Source: Lentisphaeria bacterium
Lineage (GTDB): Bacteria > Verrucomicrobiota > Lentisphaeria > Victivallales > UBA1829
Length of the DNA: 49,310 nucleotides
Assembly: GCA_017963105.1 (NCBI GenBank)
Contig: JAGCTY010000011.1
Coordinates: forward strand, 1-49,310
Direction: 5' to 3'
The notes under the pieces were generated by a model, which saw only the letters and a program-made list of their open reading frames with translations, searched no databases and was not told the DNA's origin. The first letter of the stretch is position 1, and the number at the start of each line of letters is the position of its first letter. The position numbers and the translations under genes are program-made. Shown piece after piece: positions 1-49,310 of the stretch.

Positions 1-1008
1 CTTTGCTTCAATCAGAGCGTCATACAGCTCCGGAGCCATGGGGATTGTCACTTCTTTGCCCGTCTTGAACTGCTTGACCCAAAGACGACGGTTCTTCATA
101 TCGATATTTTGCCATTGGAGCATTACACAGTCCTTCAACCTTTGCCCCGTAAACAACCCGATGATGTATACGATTCGGATTTCTGCCTTATTGATAAGTT
201 TGTGCTTGGGATCGGAATCCGACAGGACGGCAAGCAGCTGTTCTTCCTGTTCTTTGGTAAACGCCTGACGATGTACGACGGATCCCTGTTCCTCGCGTTC
301 ACTCCGTAAAAGTGTTTTTGAACGGAAAGGATTATCGCCCTCGTAATAATCCTTGAGGCAGTCGAATATCTTGCGAAGGCGTTTGATCTTGCGGTTGTGG
401 GTATCGACTGCAAGCATTGTGGTCTTGAGGTAAGCGGAAAACTCTTCACAGAGTTTTGGCGTAACTTCGTTGATGCAACTCACTGCAGCGCATCTTGAGC
501 CTCGTTTCATTGTTTTTCCCCCGATCGCAAAACGGACAAACTCTTCGTACGTTCTCTGATACGACTGCTGTTCGGCGACGGTGTGAGGAGTAGCCCGATC
601 CGGGTGAACCTGATATTTTTCCCAAGCATCCGCAAACAAGAGTTTCGAGGCGGAACGTGAAATACCGCGAATGGCATTGATTTGTGCCATTGCGACCTCT
701 GGCGTAGGCGCAAGCCATAGGGCATCCAACTCTTCCGCTTTCTGGCATGCCACGTTATAGTCGGCAGTCTTCAAGGAAAACTCCTTGCGGACTCCCGGAG
801 CTACAGCCAAACGGTAGTAATACTGCCCGCCTTTCTCTTTTTTTGCCTCAGTTTTCCCTGAAGTGTACTCATTCTTTTGTTCCGACTTCTGTAGCGTGTC
901 TGTAAAGCGACCATGACGACCTAACCTTTGCTTTTGTGTCGTCCAGGTACGATATAGCACTCGATTGCAGAAAATGCAAGAAACGCGGGAAAAAATGGGG
1001 AAAAACAT
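1..1008 (-). CDS. Tyrosine recombinase (phage/ICE-type integrase), 3' end beyond window
   Basis: Reading the minus strand in the frame of bases 3-1, the frame stays open from 1008 to the left edge, with an in-frame stop just upstream at 1021-1023. The product reads as a tyrosine site-specific recombinase. An N-terminal basic region and a SAM-like core-binding region come first. The start of the catalytic domain follows with TGQRLKDCVMLQW, whose Arg is the first catalytic Arg of the family, then the strand pair ending KTGKEVTIPMAPEL. The HxxR and Tyr nucleophile motifs lie outside the window. The ATG at 1008 is the only early ATG in frame and has no clear Shine-Dalgarno, so the true start may be downstream. 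The gene lies at the far end of the island that abuts ssrA at 10693, so it is the likely integrase of that island (inference). Confidence 0.8.
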   Translation of the reverse strand, partial: MFFPIFSRVSCIFCNRVLYRTWTTQKQRLGRHGRFTDTLQKSEQKNEYTSGKTEAKKEKGGQYYYRLAVAPGVRKEFSLKTADYNVACQKAEELDALWLAPTPEVAMAQINAIRGISRSASKLLFADAWEKYQVHPDRATPHTVAEQQSYQRTYEEFVRFAIGGKTMKRGSRCAAVSCINEVTPKLCEEFSAYLKTTMLAVDTHNRKIKRLRKIFDCLKDYYEGDNPFRSKTLLRSEREEQGSVVHRQAFTKEQEEQLLAVLSDSDPKHKLINKAEIRIVYIIGLFTGQRLKDCVMLQWQNIDMKNRRLWVKQFKTGKEVTIPMAPELYDALIEAK

Positions 1009-1188
1009 TTGATTTTGAGCTTAAAATTGGTGGTGGTGAGAGCGTTTGAATTTAAAGATTCTTTAAATCGGTTTTGCGTGTAATTCCTGAACTGTCAATA
1101 CATTGCACCGACATCTGGAAATAATGACGACCAATCAGGGCATCTGGACTTGGGTTGTTCCTCGACGCATGGGATGATGTTTTTTATA

Positions 1189-4100
1189 CTATTCTTCCTC
1201 GTTAGCAGCGGCGGAGAGGTCGGTGTTGTCGGTCCACATCTCGCACTGGCTCATGACGGTTTTGAGGGCTTCCTCCTGGCCGTCCGGCGGGTATTTGTAC
1301 TTTTTCAGCAGACGCTTGACCATCATGCGCATTTTCGCACGGGCGCCGGAACGTTTCTGCCAGTCCACGGTCTTGCTGCGGCGAAGCATGTCGGTCAGTT
1401 CGCGCGTGATGGCGACGAGCTGGTCGTTGCTGTAGAAATCCTTCACGGCCTGCGGCTTCGTCAGCGCGTCGTAGAACGCCACTTCCTCCGTCGTCAGCCC
1501 GAGCTCCTTGCCTTCCTCGCTGTCCCTGCGGAGTTCGTGCGCGAGGCTGGTCAGTTCCTGAATGACCTCCTCGTTTGTCAGCTGGCCGTTCAGGTACAGG
1601 TTCATGATCCGCTGGAATTTCTCGGAGAAGAGTTCGGATTTCACGACGTTGGTGCGGCGGTACACGGAGATCTGGTCCGCGATCAGGCGGCGCAGGATTT
1701 CCACCGCGATATTCTTCTGTTTCATGGCCGCGACCTGCTTCAGGAACTCCGGATCGAACAGCGAGAACTTCTTCCCGACATCGGCGAACAGATTGATGAC
1801 GCCCTCGCTCCGCACACTTTCCTTCAGCAGTTCGTTGATGCGCTCGTTGACGTCCCGCAGCGAGAAATGTCCGGTCTTGCCGGTAATGCGTGTCAGCGTG
1901 GTGCGAACCGCCTCGAAGAACGCCGCCTCGAACCGTTCGTCCTGCGGCACGATGCTCCGGCAGAGGGAGAGCGCCTGGCGCATCGCCATGACCTCCTTGA
2001 TGAAGCTGTCCTTCGCCTTGGCGCGTTCGGTGGCAAACAGCCAGTCCGCGCCGCCCGCGATCAGGTTCGCGCGGTGGAGGTCGTCGCTCTCCATGAATCC
2101 GGCGTAATCGAACCCGTGCAGCAGCGCGCGGCAGACCTCCAGTTTCTCCTGGAATTTCGGCAGCGCCGCCTTGGAGACGTCCTGCTCGCCGAAGTTCCGC
2201 CGGTCGCGCACGGTGTAATCGTTCATCGCCTGTTTCAACGCGCTCGCGATTCCGACGTAATCCACCACGAGCCCGCCCTCCTTGTCGCGGAACACGCGGT
2301 TCACGCGGGCGATGGCCTGCATCAGGTTGTGCCCCACCATCGGCTTGTAGACGTACATCGTGGCAAGCGACGGCATGTCGAATCCGGTCAGCCACATATC
2401 CACCACGATCGCGATCTTCAGCGGCCCGGCGTCGTCCTTGAACTGTGCGGCGAGCTCCTTCCGACGGGTCTTGTTCCCGACGATCTCCGCCCATTCCGCC
2501 GGATCGTTGTTGCTCCCGGTCATGACCACGGCGATCTTCTCACGCCAGCCGGGGCGCAATTCCAGTATCTTCCGGTAGATGCTCATGGCGATCGGGCGCG
2601 AATACGCCACGATCATCGCCTTGCCGGTGAGCTCCTGCGCCCGTCCGTCTTCATAATGCTTAATGATGTCGTCGCACAACGCCGCGATTGTCTCCGGCGC
2701 GCCGAGCAGGCTTTCCATCCGGCTGAGGTCGTTTTTGCTCTTCTCGATCACGTACGAATCGGTTTCCTCGGCCATCCGGTCGTATTCCTCGTCGATCCGG
2801 CGCAACAGCTCCTGGTCCAGCCGCAGATGGATCACGCGGCTTTCGTAGTACACCGGCCTCGTTGCGCCGTCCGCCACGGCCTGCGTCATGTCGTACACGT
2901 CGATGTAGTCGCCGAACACCTCCCGCGTGTTGTGGTCGCGCGAGGCGACCGGCGTGCCCGTGAATCCGATGAACGTCGCGTTCGGCAGGTTGTCGCGGAT
3001 GATCTGCGCGATCCCCTTATGGACCGTGCCGTCCTTCTGAATCTTTTCGAATCCGTAATGCCCGCGGTGCGCCTCGTCCGCGATCACCACGATGTTTCTC
3101 CGCGCGGACAACGGCTTCCCGTCGCCCGGCTCCACGAAATTCTGCATCGTCGTGAAGATGATCCCGTTCGCCTCGCGGTCTTTGAGCAGTCCGCGAAGTT
3201 TTTCCCGGCTGCTGAAATTCTTTCCGACCGTGCCGCCGTCCGCGTCGGACGTCTCCGCGCTGACGGTCCAGTTCGCGCTGTTTCCCGCCTGGTCAGGCGT
3301 CTGCCGCAGGAATTCCTGACACTTCACGAACTGCCCGTACAGCTGGTCGTCCAGGTCGTTCCGGTCCGTGATCACGACCACCGTCGGGCTTTTCAGCTCG
3401 CGCTGCAGCAGTTTCGTGTAGAACACCATGGAAAGCGACTTCCCGCTGCCCTGCGTGTGCCAGAAGACGCCTCCGCGCCCGTCACCGCCCTCGCTTGCCG
3501 CGTTCCTCGTGGACAGCAGCGCCTTCCGCACCGCGAAATACTGGTGGTAGCACGCCAGGATCTTCCGTGCGCCTTTCTCCTCGCGCGAATAGCACATGAA
3601 GTTTTCCAGCAGGTCCAGCAGACGCCGCGGCTCCAGCATCCCCCGGATCGGCGTCTCGAAATCCACATGCGACGCGCTTTCCACGGTCCCGTCGACGGAT
3701 TTCCACTCCATGAACCGGTCTTCGCTCGCCGTGATCGTTCCCGCTCGTGTCTCCGCCAGGTCGCTCATAATGCAGAATGCGTTGTAGACGTAGAAGCTCG
3801 GGATCTCCTTCATGTAATTCTTGATTTGCCTGTACGCCTCCGAGGCGTCCGTACCTTCCCGCACCGGCGATTTCAGCTCGATATCCACCAGCGGAATCCC
3901 GTTGACGAAGAGGATGATGTCCGGGCGTTGCTCCGCATGTTCCACAAACGTCCATTGATTTGCCGCGATGAAGCTGTTCCGTTCCGCGTGCTCCGTGTCG
4001 ATCAGCCGCACCAAGTCCGCCTTCTGTTCGCCGTCGCGGTAATACGACACGTCGATCCCGTTCTGCAGGTAATCCGTGAAGATGATGTTCCGTTCCACCA

Positions 4101-4338
4101 CCGATCCCGATTCGATCCCGCGCAGTTTCCGGATCGCCTCGTTGATCGCCTCCTCCGGCACGCCCGGATTGATGGCGTACAGCGAGCCTTCCAGCACCCC
4201 CGGGAAAAACGGATCGCGGTAATCCCGTTCGACTTCCGGTCCGTAGTAATACGTATACCCGAGCTGCTCCAGCAGGTAGAGGACCGCGTTCTCGTAATTC
4301 TTTTCCGTGTACGACTCCTGGGCTGCCTGGTTTGCCAT
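1189..4338 (-). CDS. hsdR: Type I restriction enzyme R subunit (HsdR)
   Basis: Motor and endonuclease subunit of a type I restriction-modification complex; it translocates DNA using ATP and cleaves unmethylated DNA far from the recognition site. From the chosen start (1049 aa) an N-terminal PD-(D/E)XK nuclease is visible: PDIILFVNGIPLVDIELK, with Asp140 and the ELK at 154-156. The SF2 translocase follows, with Walker A TQGSGKS (295-301), ADEAHRGHYGF (DEAH 421-424) and a GFTGTP motif. Length is normal for the family. The frame extends 29 codons upstream to 4425, but a GAGGT Shine-Dalgarno lies just before the ATG at 4336-4338 and the downstream residues fit the family N-terminus, so I chose 4338. 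It is the last gene of the hsdM-hsdS-hsdR operon and, like hsdM, is GC-rich, unlike the genes between them. No premature stop or missing motif was seen, so it looks intact. Confidence 0.95.
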   Translation of the reverse strand: MANQAAQESYTEKNYENAVLYLLEQLGYTYYYGPEVERDYRDPFFPGVLEGSLYAINPGVPEEAINEAIRKLRGIESGSVVERNIIFTDYLQNGIDVSYYRDGEQKADLVRLIDTEHAERNSFIAANQWTFVEHAEQRPDIILFVNGIPLVDIELKSPVREGTDASEAYRQIKNYMKEIPSFYVYNAFCIMSDLAETRAGTITASEDRFMEWKSVDGTVESASHVDFETPIRGMLEPRRLLDLLENFMCYSREEKGARKILACYHQYFAVRKALLSTRNAASEGGDGRGGVFWHTQGSGKSLSMVFYTKLLQRELKSPTVVVITDRNDLDDQLYGQFVKCQEFLRQTPDQAGNSANWTVSAETSDADGGTVGKNFSSREKLRGLLKDREANGIIFTTMQNFVEPGDGKPLSARRNIVVIADEAHRGHYGFEKIQKDGTVHKGIAQIIRDNLPNATFIGFTGTPVASRDHNTREVFGDYIDVYDMTQAVADGATRPVYYESRVIHLRLDQELLRRIDEEYDRMAEETDSYVIEKSKNDLSRMESLLGAPETIAALCDDIIKHYEDGRAQELTGKAMIVAYSRPIAMSIYRKILELRPGWREKIAVVMTGSNNDPAEWAEIVGNKTRRKELAAQFKDDAGPLKIAIVVDMWLTGFDMPSLATMYVYKPMVGHNLMQAIARVNRVFRDKEGGLVVDYVGIASALKQAMNDYTVRDRRNFGEQDVSKAALPKFQEKLEVCRALLHGFDYAGFMESDDLHRANLIAGGADWLFATERAKAKDSFIKEVMAMRQALSLCRSIVPQDERFEAAFFEAVRTTLTRITGKTGHFSLRDVNERINELLKESVRSEGVINLFADVGKKFSLFDPEFLKQVAAMKQKNIAVEILRRLIADQISVYRRTNVVKSELFSEKFQRIMNLYLNGQLTNEEVIQELTSLAHELRRDSEEGKELGLTTEEVAFYDALTKPQAVKDFYSNDQLVAITRELTDMLRRSKTVDWQKRSGARAKMRMMVKRLLKKYKYPPDGQEEALKTVMSQCEMWTDNTDLSAAANEEE

Positions 4339-4436
4339 CGTTTTACCTCGTTTGTCGGTTTCGTCCGTTTCCAAAATTGTAATTACGAATGAATTCTTTT
4401 TCAGTTGACTACAAACTGTAGTCAACTGAAATCAAA

Positions 4437-5348
4437 TTAACGTAAAACTCTAAATCTTCTTTTTGGAGGTTTTGCCCCTGCTTCCCGCAAAAACTTCTCA
4501 TCAATATAGAATGCCTGATGTTCAAGCTCAGGGAATAAAAAGCCATGGTTAATTCCAAGCGCATCAAGATCAGACAGGATTTTTGTTTTTACATCTTTAG
4601 GAACAACAATACGTACTTTCATTCCATCATATTGGGGTTCAAGGTCATCTTTTTCATATGCAAAAGAACTCTTTTCAAAAGGATTGGCTGTTGCAATGTC
4701 AATTCCAAAGAACATAAACACACCATTTTGTCTTCTAATTCGTTCATTGTTATGAATAGCGGGTATAAAAATATATTTTTTGGAATAATACTCGACAATT
4801 TTCTTTTTAATCAACTGACTTGTGTTTTCGGGAGAAGATGCATCGGAAGAATCTTTTATGTTTAATATTTTTTGAAAGGCTTTCTCTGTCTTTCCATCAT
4901 AAGAAGATAGTCTAGCAAATCTTTTAGTAGCAAAAGAATTAGTTGGCTCAAGTTTTTCATAAAAAGCAATAATTTCTCCATTGTCATTTTTATGATCTTC
5001 GTCTTTTGATGTTTGACATGCAAAATAAAGAGCTACCAATGGGTTAAGCGAAAAGTCCAAAAGTCGGGTTGGGAGACCATAATGCTGCATTTTAATCAGA
5101 TCCTCGATGTCTAAAATGGAATTCGGGAAATCTATAGGAGATAACCTTTTCAATTCTTGAATCATCTGCGCTTCTCTATCAAGTCTATTGCCTCTAAAGA
5201 TACTTGGTTGCAACAAGTAATTTTCAGAAGAATGACCTCTATACATCAATTCATAACCACCTTTGTTTTTTGGAGCATTATTAGTGTTATCTAAAAAAAT
5301 ATGAATTGCTTCCTTTAAAGACCCTATCGTTTCGGAATTACTCTTCAT
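4437..5348 (-). CDS. FRG-domain protein
   Basis: 303 aa. The N-terminal half carries the FRG-domain signatures: YRGH at 36-39, LQPSIFRG at about 46-53, and QHYGLPTRLLDFSLNPLVAL starting at residue 88. FRG-domain proteins are common in mobile islands and next to phage-defence genes; their biochemical activity is not well established. The C-terminal half is charged, with no recognised motif. The start is supported by GGAGAC five bases before the ATG. The gene is AT-rich compared with hsdR immediately downstream (98 bp away) and sits between a truncated ATPase-like gene and hsdR inside the R-M operon. The position suggests an accessory anti-phage or abortive-infection role coupled to the R-M system (inference from context). 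Family call is firm, function unknown. Confidence 0.85.
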   Translation of the reverse strand: MKSNSETIGSLKEAIHIFLDNTNNAPKNKGGYELMYRGHSSENYLLQPSIFRGNRLDREAQMIQELKRLSPIDFPNSILDIEDLIKMQHYGLPTRLLDFSLNPLVALYFACQTSKDEDHKNDNGEIIAFYEKLEPTNSFATKRFARLSSYDGKTEKAFQKILNIKDSSDASSPENTSQLIKKKIVEYYSKKYIFIPAIHNNERIRRQNGVFMFFGIDIATANPFEKSSFAYEKDDLEPQYDGMKVRIVVPKDVKTKILSDLDALGINHGFLFPELEHQAFYIDEKFLREAGAKPPKRRFRVLR

Positions 5349-5445
5349 TTTTTGTCTCCATATAGTATGTTTTGTTGAGTTCAGTTTTTGTTAAATTAAC
5401 TAAATCATAACATTTGTATTTTTTACATAACAGGTTGCTCCTAAG

Positions 5446-6081
5446 TTATTTCTGAGTTAATTTTTTAAGACATTCTATCAGTTCATTGAATGAATCGTTA
5501 TCGATATTATTGATTGATCGATCAATGGCTTCAACAAAGCATATATCTATTCTATCAAGGACAAAAGACGCTATCTCTGTTATAACACCATAAGGACTTA
5601 GTTCGTATGGGGGAACAGAAATTATTTCATATCCTAATCCCATTTTTATTTGAATCAACAGATCTTTGTTATTAGATAAAAATCCATTCATTGTTTTTGT
5701 TGGAATACACTCCTCATCTGATAAATGCAAATACAAAACAAATACAGATTCAGCATCTTTTGTATCCTTGTCTCTTAAATCAACTGGATAATCCTGCGCC
5801 CAGTTATACATTGAAACATGGTGTTTATTTAAATAATGATTCTGTATATAAACAACATTATCTTTCTTAGGCGAACAAAGCAGTCCACCATCCAAACGAG
5901 AATAATCGTATTCTTTATTTGCAATTCTTCTAAAAAACTCGAAAGAGATACCAAGTGCTTTTAGAAAATCTTTTTTCTCTTCATTGCTTGAACCTATAAT
6001 AACAATGCTGTTAGAGAAATCCACTGTTCTTTTTTTTGTGAAGCTGCGGAATCTTTCGAGTGAGAATTGTACTAATTTCAT
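5446..6081 (-). CDS. Truncated OLD/RecF-like P-loop ATPase homologue with degenerate Walker A
   Basis: 211 aa. The start, MKLVQFSLERFRSF followed by DFSNSIVIIGSSNEEKKDFL, is the typical N-terminus of AAA15/OLD/RecF-like ATPases. At the P-loop, however, the usual GxxxxGK(S/T) is replaced by G30-S-S-N-E-E-K-K37, so the central Gly and the Ser/Thr after Lys are missing. Later residues (NWAQDYPVDLRDKD, then VLYLHLSDEE) also match the segment that follows the P-loop in such proteins. Full-length relatives are usually more than twice as long, with signature, Walker B and often TOPRIM regions; none is present here before the stop. A GGAGAT Shine-Dalgarno precedes the ATG. It lies 19 bp after hsdS and before the FRG gene, and is AT-rich. 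It may be a decayed defence ATPase or a short non-hydrolysing partner. Family assignment is moderately sure. Confidence 0.6.
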   Translation of the reverse strand: MKLVQFSLERFRSFTKKRTVDFSNSIVIIGSSNEEKKDFLKALGISFEFFRRIANKEYDYSRLDGGLLCSPKKDNVVYIQNHYLNKHHVSMYNWAQDYPVDLRDKDTKDAESVFVLYLHLSDEECIPTKTMNGFLSNNKDLLIQIKMGLGYEIISVPPYELSPYGVITEIASFVLDRIDICFVEAIDRSINNIDNDSFNELIECLKKLTQK

Positions 6082-6100
6082 GGCTGTTTTATCTCCATTG

Positions 6101-7270
6101 TTATGAGAGGTTCATTTCGCCGGACATCAGTTTGGGGAGAAGGGTATCGCGAAGGGTGGAAAGGGCAATGTTTTCCGATTTGAGATTCTGTATTTGGGCG
6201 GATATCGGGTCAGCTATGTCGTGATATGCGGAAATAATGCCTTTTGGCGGAAGAAGAAGCGTTTTGGACATCAATGCCTGTTGATCCAGACCTTGTCCTT
6301 CTCTTGCAGCCGGTCGGATTAAATCCCTGAATTGACCGATATTGGCTTGAATGTATGATTCCAAATACAGAGAATCAATATCTTTTGAAACTGCAAAAAC
6401 ATGATATGCGGAACTGATGCAACCTATTTCTTCTCGCATAATGCCCCAATTTAGAATTTCACGACTCATTCCAAACAGCATATCTGTTTTATATGCCACC
6501 TTGTTCTGTGTGCCTGCGCGAGAGAGATTCTTTTTGAATTTTGAATCGCGCGGAATGATTCCGGTATTTGTTACCGCAAAAAGCGGAATAGACGGGTCAG
6601 AGCTCTTTTCTCTTCTGGAATTCAAGAAAGACGAGAAGTGAATTGTTTCCCAATCATCAGGCTGTTCTCCCCCGAACGGTTCGAAATCGACGAACCAGGA
6701 TTTAAAGATCGCTTTTGCCTGTTCTTCCAGATTCCGGTTGATTTGATTGTTGACTTCGATTTTATCGTCAAGGGAAGAAAGAATGGAGGAAATCTTTTGT
6801 TGTTCTTCCAATGATGGGATGTTTATTTGCAGGTTTGCAATATCCTCAGCCCGAACGGAAGGATATGTTGAAGTGGATTGCTCCGCGATGGCTTGGAGTT
6901 TGTCTATTACATCTGCTTGTGTCAAGAAATAGTAGATATACTTCCCATCAACGTTTTCCTTTGGAGAAATAACACAAAAACCAGTCGAAACAAGGAAATG
7001 AGGAATCACGTTTTTTATATACCCATAATGCCTCTGATTTGGGCGTACGGTCGAAAAGAGGATATCCCCTTTTTTGACAAGTCTTCTTGCTCTACTTGGA
7101 AGTTTGTCTCCTTTAGAAGTAACTATATGCTGAATATCAGAAACAACATTTTCAGTAATATTTCCTGTATCGAGATAATAAAAAACATCCCAGTTGCTAC
7201 ACAATGAGTATGTTTGTGTGTTTACACGACATAAATCTCCAAATCTTTGCGTATTCCTATTTTTTTTCAT
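6101..7270 (-). CDS. hsdS: Type I restriction-modification specificity subunit (HsdS)
   Basis: 389 aa DNA-recognition subunit. There are two target-recognition domains, each followed by a conserved helical spacer. The first spacer runs through SLEEQQKISSILSSLDDKIE and a following helix that ends with KSWFVDFEPFGG (about 155-200). The second, C-terminal spacer ends LRDTLLPKLMSGEM. This is the usual circularly pseudo-symmetric HsdS layout, with an ordinary length. AGGTGG lies just upstream of the ATG. HsdS joins two HsdM to form the methyltransferase and adds HsdR for restriction. The gene is markedly AT-rich compared with hsdM and hsdR, as often seen where specificity genes are exchanged horizontally. 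The target sequence cannot be read from the protein by eye. Confidence 0.92.
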   Translation of the reverse strand: MKKNRNTQRFGDLCRVNTQTYSLCSNWDVFYYLDTGNITENVVSDIQHIVTSKGDKLPSRARRLVKKGDILFSTVRPNQRHYGYIKNVIPHFLVSTGFCVISPKENVDGKYIYYFLTQADVIDKLQAIAEQSTSTYPSVRAEDIANLQINIPSLEEQQKISSILSSLDDKIEVNNQINRNLEEQAKAIFKSWFVDFEPFGGEQPDDWETIHFSSFLNSRREKSSDPSIPLFAVTNTGIIPRDSKFKKNLSRAGTQNKVAYKTDMLFGMSREILNWGIMREEIGCISSAYHVFAVSKDIDSLYLESYIQANIGQFRDLIRPAAREGQGLDQQALMSKTLLLPPKGIISAYHDIADPISAQIQNLKSENIALSTLRDTLLPKLMSGEMNLS

Positions 7271-7331
7271 TATTCCACCTTACATTTTCTTATAAATGAA
7301 ATACAGATGAAACATATCCACAGAAAAGAAT

Positions 7332-8033
7332 TCAGCCATTATCAGGCTCCTTTTTTTCTTTAGCACTATCTTTATGAAAATCGATTTGTACGGCTTGTAA
7401 AGAATGCTGAAAACTTTTTCGCAGTAATTTTAAACAATCAGACATCCTAATAAGAATCTCTTTTATACTGCTCTTTAGTTGTTCTAAATTGTTTTTGTGT
7501 ATATAATCAATGCATACGGCCTCAATTTCCGAATTAATGAGGAATAATTTGTTAATTATTGCGTCTTCTTCATCATCCAAATAGAGACGTTGTTTTAACC
7601 AGTTGCTAAAGCACTTTTCCGTTATTCCTTGCAAATAATCTATCATTTCTTGTGCAAGTCTTACTCTTTCTGAGGGATTACTATATTTTAAGAAAACAGT
7701 ATCCTCATGAACAAATTTAACATACGAATAATACATTTCCGATAGACTGCTATAAAGTATTTTTTCTGCTTTTGATTTTTCGTCATACCAGTATTTAAAT
7801 CGTATTTGATATTCATCCAAAACTCTTTGTAAATCCTTTTTATTAGATTCGAGTTTTAATTCATACTCAAAGTGTATTCTGTTTTTGAAATCCTCTAATT
7901 TTATATCATACTCGTGTTGAATCGATTTAGTCAAGCGAGCGGAAATCCATTCACGACACAGCCAAACAAGCCCTCCACTTGCAAGGAGAGAGGTTCCAAC
8001 AGAGCCTATTATTGTCCAGACAGTACTCATCAT
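7332..8033 (-). CDS. Membrane-anchored coiled-coil protein of unknown function in the R-M operon
   Basis: 233 aa, not recognised. One hydrophobic segment near the N-terminus (about residues 4-26, IIGSVGTSLLASGGLVWLC) should anchor it in the inner membrane. It is followed by a long charged helical region rich in Glu and Lys (about 35-85) likely to form a coiled coil, and a mostly helical C-terminal region. The start codon overlaps the stop of the upstream gene as ATGA (8030-8033), so translation is probably coupled. The gene is AT-rich like hsdS. Single-TM coiled-coil proteins of this size occur beside R-M and other defence genes, but no tested function can be assigned. It could be a membrane sensor or effector of the locus (inference). 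Confidence 0.75.
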   Translation of the reverse strand: MMSTVWTIIGSVGTSLLASGGLVWLCREWISARLTKSIQHEYDIKLEDFKNRIHFEYELKLESNKKDLQRVLDEYQIRFKYWYDEKSKAEKILYSSLSEMYYSYVKFVHEDTVFLKYSNPSERVRLAQEMIDYLQGITEKCFSNWLKQRLYLDDEEDAIINKLFLINSEIEAVCIDYIHKNNLEQLKSSIKEILIRMSDCLKLLRKSFQHSLQAVQIDFHKDSAKEKKEPDNG

Positions 8034-8542
8034 TTTACCTCGTTTTCGTTGTTGTCACGGGTAGTGCGCTTCTGGGGATAAAACACATAGGAATCCAGTG
8101 TATCCTTCAGCGAGGATTTGAATTCGAGGAAGAGGCCGCAACGATACCCGAGCGCCTTATAGGAACAGCATTTTTTTGTCCTGGCCATATCCGCGTTTCT
8201 GTCATTATCCTTGACATTCATCTTTTTTGCCTCGATCAACAGAAGATTGCGCTTCATCCCGCGTTTGTGAATGATGATGTCAGGATAAATGTCTTTCAGC
8301 GCATGACCGGGCGAATCGGGATCGGGCAACTGCTTTCTTCCATTACCTGAGGCAACGTTCCTGTTGAATTCGCAATCAACGTCCCAGCCGGAAAAGATCT
8401 GCTGGAGGTAGAACCCGAGGCGGAACGTGAGGGAACGCTCGTTCACATCATGGTCGATCAGATACCGGTCGTTGAGGTAGAAACGGCGCAGCGCCTCGTT
8501 CACGGCGCGTTTGACTTCATCGGATTTCGGATAGCACATCAT
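8030..8542 (-). CDS. Small PD-(D/E)XK nuclease-like protein between hsdM and hsdS
   Basis: 170 aa. Residues fit a PD-(D/E)XK nuclease core: a helix with NERSLTFRLGFYLQQIF (Glu35), the strand WDVDCEFNR, then YPDIIIHKRG (Asp88), and LLLIEAKK, giving the ExK at Glu104-Lys106. The last strand-helix unit includes GYRCGLFLEFKSS. Related short proteins of this form are seen in many bacterial genomes but I know of no assigned role. Its start codon overlaps the hsdM stop (ATGA, 8539-8542) and its own stop overlaps the next start, so hsdM, this gene and the next are translationally chained. That tight coupling to the methylase is unusual for an unrelated passenger. The substrate is unknown, and it could bind rather than cut DNA. 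Confidence 0.75.
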   Translation of the reverse strand: MMCYPKSDEVKRAVNEALRRFYLNDRYLIDHDVNERSLTFRLGFYLQQIFSGWDVDCEFNRNVASGNGRKQLPDPDSPGHALKDIYPDIIIHKRGMKRNLLLIEAKKMNVKDNDRNADMARTKKCCSYKALGYRCGLFLEFKSSLKDTLDSYVFYPQKRTTRDNNENEVK

Positions 8543-10041
8543 TTCACCTCGAAGCCGATGGATTTGAGGTTGGCGCGGATTTCGGATTCCAGGTCATGGG
8601 ATTTGGCGAAGAGATCGGAAAGCTCGGCGGTCAGGCGTTTCATCTTCGCGTCGAAGGGCTCGCCGTCGTCGGCCTGTTCCTCGATCCCGACATAACGACC
8701 GGGCGTGAGGATGAAGTCCTGCTTCGCAATCTCGGCCGTTGGGACGACCGCGCAGAAGCCCTTTTTGTCCTCCAGTGTGTCGGCTTCGAATTGCTCGAAC
8801 GTGTGCGCGAGCTTCGCGATGTCGTCGGGGGAGAGCTCGCGGAGCCTGCGGGAGACCATCGTACCCATTTTGCGCGCGTCGATGAAACACGTTTTGCCCT
8901 TCTGCTTCTTCGCGCGGTCGAGGAACCAGAGGCAAGCGGGGATCTGCGTGGTGTAGAAAAGCTGCGAGGGGAGCGCGACGATCGCGGCGATCAGGTCGTC
9001 CTCGACGATCCGCCTGCGGATGTCGCCTTCGCCGCCGGACTGCGAGGAGAGGGAACCATTTGCGAGCACGAGTCCGATCTTGCCGCGCGGGGCCAGGTGG
9101 TGGATCATGTGCTGGATCCATGCGAAGTTGGCGTTGCCGGACGGCGGGACGCCGTATTTCCAGCGCGGATCGTCCATGAGCTTGTCGCCGCCCCAGTCGG
9201 AGAGGTTGAACGGGGGATTTGCGAGGATGAAGTCGGCGCGCATCGCGGGGTGGCAGTCCTGGAAGAACGTGTCGGCGTTGTATGGGCCGAGGTCCGCCTC
9301 GATGCCGCGGATGGCGAGGTTCATCTGCGCCATCTTCCACGTGGTGGGGTTGGAGTCCTGACCGTAGACGGAGATGTCGTTGATGCGTCCGGAATGGCTC
9401 TCGACGAACTTGGCGGACTGCACGAACATGCCGCCGGAGCCGCAGCAGGGGTCGTAGACGCGTCCCTGGTAGGGCTTCAGGATCTCCACGAGCGTTTTCA
9501 CGACGCAGGCCGGGGTGAAGAACTCGCCGCCCTTCTTGCCCTCCTGCTCGGCGAACATGGAGAGGCAGTACTCGTAGGTGCGGCCGAGGATGTCGCGGGT
9601 GTCGCCGTGCTCCTTCATGCGGATATTCGTGAAGAGGTCGACCACGTCGCCGAGGCGGCGTTTGTCGAGCTCGGGGCGGGCGAACGTTTTCGGGAGGATG
9701 CCCTTCAGGCGCGGGTTCTCCTTCTCGATCGCGAGCATGGCGACGTCGATGACCTTGCCGATCTCGGGCGTATGGGCGGCGTTCGCGACGCGTTCCCAGC
9801 GGGCTTCCTGCGGGACGAAAAAGACGTTCTCCTCCGTGTAGGCGTCCGGATCCTCCTCGAAGCCTTCGCCCTCCTTCACGAGCTCGTCGTGCCGCGCCTC
9901 GAACCGGTCCGAGAGGTATTTCAGGAAGATGAGGCCGAGGACGACGTGCTTGTACTCGGAGGCGTCCAGATTGCCGCGGAGAATGCAGGCGGCGTCCCAT
10001 ATTTGTTTCTCAAATCCGATATTCGCTGTGATTTCCGGCAT
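8539..10041 (-). CDS. hsdM: Type I restriction-modification DNA methyltransferase subunit (HsdM)
   Basis: 500 aa adenine-N6 DNA methyltransferase subunit. The N-terminal helical HsdM domain (about 8-150, including LGLIFLKYLSDRFE) is followed by GGEFFTP and the SAM-binding motif I DPCCGSGGMF (197-206). Catalytic motif IV is NPPF (275-278). Length is normal. GGAG lies nine bases before the ATG, and a TATAAT box sits at 10071-10076 (minus) in the upstream leader. It is the first gene of the R-M operon; its stop overlaps the next start. HsdM pairs with HsdS to methylate the target and protect host DNA. It is GC-rich, like hsdR and the core genome. All key residues are visible, so it should be active. 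Confidence 0.96.
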   Translation of the reverse strand: MPEITANIGFEKQIWDAACILRGNLDASEYKHVVLGLIFLKYLSDRFEARHDELVKEGEGFEEDPDAYTEENVFFVPQEARWERVANAAHTPEIGKVIDVAMLAIEKENPRLKGILPKTFARPELDKRRLGDVVDLFTNIRMKEHGDTRDILGRTYEYCLSMFAEQEGKKGGEFFTPACVVKTLVEILKPYQGRVYDPCCGSGGMFVQSAKFVESHSGRINDISVYGQDSNPTTWKMAQMNLAIRGIEADLGPYNADTFFQDCHPAMRADFILANPPFNLSDWGGDKLMDDPRWKYGVPPSGNANFAWIQHMIHHLAPRGKIGLVLANGSLSSQSGGEGDIRRRIVEDDLIAAIVALPSQLFYTTQIPACLWFLDRAKKQKGKTCFIDARKMGTMVSRRLRELSPDDIAKLAHTFEQFEADTLEDKKGFCAVVPTAEIAKQDFILTPGRYVGIEEQADDGEPFDAKMKRLTAELSDLFAKSHDLESEIRANLKSIGFEVK

Positions 10042-10215
10042 AGGTCCTGCTCCAAAAAGGTGTGTCGCTTATTATATTGGAATAACAATAACACATCCGG
10101 CCGCATTTTCAAGCGGGAAACGGCTATTTTCGTTGAAAAGTAACGGACACGCGAACAAATGTTTGCCGAACATCATACGAAAAGAAGAACGGGGCAATTC
10201 TCTGTTCTCTGAAAG

Positions 10216-10258
10216 ATCGGGAAAAATGGTGATAAAGCCGGGAAAAGATCGGGAAAAG
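10216..10258 (+). repeat. 11-bp repeats of type ATCGGGAAAAG near the ssrA junction
   Basis: Three copies on the plus strand: ATCGGGAAAAA at 10216-10226, GCCGGGAAAAG at 10237-10247 and ATCGGGAAAAG at 10248-10258. The last two are head-to-tail with no gap. The unit length and form resemble the ATCGTGGAAAA repeats beside tRNA-Arg(UCU) at 47181-47213. Short direct repeats close to an attachment site are typical of integrase arm-type binding sites, which is my preferred reading (inference). Confidence 0.45.
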
Positions 10259-10394
10259 TCAGAACGACAGAAAAACGGAGAAAAGTTGGATGGAGCACAA
10301 TCCATGATGAAAACGAACTTTTCTCAAAAACGAGTTGAAAAAAACAGCAAAATGGCGGAGAAAAGTTTGTTTTTGAGGCGGAAACCCTCGCTTT

Positions 10395-10425
10395 TGGTCG
10401 GTCAGAAGGGGTCGAACCCCCGTCC
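10395..10425 (-). repeat. Degenerate copy of the tmRNA 3' end (candidate attachment-site half)
   Basis: On the minus strand this 31-bp stretch reads GGACGGGGGTTCGACCCC and ends GACCGACCA. It closely follows the 3' end of the intact tmRNA (10693-10724), which reads GGACAGGGGTTCGACTCCCC and ends ACCTCCACCA, in the same orientation. The T-loop TTCGA and terminal ACCA are kept; the acceptor part has diverged. No tRNA body precedes it. This is what a second attachment site or old tandem insertion at ssrA would leave. Confidence 0.5.
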
Positions 10426-10692
10426 AAGCCCAAAAGATCCAAAACACGCAGTTTTCTCGCAAAAAGAGCGAAATCAGGGGCAAAAAGCCCCCATATGTGG
10501 ACAGGCCTACCCCGACCTCACAGAGAAACAGAGAAGAAACCCCCGCCGGAAACGGAAGAAAAGGGCGTTTCAAAACTTTCTATTCGGTTTTCTTTGCTTT
10601 CTGCGAACGTCACAACCTGCTGAAGTTGTAAGCGGTTTGGAGGTAATGCGCGGACCCGGAAATCCGTGCACCTCTAAATTGTTTAGACAAGT

Positions 10693-11049
10693 TGGTGGAG
10701 GTGAGGGGAGTCGAACCCCTGTCCTGAGAAGGCATTGCGGCAACGTCTACATACATGTTTTGCCTTTGGAGCTTATCGTCGCGCCGAGAGCCGGCAAACG
10801 GGCTTCTTTGCGACTATTCCGTCTGAAATCTCATTCCATGGCGGCGGAAAAGCCATGAGAACCAGGACGCGGATTGTCGCCTTGTTCCCCCAGCGCCCGT
10901 CGGGGAGAAGACGTCGCCGCAGCTAATTAGGCGGCGAGTGCGTACTCTTCGTTCGCAGTTGTTGGATTGACCGATGATTAACGAGGCCAACGATCATCCT
11001 CGGTATGCAGTTGACGTTCAGCGCGACCAGTCGAAACCGGGACACCCCC
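10693..11049 (-). ncRNA. ssrA: Transfer-messenger RNA (tmRNA)
   Basis: 357-nt one-piece tmRNA that rescues stalled ribosomes. The 5' end GGGGGTGTCCCGGTTTCGAC pairs with the 3' end CACCTCC before ACCA, keeping the typical G-U at the third acceptor pair. The 3' part has a TTCGA T-loop, and CCA is encoded. The tag frame (10927-10956, minus) reads ANEEYALAA then TAA, with GCG as likely resume codon. A promoter lies upstream at 11072-11099. Its 3' end borders the R-M island, as expected of an integration site. Confidence 0.95.
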
Positions 11050-11071
11050 ATGCAACAGTTGTTATGAATAT

Positions 11072-11099
11072 ACTATACACCTTCCGGAAAAAAAAGCAA
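11072..11099 (-). promoter_or_regulatory. Sigma70-type promoter of ssrA
   Basis: On the minus strand TTGCTT (11094-11099) and TATAGT (11072-11077) are separated by 16 bp. They sit just upstream of the mature tmRNA 5' end at 11049, leaving a short leader that RNase P would remove. Confidence 0.6.
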
Positions 11100-11155
11100 T
11101 ACGCAAAACGAAAAAAAACAGGAAATCCGGGACTGACGGTCAAATGTGTGGATTG

Positions 11156-11196
11156 AAAAAGGAAACGCACGTGGAGAAAAACGACTGGGTGCGTTT
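11156..11196 (-). terminator. Intrinsic terminator after the LacI-family gene
   Basis: The arms GTGCGTTT (11189-11196 on plus) and AAACGCAC (11163-11170) form an 8-bp stem. On the minus strand the stem is followed by CC and a run of five T (11156-11160). It lies 37 bp after the stop codon of the regulator gene. Confidence 0.55.
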
Positions 11197-11226
11197 ACTC
11201 TGACAAACGTGCATTTACCTTGACAA
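11187..11226 (+). repeat. Two tandem 20-bp imperfect repeats
   Basis: GGGTGCGTTTACTCTGACAA (11187-11206) is followed directly by ACGTGCATTTACCTTGACAA (11207-11226), matching at 15 of 20 positions. They occupy the 3' untranslated end of the LacI-family gene and overlap one arm of its terminator. They could be a protein-binding tandem site or a local duplication; no function is assigned. Confidence 0.4.
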
Positions 11227-11232
11227 GTGACG

Positions 11233-12261
11233 TTAATCGTCCAGCAGAATCAGTTCGGGCGCGATGACGATGTCGGTGCGCGGAAGCCGGTTGAAGGAGT
11301 GCATCCTGTCGAGCAGGCGCGTCGCCGTCATGATGCCGAGCTGCTGATGTTTGATGTCGATGAACGGCGGGACCTTCTCGAAATAACGGAGCGTATGCGC
11401 GCAGGAGAACGCTGCGATGAATTCGTAAGACGTGATGTCGATGCCGCGGGCACGGAGTTCGTTCATGACGCCCAGCATGTCGGCGCTGGTCACGAACATC
11501 ATGCCCGTGACGGTTTTCAGACGGAGGAACTCATTCGTAAGCTTCCTGTAGTATTCGTTCATCGGGAGGGTCACCGGCACGATCCCGGCGAGGTCGCGGC
11601 AATGGATGCCGATACGTTCGGATTCCACCTTCAGGGAGTCGACGAGCTCCTTGCGCGTGAAGCGGTCCTTGTACTCGGGGAAAACCGCAACTTCCTTCAC
11701 GCCGCTCTCGAAGAAAAAGCGCATGCTCTGCCTGGAAATCTCTCCGCTGTCGAATTTGACGACGTCGAAATCGTTGTCGCCGCTTCTGGGGTTGAGGAAC
11801 GTATTGACCGTAGAAATGTCCTGAAGGCGCTGATGCAGCCGCGCCCGCACATCGGGATCATCCGGTTCGCTGCAGATGATCGCACCGTCGCAGTAGTCCG
11901 GATTCAGGCGTTCGGGGATCGTGCCGTCCTCGCCGATGATGCAGAATTCCATGGAGATATCGAGCTTCTGAAGCTCTTCGAAGACGGCGGAAATAAAGCG
12001 GGTGGTGGATCCCCAGTGAAAATACTGTTCGATCGACGAAATCGAATTGAGGACGATCATGACGCGGAAATGGCGGATGCCGATGCGGTCGGGGGTGCGC
12101 GGCCCCTGGCGTCTGGCACGCTGGCGGTAGCCGACCTCCTTGACGATGGCGTCGATTTTGTCGGCGGTCGAGGCTTTGACAAGGTTGCGGTTGTTGAAGA
12201 ACCGTGAGACGGTTGCGATATTGACCCCTGCTCGATCGGCAATGTCTTTCAGAGTAGCCAT
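11233..12261 (-). CDS. LacI-family transcriptional regulator
   Basis: 342 aa. The N-terminal helix-turn-helix MATLKDIADRAGVNIATVSR is characteristic of LacI/GalR repressors. A periplasmic-binding-protein-like sensor domain (about 65-340) follows, with HFRVMIVLNSI opening the first lobe and a C-terminal strand PRTDIVIAPELILLDD. The hinge region (YRQRARRQGPRTPDRIG) is more basic and less typical than the usual hinge helix. The effector is probably a sugar or glycan fragment, as in most of the family, but nothing adjacent identifies it: no transporter or glycoside hydrolase neighbours it. The nearest genes are ssrA and an AIDA-repeat surface protein 400 bp upstream. A 13-bp palindrome 80 bp before the start codon may be an autoregulatory operator. 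Confidence 0.9.
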   Translation of the reverse strand: MATLKDIADRAGVNIATVSRFFNNRNLVKASTADKIDAIVKEVGYRQRARRQGPRTPDRIGIRHFRVMIVLNSISSIEQYFHWGSTTRFISAVFEELQKLDISMEFCIIGEDGTIPERLNPDYCDGAIICSEPDDPDVRARLHQRLQDISTVNTFLNPRSGDNDFDVVKFDSGEISRQSMRFFFESGVKEVAVFPEYKDRFTRKELVDSLKVESERIGIHCRDLAGIVPVTLPMNEYYRKLTNEFLRLKTVTGMMFVTSADMLGVMNELRARGIDITSYEFIAAFSCAHTLRYFEKVPPFIDIKHQQLGIMTATRLLDRMHSFNRLPRTDIVIAPELILLDD

Positions 12262-12341
12262 GTTACAAATTCCTTACTCGTTTAGTAGATTCTGGCGTGG
12301 CGAGTTCTTTTAATATAGCACCACAAATGCAATAACGCAAC

Positions 12342-12354
12342 TGATTTTAAATCA
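12342..12354. promoter_or_regulatory. Palindrome upstream of the LacI-family gene (candidate operator)
   Basis: TGATTT-T-AAATCA is a perfect 13-bp inverted repeat in the AT-rich upstream region of the LacI-family gene. The position fits an autoregulatory operator, but it lacks the central CG common in LacI operators, so this is tentative. Confidence 0.3.
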
Positions 12355-12663
12355 TTTTTCGAAATTCTTTTATGATTTTCGCATATTGAGCCGGATTCAG
12401 GCGGAAGAACGCTCAGGAATCATCGGCAACAGACGAAAAAGAGTATTCGGAGAACGCCGTCTGAAAACGTGCCATAGCCGCTTCAATAATTGAGCGAAGG
12501 CGGGAAATGGATGAAAAACGACAATATTTTTTACATATGACAAGCTCATGGCCTGGCGGGACAAGGTCAACTGTCGGCATCGCCGTCGGTCACCCGTTGA
12601 CGCGGTCAGCCGGGCGGTCCGGGTCTGATGCCGGGGATTCCGGAATGAGCGGGAAAACCGGGC
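12355..12663. other. Gene-free stretch upstream of the LacI-family gene
   Basis: About 300 bp between the regulator's promoter region and the stop codon of the AIDA-repeat gene. I see no gene and no convincing hairpin with a T run. A 10-bp palindrome ATTCCGGAAT lies near 12638, with no evident role. Confidence 0.5.
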
Positions 12664-15066
12664 TTAAGGACTGGCGAAGAGACTTGTTTCTTCGAAGATC
12701 CTGCGCATGGTGAACTCTTCGAACGCGCCCAGACCGGACAGCATGGCGAACCGTTCCGCGTCCGCGGGACTGTTTTCGCCGAATTTGAGGATGACCGAAG
12801 CAGCGGCGACGCCTTTCACGGAAACGCTGTTATCGCCGTCCGTGTAAGTCAGCGTGGTTTCGTCCCAGTTCGATACATCGCCGGACGCGAACCACAGCGT
12901 GACTTTTCCGGATTCGAGCTGCTCGACCGTATCCGAGCCCCAGTTGTCGCAGAACGTGAACACGTCGTCGCCGCCGCCGCCGTGCATCCGGTCGTTCCCG
13001 ATGCCGCCCGCGAACACGTCGTTCCGCGAGGCTCCGACGATCCGGTCGTCCCCGGCGTCGCCGAACAGGATGTTGTCCCCCCTGTTCGCCCAGATGACGT
13101 CGTTTCCGTCGCCGCCGCGGATTGTCATACCCTCGCCCACATACTCGAACCTCTGACTGGTCATGTCCACGATGTCGGCGCCCGCGCCGGCCCGGATTTC
13201 CCGGATTTGATACAATCTGGCCATATGTTCCTCCACGTCTTCCGGCAGATCGGTATAAACGTCGTCCACGAAAATGGCGTCGCCGTTCTCCGTGTCGGTC
13301 AGGCACAGCACGTTCTGGTCGGCTGACCCGAAGAAGAGGTTTCGGATGCATCCTTTGCCATCCGCGGACACGATTTCGCGTGTTCCTGTCCAGTCGTTCA
13401 CGGACCCGGTATGCAGAGCCAGGGCAAGACATCCATCGTCGCCCCACGTGCCGGCCGGCACGGCGAAGAACAGGTCGTCGCTGCCGTCCGCGTTGGATTG
13501 CAGAACCTTCGGGGTATTGTCGTTGTCGGAAACGATTTCATTCCCGACCGCCCACTGTTTGCCGACGTCCGCCTTCACGCGCCACTGGTATGTCCCCGCG
13601 GGCAAATCCAGTATGTCCACGGCATTTCCCGTCGCGTCCACCTTGAGCGTGTGCGCGAAACCGTCCGTGCTGTATTCCACCACGTAGCCTTCCACTTCGA
13701 CCGGATCCCAGCTCACCCGGTCTTTCGTTCCGGCCAGGTTTCCCGGCGCGGGCGGTCCCGGCATGCCGACCACCACGGACAGTATGGATTCCGTCAGATC
13801 CAGCGTGTAGCCGGTGTCGCCGACGAAGACCGTTTCCCCGTCAGCCGTGAGCACGCCGTACGTTTCGCCGAGCGTATTCTGAACCGTGATCGCACTGATG
13901 AATCCCGCCGCCCCCTCCGCGAGCGTGTAGGTACCGTCCGCTTCCGCCCCGGAGACCGTGAGCGTGTACAGCGGCATCCCCTGGATGATCGACAGATCGC
14001 TGACCAGCGCCCCGGCCTCCGTCCGCGTCAGGTCAAAATCGAGGATCGCGCCCTCGGCCATCGAAACGACCGCCCCGGCTTCGAATGTCTGCTTCCCGGT
14101 GAGCTTGCCGCCGCTGGAAACATACACCGTGCCCGCGGAATTGACGGATGTATTGTTCGCCGTCCCGCCGGAAAAGATATAGAGAACGCCTTCCGAACTC
14201 ACTGCGGTGTCGGTCGCGGTCGTGCCGGAGTGGATGGTGGCGGCATTTTCCAGCAGCAGATTGCTGATGACATTCGGAGTAAAGGTGACGTTTGCGCCGT
14301 CCGCGGCCGCGACATAGCCGCCGTTTTCCCTGACAGCCGTCGCCGTGGTTCCGCTGAAAACAAGGAAGGCGCCGCCGGAATTGACCTCAGTATTGTAGCT
14401 GCGGGCTCCGGCGGAAACTGTGGCCGCGCCGCCGGCATAAACGCGTGCGGAGTTGATGATCCCGCCCGAGGACACGTCCAGCGTGCCGCCGGAACTCACC
14501 GCCGCCTCGAACGCATACCCGGCCGACAGGACGGAGAGCACGCCGTCGTCCAGCAGTACGGCGCTGTTCATCGCGGCGGAGGCGTTCACACAGGCGCTTC
14601 CCGCGATCCGCGCCCGGTCGACCAGCGCGCCGTTCCATGCATACAGGACGCCGCCAGTCGAAACGACCGGATCGAGTGCGTATGCAGCGGAACTCACATA
14701 CATTGCGCCGCCGTTCAGGACGGTCGCGGCGGCGGCCATCGCGTCCGGACAGACGATCTGCGTGCCGCCGGATTGCAGGAGGCTTTTCTGCGCCGTCCCG
14801 CCGCTGGAAACCAGGAACAGCCCGCCGGCCACCGTAATATCCTGTGCGAAGCCTCTGTTCAGAACAGTCGCCGTGCCGCCCGGGGAGACCATGCAGACAT
14901 ACAGGATGCCGCCGCTGGACACAATGGCTTTTCCGCCGTCGGACAGGGCGATCTCCTGCGCCACGCCGTCATTCAGAATCTCGAGGATTCCCTCCTGAAT
15001 GATGGAAAGCCCGGCCGAAGAAACGCCGGGGGAAACCGTGACGATGCCCGAAGAAATGATGTCCAT
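12664..15066 (-). CDS. AIDA-type repeat surface protein with C-terminal RTX calcium-binding repeats
   Basis: 800 aa, likely secreted adhesin-like protein. About residues 1-320 are degenerate AIDA/autotransporter-passenger repeats of roughly 17-20 residues (VSSGGTAQK, VLNGGAMYVSSAA, VNSAGTVYVSSGG and similar), predicted to form a beta-solenoid. A Fn3-like segment with SWDPVEVEGYVVEYSTDG follows. The last third holds RTX nonapeptides GGDGNDVIW, GDAGDDRIV and GGIGNDRMHGGGGDDVF, which bind calcium. There is no Sec signal peptide and no C-terminal autotransporter barrel, so type I secretion is the likelier route (inference); no type I secretion genes lie nearby. The frame runs 11 codons further upstream to 15099, but GAGGAG lies nine bases before the ATG at 15064-15066, so I chose that start. 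The same N-terminal repeat type recurs in the 43800-45914 gene. Confidence 0.8.
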   Translation of the reverse strand: MDIISSGIVTVSPGVSSAGLSIIQEGILEILNDGVAQEIALSDGGKAIVSSGGILYVCMVSPGGTATVLNRGFAQDITVAGGLFLVSSGGTAQKSLLQSGGTQIVCPDAMAAAATVLNGGAMYVSSAAYALDPVVSTGGVLYAWNGALVDRARIAGSACVNASAAMNSAVLLDDGVLSVLSAGYAFEAAVSSGGTLDVSSGGIINSARVYAGGAATVSAGARSYNTEVNSGGAFLVFSGTTATAVRENGGYVAAADGANVTFTPNVISNLLLENAATIHSGTTATDTAVSSEGVLYIFSGGTANNTSVNSAGTVYVSSGGKLTGKQTFEAGAVVSMAEGAILDFDLTRTEAGALVSDLSIIQGMPLYTLTVSGAEADGTYTLAEGAAGFISAITVQNTLGETYGVLTADGETVFVGDTGYTLDLTESILSVVVGMPGPPAPGNLAGTKDRVSWDPVEVEGYVVEYSTDGFAHTLKVDATGNAVDILDLPAGTYQWRVKADVGKQWAVGNEIVSDNDNTPKVLQSNADGSDDLFFAVPAGTWGDDGCLALALHTGSVNDWTGTREIVSADGKGCIRNLFFGSADQNVLCLTDTENGDAIFVDDVYTDLPEDVEEHMARLYQIREIRAGAGADIVDMTSQRFEYVGEGMTIRGGDGNDVIWANRGDNILFGDAGDDRIVGASRNDVFAGGIGNDRMHGGGGDDVFTFCDNWGSDTVEQLESGKVTLWFASGDVSNWDETTLTYTDGDNSVSVKGVAAASVILKFGENSPADAERFAMLSGLGAFEEFTMRRIFEETSLFASP

Positions 15067-15353
15067 AAGCCGAACTCTCCTCTGTTCTGAAATGCGCACG
15101 AAGCGTCTCCCCTGACCGGGCGCGCACCCGCGGGCCGTGACTCAATCATAACAATAATTTACCGTTGGTTTTCCAAAAATCAAGCGGCTTTTCCGTTTTT
15201 TCGGATGGCAGGGATGATTCCGCGAATCCCGGCGAAAAGATGCCTGCGCGCGGCCTGGAATTGAGAAGGATTGAAGCGCCGGGAGTTCAACATGAAGCGT
15301 TCTTTTTTGTCGCGGACCGCGTACTCGGACTCAAAAGAATTCCGGTGCGCCTG

Positions 15354-15397
15354 AAAAAAGGGGCTGTTGCTTGCCAATGAGGTTTTGCAACAGCCCC
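15354..15397 (-). terminator. Intrinsic terminator of metG
   Basis: Perfect 11-bp arms GGGGCTGTTGC (15360-15370) and GCAACAGCCCC (15387-15397). On the minus strand they are followed by six T (15354-15359). It lies about 110 bp past the metG stop and closes the leftward proS-metG unit. A smaller 6-bp hairpin (GGAGGC/GCCTCC, 15492-15506) sits directly at the metG stop. Confidence 0.85.
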
Positions 15398-15507
15398 CAT
15401 ATCGTTACACGCTGTGTGTGCGCGAGCAAAAGCCCGGGACTATATTGTTTCACGATGTGCGTGCGCGAGCGGAGCCGCGCACTGCCGCAGTGGAGGCGTT
15501 GCCTCCT

Positions 15508-17529
15508 TCAGCCGACGGACAGGCCGGGGTCGGAACCGCCGTCCACGGTCACGAGCTTCAGGCTGTTTTCGCTCTTTGCCGCGAGGAGCATTCCGCAGGA
15601 TTCGAATCCGGCGATCTTCGCGGGCATGAGGTTGGCGACCACGACGATGGTCCTGCCGATCACGTCCTCCGGGGCGTACTGCTGGGCGATGCCGGCCACG
15701 AGCGAACGGACGTCGCCGTTTCCGAGGTCGACTTTCAGGTGGAGCAGACGCGTCTTGCCTTCGATGCGCTCGGCCTCCAGCACCTTCGCGGTGCGGAGCT
15801 GCGTCCTGAAGAACTGTTCGAGCGTAACCATGCCTTCCGGCACCACGACGTCTTTGGTCTTCGCCGCCTTGATCTCCTGCTTTTTCTGCTTCTCCGGCTT
15901 CGCAGAAGCGGCGTCTTCGGGCTTTTTCTCGACCAGGATGCGCGGGAAAAGGGGGGGCATATCGACCATGGTGCGCGTGATCTCGCCGTTGCCGAACTCG
16001 CGGAGCGACTGGAAGTCGGTTTTCACGATTTCCTCCTCGGAGAGGCCGAGGGAACGGCGCAGGAGCGTCATCTTTTCGGGCATGATCGGGAAGAGCAGGC
16101 CGGAGACGATTTCGAGCGTCTGGGCCGCGGTGTACAGCACGGCGGCGAGCCGGTCGGTCTTGCCTTCCTTCGCGAGCGTCCATGGGGCGGTGCGCTCCAG
16201 AAACTTGTTGGCCTCGCGGACCACGTTCATGACGGCGGCGATGCCGCGGTCGAGCTTCATGGCGTTGAGCTCGTTTTCAAGCTGCTTGACGGCGAGTCCG
16301 GCCTTGGAGAGGAGTTCCATTTCGAGGGGCTGGAGCGGAGGCGGCGCGGGGAGCTTGCCGCCGAAATTCTTGATGGAGAGCTTCACCACGCGGGAAAGCA
16401 GGTTGCCGAGGTCGTTCGCGAGGTCGGAATTGAACCGCTGGAGGAAATCCTCCTCGGAGAACACGGCGTCGTTGCCGGGCGTCATGGCGGCGAGCAGGAA
16501 ATAGCGGAACGCGTCGACGCCGTACTTGTCGGCCATGTCCATCGGGTTCACGACCTTCGTGTGCATCCCGGGACGGCTGGACTTGCTCATCTTGCAGGTG
16601 CCGACGCATTCGGTTCCGCCGTCCTGTTTGTCGACCATCATCTTGGTGAGCCACCAGCCGTGGGCGAAGATGGTCTTCGGCATCGGGAGCCCGATGGCGT
16701 GGAGCATGGTCGGCCAGTACACGCTGTGCGTGGTGAGGATGTCTTTCCCGATCAGGTGGATGCAGCTGGTCCAGTAGCGTTCGAAACGCGCCTGGTCAAC
16801 GCCGTATCCGATGGCAGAGATGTAGTTGATGAGGGCGTCGAACCACACGTAGCAGACGTATTCGGAGTCGAACGGAAGCTCGATGCCCCAGGAAAGGCGG
16901 GCTTTCGGACGGGAGATGCAGAGGTCCTCCAGCGGCTTGCGGAGGAACCCGAGCGTCTCGTTTGCGCGGAACGCGGGCTGGATGAAGTCCGGATGCTCGG
17001 TGATGTACTTGATGAGCCAATCCTGGTACCTGCTCATGCGGAAGAAGTAGTTGCTCTCGACGATCGTTTCGACCTCGCGCTTGCAGTCCGGACAGAGCTT
17101 GCCGTCGACCAGGTCCTTTTCCGTGAAGAAGCGCTCGCAGGGAACGCAGTAGTAGCCCTTGTATTCGGATTTGTAGATGAGGTCTCGGTCATAGAGGTCC
17201 TGCAGTATGGCACGGACGATCTTCTGATGGCGCTCCTCGGTCGTGCGGATGAAGTCGTCGTTCGTGATGCCGAGACGTTTCCAGAGTTCCTGGAACCGGA
17301 CCACGGTGCTGTCGCACTGCTCGATCGGAGTCATGCCGTTCTTCGCGGCGGCTTTTTCGACCTTCTGGCCGTGTTCATCGGTTCCGGTCAGGAACCAGAC
17401 GTCGTCGCCGGCGGCGCGGTGGTAGCGCGCGAGGACGTCGGCCAGGACCGTGGTATAGGCGTGCCCGATATGGGGCTTGTCGTTGACGTAGTAGATCGGG
17501 GTCGTGACATAAAAAGTATTGTTGCTCAT
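15508..17529 (-). CDS. metG: Methionyl-tRNA synthetase
   Basis: Charges tRNA-Met with methionine in the cytoplasm. Class I features are clear: the HIGH motif in KPHIGHAYTT (about residues 19-28) and the KMSKS loop in TCKMSKSSRPG (about 330). The zinc knuckle is in the CP insertion, with CVPC and CPDC pairs (about 130-150). The C-terminal part, after a Lys/Ala-rich linker, is an EMAP/Trbp111-type tRNA-binding domain (about 570-673) that promotes dimerisation. Length is normal for the MetG form with this appendage. Two ATGs are possible: 17535 and 17529; the second has GGAAC at better spacing and gives MSNNTFYVTTPIYY, the usual start. The gene lies 34 bp after proS, so the two synthetases are probably co-transcribed. 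Confidence 0.97.
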   Translation of the reverse strand: MSNNTFYVTTPIYYVNDKPHIGHAYTTVLADVLARYHRAAGDDVWFLTGTDEHGQKVEKAAAKNGMTPIEQCDSTVVRFQELWKRLGITNDDFIRTTEERHQKIVRAILQDLYDRDLIYKSEYKGYYCVPCERFFTEKDLVDGKLCPDCKREVETIVESNYFFRMSRYQDWLIKYITEHPDFIQPAFRANETLGFLRKPLEDLCISRPKARLSWGIELPFDSEYVCYVWFDALINYISAIGYGVDQARFERYWTSCIHLIGKDILTTHSVYWPTMLHAIGLPMPKTIFAHGWWLTKMMVDKQDGGTECVGTCKMSKSSRPGMHTKVVNPMDMADKYGVDAFRYFLLAAMTPGNDAVFSEEDFLQRFNSDLANDLGNLLSRVVKLSIKNFGGKLPAPPPLQPLEMELLSKAGLAVKQLENELNAMKLDRGIAAVMNVVREANKFLERTAPWTLAKEGKTDRLAAVLYTAAQTLEIVSGLLFPIMPEKMTLLRRSLGLSEEEIVKTDFQSLREFGNGEITRTMVDMPPLFPRILVEKKPEDAASAKPEKQKKQEIKAAKTKDVVVPEGMVTLEQFFRTQLRTAKVLEAERIEGKTRLLHLKVDLGNGDVRSLVAGIAQQYAPEDVIGRTIVVVANLMPAKIAGFESCGMLLAAKSENSLKLVTVDGGSDPGLSVG

Positions 17530-17563
17530 GGGCATGTTCCTTTCATGTTGTTTCTCACGTTGT

Positions 17564-19303
17564 TCAAAGGTAACGGTCCAGTTCGGCGCGGACGCGCTGC
17601 GCCAGGACTTCTGCGGCCTGTCCGACCGGGATCATCTCGGAATCGCGGGAGGCGCGCGTGCGGAATTCGACCACGCCGTTCGCGAGCGTCTTCGGGGAGA
17701 CGATCACGCGGAACGGGATTCCGAGAAGGTCGGCGTCGCTGAACATGAATCCGGCCTTTTCGCCGCGGTCGTCGTACAGGACTTCCACGCCCTTCGCCTG
17801 GAGGTCCTTGTAAAGGGCCTCTGCCTTCTCGCCGGACTCGGAGCCGTTGGGCTGGAGCGCCACGATGTGGACCTGATACGGCGCGATGGACATGGGCCAG
17901 ATCGGGCCGTAGTCGTCGTGGTTGTCCTCGATCACCGACGCCATGGTGCGTCCGACGCCGATGCCGTAGCAGCCCATGTACATGGGTTTGGACTTGCCGT
18001 CCTTATCCAGGTAGTTCACCTTCATCGACTTCGAATACTTCAGCCCGAGCTGGAAGATGTTGCCGATCTCGATGCCGTGTTTGAACTGGAGCGGCTCGCC
18101 GGTCACGGGGCAGGGATCGCCCTCGCGGACGCACGCCACGTCGGCGACCAGGCCGCCGGCCATGTCGCGCCCGTAATTGAAGTTCCTGTAGTGGAACCCT
18201 TCCTCGTTCGCGCCGACCACCAGGTTCACGGTCCCCGCCGCGGACGGGTCGATCACCAGGCGGACCTTGTCCGGCACCTCGGCGATGCCGACCGGGGAAG
18301 CGTATCCGGGGACTGCGCCGCAGGCGCGGATGAGTTCGTCGTCGGCAAATTTGATCGCGTTGAGGCCGAGGACGTTCTTGAGCTTGCACTCGTTGACCTC
18401 GAAATCGCCGCGGATGAGCACGAAAATCAGTTCCTTGCCGTCCTCGGTACTGTAGAACACCGCCTTGCCGGTCTGCGCGGGCGTCACGTTCAGGAAGGCC
18501 GCGACCTCCTCGATCGTCTTCGCGTGCGGCGTGGCGACTTTTTCGAGCGGGAGCTCCTCGCCGGCACGCTCGAATTTCAGGCCGGACACCGCTACCTCGC
18601 GGTTGGCCTTGTAGCTCTTTCCGTCGGGGGACAGGAAGATGTTGTCCTCGCCGCAGTCCGCCAGCAGCATGAACTCATGCGACACGCTGCCGCCCATCAT
18701 GCCGGTGTTGGAGAGGATGGAGACGACGTGCTTCATGCCGACGCGGCGGAAGATGCGTTCGTAGGCGGCGTGAAGCTCCTGATAGTAGGCGTCCAGGTCC
18801 TCCTGCGAGGTGTGGAAACTGTAGGCGTCCTTCATGGTGAACTCGCGGACGCGAAGCAGTCCGGCGCGCGGACGCGCCTCGTCGCGGTACTTGGTCTGGA
18901 TCTGGTAGATCATCACGGGCAGCTGCTTGTAGCTGTTGATCTCCGTGCGGGCAATCTGGCAGCTGGCTTCCTCGTGCGTCATGCCCAGGACCATCGCCTT
19001 GTTGTTGCGGTCGCTGAACCGCAGAAGCTCGGCGCCGACGGACTGGTAACGGCCGGATTCGACCCAGAGATCGGCGGGGAGCACGACCGGCATCAGGACT
19101 TCCTGCCCGCCGACGCGGTCCATTTCCTGGCGGATGATGTTTTCGATCTTGGCGATGACGCGCTTGCCGACGGGCAGCAGGGAATAGATGCCGGCGGAAA
19201 CAGGCCGGACATAGCCCCCGCGGACCAGGAATTTGTGGCTTGCCGTGGTGGCGTCCGCCGGATCTTCTTTCAGACGGCAGCCGAACAACTGGGACATTTT
19301 CAT
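17564..19303 (-). CDS. proS: Prolyl-tRNA synthetase (bacterial type, with editing domain)
   Basis: 579 aa class II synthetase that charges tRNA-Pro. Motif 1 region IIRQEMDRVGGQEVLMPVV, motif 2 around TKYRDEARPRAGLLRVREF, and motif 3 with GCYGIGVGRTMASVIEDNHD are all visible. The inserted YbaK-like editing domain (about 230-380) that removes mischarged alanine lies between motifs 2 and 3, marking the bacterial ProS1 type. The C-terminal anticodon-binding domain is about 470-579. GAGGTG precedes the ATG by seven bases. Upstream, two AT-rich -10-like boxes (TATAAT at 19332-19337 and TGATATATTA at 19364-19373, minus) probably provide its promoter. It is divergent from lptD and leads the proS-metG unit. 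Confidence 0.97.
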   Translation of the reverse strand: MKMSQLFGCRLKEDPADATTASHKFLVRGGYVRPVSAGIYSLLPVGKRVIAKIENIIRQEMDRVGGQEVLMPVVLPADLWVESGRYQSVGAELLRFSDRNNKAMVLGMTHEEASCQIARTEINSYKQLPVMIYQIQTKYRDEARPRAGLLRVREFTMKDAYSFHTSQEDLDAYYQELHAAYERIFRRVGMKHVVSILSNTGMMGGSVSHEFMLLADCGEDNIFLSPDGKSYKANREVAVSGLKFERAGEELPLEKVATPHAKTIEEVAAFLNVTPAQTGKAVFYSTEDGKELIFVLIRGDFEVNECKLKNVLGLNAIKFADDELIRACGAVPGYASPVGIAEVPDKVRLVIDPSAAGTVNLVVGANEEGFHYRNFNYGRDMAGGLVADVACVREGDPCPVTGEPLQFKHGIEIGNIFQLGLKYSKSMKVNYLDKDGKSKPMYMGCYGIGVGRTMASVIEDNHDDYGPIWPMSIAPYQVHIVALQPNGSESGEKAEALYKDLQAKGVEVLYDDRGEKAGFMFSDADLLGIPFRVIVSPKTLANGVVEFRTRASRDSEMIPVGQAAEVLAQRVRAELDRYL

Positions 19304-19722
19304 GGAAACACCTCGCGTGATGTGTGTATGTATTATATTTTAAGAAGTTTTGCCGGAAAAAAATAATATATCACCGCAGAGAGTTTTTTTCAAGCCGGGA
19401 AGGAAGCCGAAACGATGAAAAAGCGCACGGACCGCCCGTCATGCCGGGAATGCGGGGGTGGCAGGACGGAGACAACGGGCCCGGGGGCGGAATCGCGCGA
19501 ATCCGTCCGGCGCGGGCAGCGGGGAGCGTATCCGCGGGGAGCCCCGCACCGATGTTGCTGCCGCAAGAATGCAAAAACAGAGATAAAACGCCATTTCCCC
19601 GGCGGATTAAATCTTTTTATATAAATAACACAAAAGTTTTCTGTTTTTTGATTGCATTTTTCCAAACATCATGGTATATTTCTACTTGAAATTTTGTCGA
19701 TAACACTTTTCGGAGAGAACCG
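19304..19722. other. Divergent promoter region between proS and lptD
   Basis: About 420 bp without a supported gene. The left end holds proS -10-like boxes on the minus strand (19332-19337 and 19364-19373). The right end holds the lptD promoter (19652-19680). The GC-rich middle has open frames with no ribosome-binding site and no protein character. Confidence 0.6.
19652..19680 (+). promoter_or_regulatory. Sigma70-type promoter of lptD
   Basis: TTGCAT (19652-19657), 17-bp spacer, TATATT (19675-19680), preceded by TG as an extended -10. It lies about 40 bp upstream of the lptD start codon. Confidence 0.55.
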
Positions 19723-22404
19723 TTGAAAACCATCCGGACATACATCGTCTGCGCAATGACGGCCGTGCTTCTGCTGCTGACCGCGGCGGAAGCATTCGCC
19801 CAGACATACGTGTCGACACGGAAGCCCGTCTTCGATGATCTCGTCAATGTTTCGGACTTTACGAAACTTGCGAAGCTGCCGGAAGGGTTCGACGCGGCGG
19901 CGGATTCCTACGAGTTCGTCGGGGACAACCTGGTGGCGCGCGGCAACGCCGTGATCCAGGCGCCCGGCGTCGAAGTCTCCGCCGACAAGATCGTCGTGAA
20001 CACGAACTCCGACCTTATTGATTTCGAGGCGGCCGGAAACGTCAAGTTCTGCATGCTTTCCTCCGTTGTTCAGACAATGACCATGGAGGACTATCAGGCT
20101 TACCTGCAGGATCCGCGCAGCCGCGTGACGCTGCTCCGGTATGTCATAAACGATCTGGGCGAACAGCTCGCCGAGGTGGAAATCGTGATGGAATCGTCGG
20201 TGATCCAGGCCGAACGCGTGGCGGGCAACCTGCTGACCGGCGTGCTTCAGTTCTCGAATTTCGCGCTGAAATCCGGGCTGTTCTACTGCGTCGGTGAACG
20301 CGCGGAGCGTTTCTTCGACGGCACGCTGAAGGTCCACAAGGCCCGGTTCACGACCTGCGAATACATTCAGGACGACCATGACCACTATGCGATCGCGGCC
20401 TATGACGCCACGATCGAGCCCCGCGCCACCGACAGCAGCCTGTTCCATTACGACAACCAGCTGGGCGACCACAGTATCCTGATGAAGAATAATTTCTTCC
20501 AGATTTACGGCGTCCCGGTGCTTTGGCTTCCCGTCCTTTACAAGCCGTCCGACCTTTCGAGCTTCGGCGGCAAGATCGAGTTCGGCAGCAGCAGCGACTG
20601 GGGCTGGTACATCCGCGCCGCGAAACACTTCAAGCTCACGGATGAACCGTACTGGAACATGAACCTGATGCTGGACTGGTACGAGAAACGCGGCATCGGA
20701 TACGGGCTGAGTTCCGACCTCCTCACGCCGGAATCCGCCACCGAGTTCTCGTTTTACGGCATTTACGACCGGAACCGGTACGAATTCTGGGACCGCGATC
20801 TGCTGCCGGGCGATCCCCACTATCTCGAAAACAACTCCCGCCTCAAGATTCCGTATTACCGCTATGAAGTCCGCACGAACAACATGACGCACCTGACGAA
20901 CCGTCTGGATTTCCGGATGCAGATCGACCTCATCAGCGACTACGAGTATCTGCGTGACTTTTACACCGTGCGGTTCAACTCCGAATATGAGCCCCCGACC
21001 TACGCTTCGCTGGAATACCAGGGCGACAGGTTCACAGCCAGCGCGTACATGACGCTCCGCATCAACGATTTCTATTCCACGGTCGACCGTCTGCCGGAAC
21101 TGAGAGTGGACTTCCAGCGGCAGGAACTCTTCGCAAACCTGTACTACCAGGGCGAAACGTCCTTCACGCCGCTCTTCATGCGCTGGCGCAGATTCGACCG
21201 CGACATCCCCGGCGACGAGAACTGGCACGTCAGAAACTACGGCACGCTCCGGTTCGATTCGCTCCACATGATCTATTATCCGATCAACCTCTGGGGCATC
21301 AACATCATCCCGAGGACCGGCATCCGCCTGACCGCGTATTCCTCCTCGTCCGACCAGGAGATCGGCGTCCGGGAACTGGGCTACATGTCCATCGCGGACG
21401 AAGCCGAGGGAATCCCATGGGGGTACAGGGTCACGAACTACGATTCGAAGGGCGGAGCGAAATTCCGCGTGATCGGCGAACTCGGCGTCGAGGTCAACAC
21501 GAAACTGTATCACGCCTGGCAGGACGTGAAAAGCGCGTACTGGGGACTCGACGGCCTGCGCCACGTGGTCACGCCGTACATCAACTACACCTACATCCCG
21601 AGACCGACGGTGAACGCCGACAATCTGTACTACTTCGACGAGATCGACCGCATTTCCGAGCAGCATTTCGTCCGGTTCGGCATCACGAACCGCCTGCAGA
21701 CGCGCCGGAACGGGGCAATCTACGAGTGGTTGTCTCTGGAGAACTACTGGGACCTCTTCATCCATACCTCCGACGGATTCAACCACATCGGCGACTTCGG
21801 CACGATCTTCAAGTTCAGGCCGTTCAACGGGCTCACGATCTCCGCCGAACTGCTCCTGGACATCGGCAACAACGGCGACCACGACTATGAGGTGCGTCGC
21901 GGCAACAGCTACGTCGGGCGGCCCGGCATCAGCGGGACGGCCATCAACCGGCTGACGACCATGATCGACTACAGGTTCGCGCCGGAATGGCGCATCTACG
22001 CCAGCTACACGTATTCGGACGCCTTCCTTCAGCGGTCCGTCTACTCGATGGGAACCCAGTTCTCCACGATCACAGCCGCGTCCATGATGGTCTCCCCGAC
22101 GACGCGCTCCCAAGTGGTCAGCGGCGGATTCGAGTTCCCCCTGATCTTCGACAAGGATCTGCACGGCTATACGCGGTGCAGCTACGACATCGACCAGAAC
22201 CTGCTCACGAACGCCTGCGTCGGCCTGACAAAACGGTTCCACTGCTGGTACGTCGCGGCCGAATGCGGCACGGGCCAGAGCTGGCAGAGGCACAGGAACG
22301 GCGAATACTCGCAGCGCCTGAAAAACTATTTCGCCGTATCCGTCGGCCTCACGGCGATGCCCGGATTTGCGTTCAGGCAGAGAACGCGTGTCGGCGGAGA
22401 TTGA
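19723..22404 (+). CDS. lptD: LptD-like outer-membrane LPS-assembly protein
   Basis: 893 aa. A signal peptide (about 1-27, hydrophobic core VLLLLTAAEAFA then Q) leads to the outer membrane. An OstA/LptA-like domain (about 60-115) contains DNLVARGNAVIQAPGVEVSA, the jellyroll repeat that holds lipid A. The rest is a large barrel-forming region rich in aromatic strands; IYGVPVLWLPVLYKP matches the conserved start of the LptD barrel. Partners would be LptE and the inner-membrane Lpt machine, not in this window. The start is TTG at 19723, with GGAGAG seven bases upstream, and the signal peptide begins properly there. Sequence divergence from proteobacterial LptD is large, so the homologue call is firmer than the exact substrate. 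It implies an LPS-containing outer membrane. Confidence 0.85.
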   Translation: MKTIRTYIVCAMTAVLLLLTAAEAFAQTYVSTRKPVFDDLVNVSDFTKLAKLPEGFDAAADSYEFVGDNLVARGNAVIQAPGVEVSADKIVVNTNSDLIDFEAAGNVKFCMLSSVVQTMTMEDYQAYLQDPRSRVTLLRYVINDLGEQLAEVEIVMESSVIQAERVAGNLLTGVLQFSNFALKSGLFYCVGERAERFFDGTLKVHKARFTTCEYIQDDHDHYAIAAYDATIEPRATDSSLFHYDNQLGDHSILMKNNFFQIYGVPVLWLPVLYKPSDLSSFGGKIEFGSSSDWGWYIRAAKHFKLTDEPYWNMNLMLDWYEKRGIGYGLSSDLLTPESATEFSFYGIYDRNRYEFWDRDLLPGDPHYLENNSRLKIPYYRYEVRTNNMTHLTNRLDFRMQIDLISDYEYLRDFYTVRFNSEYEPPTYASLEYQGDRFTASAYMTLRINDFYSTVDRLPELRVDFQRQELFANLYYQGETSFTPLFMRWRRFDRDIPGDENWHVRNYGTLRFDSLHMIYYPINLWGINIIPRTGIRLTAYSSSSDQEIGVRELGYMSIADEAEGIPWGYRVTNYDSKGGAKFRVIGELGVEVNTKLYHAWQDVKSAYWGLDGLRHVVTPYINYTYIPRPTVNADNLYYFDEIDRISEQHFVRFGITNRLQTRRNGAIYEWLSLENYWDLFIHTSDGFNHIGDFGTIFKFRPFNGLTISAELLLDIGNNGDHDYEVRRGNSYVGRPGISGTAINRLTTMIDYRFAPEWRIYASYTYSDAFLQRSVYSMGTQFSTITAASMMVSPTTRSQVVSGGFEFPLIFDKDLHGYTRCSYDIDQNLLTNACVGLTKRFHCWYVAAECGTGQSWQRHRNGEYSQRLKNYFAVSVGLTAMPGFAFRQRTRVGGD

Positions 22405-22439
22405 ACAGGGACGGCGACATCCCGAAAGGTATCGGATTC

Positions 22440-23708
22440 ATGAAATTTGAACAGGACAGAATCAAAATCGGCGACATCCCCGCGGCGGAACTCGCCGCGA
22501 AATACGGCACGCCGCTTTATGTTTACGACGAACAGAAAATCCGCGACAATTACAGGCGCGCCGTTTCGACGTTCCGTAAGTACTACCCGGATTTCCGCAT
22601 GTTCTACGCGGTCAAGTGCTGCAACAACCCGGCCATCGTGAACATCCTTCGCCAGGAAGGGGCCGGCGCCGACTGCGCCAGCGTGAACGAAATCCTGCTG
22701 GCGAAATCCGTCGGGATTACCGGTGAAAACATCATGTTCAGCGGCAATTTCCTCTCCGACGAGGACCTGCGGCAGGGGATCGAGACCGGAGCCGTGATCA
22801 ACCTCGACGACGAAAGCCTGTTCCCCCGCCTCCTGAAATTCGGCGTGCCGGAAGTCATTTCCTTCCGCGTGAACCCGGGCTACGGCAAGAGCAACGTCGG
22901 CGAATACGTGACGAACGCCGGACCGAAGGCGAAGTTCGGCATCCATCCGGACAAGGTCACCGCCGCGTTCCGCATGGCAAAAGAGGCCGGCGTGAAGCGG
23001 TTCGGCGTCCACATGATGACGGGGTCGTGCATTACCGACGCGGATTATTTCCCCTTCGTCACGAAGCTGCTGATGGAGATCGTGTGCAAGACGGGCAAGG
23101 AGCTCGGCATCGACTTCGAGTTCATCGACCTCGGCGGCGGGCTCGGCATCCCGTACGAGCCCGGCGAGGCGTCCCTGGACCTGGAATCCGCCGCGAAGAA
23201 GACCGCGGAGGTCTTCAAGTCGTTCGTGGAGCAGTACGGCATGAAGCCGCCCCGCCTCGAAATGGAGCCGGCGCGTTATTTTGTCGGCAACGCCGGATAC
23301 GTGATCGGACGCGTCCACGCCGTGAAGGAATCCTATACGAAGATCGTCGGCACAGACGTCGGCATGAACGTGCTTGTGCGACCCGCCTTCTACGGTTCGT
23401 ACCACCACATCTACGTCGACGGCAAGGAAAGCGAGCCCCGCGAAACCATGGGGCTCTGCGGCCAGCTCTGCGAAAACACCGATTACTGGGTCAAGGAACG
23501 CAGCCTCCCCGCGAGCCTGGGCCCCGGCGACCTCATCGTGGTGGAAAATGCCGGCGCCTACGGGTTCGGCATGAGCTACCAGTACAACGGACGCCTGCGG
23601 GCCGCCGAGGTGCTTGTGAACGGCGGCGAGGCGACGCTGATCCGGGACCGCGAGACGTTCGAGGATATGGTCGGGCACACGCATGTGCCGGACCGCCTGA
23701 AAAAATAA
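22440..23708 (+). CDS. lysA: Diaminopimelate decarboxylase
   Basis: 422 aa PLP-dependent fold-III decarboxylase, last step of lysine synthesis from meso-diaminopimelate. The PLP lysine is in MFYAVKCCNNP (Lys59). A HxxTGS-like phosphate-binding segment, DLGGGLGIPY, EPARYFVGNAG, CGQLCENTD (catalytic Cys) and the C-terminal ENAGAYGFGMSYQYN follow in family order. Ornithine/carboxynorspermidine decarboxylase relatives share the fold; DAP decarboxylase fits best overall. The frame is open upstream into lptD, but that is a shadow: AAAGG lies before the ATG at 22440 and the homologous N-terminus begins there. It is 35 bp after lptD, likely co-transcribed. Confidence 0.92.
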   Translation: MKFEQDRIKIGDIPAAELAAKYGTPLYVYDEQKIRDNYRRAVSTFRKYYPDFRMFYAVKCCNNPAIVNILRQEGAGADCASVNEILLAKSVGITGENIMFSGNFLSDEDLRQGIETGAVINLDDESLFPRLLKFGVPEVISFRVNPGYGKSNVGEYVTNAGPKAKFGIHPDKVTAAFRMAKEAGVKRFGVHMMTGSCITDADYFPFVTKLLMEIVCKTGKELGIDFEFIDLGGGLGIPYEPGEASLDLESAAKKTAEVFKSFVEQYGMKPPRLEMEPARYFVGNAGYVIGRVHAVKESYTKIVGTDVGMNVLVRPAFYGSYHHIYVDGKESEPRETMGLCGQLCENTDYWVKERSLPASLGPGDLIVVENAGAYGFGMSYQYNGRLRAAEVLVNGGEATLIRDRETFEDMVGHTHVPDRLKK

Positions 23709-23809
23709 TAAAAAAAACATGAAACACGCTTTACTTCCGGAAAACGCGGGCTAAATTATGGATAGGAAAAGATGCGGCCCGTGAACCAGAACCGTTGGAG
23801 ACAAAAAAC

Positions 23810-24832
23810 ATGAAGTTCAGACTATCGAGATTTTTCTCAAGCGATATCGGCATCGACCTGGGAACTGCGAACTGTCTTGTCTATGTGAAGGACCAGGGCG
23901 TCGTTCTGAATGAACCGTCCGTCGTGTCCATCAGCGACGACGGCGACGTCAAGGTCGGCACGGAGGCGAAACGCATGCTGGGCCGCTGCCCCGTGAACAT
24001 CCGCGCCATCCGCCCGATGAAGGCCGGGGTGATCGCCGATTTCGAGGTCACCGAGGAAATGCTCCGGTATTTCATCACGAAGGCAAAGGGATTCATGAAG
24101 CCGTATCAGCGTTTCTTCCGTCCGAACGTCGTGATCGCCATTCCCTCCGGCATCACCGAGGTCGAAAGCCGTGCCGTGCAGGACAGCGCCATGCGCGCGG
24201 GGGCGGGGAAAGTCACCACGATCCCCGAACCGATGGCGTCCGCGATCGGCGTCGGCCTTCCCGTGTCGGAACCGACCGGAAGCATGATCGTCGACATCGG
24301 CGGCGGCACGACCGAGGTGGCGGTGCTTTCGCTCGCCGGCATCGTGGAGATGCGCAGCTGCCGCGTCGGCGGCGACGAGATGGACTCCTCCATCATCCAG
24401 CACATGAAACGCGTCTACAACCTTCTCATCGGCGAACGCATGGCCGAGGACATCAAGATCCGCATCGGAAGCGCCTACCAGGTCCCCGATCTTGAGGAAT
24501 CCATGGAGGTGAAGGGCCGCGACCTCGTGTCCGGTCTTCCGAAGAGCATCCGCGTCTCCTCCCAGGAAATCCGCACCGCCCTCCAGGAGCCCATCGCCAG
24601 CATCGTCGACGCCGTGCGCTCCACGCTCGAACACTGCCCGCCGGAACTCGCCTCCGACCTCATGGACCGAGGCATCATGCTCGCGGGCGGCGGCGCCATG
24701 ATCCGCGGCCTCGACCGCCTGATCTCCGAGGAGATCAACCTCCCCGTCCTCGTGGCCGACGATCCGCTGAACGCCGTCGTCAAGGGAACCGGCTGGATCC
24801 TCCAGAACCTGAACAGCAACGTCCGGGTCTGA
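23810..24832 (+). CDS. mreB: Rod-shape-determining protein MreB
   Basis: 340 aa bacterial actin that guides lateral wall synthesis on the cytoplasmic membrane face. Actin-fold motifs are clear: phosphate 1 IGIDLGTANCLVY (about 13-25), phosphate 2 IVDIGGGTTEVAV (about 162-174) and the adenosine motif MLAGGGAMIRG (about 285-295). The N-terminal amphipathic stretch MKFRLSRFF may bind membrane. GGAGAC precedes the ATG at 23810 with good spacing; a TTG five codons upstream is less likely. A weak promoter-like TTTACT-16-TAAATT lies at 23730-23757. The usual mreC and mreD partners are not adjacent; ruvB follows after 13 bp. Confidence 0.95.
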   Translation: MKFRLSRFFSSDIGIDLGTANCLVYVKDQGVVLNEPSVVSISDDGDVKVGTEAKRMLGRCPVNIRAIRPMKAGVIADFEVTEEMLRYFITKAKGFMKPYQRFFRPNVVIAIPSGITEVESRAVQDSAMRAGAGKVTTIPEPMASAIGVGLPVSEPTGSMIVDIGGGTTEVAVLSLAGIVEMRSCRVGGDEMDSSIIQHMKRVYNLLIGERMAEDIKIRIGSAYQVPDLEESMEVKGRDLVSGLPKSIRVSSQEIRTALQEPIASIVDAVRSTLEHCPPELASDLMDRGIMLAGGGAMIRGLDRLISEEINLPVLVADDPLNAVVKGTGWILQNLNSNVRV

Positions 24833-24845
24833 TCCACAACCGAAT

Positions 24846-25913
24846 ATGGCTGAAACCGAACGCTATATCACCTCGACGCTGAACCGCCGCGACGAGACCG
24901 TCGAAAAGACGCTCCGTCCCCGGAAATTCGAGGATTTCCCCGGACAGGACAGCGTCAAGGAACGTCTCAAGGTCTACGTCGAGGCCGCCAAACGGCGCAA
25001 CGAGCCGCTCGGCCATCTCCTGCTCTACGGCCCGCCCGGCCTCGGCAAGACCACGCTCGCCTACATCATCGCCAACGAAAAGGGCGCGAACATCAAATCC
25101 TCCAGCGGCCCGGTCATCGAGAAACCCGGCGACCTGGCGGGTCTGCTTACGTCCATGGAGGACGGCGACATCCTCTTCATCGACGAGATCCACCGCCTGA
25201 ACACTGCGGTCGAGGAGTATCTCTACAGCGCGATGGAGGACTATTTCATCGACATCATGCTGGACCAGGGGCCCGGCGCGCGCTCCGTCCGCCTGAACCT
25301 CGCGAAATTCACGCTCATCGGCGCGACCACCCGCCAGGGGCTTCTCTCCGCCCCGCTCCGCGCCAGGTTCAAGCTTGCGCCGAGGCTCGACTACTACGAC
25401 CCGGAAAACCTCCGGAAGATCGTACAGCGGTCCGCCGGAATCCTGAACGTCGGGATCACCCCCGAGGCCGCGTTCGAGATCGCGCGCAGGAGCCGCGGGA
25501 CCCCGCGCATCGCCAACAACCTGCTGTCCTGGGCGCGCGATTTCGCGCAGGTCCGCGGCAACGGCACGATCGACGACGAGACCGCACGAAAGGCGCTTTC
25601 CATGATGGAGATCGACAGCAACGGCCTCGACGAGATGGACAAACGCATCCTCGAAACCATCGTCGCGAACTTCAATGGCGGCCCGGTCGGCCTGAACTCC
25701 CTTGCCGTCGCCATCGGCGAAGACCCCGGCACTATCGAGGAAGTCTACGAGCCCTATCTCATCCAGGAAGGCTACCTCATGCGTTCGCCGCAGGGGCGCA
25801 TCGCCACCGACCGCGCCTGGTCGCTTTTCGGCCTCACCGCGAAAAACCGCCTGACCGGACGCGCCTCCTCCGGCAAAAAAAACGACCCAGACCAGCCGGA
25901 TTTCTTCAAATAG
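24846..25913 (+). CDS. ruvB: Holliday junction branch-migration helicase RuvB
   Basis: 355 aa AAA+ motor that drives branch migration with RuvA during recombination. Walker A GPPGLGKTT (62-70), Walker B FIDEIH (DEIH 112-115), sensor 1 LIGATTR (157-162) and the arginine finger in LSAPLRARF (about 167-174) are intact. The C-terminal winged helix contains GGPVGLNSLAVAIGED. The C-terminal tail is short and Lys/Asp-rich. RuvA and RuvC are not in the window. It follows mreB by 13 bp, an unusual pairing, and is probably co-transcribed with it. Confidence 0.97.
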   Translation: MAETERYITSTLNRRDETVEKTLRPRKFEDFPGQDSVKERLKVYVEAAKRRNEPLGHLLLYGPPGLGKTTLAYIIANEKGANIKSSSGPVIEKPGDLAGLLTSMEDGDILFIDEIHRLNTAVEEYLYSAMEDYFIDIMLDQGPGARSVRLNLAKFTLIGATTRQGLLSAPLRARFKLAPRLDYYDPENLRKIVQRSAGILNVGITPEAAFEIARRSRGTPRIANNLLSWARDFAQVRGNGTIDDETARKALSMMEIDSNGLDEMDKRILETIVANFNGGPVGLNSLAVAIGEDPGTIEEVYEPYLIQEGYLMRSPQGRIATDRAWSLFGLTAKNRLTGRASSGKKNDPDQPDFFK

Positions 25914-25976
25914 CATCATTCCCCCGTTCAGAACCGGCATTCCGTCCCGGACGCGCCTTCCCCCCCCGCGCTCTCC

Positions 25977-26726
25977 ATGAAAACAGACCTGATCCTACCT
26001 TTCTACAAGCCCCATGAGGGCTGGCTGAACCATCTGCTCGAATCCGTCACGGCGCTCCGGCAGGCGCTGAACGGACGCGGTTCGACTCTGCGCGTCATCC
26101 TGGCCAACGACGGTTCGCCGAAGTCCTGCTACCCGGACGAGGCGCTGGACGCCATCCGCTCCGCCGCCGACGAGTTCATTTTCGCCTCTTACGACGTCAA
26201 TCACGGAAAAGGCTACTGTCTGCGCCATGCGGTCGCGAAGGCGGACGGCGACGTGCAGATTTACACCGACGGCGATTTCCCGTTCGGCTGGCAGTGCGCC
26301 GCCGAGGCGTTCGACCGGCTGAACGCCGGCGCCGACGTCGTGATGGGCGTCCGCGGCGCCGACTACGGCAACGCCCTGCATCCGCTCCGCAGGATTTTAT
26401 CGAAGGGCGTGCGCCGCCTGAACCGGTTCCTGCTCGGGATGCCGGAACGCTGCCTCGACACGCAGGCCGGGATGAAGGGGTTCCGGGGCGCCGGGAAACA
26501 GGCGTTCCTGGACACTACGGTCGACACCTTCCTGTTCGACACCGAGTTCATCCTGCTCGCCTGGGACCGCGGTCTCCGCATCGACTCCATCCCGCTCGTT
26601 CTGCGGCCCGGCCTCTCCTTCTCGAAAATGGGCTGGCTCGTCCTTTTCCGCGAGCTCGGGCATTTCCTCCGCATCATGTGCGCGCACTGGTCCCGTAGAA
26701 AACAGCACCGTCCGGCGCAGGGCTGA
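25977..26726 (+). CDS. Glycosyltransferase family 2 (dolichol-phosphate-mannose synthase-like)
   Basis: 249 aa GT-A glycosyltransferase. The start MKTDLILPFYKPHEGWL, the nucleotide-binding ANDGSP (about 43-48), NHGKGYCLRHAV (about 74-85) and the DxD-type metal motif in IYTDGDFPF (about 95-103) fit the DPM1/DPG-synthase-like branch of GT2. That branch transfers a sugar from NDP-sugar to polyprenyl phosphate. No C-terminal membrane segments are present. DTQAGMKGFRG is also typical. The donor and acceptor cannot be read from sequence. Only 4 bp separate it from the next gene (polysaccharide deacetylase), so the two probably act on the same glycan or lipid-linked sugar, as in ArnC/ArnD-like pairs (inference). 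No clear ribosome-binding site was seen. Confidence 0.85.
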   Translation: MKTDLILPFYKPHEGWLNHLLESVTALRQALNGRGSTLRVILANDGSPKSCYPDEALDAIRSAADEFIFASYDVNHGKGYCLRHAVAKADGDVQIYTDGDFPFGWQCAAEAFDRLNAGADVVMGVRGADYGNALHPLRRILSKGVRRLNRFLLGMPERCLDTQAGMKGFRGAGKQAFLDTTVDTFLFDTEFILLAWDRGLRIDSIPLVLRPGLSFSKMGWLVLFRELGHFLRIMCAHWSRRKQHRPAQG

Positions 26727-26730
26727 CCCG

Positions 26731-27522
26731 ATGAAAAGCATTCTGCTTTCGTTCGACATTGAGGAATTCGACCTGCCGACCGAGTTCGGCGCGGAGATTT
26801 CCCGCGAGGACATGTTCTCCATCGCCGGGGAAGGCGCGCGGCGCGTCCTCCGGACCATGAACGAATCGGGCGCACGCGTCACGTTCTTCGTGACCGCGGC
26901 CTTCGCCCTGGAGTTTCCCGACCTCGTGCGGGAAATGAAGTCTTCCGGCCACGAAATCGCATCCCACGGTTTTTCCCATACCGCGTTCGAGCCCGCCGAC
27001 CTGAAGCGCTCCCGCGAGGCGCTGGAGGAGATCACGGGTTCGCCCGTCCGAGGATTCCGCATGGCCCGCCTCGCCAGGGTCGGCAAACAGGACATCCTGA
27101 ACGCCGGATACGACTACGAGTCCTCCCTGAATCCCGTCTGGCTGCCGGGCCGCTACAGCAACTTCACCGCGCCGCTGAAACCGTTCCGGGAGGCGTGCGG
27201 CCTGTGGCAGCTGCCCGTGTCCGCGCTCCCTGTCGTCCGTTTCCCGCTTTTCTGGCTCTCGTTCAAGAACCTTCCGCTTCCGGTCTATCTCCCGCTGGCG
27301 AAGGCCGCCATGTCCGCCACCGGATTCTTCAACATGTATTCGCATCCGTGGGAATACAACGAACGCGCCGCGGAGGAACAGTGGAAGATTCCGGGCTACA
27401 TCGTCCGTCATGCCGGCGAATCCCAGCGCCGCCGCCTGGGCCGCCTGATCGGGAGCCTCGGCCGCGCCGGGGAGTTCGAGACGTTCAGCGCGTATCTCGA
27501 CCGCACACGGGAAAACGGCTGA
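26731..27522 (+). CDS. Polysaccharide deacetylase (NodB homology domain)
   Basis: 263 aa carbohydrate esterase family 4-like deacetylase. The metal-binding FDIEEFD (8-14) opens the NodB domain. The HxxxH pair is in IASHGFSH (His79, His83), and RGFRMARLAR matches the motif with a catalytic-site Arg. FNMYSHPWEY near residue 195 supplies the late His motif. It has no signal peptide, so the substrate is cytoplasmic or lipid-linked, for example a GlcNAc- or formyl-sugar-polyprenol. Coupling to the GT2 gene 4 bp upstream suggests they modify one lipid-linked sugar (inference). Exact substrate unknown. Confidence 0.85.
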   Translation: MKSILLSFDIEEFDLPTEFGAEISREDMFSIAGEGARRVLRTMNESGARVTFFVTAAFALEFPDLVREMKSSGHEIASHGFSHTAFEPADLKRSREALEEITGSPVRGFRMARLARVGKQDILNAGYDYESSLNPVWLPGRYSNFTAPLKPFREACGLWQLPVSALPVVRFPLFWLSFKNLPLPVYLPLAKAAMSATGFFNMYSHPWEYNERAAEEQWKIPGYIVRHAGESQRRRLGRLIGSLGRAGEFETFSAYLDRTRENG

Positions 27523-27574
27523 TCACGGGAAAAGTGGTTCCTGTAAAAACAGGTGAACGAACGCAGGATACCCC

Positions 27575-27602
27575 TTGAAAACGCGCGGGATGATGATATA
27601 TT
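27575..27602 (+). promoter_or_regulatory. Sigma70-type promoter of the MscS-family gene
   Basis: TTGAAA (27575-27580), 16-bp spacer, TATATT (27597-27602) within TGATATATTA. It lies 90 bp before the MscS-family start and marks a new transcription unit after the deacetylase gene. Confidence 0.65.
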
Positions 27603-27692
27603 AGAACTCCATAAGCGCCCGGACACATGAGAATGAGCATTGCCGGCGTATTCCGGACAAATTGATTTCCACGCAAACAAGGACGGGATGTC

Positions 27693-29252
27693 ATGAGACA
27701 ATCGCGAAAGCTGAAGGTTTGGGGACCGTTTTTTTTCCTGTTGGTTCTGCTGTTTACGACGGTCTTTTCTCAGGAACAGTCTCCCGTTCCCCGAACGGGT
27801 GATGCCGCCGCAGTAGAAGCCCCGGCCGTCGCCGCGCCGTCCCCGCAACAGGAATCCGCCGTCTCACCCGGCGACAAAGGCAATGCGGAAGCGAGCCTCA
27901 GTCCGAAAAAGAAACCCGCCAACATTTCCGAATTGACCTCCTTCGTCAGGGAATCATTGAGGGAGCATCCCGTTACGACCAATCTGTGGCTTGCGGGGGC
28001 GCTGCTCGGCATTATCCTGATCAATCTGGCCATACGGCAGGTCTTCCTGTACGGGCTGAAGCTCGTGTTCAACAGGATTCCGACTCACACCGGCGAGTAC
28101 AAGAAACAGTTTTACGCGACCGCCTCGCGTCTGGCGTTCATCGTGCCGATCGTGGTGGTGTACCTGATCCTGGAAGCGGTGAACGTCAATCCGGAGAACC
28201 TGGTGTTCACCCGCAAGATCTGCATGGCGCTCACGCTCATCTGCGCGGTGGCCGCCGTAATCAGCCTCCTGAATATCCTGGACATCTGGTACCGCAAGCA
28301 TTCCAACACGCACGACCATTCCATCAAAGGCGGCATCCAGCTCATTCAGCTGTTCGCCGTGCTGGTGGCAATCATCATGATCGCGTCCATCCTGATGAAC
28401 AAGAGCCCGGTGATGCTGCTGTCCGGGCTGGGCGCCGTGGCCGCGGTGCTGATCCTGATCTTCCAGGACACGATCCTGGCGCTGGTTTCCGGGATTCAGC
28501 TCAGCACGAACCACATGATCCGGCTCGGCGACTGGATCGAGCTGCCGTCGGAGAACGTGGACGGCATCATCGTGGACATCGCCCTTCACACGGTGAAGGT
28601 GCAGAACTGGGACATGACCATCGTGACCGTGCCGACGCGCAAGCTGACCGTGGAGACGTTCATCAACTGGCGCGGTATCACCGAGGCCGGCAGCCGCCGC
28701 ATCAAGCGATCGATGATCATCGACATGCGGAGCGTCCGGTTCCTCGACGACGAAGAGATCGCCCGTTTGAAGGATTTCGTACTGCTGGACGACTATCTGA
28801 ACGAGAAACGGCAGGAGATCGAAGACTGGAACCATAGCCTCGAGGCGAAGGGCGAAAAGCCTGTCAACGGACGCCGCATCACCAACATCGGCACGTTCCG
28901 CGTCTACGTCGAGAAATATCTCCGTTCGCTGAAAACGGTCAATCCGAACCTGATGATCATGGTGCGCCAGCTCCAGTCGTCCGACATCGGACTGCCGATC
29001 GAGGTGTACTGCTTCGCAAACACGACCGACTGGTATACCTACGAACAGATCCAGTCGGACATCTTCGACCACCTTCTTGCGATCCTGCCCATGTTCGATC
29101 TGAGGGTGTTCCAGCGGAGCAGCGACATCTTCCAGGAGATCGGCCTCATGCGGTATTTTTCCGGCGGCGCGTTCCCGCAGACCCCCGGCGTGCCGCCGGA
29201 CCATCCGGATCCCCGCGGACAGCATGGCGGCACGGGCGGCGAAAAAAGCTGA
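27693..29252 (+). CDS. MscS-family mechanosensitive ion channel
   Basis: 519 aa inner-membrane channel that opens under membrane tension to release solutes in hypo-osmotic shock. An N-terminal hydrophobic segment (about 10-26) is followed by a Pro/Ala-rich linker, then about four to five membrane helices (from 98 to 270). The last, GLGAVAAVLILIFQDTILAL, is the pore-lining helix and leads into the beta domain with LGDWIELPSENVDGIIVDI. The large soluble C-terminal part (about 340-490) resembles the YbdG/MscM branch rather than short MscS. The extreme C-terminus is Pro/Gly-rich and probably disordered. It has its own promoter and sits between glycan genes without obvious functional linkage. Confidence 0.9.
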   Translation: MRQSRKLKVWGPFFFLLVLLFTTVFSQEQSPVPRTGDAAAVEAPAVAAPSPQQESAVSPGDKGNAEASLSPKKKPANISELTSFVRESLREHPVTTNLWLAGALLGIILINLAIRQVFLYGLKLVFNRIPTHTGEYKKQFYATASRLAFIVPIVVVYLILEAVNVNPENLVFTRKICMALTLICAVAAVISLLNILDIWYRKHSNTHDHSIKGGIQLIQLFAVLVAIIMIASILMNKSPVMLLSGLGAVAAVLILIFQDTILALVSGIQLSTNHMIRLGDWIELPSENVDGIIVDIALHTVKVQNWDMTIVTVPTRKLTVETFINWRGITEAGSRRIKRSMIIDMRSVRFLDDEEIARLKDFVLLDDYLNEKRQEIEDWNHSLEAKGEKPVNGRRITNIGTFRVYVEKYLRSLKTVNPNLMIMVRQLQSSDIGLPIEVYCFANTTDWYTYEQIQSDIFDHLLAILPMFDLRVFQRSSDIFQEIGLMRYFSGGAFPQTPGVPPDHPDPRGQHGGTGGEKS

Positions 29253-29270
29253 ACTTCATTTTGAATAATC

Positions 29271-29299
29271 TTGAAAAAAGGGTGAACGCATGGTAGATT
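29271..29299 (+). promoter_or_regulatory. Sigma70-type promoter of the Wzm/Wzt export genes
   Basis: TTGAAA (29271-29276), exactly 17 bp, TAGATT (29294-29299), with TG as an extended -10. It lies 80 bp before the ABC permease start. Confidence 0.65.
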
Positions 29300-29378
29300 A
29301 ATAGGTCGGCGCATCTTTTTTCCATATTTAAGAGGCGCCTGCCCCCGCGCCCTCAAGAAAAATCGTGATGGAGAAACG

Positions 29379-30209
29379 ATGCTGAACACCCTGCGTGATA
29401 TCCTGGATTTCCGGCGGCTGCCGGAGATCGCGGTCTCGAACCGGTCCCTGCTGTGGCAGTTCGTGAAGCGCAGTGTGTCGGCACGGTACAGGGGATCGAT
29501 GCTGGGGATTTTCTGGAGCTTCATCCAGCCGATGATGATGCTGTGCGTGTATACGTTCGTCTTCAGCGTGGTGTTCCGGTCCAGGTGGGGCACGGACATC
29601 GGGAGTGGCCGCGGCTCGTTCGCGATCATATTGTTCTGCGGCCTGGCGCTCTTCAACCTCTTCTCCGAGGCCGTGACCCTGAACAGCGGGATCATCGTTT
29701 CGAACACGAACCTGGTGAAGAAGGTGATCTTCCCGCTGGAGATCCTGCCGCTGTCGCAGACGCTCGCGACGTTCGCCGTGGGCATGGTCTGGTTCTTTCT
29801 GCTGTTTCTCGGCACGGTGTTCGTCTTCGGCAAACTGAGCTTCACGATGCTGCTCCTGCCGCTGGTCCTGATCCCGCTTTTCCTGTTCACGCTGGGCGTG
29901 TCGTTTTTCACGGCCTCGCTCGGCGTGTATGTCCGCGACACGTCGTACGCGGTGGGCGTGGTGCTTCAGATCCTCTTTTTCCTGACGCCGATCTTCTACC
30001 CGGTTTCGGCGATCCCGGAGCGCTTCCGCTGGCCGATCCTGCTGAATCCGCTGACGATCCTGATCGAGGAGGCGCGGAAAGTCTTCCTGTACGGCGAACT
30101 GCCCGACTGGCGGTTTCTCGGCGCGGCCTTCCTGATCTCGCTGCTGGTGCTTCACCTCGGGTTCCTGTGGTTCCACAAGACGAAGAAAGGGTTCGCCGAT
30201 GTCCTCTGA
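29379..30209 (+). CDS. wzm: Polysaccharide ABC exporter permease (Wzm/TagG type, ABC-2 family)
   Basis: 276 aa inner-membrane permease that exports lipid-linked O-antigen-like polysaccharide. The N-terminal LLWQFVKRSVSARYRGSMLG, followed by IFWSFIQPMMMLCVYTFVF, is the signature entrance of O-antigen ABC-2 permeases. About six membrane helices follow, and the late QILFFLTPIFYPVSAIPE motif is characteristic. The last 11 bases overlap the start of the ATPase gene (30199), so the pair is translationally coupled. Together with Wzt it would flip a finished polysaccharide to the periplasm, from where Lpt or other systems move it outward. Confidence 0.93.
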   Translation: MLNTLRDILDFRRLPEIAVSNRSLLWQFVKRSVSARYRGSMLGIFWSFIQPMMMLCVYTFVFSVVFRSRWGTDIGSGRGSFAIILFCGLALFNLFSEAVTLNSGIIVSNTNLVKKVIFPLEILPLSQTLATFAVGMVWFFLLFLGTVFVFGKLSFTMLLLPLVLIPLFLFTLGVSFFTASLGVYVRDTSYAVGVVLQILFFLTPIFYPVSAIPERFRWPILLNPLTILIEEARKVFLYGELPDWRFLGAAFLISLLVLHLGFLWFHKTKKGFADVL

Positions 30210-31569
30210 CGACGTGGTCCTGCGTATCCGGCACATCTCGAAAAGCTTCGAGATCTACGACAAGCCGCGGCACCGTCTGCAGCAGATGCTGTTCGGACGC
30301 TGGAAGACGTACTTCCAGGAATTCCGGGCGCTGAACGACATTGATTTCGAGGTGAAGAAGGGGGAATGCGTCGGCATCATCGGTCCGAACGGCGCGGGGA
30401 AGTCGACGCTGCTCCAGATCGTGACGGGCACGCTTCTGCCGTCGGAGGGCTCCGTGGAACGGCGCGGCCGGATCGCGGCCCTTCTGGAGCTGGGAAGCGG
30501 ATTCAACCCGGAGTTCACCGGGCGGGAAAATGTGTATATGAACGCCGCGATCCTCGGGCTCACGAAGGCCGAGACCGACGCGAAATACGACGACATCGTC
30601 GCCTTCGCGGACATCGGCGAATTCATCGACCGCCCGGTCAAGACCTACTCCTCCGGCATGATGGTCCGCCTGGCATTCGCCGTGAACGCGTTCGTGGATC
30701 CGGACATCCTGATCGTGGACGAGGCGCTGGCCGTCGGAGACGCCTTTTTCCAGCAGAAATGCATGAGGTTCATCCGCAAGTTCAAGGAGAATCATACGAT
30801 CCTCTTCGTCAGTCACGACACCGCCGCCGTGGTGAACCTCTGCGACCGGGCGATCCTGCTGGATCACGGCAGGATCGCGGAGGAAGGAAACGCGAAGGAT
30901 GTCACGGACCATTATTTGAGCGCGTTCTATGCGGCGCGCCAGAACGTGGACGGGATGCCGGCGCCCCGGGACCCGGCCGCGGAGCTTCCCGGCACGGCCG
31001 ATGTGGCGGCAGGCAGCGACGGGGATTTCCGGGACATGCGGCAGGATTTCATCAATGCCGGAAACCTCCGCAACGACTTGGAAATCTTCAGATTCAACCC
31101 CGACGCCGATTCGTTCGGCGACCGCGCGGCGGAAATCGAGTCCGTCGTGCTGGCGGATGAACACGGAACGCCCCTCAGCTGGTGTGTGGGCGGGGAAATG
31201 GTCCGGCTCGAAGTCGTCTGCCGGGCGAACCGTGAACTCTTTTCCCCGCTGGTCGGGTATTATGTCCGGGACCGTCTCGGACAGGACCTGTTCGGGGATA
31301 ACACCTGTCTGACCACGCAGCAGACCGGACCGCTGACCGTGCTTCCGGGGGAATCGTTCCTTGCGGAATTCGAGTTCCGGATGCCGCTTCTCAACAAGGG
31401 TAGTTATTCCATCCTTGTCGCGGTTGCCAGCGGGACGCAGCATCAGCATGTCCAGCATCACTGGATTTACGACGCGGTCGTTTTCCAGTCGCATACGGAC
31501 AGTTTCTGCGGCGGCCTGCTCGGGATTCCCCACAAACGAATCGTCCTGAAGAAAAAGGCGGCCGGCTGA
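30199..31569 (+). CDS. wzt: Polysaccharide ABC exporter ATPase with C-terminal glycan-recognition domain (Wzt type)
   Basis: 456 aa. The N-terminal nucleotide-binding domain has Walker A GPNGAGKST (62-70), signature YSSGMMVRL (from 150), Walker B ILIVDEA (170-176) and switch FVSHD. The spacing and the long insert after the first strand are typical of Wzt/TagH. The C-terminal part (about 295-450, beginning near FRFNPDADSFGD) matches the Wzt_C beta-sandwich that recognises the modified end of the glycan in O9a-type systems. A linker rich in Pro and Ala (about 250-290) joins them. This suggests chain-length control by an end-cap; the methyltransferase 17 bp downstream could supply it (inference). 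Confidence 0.93.
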   Translation: MSSDDVVLRIRHISKSFEIYDKPRHRLQQMLFGRWKTYFQEFRALNDIDFEVKKGECVGIIGPNGAGKSTLLQIVTGTLLPSEGSVERRGRIAALLELGSGFNPEFTGRENVYMNAAILGLTKAETDAKYDDIVAFADIGEFIDRPVKTYSSGMMVRLAFAVNAFVDPDILIVDEALAVGDAFFQQKCMRFIRKFKENHTILFVSHDTAAVVNLCDRAILLDHGRIAEEGNAKDVTDHYLSAFYAARQNVDGMPAPRDPAAELPGTADVAAGSDGDFRDMRQDFINAGNLRNDLEIFRFNPDADSFGDRAAEIESVVLADEHGTPLSWCVGGEMVRLEVVCRANRELFSPLVGYYVRDRLGQDLFGDNTCLTTQQTGPLTVLPGESFLAEFEFRMPLLNKGSYSILVAVASGTQHQHVQHHWIYDAVVFQSHTDSFCGGLLGIPHKRIVLKKKAAG

Positions 31570-31586
31570 GCCGCCGGGAGAAAACG

Positions 31587-32684
31587 ATGTGCCCCGATCC
31601 TGAAACGAAACCGATTCACCTGGATGATTTCATCATAGACTACTGGATCCCCGGCGTCCCGGGGTGGCTGGGCCACACATATTTCGCCGGTCTGCTGATG
31701 AAGGAGTTTCGTCCCCGCGTTTTCGTCGAGCTGGGGACGCATTACGGCAATTCCTATTTTGCGTTCTGCCAGTCCGCGAAAAAGTATGGCGTCGATGTGT
31801 GCTGCTACGCGGTGGATTCCTGGAAGGGAGAGGCGCAGGCGGGGGAATACGGAGAGGAAGTGTACCGTGCGGTTTCCGACTACAATGACCGGAACTATTC
31901 CACGTTCTCCACACTGCTGCGGGGGATGTTCGACGACTACGCCGGCCGGTTCGAGGACGGGACGATCGACCTGCTGCATATCGACGGGTTCCACTCCTAT
32001 GAAGCGTGCAGGCATGATTTCGAAACATGGGTCGGCAAGGTGCGCCCCGGCGGGATCGTGCTGTTCCACGACATCGCGGTCCGCCAGGACGGATTCGGCG
32101 TCTGCGCTTTCTGGGATGAGGTCAGGAAGCAGACCGCTGAGTCGTTTGCATTTAATCACTCCAACGGGCTGGGTGTCTGGCGCAAGCCCGGCGGCCCCGA
32201 ACTGGAGTCCCCGGTCCTGCGGGGGCTGTTTCGCCCGGACTGGGAGATCGTCGCCGCGGTCGTCAACAAAGCGCTGGAAACGTCAACGGTGCTGAATGCG
32301 ATCGACAAATCACTCTGCTTCCGGGAGCTGGAACAGAAGAACAGTCAGCTGGAGCAGGCTTACTGGATGTCCGAGCTGAGTTTTTCCATGCTTTTCGGCA
32401 GAGCCGTTCTCCTTTCCCTGAAACTGCTTCTGGGGAGTCCCCTGATTCTTCTTGTTCCCCTGTGCCTCCTGAAGCCCTTCAGGACCGGCTTCGTCAAAAA
32501 ACTGCTGAATCGTTACCGTACCTGGTTCGACGCCTGGATCCGCACGTCTCTTCGGATCCTGTACCGGTTGTCTCCCGCGGCTGTGCAGCGGTTCCTTTCC
32601 GGTACATACGCGCCTTCTCTCCGGGACAGTCCCGAACCTGTGATTCCGGATGAACGGATAATCAAGGAAACGCCGGGAAAATGA
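31587..32684 (+). CDS. Class I SAM-dependent methyltransferase with C-terminal hydrophobic region
   Basis: 365 aa. The N-terminal two-thirds is a Methyltransf_24-like Rossmann domain: SAM-binding VFVELGTHYGNSYFAF (about 46-61), the acidic LLHIDGFHSYEACRHDF (about 131-147) and GGIVLFHDIAV (about 156-166). Such domains often occur in O-antigen clusters and can methylate sugars. The C-terminal part has a short coiled coil (about 247-262) and a hydrophobic segment (LLGSPLILLVPLCLL, about 284-298) that may attach it to the membrane. It lies 17 bp after wzt, so chain-end methylation recognised by Wzt_C is a good hypothesis. The exact acceptor is not identifiable. Confidence 0.75.
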   Translation: MCPDPETKPIHLDDFIIDYWIPGVPGWLGHTYFAGLLMKEFRPRVFVELGTHYGNSYFAFCQSAKKYGVDVCCYAVDSWKGEAQAGEYGEEVYRAVSDYNDRNYSTFSTLLRGMFDDYAGRFEDGTIDLLHIDGFHSYEACRHDFETWVGKVRPGGIVLFHDIAVRQDGFGVCAFWDEVRKQTAESFAFNHSNGLGVWRKPGGPELESPVLRGLFRPDWEIVAAVVNKALETSTVLNAIDKSLCFRELEQKNSQLEQAYWMSELSFSMLFGRAVLLSLKLLLGSPLILLVPLCLLKPFRTGFVKKLLNRYRTWFDAWIRTSLRILYRLSPAAVQRFLSGTYAPSLRDSPEPVIPDERIIKETPGK

Positions 32685-32730
32685 AGAAGATGCTAAGAGA
32701 ACCGGAGCTTTTTCCGTCTAATTCCGGAGA

Positions 32731-35178
32731 ATGTTTCCAGCGGAACGAAGCCGCAAACAGAACAATACGCCGGATCTTGTGAACATTATGGGTACATGTC
32801 GTTTTTTTTCACGTGTTATGATCCATAAAGGATGCGCCGCCCTGAAATGTCTGTTTCAGGAGGGGCCGGTCGTCTTTGCCCGGAAAATGGCCGGTGCGTT
32901 TTCCCGGCTTTTTTCAGCAGCGCCGTTTTCCGCCATATTTCAGGCGCATTACGAAATCGACATGGATTTTTCCGGATGCCATACGGACATCAGGGTCCTG
33001 GCGTTTTATTTGCCGCAGTACCACACTTTCCCGGAGAACGACGCCTGGTGGGGAAAGGGTTTTACGGAATGGTGCAACACGAGGAAGGCGCAGCCGGCCG
33101 TGCCCGGTCATTACCAGCCGCGGGAGCCGCACGAAGACATCGGATACTACGACCTGTCCGACTGGCATGTACTGGCGAAGCAGGCCGAAATGGCGAAACG
33201 GCACGGCATCCACGGGTTCTGCTTTTATCACTACTGGTTTTCCGGCAAACGCCTGATGGAAAAGCCGGTCGATCTGCTGCTCGAACATCCGGAGATCGAC
33301 CTGAACTTCTGCCTCTGCTGGGCGAATGAAAACTGGACCCGGGCGTGGGACGGCAAGGCCGGTGAAATCCTGATCGCCCAGTCGCACAGGGACGACGACG
33401 TCCAGTTCATCGTCGACCTGAAACCATACATGGATGATCCGCGCTATATCCGCGTCGACGGCAAACCGTTTGTGCTGGTCTACCGGCCGTCCGGCCTGCC
33501 GGATCCGGCGAAAACGTTTTCCCTGTGGAAACAATGGGCGAAGGACAACGGGTTCCCGGGGCTTTACATCGGCGTGGTACGCGGATGCAGGCAGGATGCC
33601 GGGACGGCGTTCGTGGAAGGCGCCGACGCGGAAATCGAGTTTCCCCCGGCATATTGCACGAATCATACGACCGTCTATACGGATCCTTCGACGGGCGCCG
33701 GGTTCATCGATTATCACGGGTATGTCGACGCCCTGCTCGAAGGGCGCGGGTGCGTGGAACGATTCAGCCACCAGGTCTTCCGCGGGTGCATGCTGGGGTG
33801 GGACTGCGCTGCCAGAAGGAAACAGTTCTGCGCCTGGACAAACTTTTCCGTCAGGGACTACTCGGAGTGGCTCCGCTATCTCATCCGGTATACCCGCGCC
33901 CATTGCGCCGAAGACCGCCGTTTCCTCTTCATCAACGCGTGGAACGAATGGGCGGAAGGGACTTATCTGGAACCGGACAGACGGTTCGGCTATGTGTATC
34001 TGAACGCGACGTCGAGAGCCTTGTTCGACCAGGCGGAACCGGATGCGTCGGAGGACGCCCTGAAGAAACGGGCCGAAGAACTTGGGCTGTTCGATGCGAA
34101 ATGGTATCTTGACAAGTATCCGGAATTGAAAGTGTTCGGTGAATCTGCCGTGGACCATTACTGGAAATGGGGCTGGAAAGAACGCCGCCAGCCATCCGCC
34201 GCCTTCCCCGCCCAGCTTTATGTCAGGAAGAATCCCCGGCTGACGCAGTGGCCGCAGAACCCGCTGGCCGATTATCTGACGTCGGGGCGCGACGAGTCGT
34301 ATCTCGCGGAGTGCCGGAAGGATTACTACGCCATGCGGTCGGAAATCAGGAGGAAAATGCGCATCCGGGAGGTCGTTCTGGCCGATCTCCCGGAAAACGC
34401 CCCCGATGTTCCGGTTCCGCCCGGGAAAATCGGCGTCCATGTGCATCTGTTCTATGCCGACATGCTGGAGCAGATCCTTTCCCGCCTCAGAAACATCCCG
34501 GCGGGGTTCGACCTGTATGTCTCCGTCGCCGAATCCGGAACCGAAGATGAAATCCGGCGAACTTGCCTGGCCAGTCTCCCGAACCTGAAACAGTGCGAGG
34601 TCGTGAAAACCCCGAACCGGGGACGCGACGTCGCACCTCTGATCCGCACGTTCGGGGAACGCCTGAAGACATACGACTACGTCTGCCATATCCACACGAA
34701 AAAAAGCTTGCGCAGCGCGTCCCTCGCGGGCTGGTCGGATTTCATTTTTGCCCATCTGCTGGGGAGCGAACGGATGGTGAAGATGATTCTGTCCTGGCTG
34801 TCCGGCGACGTTTCGCTGGTGTATCCGCCGGATTTCCTGCCTCTGGAGGACGCGCCGGACAAATGGGGCGGCAATCTCGAGCTCACGGAAAAACTGCTGA
34901 AGTCCGCGGGGATCCCGTATGACCTGAAGAATGATTTCCCGGTCATCGAGTTTTCCCAGGGCACGATGTTCTGGGCGAGGGGCGACTATCTCGCGCGGAT
35001 GCTTTCCCTGAACTTGAAATATGAGGATTTCCCGGAGGAGCCGATCGGGGACGACGGCACGGTCGCCCATGCCATGGAACGCGCGCTCTTCCTTTGGGAC
35101 TCCTCCTTCGGTCGGGACATCGTTCAGCTGTTCCTGGACAAAAATGACAAGGAAGAATATTCGAATGAAAGAATCTGA
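32731..35178 (+). CDS. WbsX-type glycan enzyme fused to an RgpF (rhamnan synthesis F) domain
   Basis: 815 aa two-domain protein. About 85-435 is a WbsX/glycoside-hydrolase-99-like domain: LAFYLPQYHTFPENDAWWGK, GFCFYHYWFSGKRLMEKP and FINAWNEWAEGTYLEPD are hallmark motifs. After a linker, about 570-800 carries RgpF-like motifs: VHVHLFYADMLEQIL, NRGRDVAPLI and CHIHTKKS. WbsX domains are widespread in O-antigen loci with unclear chemistry, while RgpF-like domains are tied to rhamnose-glucose polysaccharide assembly. The ATG at 32731 has GGAGA directly before it but too close for an ideal site; later in-frame ATGs at 32788 and 32818 are possible starts. It sits in the exporter cluster and probably builds or trims the exported glycan. 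Confidence 0.8.
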   Translation: MFPAERSRKQNNTPDLVNIMGTCRFFSRVMIHKGCAALKCLFQEGPVVFARKMAGAFSRLFSAAPFSAIFQAHYEIDMDFSGCHTDIRVLAFYLPQYHTFPENDAWWGKGFTEWCNTRKAQPAVPGHYQPREPHEDIGYYDLSDWHVLAKQAEMAKRHGIHGFCFYHYWFSGKRLMEKPVDLLLEHPEIDLNFCLCWANENWTRAWDGKAGEILIAQSHRDDDVQFIVDLKPYMDDPRYIRVDGKPFVLVYRPSGLPDPAKTFSLWKQWAKDNGFPGLYIGVVRGCRQDAGTAFVEGADAEIEFPPAYCTNHTTVYTDPSTGAGFIDYHGYVDALLEGRGCVERFSHQVFRGCMLGWDCAARRKQFCAWTNFSVRDYSEWLRYLIRYTRAHCAEDRRFLFINAWNEWAEGTYLEPDRRFGYVYLNATSRALFDQAEPDASEDALKKRAEELGLFDAKWYLDKYPELKVFGESAVDHYWKWGWKERRQPSAAFPAQLYVRKNPRLTQWPQNPLADYLTSGRDESYLAECRKDYYAMRSEIRRKMRIREVVLADLPENAPDVPVPPGKIGVHVHLFYADMLEQILSRLRNIPAGFDLYVSVAESGTEDEIRRTCLASLPNLKQCEVVKTPNRGRDVAPLIRTFGERLKTYDYVCHIHTKKSLRSASLAGWSDFIFAHLLGSERMVKMILSWLSGDVSLVYPPDFLPLEDAPDKWGGNLELTEKLLKSAGIPYDLKNDFPVIEFSQGTMFWARGDYLARMLSLNLKYEDFPEEPIGDDGTVAHAMERALFLWDSSFGRDIVQLFLDKNDKEEYSNERI

Positions 35179-35265
35179 CTTTTGCCCCCGGAATTCAGCT
35201 GCTGCACGGATGCGGGTCCGCCTCGCGTACACGGTCCGTTTCACACCTTTCGGAAACCCGGAGTC

Positions 35266-36192
35266 ATGATGGAAATCCAAATCCTTCTTGCGACATACAA
35301 TTCCTCGCGGTTCCTGCGCGAACAGATCGATTCTCTGCTGGCGCAGGACTGGCGCGACTTCGAGGTCCTGATCCGGGACGGCGGTTCCACCGACGACACA
35401 CTGGAGATCGTCGGCGACTACCTGAGGAAATACCCCGGGACCTTCCGGTTCCTCGGGCAGGCTCCGGCCACGGCCCCGGAGAACTTCTCCTTCCTGCTGG
35501 CGTCCTCCTCCGCGCCGCTGGTCATGTTCTGCGATCACGACGACGTCTGGAAGCCGAACAAGGTCCGGGTCACCCTGGAGAAATACCGCGAACTGGAATC
35601 CGGATACGGAAACGGTACGCCGATCATGGTCTTCACGGATTCCGAAGTGGTCGACTCCGGGCTGAACCTGATCTCCCATTCCATGTTCCGTTATCAGAAC
35701 ATCGATGTGAACGCCCTGACCCTGAACCGCCTGATCGTACAGAATGTCCCTTCCGGCAACACCATGCTCGTGAACCGGGCGCTCATCGACCTCGCCTCCC
35801 CGATTCCCCCGGCCGCCGTCATGCACGACCACTGGCTGACGCTTGTCGCCGCGACGATGGGAAAGATCGGATTCCTTACGGAACCGACGATCTTCTACCG
35901 CCAGCACTCGAACAATTTCTACGGCGCCTCCAACTATTCCATCTCCACATTCCTGCACAAACTGAGGATGGGAAGGAAACAGATCCGGTCGCGTTTCCAG
36001 CAGAACATCAACCAGGCCGTCGCGTTCGGCGGCCGTTATGCGGATTTCCTGGACAAAAAGGATCTGGAAATGCTGGAGGACCTGAAAAAGTTTCAGTCTC
36101 TCGGCCGGTGGGCCCGCAGACGGATCCTGTGGAAATACGGCATCCGGAAGTCGGGAATCTGGCGCAACCTCGGAACACTCCTGTTCCTGTGA
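35266..36192 (+). CDS. Glycosyltransferase family 2
   Basis: 308 aa GT-A enzyme. The start MMEIQILLATYNSSRFLREQ, then RDGGSTDDT (nucleotide binding) and FCDHDDVWKPNKV (DxD-type metal site) is typical of rhamnosyl/galactosyl GT2 enzymes of O-antigen loci. VMHDHWLTLVA and IFYRQHSNN match the acceptor-side motifs. The frame is open back to 35182 but the residues there have no family character, and GGAG lies next to the ATG pair 35266/35269. Its last eight codons (LGTLLFL plus stop) lie inside the first copy of a 40-bp repeat that recurs twice just downstream, so the C-terminus may be repeat-derived. Confidence 0.88.
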   Translation: MMEIQILLATYNSSRFLREQIDSLLAQDWRDFEVLIRDGGSTDDTLEIVGDYLRKYPGTFRFLGQAPATAPENFSFLLASSSAPLVMFCDHDDVWKPNKVRVTLEKYRELESGYGNGTPIMVFTDSEVVDSGLNLISHSMFRYQNIDVNALTLNRLIVQNVPSGNTMLVNRALIDLASPIPPAAVMHDHWLTLVAATMGKIGFLTEPTIFYRQHSNNFYGASNYSISTFLHKLRMGRKQIRSRFQQNINQAVAFGGRYADFLDKKDLEMLEDLKKFQSLGRWARRRILWKYGIRKSGIWRNLGTLLFL

Positions 36193-36338
36193 GATAGTTC
36201 CGCCGGCGGATGCGCGGAAAGTTCCGCGGGCACTGCCTCGGAACACTCCTGTTCCTGTGAGATAGTTCCGCCGGCACTGCCTCGGAATACTCCTGTTCCT
36301 GTGAGATAGTTCCGCCGGCGGATGCGCGGAAAGTTCCG
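36168..36338. repeat. Three copies of a 40-bp repeat that begins inside the GT2 gene
   Basis: Nearly identical 40-bp units begin with CCTCGGAA(C/T)ACTCCTGTTCC at 36168, 36236 and 36280. Copies 1 and 3 are each followed by GGATGCGCGGAAAGTTCCG. Each unit holds the inverted pair GGAAC/GTTCC, so REP-like hairpins can form. The first copy supplies the last codons and stop of the GT2 gene. Confidence 0.75.
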
Positions 36339-36403
36339 TTATCACACGGGAAAAGGACGTACGGGGAAGAAATGGGGATAAGGTCGGTTTTGAGGCAAAA
36401 AAG

Positions 36404-36480
36404 TGGTGCACCCGGCGGGGCTCGAACCCACCACCTACTGCTCCGGAGGCAGTCGCTCTATCCAAATGAGCTACGGGTGC
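36404..36480 (-). tRNA. tRNA-Arg (anticodon CCG)
   Basis: 77 nt on the minus strand. GCACCCG pairs with CGGGTGC, discriminator A and CCA encoded. The D-arm is GCTC/GAGC, the anticodon loop is CTCCGGA (anticodon CCG) between ACTGC and GCAGT, and the T-arm is GTGGG-TTCGAGC-CCCGC. The cloverleaf is complete. Confidence 0.95.
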
Positions 36481-36778
36481 ACAACAGAATCGAACTTTTA
36501 AATATAGCCCGCGCTTCCCGAAAAATCAAATATGCGACAGAAAAAAAGCCGAAAAACGAACCGTCCCGCCTCCTGAAGATCTTCCGGGAATGGCCTGTCC
36601 ACAGCGCAGTTTTTTCCGTGCGGGAAGAAACGGGCCGACGCACCAATCCTGACTTATTGTTCGGGTCCCCGTCATGGGCGCATTGCGGCAATCGCGCCCG
36701 CGGGGGGAGCATGATCGGGGCATCATGTTCATAGCAGGGTCATGGACGCATTGCGGCAATCGCGCCCGCGGGGAGGCG
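36481..36778. other. Intergenic region with a 35-bp direct repeat
   Basis: No gene seen. A direct repeat (TCATGGRCGCATTGCGGCAA and the following CGCGCCCGCGGGG) occurs at 36672-36706 and 36740-36774, 68 bp apart, just past the 3' end of the leftward GT4 gene. No T run follows either copy on the minus strand, so they are not standard terminators. The left part is the tRNA-Arg promoter side. Confidence 0.6.
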
Positions 36779-37891
36779 TTAAGCGGTTTTCGTCACGGAA
36801 CGGATGAAAGCGGCGGTCTCCGCGCGGAAACGTTCCGGGTTGAACCCGGCCGCATGGGCAGCACAGACGGCGGAATCCCACGCCTGAGCTGCTTCGAATT
36901 CCTCGATCGCGGCCGTAAGCGCGTCAGGGGTCTGTTCCGGGAAGAAAAGACCGGTCCGTCCGGGGAGCACGGTCTCCAGCGCGCCGCCCTGCCCGAAGGC
37001 GATCACGGGCGTGCCCGCGGCCTGCGCTTCCAGCGGGACGATGCCGAAGTCCTCGATGCCGGGAAAGATCAGGGCGCGGGCGTGCGTGAAAAGTTCGCGG
37101 AGGCGTTCGTCGGCGCATCTGCCCTCGAACGTGATCAGCGGGGAGCCTCCCGCGGTCTGTCGAACGCGCTTCAGTTCGGGGCCGTCTCCGGCCACGATCA
37201 GGCGGCGTCCAAGCTTGAGGCAGGCGCGGACGGCCAGGTCGACGCGCTTGTACGGCGTGATCTGTCCGGCGCAGAGATAGAAATCGCGCCTCGGGGATGA
37301 CGCGCCGGGGCGTCCCGGATCGCCGAAGAAGGCGGTGTTGACCGGCGGATGGATGACGGTGGACTCCCTGCCGTAAATGCGTCGGATTCGTTCGGCCACG
37401 AACGCGCTGTTCGCGATGAAATGGTCCACGGCATCTGCGGAACGCCTGTCGTAGTCCCGCAGACGGCGGAGAAACAGCTTCATGGCGAGCTTGCCGCCGG
37501 GCCCCGCGGCCTGATAATACAGATCGCTCATGTCCCACAGATAGCGCATGGGCGTATGGCAGTAGCAGACATGCACCGCGCCGGAGGGTTTGCGGATGCC
37601 TTTCGCCGGGCCGGATTCGCTGGAAATGATGAGGTCGTAGGACGCCAGATCGAGGCTGCGGAGCGCCCGCGGCATGAGCAGGAGATATTTCTGGCAGCCG
37701 TTGCGCGCGCCGGGCAGACGTGCGATGAAGGTTTCGGTGACCTTGTGCGAGGAAAACGGCTCGCGAACCCTGTCGCGGTTCCAGGCGTGCGTGAAGATGT
37801 CGGCGTCAGGGTAGAGACGGCAGAATTCCGCAAGGACGTTTTCTCCGCCTCGCATGGAGGTCATCCAGTAGTGGATCAGGGCGGTCTTCAT
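36779..37891 (-). CDS. Glycosyltransferase family 4 (GT-B)
   Basis: 370 aa. MKTALIHYWMTSMRGGENVL is a typical GT4 N-terminus with the GGxE-like loop. HVCYCHTPMRYLWDM and ANSAFVAERI follow in the N-lobe. The C-lobe has YLCAGQITPYKRVDLAVRAC, VAGDGPEL and the EX7E-type region IFPGIEDFGIVPLEAQAAG. This combination is seen in mannosyl- and other hexosyltransferases of O-antigen loci. The frame is open 70 codons upstream but that stretch overlaps the end of the WbaP-like gene and has no protein character; GAGG stands ten bases before the ATG at 37889-37891. Last gene of the leftward operon, probably adding a sugar after the WbaP-like priming step. Confidence 0.9.
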   Translation of the reverse strand: MKTALIHYWMTSMRGGENVLAEFCRLYPDADIFTHAWNRDRVREPFSSHKVTETFIARLPGARNGCQKYLLLMPRALRSLDLASYDLIISSESGPAKGIRKPSGAVHVCYCHTPMRYLWDMSDLYYQAAGPGGKLAMKLFLRRLRDYDRRSADAVDHFIANSAFVAERIRRIYGRESTVIHPPVNTAFFGDPGRPGASSPRRDFYLCAGQITPYKRVDLAVRACLKLGRRLIVAGDGPELKRVRQTAGGSPLITFEGRCADERLRELFTHARALIFPGIEDFGIVPLEAQAAGTPVIAFGQGGALETVLPGRTGLFFPEQTPDALTAAIEEFEAAQAWDSAVCAAHAAGFNPERFRAETAAFIRSVTKTA

Positions 37892-37973
37892 GGCGCCGGC
37901 CTCGTTTCCGCGGGAGAACCGTGTCCGGCGGGAAAAAGGGGATTTCCCGCCCTGTTCTTTCCCCTGCCCCGTG

Positions 37974-39359
37974 TCATCGCGCGCCCCTGCATTTGACGAC
38001 CTCGACGATGGTGGCGAAGAAGATGTGGATGTCCAGCCAGACGGACCAGTTGCGGATATACCACATATCGAGCAGGATTCGTTTGTCGTAGCCGGTGTCA
38101 TTGCGTCCGGAGACCTGCCACAGGCCGGTGATGCCGGGCTTGACGCGCGAGAAGACCTCGTAATTATCGCCGTAATATTCGATTTCGGCCTCCACGATGG
38201 GGCGCGGCCCGATCATGGCGAGTTCGCCGGTGATGACATTGAAGAACTGCGGCAGCTCGTCGAGACTGGTCTTGCGGAGGATGCGTCCGATGGGCGTGAT
38301 GCGCGGGTCGCGTTCGAGCTTGAAATTGGCGCGCCATTCGACGGCAAGTTTCGGATCGTTGGCCAGGATCTGTTCCAGCTGGTCGTCCGCATCGGTATAC
38401 ATCGTGCGGAACTTCCAGACGTGGATGGGGCGTCCGTTTCTGCCGAGACGGTCGGCGCGGTACAGGACGGGCCCCTTGCTGGAGAGCTTCACGACGAGCG
38501 CAAGGATCAGGAAGACGGGTATCAGCATGACCACGCTGACGCAGGCGAGAATGAATTCAAGAACGGTTTTCGTGAGGCGCGGGAGCGGACGCAGGAGCTG
38601 GTTGCGGATTTCCAGCCCGGCGAGCTCGCGCAGGCAGACCGGCGTACCCCAGGCGACCGGGATGCCGATATCGTCGGTCATGAGCAGAATCTGCCTGAAG
38701 TGCTTCATGTAATCGCGCAGATACCGGGTGATCGCCTGCGGAGGCAGACAGCAGATCAGGAACTCCGCGCCGGTTCGTGCGGCGACCGCCGGAGCGTCGG
38801 AAAGCGCGCCGAGGCGGTCCTGAATGGCGGAATTGTCATCGACGAACCCGATGACCCGGAGCCCGAAATGCGCATTGTCCCGGATTTCCGCCTCAAGTTT
38901 GCGGCCGCATTTTCCCGCACCGGCGATGAGGACGGGAATCTGTCCGATGTCCGCCCATTTCAGGATCCTGCGGACCAGGTTCCGCACGAACCCGACGAAG
39001 AAGAGGTTCAGACACGCGCTGACCGCGATGACCACGCGCGAATAAGATTCCGTCCTGCGGGAGAACGTGAGGTAGCAGAAGAGCAGCAGATAGGTGGCCA
39101 GGACCGCGTAGACCCGGCGCCGCATCTCCTCCACGGGATCGAGCGCCATCCCCGGGCAGAAGGGATTGCCGTGATAAAGCCGCATGACCGCCGCCAGGAG
39201 GATGAAGACGAACAGGAACGGCCACATGGCCGTGTAGGTGGACATCTCGTAGCGCCCCCCCATGATATGGTAGACCGCAGCCGTGCCGAGCCAGCAGGCG
39301 GACAGCGCCAGGGCGTCGGCCAGCATCAGGAACAGAATGCGAATCCGTCCGGACGTCAT
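37974..39359 (-). CDS. Undecaprenyl-phosphate hexose-1-phosphate transferase (WbaP/EpsE-like)
   Basis: 461 aa initiating enzyme that transfers a sugar-1-phosphate from a nucleotide sugar to undecaprenyl phosphate. Four to five N-terminal membrane helices lead to a Rossmann-like middle domain (PVLIAGAGKCGRKL, about 142-155). A further membrane helix (about 268-290) then leads to the catalytic domain with VWKFRTMYTDAD, TSLDELPQFFNVI, GELAMIGPRP and RVKPGITGLWQVSGRND. All catalytic motifs are present, and the length is that of the full WbaP type. Its start overlaps the stop of the GT-C gene as ATGA (39356-39359). It primes the polysaccharide that this locus and the Wzm/Wzt set assemble (inference). 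Confidence 0.93.
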   Translation of the reverse strand: MTSGRIRILFLMLADALALSACWLGTAAVYHIMGGRYEMSTYTAMWPFLFVFILLAAVMRLYHGNPFCPGMALDPVEEMRRRVYAVLATYLLLFCYLTFSRRTESYSRVVIAVSACLNLFFVGFVRNLVRRILKWADIGQIPVLIAGAGKCGRKLEAEIRDNAHFGLRVIGFVDDNSAIQDRLGALSDAPAVAARTGAEFLICCLPPQAITRYLRDYMKHFRQILLMTDDIGIPVAWGTPVCLRELAGLEIRNQLLRPLPRLTKTVLEFILACVSVVMLIPVFLILALVVKLSSKGPVLYRADRLGRNGRPIHVWKFRTMYTDADDQLEQILANDPKLAVEWRANFKLERDPRITPIGRILRKTSLDELPQFFNVITGELAMIGPRPIVEAEIEYYGDNYEVFSRVKPGITGLWQVSGRNDTGYDKRILLDMWYIRNWSVWLDIHIFFATIVEVVKCRGAR

Positions 39360-41125
39360 AACGCAGGCTCCTTCCTCCGGAACACCGTACAGAACGATTC
39401 CCTGCCCATCGGAACCGGTTCCCCGATGGCAGCCCAGGCGGCGTCGGGCGGCAAGGCGGGGCCGGCCGCCGGCGCGGACACGTAAAAATCGGCATTTTTC
39501 AGGTCGCGGACGCGGCGTCCCCCGGCCAGATAGGCGGAGACGATGTATTTGCTGTCGTGCTCGAAGAACATGCCGGGCGCGGCGCAGCCTTCATATTCGA
39601 TCAGGTCGAACGCCGGCGGTGCGGCGCACGAATGCGCGGGCGGATCGGCGCGGAAAAGCGCCGCCAGCCGGAGCGTGCCGAGCCGGACGGTTTTGTGGCG
39701 GGGCTCGAAATTGTCCTTCAGGATCGGGCCGAGGCAGTGGAACAGCGCTCCCAGGACATACGCGCAGAGCAGGACGGTCAGCGCGGGACGCAGGGAGACG
39801 CGCGGGACGCAGCGGGCCGCCAGCCCGGCAATGACCGCGACGCCGCAGAAGGTCCAGCCGAACCCGAGCGGAGACACGGGAAGCAGGTAGCGCACGGAGA
39901 AGGTGAGGGTCTGTTCGTACAGGAGCTGGAGCGCTATGACGCCGGTATACACGGCGATGAACACGAGCAGGAGCTTTTCGTCGGGGGAAAATGCGCGGTC
40001 ACGGAGGCGAAACGCAAGCCCGACGAGCGCGGGCGCCGTCCAAAGCGGATCGAACGCGCGTTCGAACGTGAGGAAGAATTCCTTCATGGACTCGGAGTCC
40101 GCCCGGAGCATCTGCCGGACGAACAGGACGGCGAGAAACGCGGCAAATATGACGCCGCAGGCAATCAGCATCGGTTTCAGCGTTTTCCCGTCGAATATGC
40201 GGGCCAGTATCTTCGCCGCAGCCGCCATCCCGAACGGTGTCAGGCCGGCGATCAGCGCAGCATCCGCCAGGGAGGGCGCGCGGCCGAACACGGATTCGAA
40301 CAGCGTGAGGTAGCGGACTTCCGGCGTGGGCAGACCGAAAACCGCGTGGTTGACGACAGCGGGGAAAAAGACGATCCCGGCGGTCAGGAGCGTCCCGGCG
40401 AGGCCGCGGTACGGCACGGGGACAAACTTCTTTTTCGCAGGATCCGCTTCCGGAATGACGCGGGCCTCCTCCATGCCCCGGCGCGCATCCAGGATCATCA
40501 CGCCGAACAGGACGATCCCGCAGAACAGGATCATTTCCGAGCGCGTGATCATGACGGTCCCCGCCGCAACCCCCAAATAAAGATAACGGACGAACGAATC
40601 CGGTTTCTCCCGGATCAGGAAGACCGCGTGGACGATCAGGATCAGCAGCAGGCATTTCGTGTTTTCGCGGAGTCCGGTCCCGGCGAGCCGCAGCATGAAA
40701 GGATTGACGACGTAGACCAGAAGCGCGCCGGCCGCGATCCGGCCGCCGAAAACGCGCCGCATGACGCTGAACAGAGGAAAGACAGCCGCCGCAAAACACC
40801 CCGCGCTGAGGAGTTTCGCCGCCGTGAACCCGGAGAATCCGCATATCCGCACGAGTGCACCGCAGAGCGCCGGATACAGCATCGGGACGCGCGGATGGAA
40901 CGCGTAAGCCCATTTCCCGGCCGCGAACGCTTCAGCCATCGGCGCATACCGGGTCGCGATGTCGCGTTCCGGCACGTCGGCGAAGTACGCCAGCGGCAGG
41001 GCCAGCAGGAGCGCCGCCAGGAAAAACAGCCACGGTGCACGGGACGCTCCGGCGGTTTCGCCGGACTCCCGGTTCGGTATGGTGTCGGTCGAAAACGGAT
41101 CCTTCATGTCGTCGGGGGAAACCAT
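39356..41125 (-). CDS. GT-C-type membrane glycosyltransferase (PMT/ArnT-like)
   Basis: 589 aa polytopic membrane protein with about 11-13 hydrophobic helices. After the first helix (about 31-47) the periplasmic loop DVPERDIATRYAPMAEAFA contains the acidic pair expected in GT-C enzymes of the GT39/GT83 type. The C-terminal region (about 470-589) is soluble. Such enzymes transfer sugars from polyprenyl-phosphate donors outside the membrane. The ATG at 41123-41125 directly follows the stop of the CobS-like gene, and its stop overlaps the next start. The GT2 at 25977 could make its polyprenyl-linked donor, but no direct link is visible. Donor and acceptor unknown. Confidence 0.75.
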   Translation of the reverse strand: MVSPDDMKDPFSTDTIPNRESGETAGASRAPWLFFLAALLLALPLAYFADVPERDIATRYAPMAEAFAAGKWAYAFHPRVPMLYPALCGALVRICGFSGFTAAKLLSAGCFAAAVFPLFSVMRRVFGGRIAAGALLVYVVNPFMLRLAGTGLRENTKCLLLILIVHAVFLIREKPDSFVRYLYLGVAAGTVMITRSEMILFCGIVLFGVMILDARRGMEEARVIPEADPAKKKFVPVPYRGLAGTLLTAGIVFFPAVVNHAVFGLPTPEVRYLTLFESVFGRAPSLADAALIAGLTPFGMAAAAKILARIFDGKTLKPMLIACGVIFAAFLAVLFVRQMLRADSESMKEFFLTFERAFDPLWTAPALVGLAFRLRDRAFSPDEKLLLVFIAVYTGVIALQLLYEQTLTFSVRYLLPVSPLGFGWTFCGVAVIAGLAARCVPRVSLRPALTVLLCAYVLGALFHCLGPILKDNFEPRHKTVRLGTLRLAALFRADPPAHSCAAPPAFDLIEYEGCAAPGMFFEHDSKYIVSAYLAGGRRVRDLKNADFYVSAPAAGPALPPDAAWAAIGEPVPMGRESFCTVFRRKEPAL

Positions 41126-41869
41126 TCAGCGGTGCACGCAGATCACGGTCAGGACCAGCAGCGCGGTCTCGATCAGATACGCCGCCGTGTCGAATGCACT
41201 GCGGTCGAAGTCAAGCGTCCCGTTTTCGGAGCGTTTGATCAGATACCAGGAGGTCAGCCAGGTCAGCAGGAACATCCCCGCGGCGCCCCAGATACGTCGG
41301 CTGACCAGGATGAAAAGCAGCATCAGGACACAGCCCGCAACCGCGCCTTTCCGGCGTTCCCCGGGATTCGACCGGATCAGCTCCCTGCCGGACGGCGTCG
41401 CAGCGGCGCTGAGCTCCTCCCGCGCGAAATACGCGCACAGCATGACCGCGACCAGCCAGGCCGCGCCGCCCGCCTGTACGGCCGCTGCGAGCATGATGGC
41501 GCGGACGGCGAAGAAGACCGCGCCGAAGAACATCGGCTGGGCGGTGAACTTGTCCGGGGCGGCGTCCGTTTTTTTCGGGAAGAGCCGCATGGCGAAGAGC
41601 GCCGAACCGTTGAAACCGCGCCACGCGGTCAGAATCTCCAGCAGAAGCGCGATCAGGACGCCGGAAAGCATGGAACCCGCGAACGCGCCGAAGAGCCAGA
41701 CGTCGATCCAGGCCGTCACGGCGCACAGCAGCCCGACAGCCAGCCCGATCAGAGGGAACCAGACCGGAAAATCCTCGGGGATTTCCTTCGGTTCCGGCAG
41801 AAACGGGAGCGGACGCCCGGTCGCAAGCGTCCATACCGCGGAAATCTTTTCAAGCATGCTGCTGTTCAT
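41126..41869 (-). CDS. CobS-like membrane protein lacking the family acidic signature
   Basis: 247 aa, about six to seven hydrophobic helices. The N-terminal WFPLIGLAVGLL (about 37-48) and the C-terminal helix after DFDRSAFDTAAYLIE resemble CobS (adenosylcobinamide-GDP ribazoletransferase), which joins the lower ligand in cobalamin synthesis. The hallmark HxDGxxDxxD of CobS, however, falls on LTAWRGFNGSALFAM (about 80-94), where the acidic metal-binding residues are absent. No other cobalamin genes or cobalamin riboswitch are present. It overlaps the PlsC-like gene by 20 bp and abuts the GT-C gene, so it is embedded in a lipid/glycan operon. It may be an inactive or re-purposed relative; a different membrane family is possible. 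Confidence 0.5.
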   Translation of the reverse strand: MNSSMLEKISAVWTLATGRPLPFLPEPKEIPEDFPVWFPLIGLAVGLLCAVTAWIDVWLFGAFAGSMLSGVLIALLLEILTAWRGFNGSALFAMRLFPKKTDAAPDKFTAQPMFFGAVFFAVRAIMLAAAVQAGGAAWLVAVMLCAYFAREELSAAATPSGRELIRSNPGERRKGAVAGCVLMLLFILVSRRIWGAAGMFLLTWLTSWYLIKRSENGTLDFDRSAFDTAAYLIETALLVLTVICVHR

Positions 41870-42692
41870 TTCCAGTCTCCTTTTCCTTGGTCTCCGGGGC
41901 GGCGGGCGGTTCCGGCGGTGCGGGCGGAACCCAGCCAGTATGCTCGCAGTAGGCTTTCAGCATGGCGTCGCGGACGGCCTTCGCCAGCTGTTTGCGGTTC
42001 CGGCCCTCCGGATAAATGAGCGGGAGGATGTAGACGTCGGCGGTGGACTTGCGGTTGCCGAGGATCGCCCACAGGTGGGGCATGAACGTGGCGTCGCCGT
42101 ACCAGGCCGGATGCATGTCGCCTTCGTGGACACGGTAAATCGAGATTATGGGTTGGATGGGGATGTCCGTGCCGCAGACGGTCTCGAACGGCGTGGTTTT
42201 GAACTCCTTCAAACCGTGCTGTCCGTCGGACGTGGTCCCTTCGGGATATACGATCAGCGGAATCTTCTTCCGCAGGGTGTCGCGGAACTGCTCCATCAGG
42301 TTTGCTGCGCCCTGTTTGGAATCGCGGTCGACCCAGATCGGGCGGATCATGTCGGTGTACCAGCCGAGGACGGGCCAGGACTTGATCTCCTTTTTCGGGG
42401 TGAAGCGCAGACCGAAGACGGACGCGTGCAGGAAAACGTCGACGTAACTCTGATGGTTCGCCACCACCAGGCCGCCGGTCTTCTTGTATTCCTCCGGGTC
42501 GCCATGGATGATCGTGCGGATGCCGAGGATCTTCACGATCCCGCCGCCCCAGTATTTCGTCTGGAGCGCCATGCGCCGGATGCTGTGCTCTTCCTTGTAG
42601 AGATAGCGGATCGGAAGGCAGTAGATGCCGTGCCAGCTCCCCCACAGAAAAAGCGCGATCACACGGTAAATCCTGCGCAGAATCCGCATCAT
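41850..42692 (-). CDS. 1-acyl-glycerol-3-phosphate acyltransferase family (PlsC/OlsA-like)
   Basis: 280 aa membrane-associated acyltransferase. The HX4D catalytic motif is in ANHQSYVD (His80, Asp85) and the substrate motif in VYPEGTTSDG (149-157). An N-terminal hydrophobic segment (about 10-30) anchors it. The C-terminal Pro/Glu-rich tail is an addition. In context, 3 bp after the OlsB-like gene, it is most like OlsA, which adds the second acyl chain to lyso-ornithine lipid, though PlsC itself (phosphatidic acid synthesis) cannot be excluded. The start is one of two adjacent ATGs (42692 or 42689). Confidence 0.88.
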   Translation of the reverse strand: MMRILRRIYRVIALFLWGSWHGIYCLPIRYLYKEEHSIRRMALQTKYWGGGIVKILGIRTIIHGDPEEYKKTGGLVVANHQSYVDVFLHASVFGLRFTPKKEIKSWPVLGWYTDMIRPIWVDRDSKQGAANLMEQFRDTLRKKIPLIVYPEGTTSDGQHGLKEFKTTPFETVCGTDIPIQPIISIYRVHEGDMHPAWYGDATFMPHLWAILGNRKSTADVYILPLIYPEGRNRKQLAKAVRDAMLKAYCEHTGWVPPAPPEPPAAPETKEKETGNEQQHA

Positions 42693-42695
42693 CGG

Positions 42696-43520
42696 TCAGT
42701 CTCCCGGAAACGTGATATTCGGGAAGAAATGCTTGTGGTAGCGGTCCGGCAGGCGCCACATGTCGACCATGACGGGCAGGTCGATCGAGCCGAATTCATA
42801 GTCGAACGCCGGTTCGCCGAGGAGTTTCGCCCCGATCGTGATGTAGCCTTTCAGGAGCGGAGGCATGGCGGCGCGGAGACGCGCGCGGTCGTTCAGGATG
42901 CTTTTGATCTCCGCCTCGTCAGGATGGGGAAAGCTGAAGCGCGGACGCGGCTTGAAGTCGACGTCCGGGAAATACAGGCCTTGTTCCCGCAGGGATTCGT
43001 AGACGGCCCAGGCGACCGCGGGCTGCGCGTCCTCCAAGCTCACGCAACCGCACAGATAACGGCACCCGGAACGCAGCGTGATCGCGGCCATCCCGATCCA
43101 AAGTAACGTCACCACGGCGCCATCGCGGTAGTCCCTGTCCACGCAGGAACGTCCCACTTCGATGATCTGCGGCACATAACGTTCGATGCCGTTCACCTCG
43201 TATTCGCGGGCGGAATACATCTTTTCCGGGTCGTTGCCCCGCTGCCCGATCGCGCGGTACGTGCCGATCGGCGTCCCGGACGACTTATCGAAGACGATCA
43301 GGTGCGCAGCGCCTTCGTCGAACTCGTCGCGGTCGAACTCCGCATCCTTGGCGGAATCCAGCCCGCGGTTCTGTTCGCAGTTGAATACCCGGTAACGGAG
43401 CTTCTGCGCGGCGAAAATCTCGTCGTCGTTTTCCGCGAACTTGAGCAGATAGGCGTCGTTTTCCGTCACGAGGGGCGGGTTGATGATTTTCTGAAGAAGG
43501 TTGTCGGTATTGAAATCCAC
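42696..43520 (-). CDS. OlsB-like N-acyltransferase (GNAT fold, ornithine-lipid type)
   Basis: 274 aa. KLRYRVFNCEQN (about 40-51), YRAIGQ, the beta-strand YVPQIIEVGRSCVDRDYRDG and the later KGYITIGAKLLGEPAFDYEFGSIDL pattern fit the OlsB/HlyX family that N-acylates ornithine from acyl-ACP. The downstream PlsC-like gene is the usual partner, together giving an OlsBA-type pair for ornithine or similar phosphorus-free amino lipids. The amino acid substrate is not provable by eye. A promoter at 43565-43592 (minus) precedes it, so it leads the leftward operon that continues into glycan genes. Confidence 0.85.
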   Translation of the reverse strand: MDFNTDNLLQKIINPPLVTENDAYLLKFAENDDEIFAAQKLRYRVFNCEQNRGLDSAKDAEFDRDEFDEGAAHLIVFDKSSGTPIGTYRAIGQRGNDPEKMYSAREYEVNGIERYVPQIIEVGRSCVDRDYRDGAVVTLLWIGMAAITLRSGCRYLCGCVSLEDAQPAVAWAVYESLREQGLYFPDVDFKPRPRFSFPHPDEAEIKSILNDRARLRAAMPPLLKGYITIGAKLLGEPAFDYEFGSIDLPVMVDMWRLPDRYHKHFFPNITFPGD

Positions 43521-43564
43521 GGAATAATCCTGGTATGCGCGGGTGAGTTGTTCCTATTCTGTAT

Positions 43565-43592
43565 AATGTAACGCCGATTTCTCTTTTTTCAA
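43565..43592 (-). promoter_or_regulatory. Sigma70-type promoter of the acyltransferase-glycan operon
   Basis: On the minus strand TTGAAA (43587-43592), 16-bp spacer, TACATT (43565-43570), about 45 bp upstream of the OlsB-like start. Confidence 0.5.
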
Positions 43593-43735
43593 TAGCGAAT
43601 CCCCGTTTTTCAGTTTTTTTCCTTAAAAATCGTGCGGACGCGGGCGTCAGATGAGGATGGATGCGTATCAGCTGTTCGCAGCGCACGGACCCGGGCCGGA
43701 TGGAACGCGCGGATGAACTTGTTCGGCCGGGTGCA

Positions 43736-43770
43736 AACAAAAACCCGCCGTGCGTTTTCCGGCGGCGGGT
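43736..43770 (-). terminator. Intrinsic terminator of the AIDA/FG-GAP gene
   Basis: ACCCGCCG (43743-43750) pairs with CGGCGGGT (43763-43770). On the minus strand the stem is followed by a T-rich tract (43736-43742). It lies 30 bp past the stop of the surface-protein gene. Confidence 0.85.
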
Positions 43771-43799
43771 ATAAGGACAGGAAATCGACTGAAGGTCCG

Positions 43800-45914
43800 T
43801 TACGCCAGGATGCCGATGGTTCCCCAGTCGGTCTGCGTCATATTGTTGATCTGCCAGTAACCGGCCAGGTTGTCGGAATTGCACCAGGCGATATCGTCCG
43901 TGCCGTCCCCGTTGTAGTCGCCGATCCCGGCCAGGCGCCACTCGTTGGTGTCGACGCCGTTGAGGACCGCCCAGTAGCTGAGGGTTCCGTTCATGATGCC
44001 GCCGAGGGCAATCACGTTCTCGTAGTTGATCATCGCGAAATCGGTGGTCCCGTCGCCGTTGAAATCGCCCACCCCCAGGAAACTCCATTCATCGACCTTG
44101 ACCGCACCGAGCATACGCCAGTAGGATCCCTCGGAGCTGTCCGTGATCCAGACGCAGTAGGCATGGTAGGTGTCACCGTCGACTCCTTCGAAATCGTTCT
44201 CCCAGAGCATGTCGGCCTTGACGTCCTGGGGCGCGTTCGGATCGGTGGACGAGGCGGTTCCGAAATACCCGGTCGCGATCATTTCCCAGCCGTCGCGGTA
44301 CACGTTGATCAGCGAAACGCCCTCGTTGTATTCCTTGTATGCCAGCTGGCCCGCCCCCGGATCGGTTGACGAGTATGCGTTCGGATCGGCCAGCAGGATG
44401 TCGTCGATGCCGTTCCCGCTGAAGTCGCCGGTCCCCATTTCATCCCAGGTGCCGGTATCGAATCCGAGGTCGTGCGAGATGAACGTGCCGTCGCCGTTGG
44501 AGAGGTCGTAGAAGAACTGTCCGGAATAGTTCGTGCGGAGGATGTCGTCCAGGCCGTCCCCGTTGAAGTCGCCGACGCTGACGAAATCGCCGCTGTAGCC
44601 CATGTTCATGGTTCCCCAGAGTTTGCCGTCGGGGGTGAAAATCTCCACATAGCCGAAAACGCTTCTGGCAATCAGCGACGTGCTCCCGCCGGCAAATTTC
44701 CCGGTGAAGAAGAGGTCGCCGTCCTCATCGGGCATGACCTTCAGCATGAGCTCGTTCTTGTTGGCCAGGAGGAGCTTGTAGTAGAGGTCGCCGATCTTGA
44801 CGACATCGTCGGACATCGTCAGCGTGTATTCCCCGTACTGGATGTCGCTGTTGAAGTCGATGGCGTCCGTGGCCAGCTTGTACGAACCGACCGTGTCGGC
44901 CCCGGTCAGCGTGAACGTGGTGTCGCCCGACACGGCCAGCATGCCGATGACCTGCGCGTCAACCATCGTCATGTACGCGGTATCGAACGCCAGAGTGCCG
45001 TCGAGCACGACGCTCGCCCCGTAGGCGAAAGTCAGGTAGCCGCCGAACGTGGTGTCCTTGTCCGCCGTCACGACGGCGTCGCTCCCGACCGTCATGTCGG
45101 AGACCGTCGTCGCGTAAAGATCGGCCGATCCGCCCAGGATCAGGAGGTCGGTCGCGGTTGCGGACCTCGCTTCGAGCTGGCCGTCGTAGATGGCCGTATT
45201 CTGGAATTCGCCGCCGGAAGTGACCCGCATGACGCCGCCGTTCAGGATGGTGGAGTCCGCAGTCCCCGCGAGCACCAGCTGAGCGTTGTTCAGCGTCGTA
45301 CTCGTAATCGAGTTGCCGCTTTCCACGTTCATGGAGCCGCCGGAGATGACCGTCCTGCTGGCCGCGCCGGAATTGAGATCGATATATCCGCCTTCGTTCA
45401 CGGTCGTATCAGTCACGACGGCCCCGGAAACCACGTGCAGGAAGCCGCCATCCAGGACGGTAGTCGAGGCCGTTTCCGCCGTTGCGTACTGGGCCGTGAA
45501 CGAGCCGCCGGAAACGACCGTATTCTGGACGGTGCCGCCGTAATTGATCATCTTGCCGCCGTTCGCCAAAGTGATGCTGTTGGCCGCAGCGCCGGCATAA
45601 ATCTGGACGTATCCGTCGCTCTGAACCAGGCCGCCATTCAGCACGCCGCCCTTGTCGACGTCAATGTTTCCGATATCCCCAGCTACGAGGTCCGAAGCGG
45701 AACCGTTGACCCAGATATCAGCGCCGTTAAAGGAGGAAACCCTCTCCACCCCCGCGCCGGGATAGACGTAAACAAAGCCGCCGTTCGTGGCAATGGAGTC
45801 GGTGAGAGCGCCGCCGGACTCGATGTCGATTTCGCCATCGACATCCACGATGTAATCGGATGCAACTACGCCGTCGGTGACCATAAATACATCGCTCGTA
45901 ATGATTTCTGACAT
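43800..45914 (-). CDS. AIDA-type repeat surface protein with C-terminal FG-GAP/VCBS repeats
   Basis: 704 aa likely secreted protein. About residues 10-290 are AIDA-type beta-solenoid repeats (IESGGALTDSIATNGGFVYV, VVSGGSFTAQYA, VNEGGYIDLNSGA). A middle region (about 290-410) resembles the strand-rich cap seen after such repeats. From about 440 there are FG-GAP/VCBS blades with Ca-binding loops: VGDFNGDGLDDIL, TGDFSGNGIDDIL, VGDFNGDGTTDFA and IGDYNGDGTDDIA. No Sec signal and no autotransporter barrel are visible. AAGGAG precedes the ATG, and a strong terminator follows. It is a sister of the 12664-15066 gene, with the RTX end replaced by FG-GAP, and probably has an adhesive or surface-layer role (inference). 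Confidence 0.82.
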   Translation of the reverse strand: MSEIITSDVFMVTDGVVASDYIVDVDGEIDIESGGALTDSIATNGGFVYVYPGAGVERVSSFNGADIWVNGSASDLVAGDIGNIDVDKGGVLNGGLVQSDGYVQIYAGAAANSITLANGGKMINYGGTVQNTVVSGGSFTAQYATAETASTTVLDGGFLHVVSGAVVTDTTVNEGGYIDLNSGAASRTVISGGSMNVESGNSITSTTLNNAQLVLAGTADSTILNGGVMRVTSGGEFQNTAIYDGQLEARSATATDLLILGGSADLYATTVSDMTVGSDAVVTADKDTTFGGYLTFAYGASVVLDGTLAFDTAYMTMVDAQVIGMLAVSGDTTFTLTGADTVGSYKLATDAIDFNSDIQYGEYTLTMSDDVVKIGDLYYKLLLANKNELMLKVMPDEDGDLFFTGKFAGGSTSLIARSVFGYVEIFTPDGKLWGTMNMGYSGDFVSVGDFNGDGLDDILRTNYSGQFFYDLSNGDGTFISHDLGFDTGTWDEMGTGDFSGNGIDDILLADPNAYSSTDPGAGQLAYKEYNEGVSLINVYRDGWEMIATGYFGTASSTDPNAPQDVKADMLWENDFEGVDGDTYHAYCVWITDSSEGSYWRMLGAVKVDEWSFLGVGDFNGDGTTDFAMINYENVIALGGIMNGTLSYWAVLNGVDTNEWRLAGIGDYNGDGTDDIAWCNSDNLAGYWQINNMTQTDWGTIGILA

Positions 45915-46014
45915 GATCAGGGCTCCTTATGTTGAGCTTGTTTTTGTGCAGCGGAGCGGGATTCCGGCAGGAGCCGGTCCGAAGGGAGTTCACCGGTCAT
46001 TGGAACTCCGCCCG

Positions 46015-47021
46015 AACATATGCGTCCCGGGTCGAAACCCGCCTGAAATTTGAACACTTTAGAGTAAAGAGTTACATTTCATCACAATAACATAGCACCG
46101 CTTTCCGGGATTTCAAGTCGCAAAAAAATATTTTATGCGGGAAAAACACGGTCGGCGCCGGACGGCGCCGCGAGCCGTCCGGAGGCAGGAAAACGTATTC
46201 GCTCGTGGGAAGATGTTTTACACGCTCGACCTCCGGCGCCGGAGAAACGCGCCGCGCTTGAAAAAAAACGAGCATCCTGGAATGCCGACGTGCGTCATGA
46301 CGGCGGATACGGACGCGCCGCGGTCGCATGACCGGCAGCTGACGGGCGGCGCATCATGCAAAGAATCCCGCGGCGGGGCACATTTCTCAAAGTCCTTGAT
46401 CCGCTTCTCCGGGGCGCGCACATCATGCTTAGCCCCCCGCGACGGGACCCGACGAACCCGGACACGAACGCATCACTTCCCGTGCTGAGTATGGACCTCA
46501 AATCATGGGGCTGTAACATTCTTTCTTCGGACAGCCAAACAACCGTCTTTAGTTCTCACGCTAAAACAAACCCCTCTGGGTGTTACGCCAAATCGACCTC
46601 ATTTTTCTGAAAACCGGTTGATTTTTTTTGATTGCATGATATATTATGTAGGTTTTCGCGAAATCATTCCTCATAACGTGAATTCTGTCTGTTTCTGCGA
46701 CAAATCGCGGACCTGCGGCCTGATCGGCGGTAAACACAACGCACAATGTCCATCATGACAGGATGGGAAAGAGCTCCCGTGGGACTTTTTCATGTTGTCG
46801 TTGCGGATGCTGTGCGGGCGGATGCTGCACGGTTGGTTCTTTGCCGTCTTTCCGCGGATCGTCATGTCGGCGGCGCCGCGGGAGAGCGCCTCACGCGGGT
46901 CGGATTGCGAGGAGAAACGAATGGTTTTCCGCAGGAACAGAGACCGTTTTGAATCATTTCATTCGGGCACATGCGGGGAATCCGGCGGAATTGTCGAGCT
47001 CGCGAAAACACGGAATGACAC
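46015..47021. other. Long gene-poor region upstream of tRNA-Arg(UCU)
   Basis: About 1 kb between the AIDA/FG-GAP gene leader and the tRNA. Open frames exist in several directions, but none has a ribosome-binding site with a protein-like product. A good promoter (46618-46645) points rightward into about 120 bp ending in a weak hairpin and T run near 46768-46789, so a small RNA is possible. Nothing else is supported. Confidence 0.5.
46618..46645 (+). promoter_or_regulatory. Orphan sigma70-type promoter
   Basis: TTGATT (46618-46623), 16-bp spacer, TATATT (46640-46645) within TGATATATTA. No protein gene follows at a normal distance; the next feature is the tRNA at 47022. Confidence 0.5.
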
Positions 47022-47098
47022 GCTCCGGTAGCTCAGCTGGATAGAGCATCTGCCTTCTAAGCAGAGGGTCGTGGGTTCGAGTCCCGCCCGGAGCACCA
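47022..47098 (+). tRNA. tRNA-Arg (anticodon UCU)
   Basis: 77 nt. GCTCCGG pairs with CCGGAGC; ACCA is encoded. The D-arm is GCTC/GAGC, the anticodon stem TCTGC/GCAGA encloses CTTCTAA (anticodon TCT), and the T-arm is GTGGG-TTCGAGT-CCCGC. Its 3' end borders the right-hand island and is the probable attachment site. Confidence 0.96.
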
Positions 47099-47166
47099 CT
47101 TTTTTGTCCTGATTTGAGGCTAAAAAGGGTAGATTTGACAGAAAAAGAAATTTCCTGATTTTTCTT

Positions 47167-47383
47167 GATTCGTGACACGAATCGTGGAAAAATCGTGGAA
47201 AAATCGTGGAAAACTTTTGAGCTCAGATAAACCGCCTCTATGCTCACCCCCTAATGCAAGACCGTGGAAAACCATGCCCCCTGTGGGATGCCGTCGCGCC
47301 ATGACAGGGGGAATCCATCCGGTTTGATAACAGACGCGAAAAACACGGGGTTTGACCCCTGTTTTCCACGATTTTTCCACGAT
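47167..47383. repeat. Opposed arrays of an 11-bp iteron with a 17-bp palindrome, next to tRNA-Arg(UCU)
   Basis: GATTCGTG-A-CACGAATC (47167-47183) is a perfect palindrome. It runs into three gapless copies of ATCGTGGAAAA (47181-47191, 47192-47202, 47203-47213). One near copy (CCGTGGAAAAC) is at 47262-47272. Two gapless inverted copies (TTTTCCACGAT) are at 47362-47372 and 47373-47383. A hairpin with 8-bp arms (CCCCCTGT/ACAGGGGG, 47277-47311) lies between the arrays. The layout fits integrase or excisionase arm sites beside an attachment site, or an origin of replication or transfer of the element. Confidence 0.8.
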
Positions 47384-47564
47384 TTGAGCTTACAAGCTAC
47401 ATTCTGGCTGCTTTTGCTGAGGTGGAATGTCCTTTGCGCAGACAAAGGCGAAAGGTTCCCGGTCCTGTGTCGCCCTCGAATATGTTCCCCTGGGGTCCCA
47501 TCAAACTTTTTTTCGACTTTTTTCTCTTTTTGACTTTAAACTGACACTAGATGGCAACTTGGTG

Positions 47565-47574
47565 TGATATATTA
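47565..47574 (+). promoter_or_regulatory. Extended -10 promoter of the acidic-tail gene
   Basis: TGATATATTA, with TG one base before TATATT, about 50 bp before the start codon. No good -35 was seen, consistent with an extended -10 element. Confidence 0.45.
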
Positions 47575-47622
47575 TGCTCGAAACGAAAAAAAGATGCAAA
47601 CACCTTTTGAAGGAGATCGAAC

Positions 47623-48804
47623 ATGAACGAATCGGAAAACAGACTGGAAAACGGACTGGAAAAAGATGGGCGTCTGGTCATAGAGGGCATCAAAGCGGGC
47701 CAAAAATCCGGGGCTATTGACTGTTGGGACCTTATCTTTTCGCTGGATCAGGCCCATGAGAACGGCGAATACGAACGGCCGGACTCTTTTCTTTGCCAGC
47801 ACCCTGATTTCGCCGACTCGATACAGGGCGGGGAAGACTATATTCAGTATACATTGGCGAAAGCAAGGACCGCATATACCCTTTGGAATAAAATTTATAT
47901 GGCGGCAACAGACGCCAAGAACCAAGTCGGGCTGGATGAGATGATGGAATGGGGCAAGGCGTTTGCATTTTATTACTCGGAATTCCGAATTGCCCTCGAA
48001 AACCAAAAGAACTATCTCAGCTGTCATCTCCCGGCATTGGCGAAGCTCAAAGAATTGAAAGCCGAACAGGAAAGGGCAGAACCGCCCCCGACCCATGAAA
48101 TATTATCCGAAATGAAAAGACTTGGAGAATTATGGATGTCTTCGATGTCCGAACTTCAGAAAGCAAACCATGCGGCTTTAATAGCTTTAGATCAGAAACG
48201 CAAGGAAATGGAGGTCCCCATTTCCAAAGCGGCAAGTATTATAGCTGAAGAAGCAGAAGAATTAGAAATACAGAAATATTGCAAAAGAGGGGCTTATACT
48301 TCATTGTCCGCCAATGAGAGAAATATAAAAAACTGGGAAGCGAAGCGGAATCCATGCCCGTGGCCGGGTGGTTTCCCGTCTCGATGGCAGCCGGAAAAAG
48401 ATTTCAGGATTTATGTTCGCCGTGGCTTAAAAGGATACCTTGACCAAATTCGGATAAAAAGACGGAAAAGGGAAGAGAAAAAAATGAGAGAGAATCTGGG
48501 CGTTGATGACCCGGATCATTTTAATGGTATTTCCATAGACAACCCACCAGAAAGATACAAGGCAATAATAGAGCGAGCACTGATAGACCCCCACATAGAT
48601 AAAGACTTGTATCCAACGTTTGCTTATTTCGATGAAGAGGAAGAAGATTATTATGATGAAGCGTTTTATGATAAGCTATATCAGGAAATTGACAGGATTA
48701 ATAAAGAGTTCGGGATCGAAGAAGATGACGATGAAGAGTTCGACGATGATGATGAATTTGACGATGACGAGCTTGATGACGACGAGTTAGACGATGATGA
48801 ATGA
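47623..48804 (+). CDS. Hypothetical island protein with an Asp/Glu-rich C-terminal tail
   Basis: 393 aa, not recognised. AAGGAGAT stands eight bases before the ATG, and a terminator follows, so it is a real single-gene unit. The N-terminal two-thirds is helical and charged; KARTAYTLWNKIYMAATDAK and NQKNYLSCHLPALAKLKELK suggest long helices. The middle (about 235-285) is basic with a Trp/Pro segment NPCPWPGGFPSRWQPEKD, then KRRKREEKKMRE. The last 60 or so residues are almost wholly acidic, ending in repeated EFDDDD and ELDDDE blocks (EFDDDDEFDDDELDDDELDD). Such tails mimic nucleic acid or chelate metal and are seen in anti-restriction and DNA-mimic proteins, but no function can be assigned. 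It lies between the iteron region and an excisionase-like gene. Confidence 0.8.
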   Translation: MNESENRLENGLEKDGRLVIEGIKAGQKSGAIDCWDLIFSLDQAHENGEYERPDSFLCQHPDFADSIQGGEDYIQYTLAKARTAYTLWNKIYMAATDAKNQVGLDEMMEWGKAFAFYYSEFRIALENQKNYLSCHLPALAKLKELKAEQERAEPPPTHEILSEMKRLGELWMSSMSELQKANHAALIALDQKRKEMEVPISKAASIIAEEAEELEIQKYCKRGAYTSLSANERNIKNWEAKRNPCPWPGGFPSRWQPEKDFRIYVRRGLKGYLDQIRIKRRKREEKKMRENLGVDDPDHFNGISIDNPPERYKAIIERALIDPHIDKDLYPTFAYFDEEEEDYYDEAFYDKLYQEIDRINKEFGIEEDDDEEFDDDDEFDDDELDDDELDDDE

Positions 48805-48833
48805 ACAGGACGGATAATACATCTTAATGCCTG

Positions 48834-48865
48834 CCCCGTGATGTTTTGTCATGGGGATTTTTTTT
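48834..48865 (+). terminator. Intrinsic terminator after the acidic-tail gene
   Basis: CCCCGTGA (48834-48841), 7-base loop, TCATGGGG (48849-48856), then A and eight T (48858-48865). It lies 30 bp past the stop. Confidence 0.9.
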
Positions 48866-49036
48866 GCATTTTGAAACGGCGTTTCATGATTTGGAAATAC
48901 AGAGGAAATACAGCGGAAATAGAATGAGGCAAAAAGCCTCTTTTTGAGTTCAAAAAAACGAAACCCCTGCCAGTTGATAGAGCGAAACCGACACGCGGAA
49001 TCGCCTATTAACATCCATCAAAAGGAGTATCGTTTT

Positions 49037-49310
49037 ATGAAAGTCCAAAACAGAATCACCCCAGCCGTCATTACCGCTGCAACCTCGCTTTTGCAGCCGT
49101 ACTGTCCCGACCTGAATCCCCGCAACCTGATTGCCGCGTTGAAAGCGTGGGAAGCAGAACCCCAGAAGACCGAGACCCCCATCATCGAAAAGCCGCTGAC
49201 CCGTTTTGAGGTGGCGGAACTGCTGGGCGTTTCCCTGCCAACGGTCAACCGCATGATGAATGATGGCCGTTTGCAGAAGATCAAGCTGACGCCGCATGGC
49301 TCGGCTCGGA
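49037..49310 (+). CDS. Excisionase-like HTH DNA-binding protein, 3' end beyond window
   Basis: The open frame runs from ATG 49037 to the right edge (91 codons seen). AAAGGAG stands nine bases before the ATG. After an N-terminal helical part, residues about 56-80 read LTRFEVAELLGVSLPTVNRM, then MNDGRLQKIKL, a MerR/excisionase-type winged helix-turn-helix with recognition helix SLPTVNRM. Small proteins of this kind act as recombination directionality factors or element regulators. Its place in an island starting at tRNA-Arg(UCU) supports that role (inference). Confidence 0.75.
   Translation, partial: MKVQNRITPAVITAATSLLQPYCPDLNPRNLIAALKAWEAEPQKTETPIIEKPLTRFEVAELLGVSLPTVNRMMNDGRLQKIKLTPHGSAR

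Follow-up and report, generated by a model that had tools for sequence, protein, structure and literature searches.

The arm sites of lambda attP lie on both sides of the core and are bound by the small N-terminal domain of Int, and in Tn916 the arm repeats are tandem and 11 bp long. In the attP of the Cluster K mycobacteriophages CrimD and Pixie pairs of 11-bp arm-type sites flank a tRNA/tmRNA core; in CrimD the two pairs are mutually inverted with a stem-loop between the core and a pair, and within Cluster K the differences in the word track changes of the integrase N-terminus (PMC3203893). A tRNA core surrounded by direct repeats, which vary along with the integrase N-terminus, is also described for the Oenococcus IntF/IntB prophages (PMC8074189). 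Integrase arm-site arrays beside tRNA genes are therefore a kind already known, and what is new in the present case is the lineage; a limited literature search found no description of this lineage, of its breadth, or of its integrase domain swaps.

The sequence analysed here (the window, 49,310 nucleotides) is an entire contig of a Lentisphaeria bacterium, which stops 2.2 kb past a tRNA-Arg(UCU) gene, within an HTH_17 gene. The repeat features are located 69-285 bp beyond the 3' end of this tRNA (Table 1), the sole Rfam match at a meaningful score over the region. The layout reported by the initial annotation, with three direct, two inverted, and one near copy of ATCGTGGAAAA and a 17-bp palindrome, was borne out, and its remark that this is more ordered than background agrees with 2000 dinucleotide-preserving shuffles of the region, none of which equalled the observed layout: the longest period-11 run is 23 against a shuffle maximum of 9, and the longest inverted repeat is 25 bp against a maximum of 18. 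Throughout the 49 kb, period-11 runs of 12 or more are found in arrays A and B and nowhere else.

Table 1. Features of the tRNA-Arg(UCU) locus and neighbouring genes (window coordinates).
Feature	Position	Strand	Remarks
tRNA-Arg(CCG), other Arg tRNA of the window	36404-36480		without such an array
tRNA-Arg(UCU), integration target, CCA encoded	47022-47098	+	ARAGORN, Rfam
Presumptive attL core, anticodon arm to CCA	47051-47098	+	by comparison with the far-end duplication of related islands
Accessory motif TTGAGGC	47114-47120	+	adjoins core
Palindrome GATTCGTGACACGAATC	47167-47183		17 bp: 8-bp arms and one central base; overlaps first putative arm site
Array A, three tandem putative arm-type sites ATCGTGGAAAA	47181-47213	+	exact at 47181, 47192, 47203
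Inverted arms	47190-47214 / 47361-47385		25 bp, 100% complementary
Accessory motif TTGAGCT	47217-47223	+	right after array A
Lone degenerate putative arm site ACCGTGGAAAA	47261-47271	+	1 mismatch to ATCGTGGAAAA
Hairpin	arms 47274-47284 / 47304-47314		local
Array B, two tandem putative arm-type sites ATCGTGGAAAA	47362-47383	-	exact at 47362, 47373; inverted relative to A
Accessory motif TTGAGCT	47384-47390	+	right after array B
393-aa island ORF, acidic (Asp/Glu-rich) tail	47623-48804	+	no family match
HTH_17 protein, excisionase-like, cut by contig end	49037-49310	+	PF12728 E 3.7e-6; phrog_2907 excisionase E 3e-5

Judged from sequence comparison, the repeats are very probably arm-type sites of a tyrosine integrase at the attL of a mobile island inserted in tRNA-Arg(UCU). 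The composition beyond the tRNA is foreign, with GC dropping from about 0.60 to 0.42, and empty sites exist elsewhere, as the tRNA-Pro genes without an island in two related genomes (L231, L232) carry no arrays. Because the contig stops 2.2 kb into the island, the far end and the integrase are missing from the window; in the organism's own draft genome (3.0 Mb, 187 contigs) no duplication of the core was seen, and the search for the attR and integrase of this island returned nothing usable. In the same draft the 22-bp dimer of ATCGTGGAAAA, allowing up to 3 mismatches, is confined to the locus (3 overlapping matches; reversed-pattern control 0). The 2.2 kb of island present contain no replication initiator gene. 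The 393-aa ORF, without match in Pfam, PHROGs, or PADLOC, has a relative only at the equivalent site (L012) in the G007 genome, the rumen Lentisphaerae genome RUG555, which is the closest named relative, and the truncated HTH_17 protein is a candidate directionality factor.

Comparison within the genus covered 13 genomes, mostly drafts, and stretches taken from them. A layout like that of the window adjoins tRNA genes for Arg (UCU, CCU, CCG, ACG), Pro, His, and Thr and a tRNA with anticodon CAT: the CCA end is followed by about 70-85 bp, 2-4 direct 11-mers (array A), about 150 bp, and usually two further 11-mers (array B). The position of array A past the tRNA is shared with many attL of the genus, and array B, which has the inverted orientation in most families but the direct one in ATCGTGAAAAA islands, is kept in the attL of the ATCGTGG, ATTACGG, and ATCCCCT families. 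The words differ by family (ATCGTGGAAAA, ATCGTGAAAAA, ATTACGGAAAA, and ATCCCCTAAAA). L013, L019, and L021 have a copy resembling ACCGTGGAAAA between A and B that is missing from other relatives, and the palindrome is partially conserved; since the hairpin and the palindrome are kept in only part of the relatives, no functional role is claimed for them. Exact ATCGTGG dimers are found at island ends in 25 of 25 cases in the 13 genomes, either near the tRNA 3' end (A, B) or, as array C, with a tyrosine-integrase gene on one side and a duplicated tRNA half on the other, so that the random scatter proposed by the initial annotation as grounds for refutation is seen neither here nor in the window's own genome, where the dimer occupies one place.

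Some further arrays of the genus deserve description in their own right. The sequence between CCA and array A is of two types, TTTGTCCT..GAGG.. and a stem-loop ATCACCAT..ATGGTGAT, whose combinations with the words vary, and the window and L013 have a common island with different types of this sequence. Islands at tRNA-Ala and tRNA-Val (L089, G002 C21; L096, G007 C41) contain ATTACGGAAAA near the tRNA, whereas their inner array is built from another word, ACATACG, repeated about every 10 bp, as though each array had its own reader protein. One array lies without a tRNA or integrase nearby (L097, G008 C6) and another adjoins a broken tRNA 3' end (L145, G007 C52); both are probably remnants of decayed islands.

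The far end is preserved in relatives. In three islands that are complete on a single contig, both ends bear the same word and a tyrosine integrase lies at attR: a 13.8-kb island in G002 C35 (L019), where 54 exact bases of the tRNA 3' half are duplicated, to 6 past CCA; a 24-kb island in G010 C1 (L014/L015) with a diverged copy of the tRNA 3' half; and an 8-kb island at tRNA-Thr in G006 C73. The duplication from anticodon arm to CCA is seen at other attR as well. The order at attR is the tyrosine integrase gene (PF00589, E 3.9e-21), two direct 11-mers of the same word (array C; L019 has a single-base difference in one copy), about 40 bp, and the tRNA half. Relatives with the exact ATCGTGGAAAA word carry it to either side of the core, including the far island end, which is where the initial annotation advised looking for it, and the association with the integrase gene and the duplicated tRNA half upholds its arm-site idea. 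In four further cases attL and attR lie on separate contigs and agree in word and tRNA (G008 C61/C48, G011 C25/C2, G002 C22/C10, G005 C153/C29), each pair presumably belonging to one island. We infer from these relatives that the missing half of the window island is of the same organization. L051, L052, and L059 represent islands stacked in one tRNA gene, where an island passes at its far end into the array of a neighbouring island that has another word.

A profile built from 15 integrases detected related integrases in 43 of the 137 genomes sampled from the order. A tandem of about 11 bp is located between the gene and the tRNA 3' half in 17 of the 23 unique integrases with an upstream tRNA half, against a mean of 0.24 and a maximum of 3/23 in any of 200 shuffle rounds, and 14 of these 17 tandems lie 38-41 bp from the anticodon end; an imperfect tandem was recognized by eye in five more (L056, L079, L164, L165, L180). 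The tandem words are integrase-specific order-wide. The attR words of other families in the order are rich in T, for example TGCCACATTTC and TTTAGAACATT, and look inverted when set beside those of the genus.

The relation of word and tRNA to the integrase domains was most evident among six closely related integrases. Here the N-terminal 66 residues (N-domain) are 71-86% identical in pairs with the same word and 29-53% identical in pairs with different words, and the core-binding domain is most alike in pairs at the same tRNA (84%, 73%), with the exception of L048, whose core-binding domain is 74% identical with proteins at another tRNA. Two pairs appear to be domain swaps: L059/L052, both at tRNA-Pro, with 39% identity in the N-domain and 84% in the core-binding domain, and L050/L053, both at tRNA-Arg(CCU), with 45% and 73%, respectively. 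Along L059/L052 the identity is 92% in the tRNA-Pro half, 45-54% over a segment that begins shortly before the start codon and includes the N-domain, and mostly 70-89% from about codon 75 on, as if the array and the N-domain had been exchanged together. Exhaustive relabelling of the six proteins ranked the observed words 1/60 (best) for the N-domain, 22/60 for the core-binding domain, and 4/60 for the catalytic domain, and the observed tRNAs 4/180 for the core-binding domain and 152/180 for the N-domain. In order-wide Mantel tests (n=20) the tRNA correlates with the core-binding domain only, and the word correlates with all three domains (partial r 0.16, p 0.013 for the N-domain; 0.25, p 0.005 for the catalytic domain), without singling out the N-domain. 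Since the word tracks all domains order-wide, it is on the close comparisons that the proposed recognition of the 11-bp word by the integrase N-domain rests.

The integrase profile matches Tn1549 Int (best PDB profile hit) and lambda Int. In a predicted model of the viral relative L214 (mean pLDDT 77) the full-length fold matches lambda Int 1z1b and Tn1549 Int; its N-terminus is predicted as two strands and a helix, and a fold search with this isolated N-domain, from a distant relative, gave no significant match. Neither the island DNA nor the integrase has a close relative among phage records.

According to these data, the excised circle would run from the integrase gene to pair C, then after about 40 bp to the core, about 80 bp later to array A, and after about 150 bp more to array B. 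The integrase would hold the 11-bp words with its small N-terminal domain and cut the tRNA sequence with its core-binding and catalytic domains, so that arm and core would be joined in an intasome of the kind known from lambda or Tn916. Such binding, bridging, and activity of the integrase on the arrays are proposed from sequence features, namely the identity of the word at both ends, the fixed spacing, the tRNA duplication, and the way in which, among relatives, the word varies with the N-domain and the tRNA with the core-binding domain.

Another constant component of these sites is the motif TTGAG[CG][TC], with a density of 7.2/kb in 16 attL regions versus 0.39/kb in the window background. 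Its typical positions are after CCA, after A, and after B, and in attR a TTGAG-like sequence often precedes the anticodon by about 13-20 bp. The motif is unchanged where the 11-mer varies, and at a guess it could be the site of a shared directionality factor.

The words may nevertheless have other readers. The islands encode HTH_17 excisionase-like proteins, and wHTH factors are able to occupy DNA at roughly one protein per turn (PMC11963761), so the 11-mers could be boxes for an excisionase or directionality factor, such as the HTH_17 protein of the window, which would coat tandem repeats cooperatively; this is unlikely, given that pairs occur on both sides of the core and beside the integrase gene, that the word tracks the integrase N-domain in close relatives, and that a shared factor would more plausibly read the constant TTGAG motif. 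The repeats could also be operators for transcription of integrase or island genes, since array C closely precedes the integrase gene and integrase bound there could repress it as well. However, A and B keep the word at about 8-24 kb from the integrase in complete islands, and it is the distance to the core that is constant, whereas that to the gene ranges over 70-250 bp, which renders the operator explanation extremely improbable.

The initial annotation had alternatively suggested an origin for the excised element, that is, replication iterons bound by its own initiator or by DnaA. The layout is iteron-like, TTTTCCACG resembles a DnaA box, and primase-helicase, PolA, and clamp genes are present on islands, but the word varies with the integrase and among the islands of one genus (ATCGTGG, ATCGTGA, ATTACGG, ATCCCCT), a change that DnaA would not allow, and for this reason DnaA is disfavoured as reader. 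Moreover, the arrays lie on both sides of the integration core, which the pairs flank at fixed spacing, and the same word is accompanied by different neighbouring genes in the window, L014, and L019. The origin suggestion thus found no support and is regarded as very unlikely.

With the repeats taken as putative integrase arm-type sites, the locus shares with CrimD and Pixie the paired 11-bp sites by a tRNA core, the inverted pairs seen in CrimD, the stem-loop, and the tracking of word and N-terminus, but belongs to another host phylum and to replication-gene islands instead of tailed phages, and has the extra inner array B and a large diversity of words and tRNAs. The Oenococcus prophages are alike in direct repeats round a tRNA core co-varying with the integrase N-terminus, whereas their repeat is about 10 bp, they are Gram-positive phages, and their words are fewer. 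Lambda is similar in the arm sites flanking the core and in the full-length fold, and differs from the tRNA target and 11-bp tandem words seen here. With Tn916 and Tn1549 the core-binding and catalytic domains are shared, Tn1549 Int being among the best fold matches, whereas the present islands target tRNA genes with a long identity block, and their N-domains are weakly similar to Pfam arm-binding models (sub-cut-off matches only, best E 0.0056 and 0.04). This kinship is seen in the integrase; the matches obtained for the scanned genes of L014, L015, L019, and L211 were to replication, nuclease, and cargo functions.

Regarding this gene content, the L014/L015, L019, and L211 islands encode a primase-helicase, PolA, a beta-clamp-like protein, and a PDDEXK nuclease, with a dynamin-like GTPase (weak LeoBC match) and a patatin-like phospholipase as cargo; the L019 island also encodes a reverse transcriptase. 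No capsid gene was recognized among the scanned genes of these islands.

Tentatively, these elements may constitute an undescribed order-wide lineage of integrative replicons with a modular integrase, in which an exchangeable N-domain and its 11-bp word would form a private arm code, the core-binding domain would supply an independent tRNA address, and TTGAG would serve a shared accessory factor. If the integrase is indeed modular, several islands could occupy one tRNA gene in tandem with no cross-reaction between them. Arm words and tRNA targets can be read for dozens of related integrases, and together with the two apparent swaps these represent an unusually clean natural data set, and thus the recognition code of arm binding and the independence of stacked islands become directly testable.
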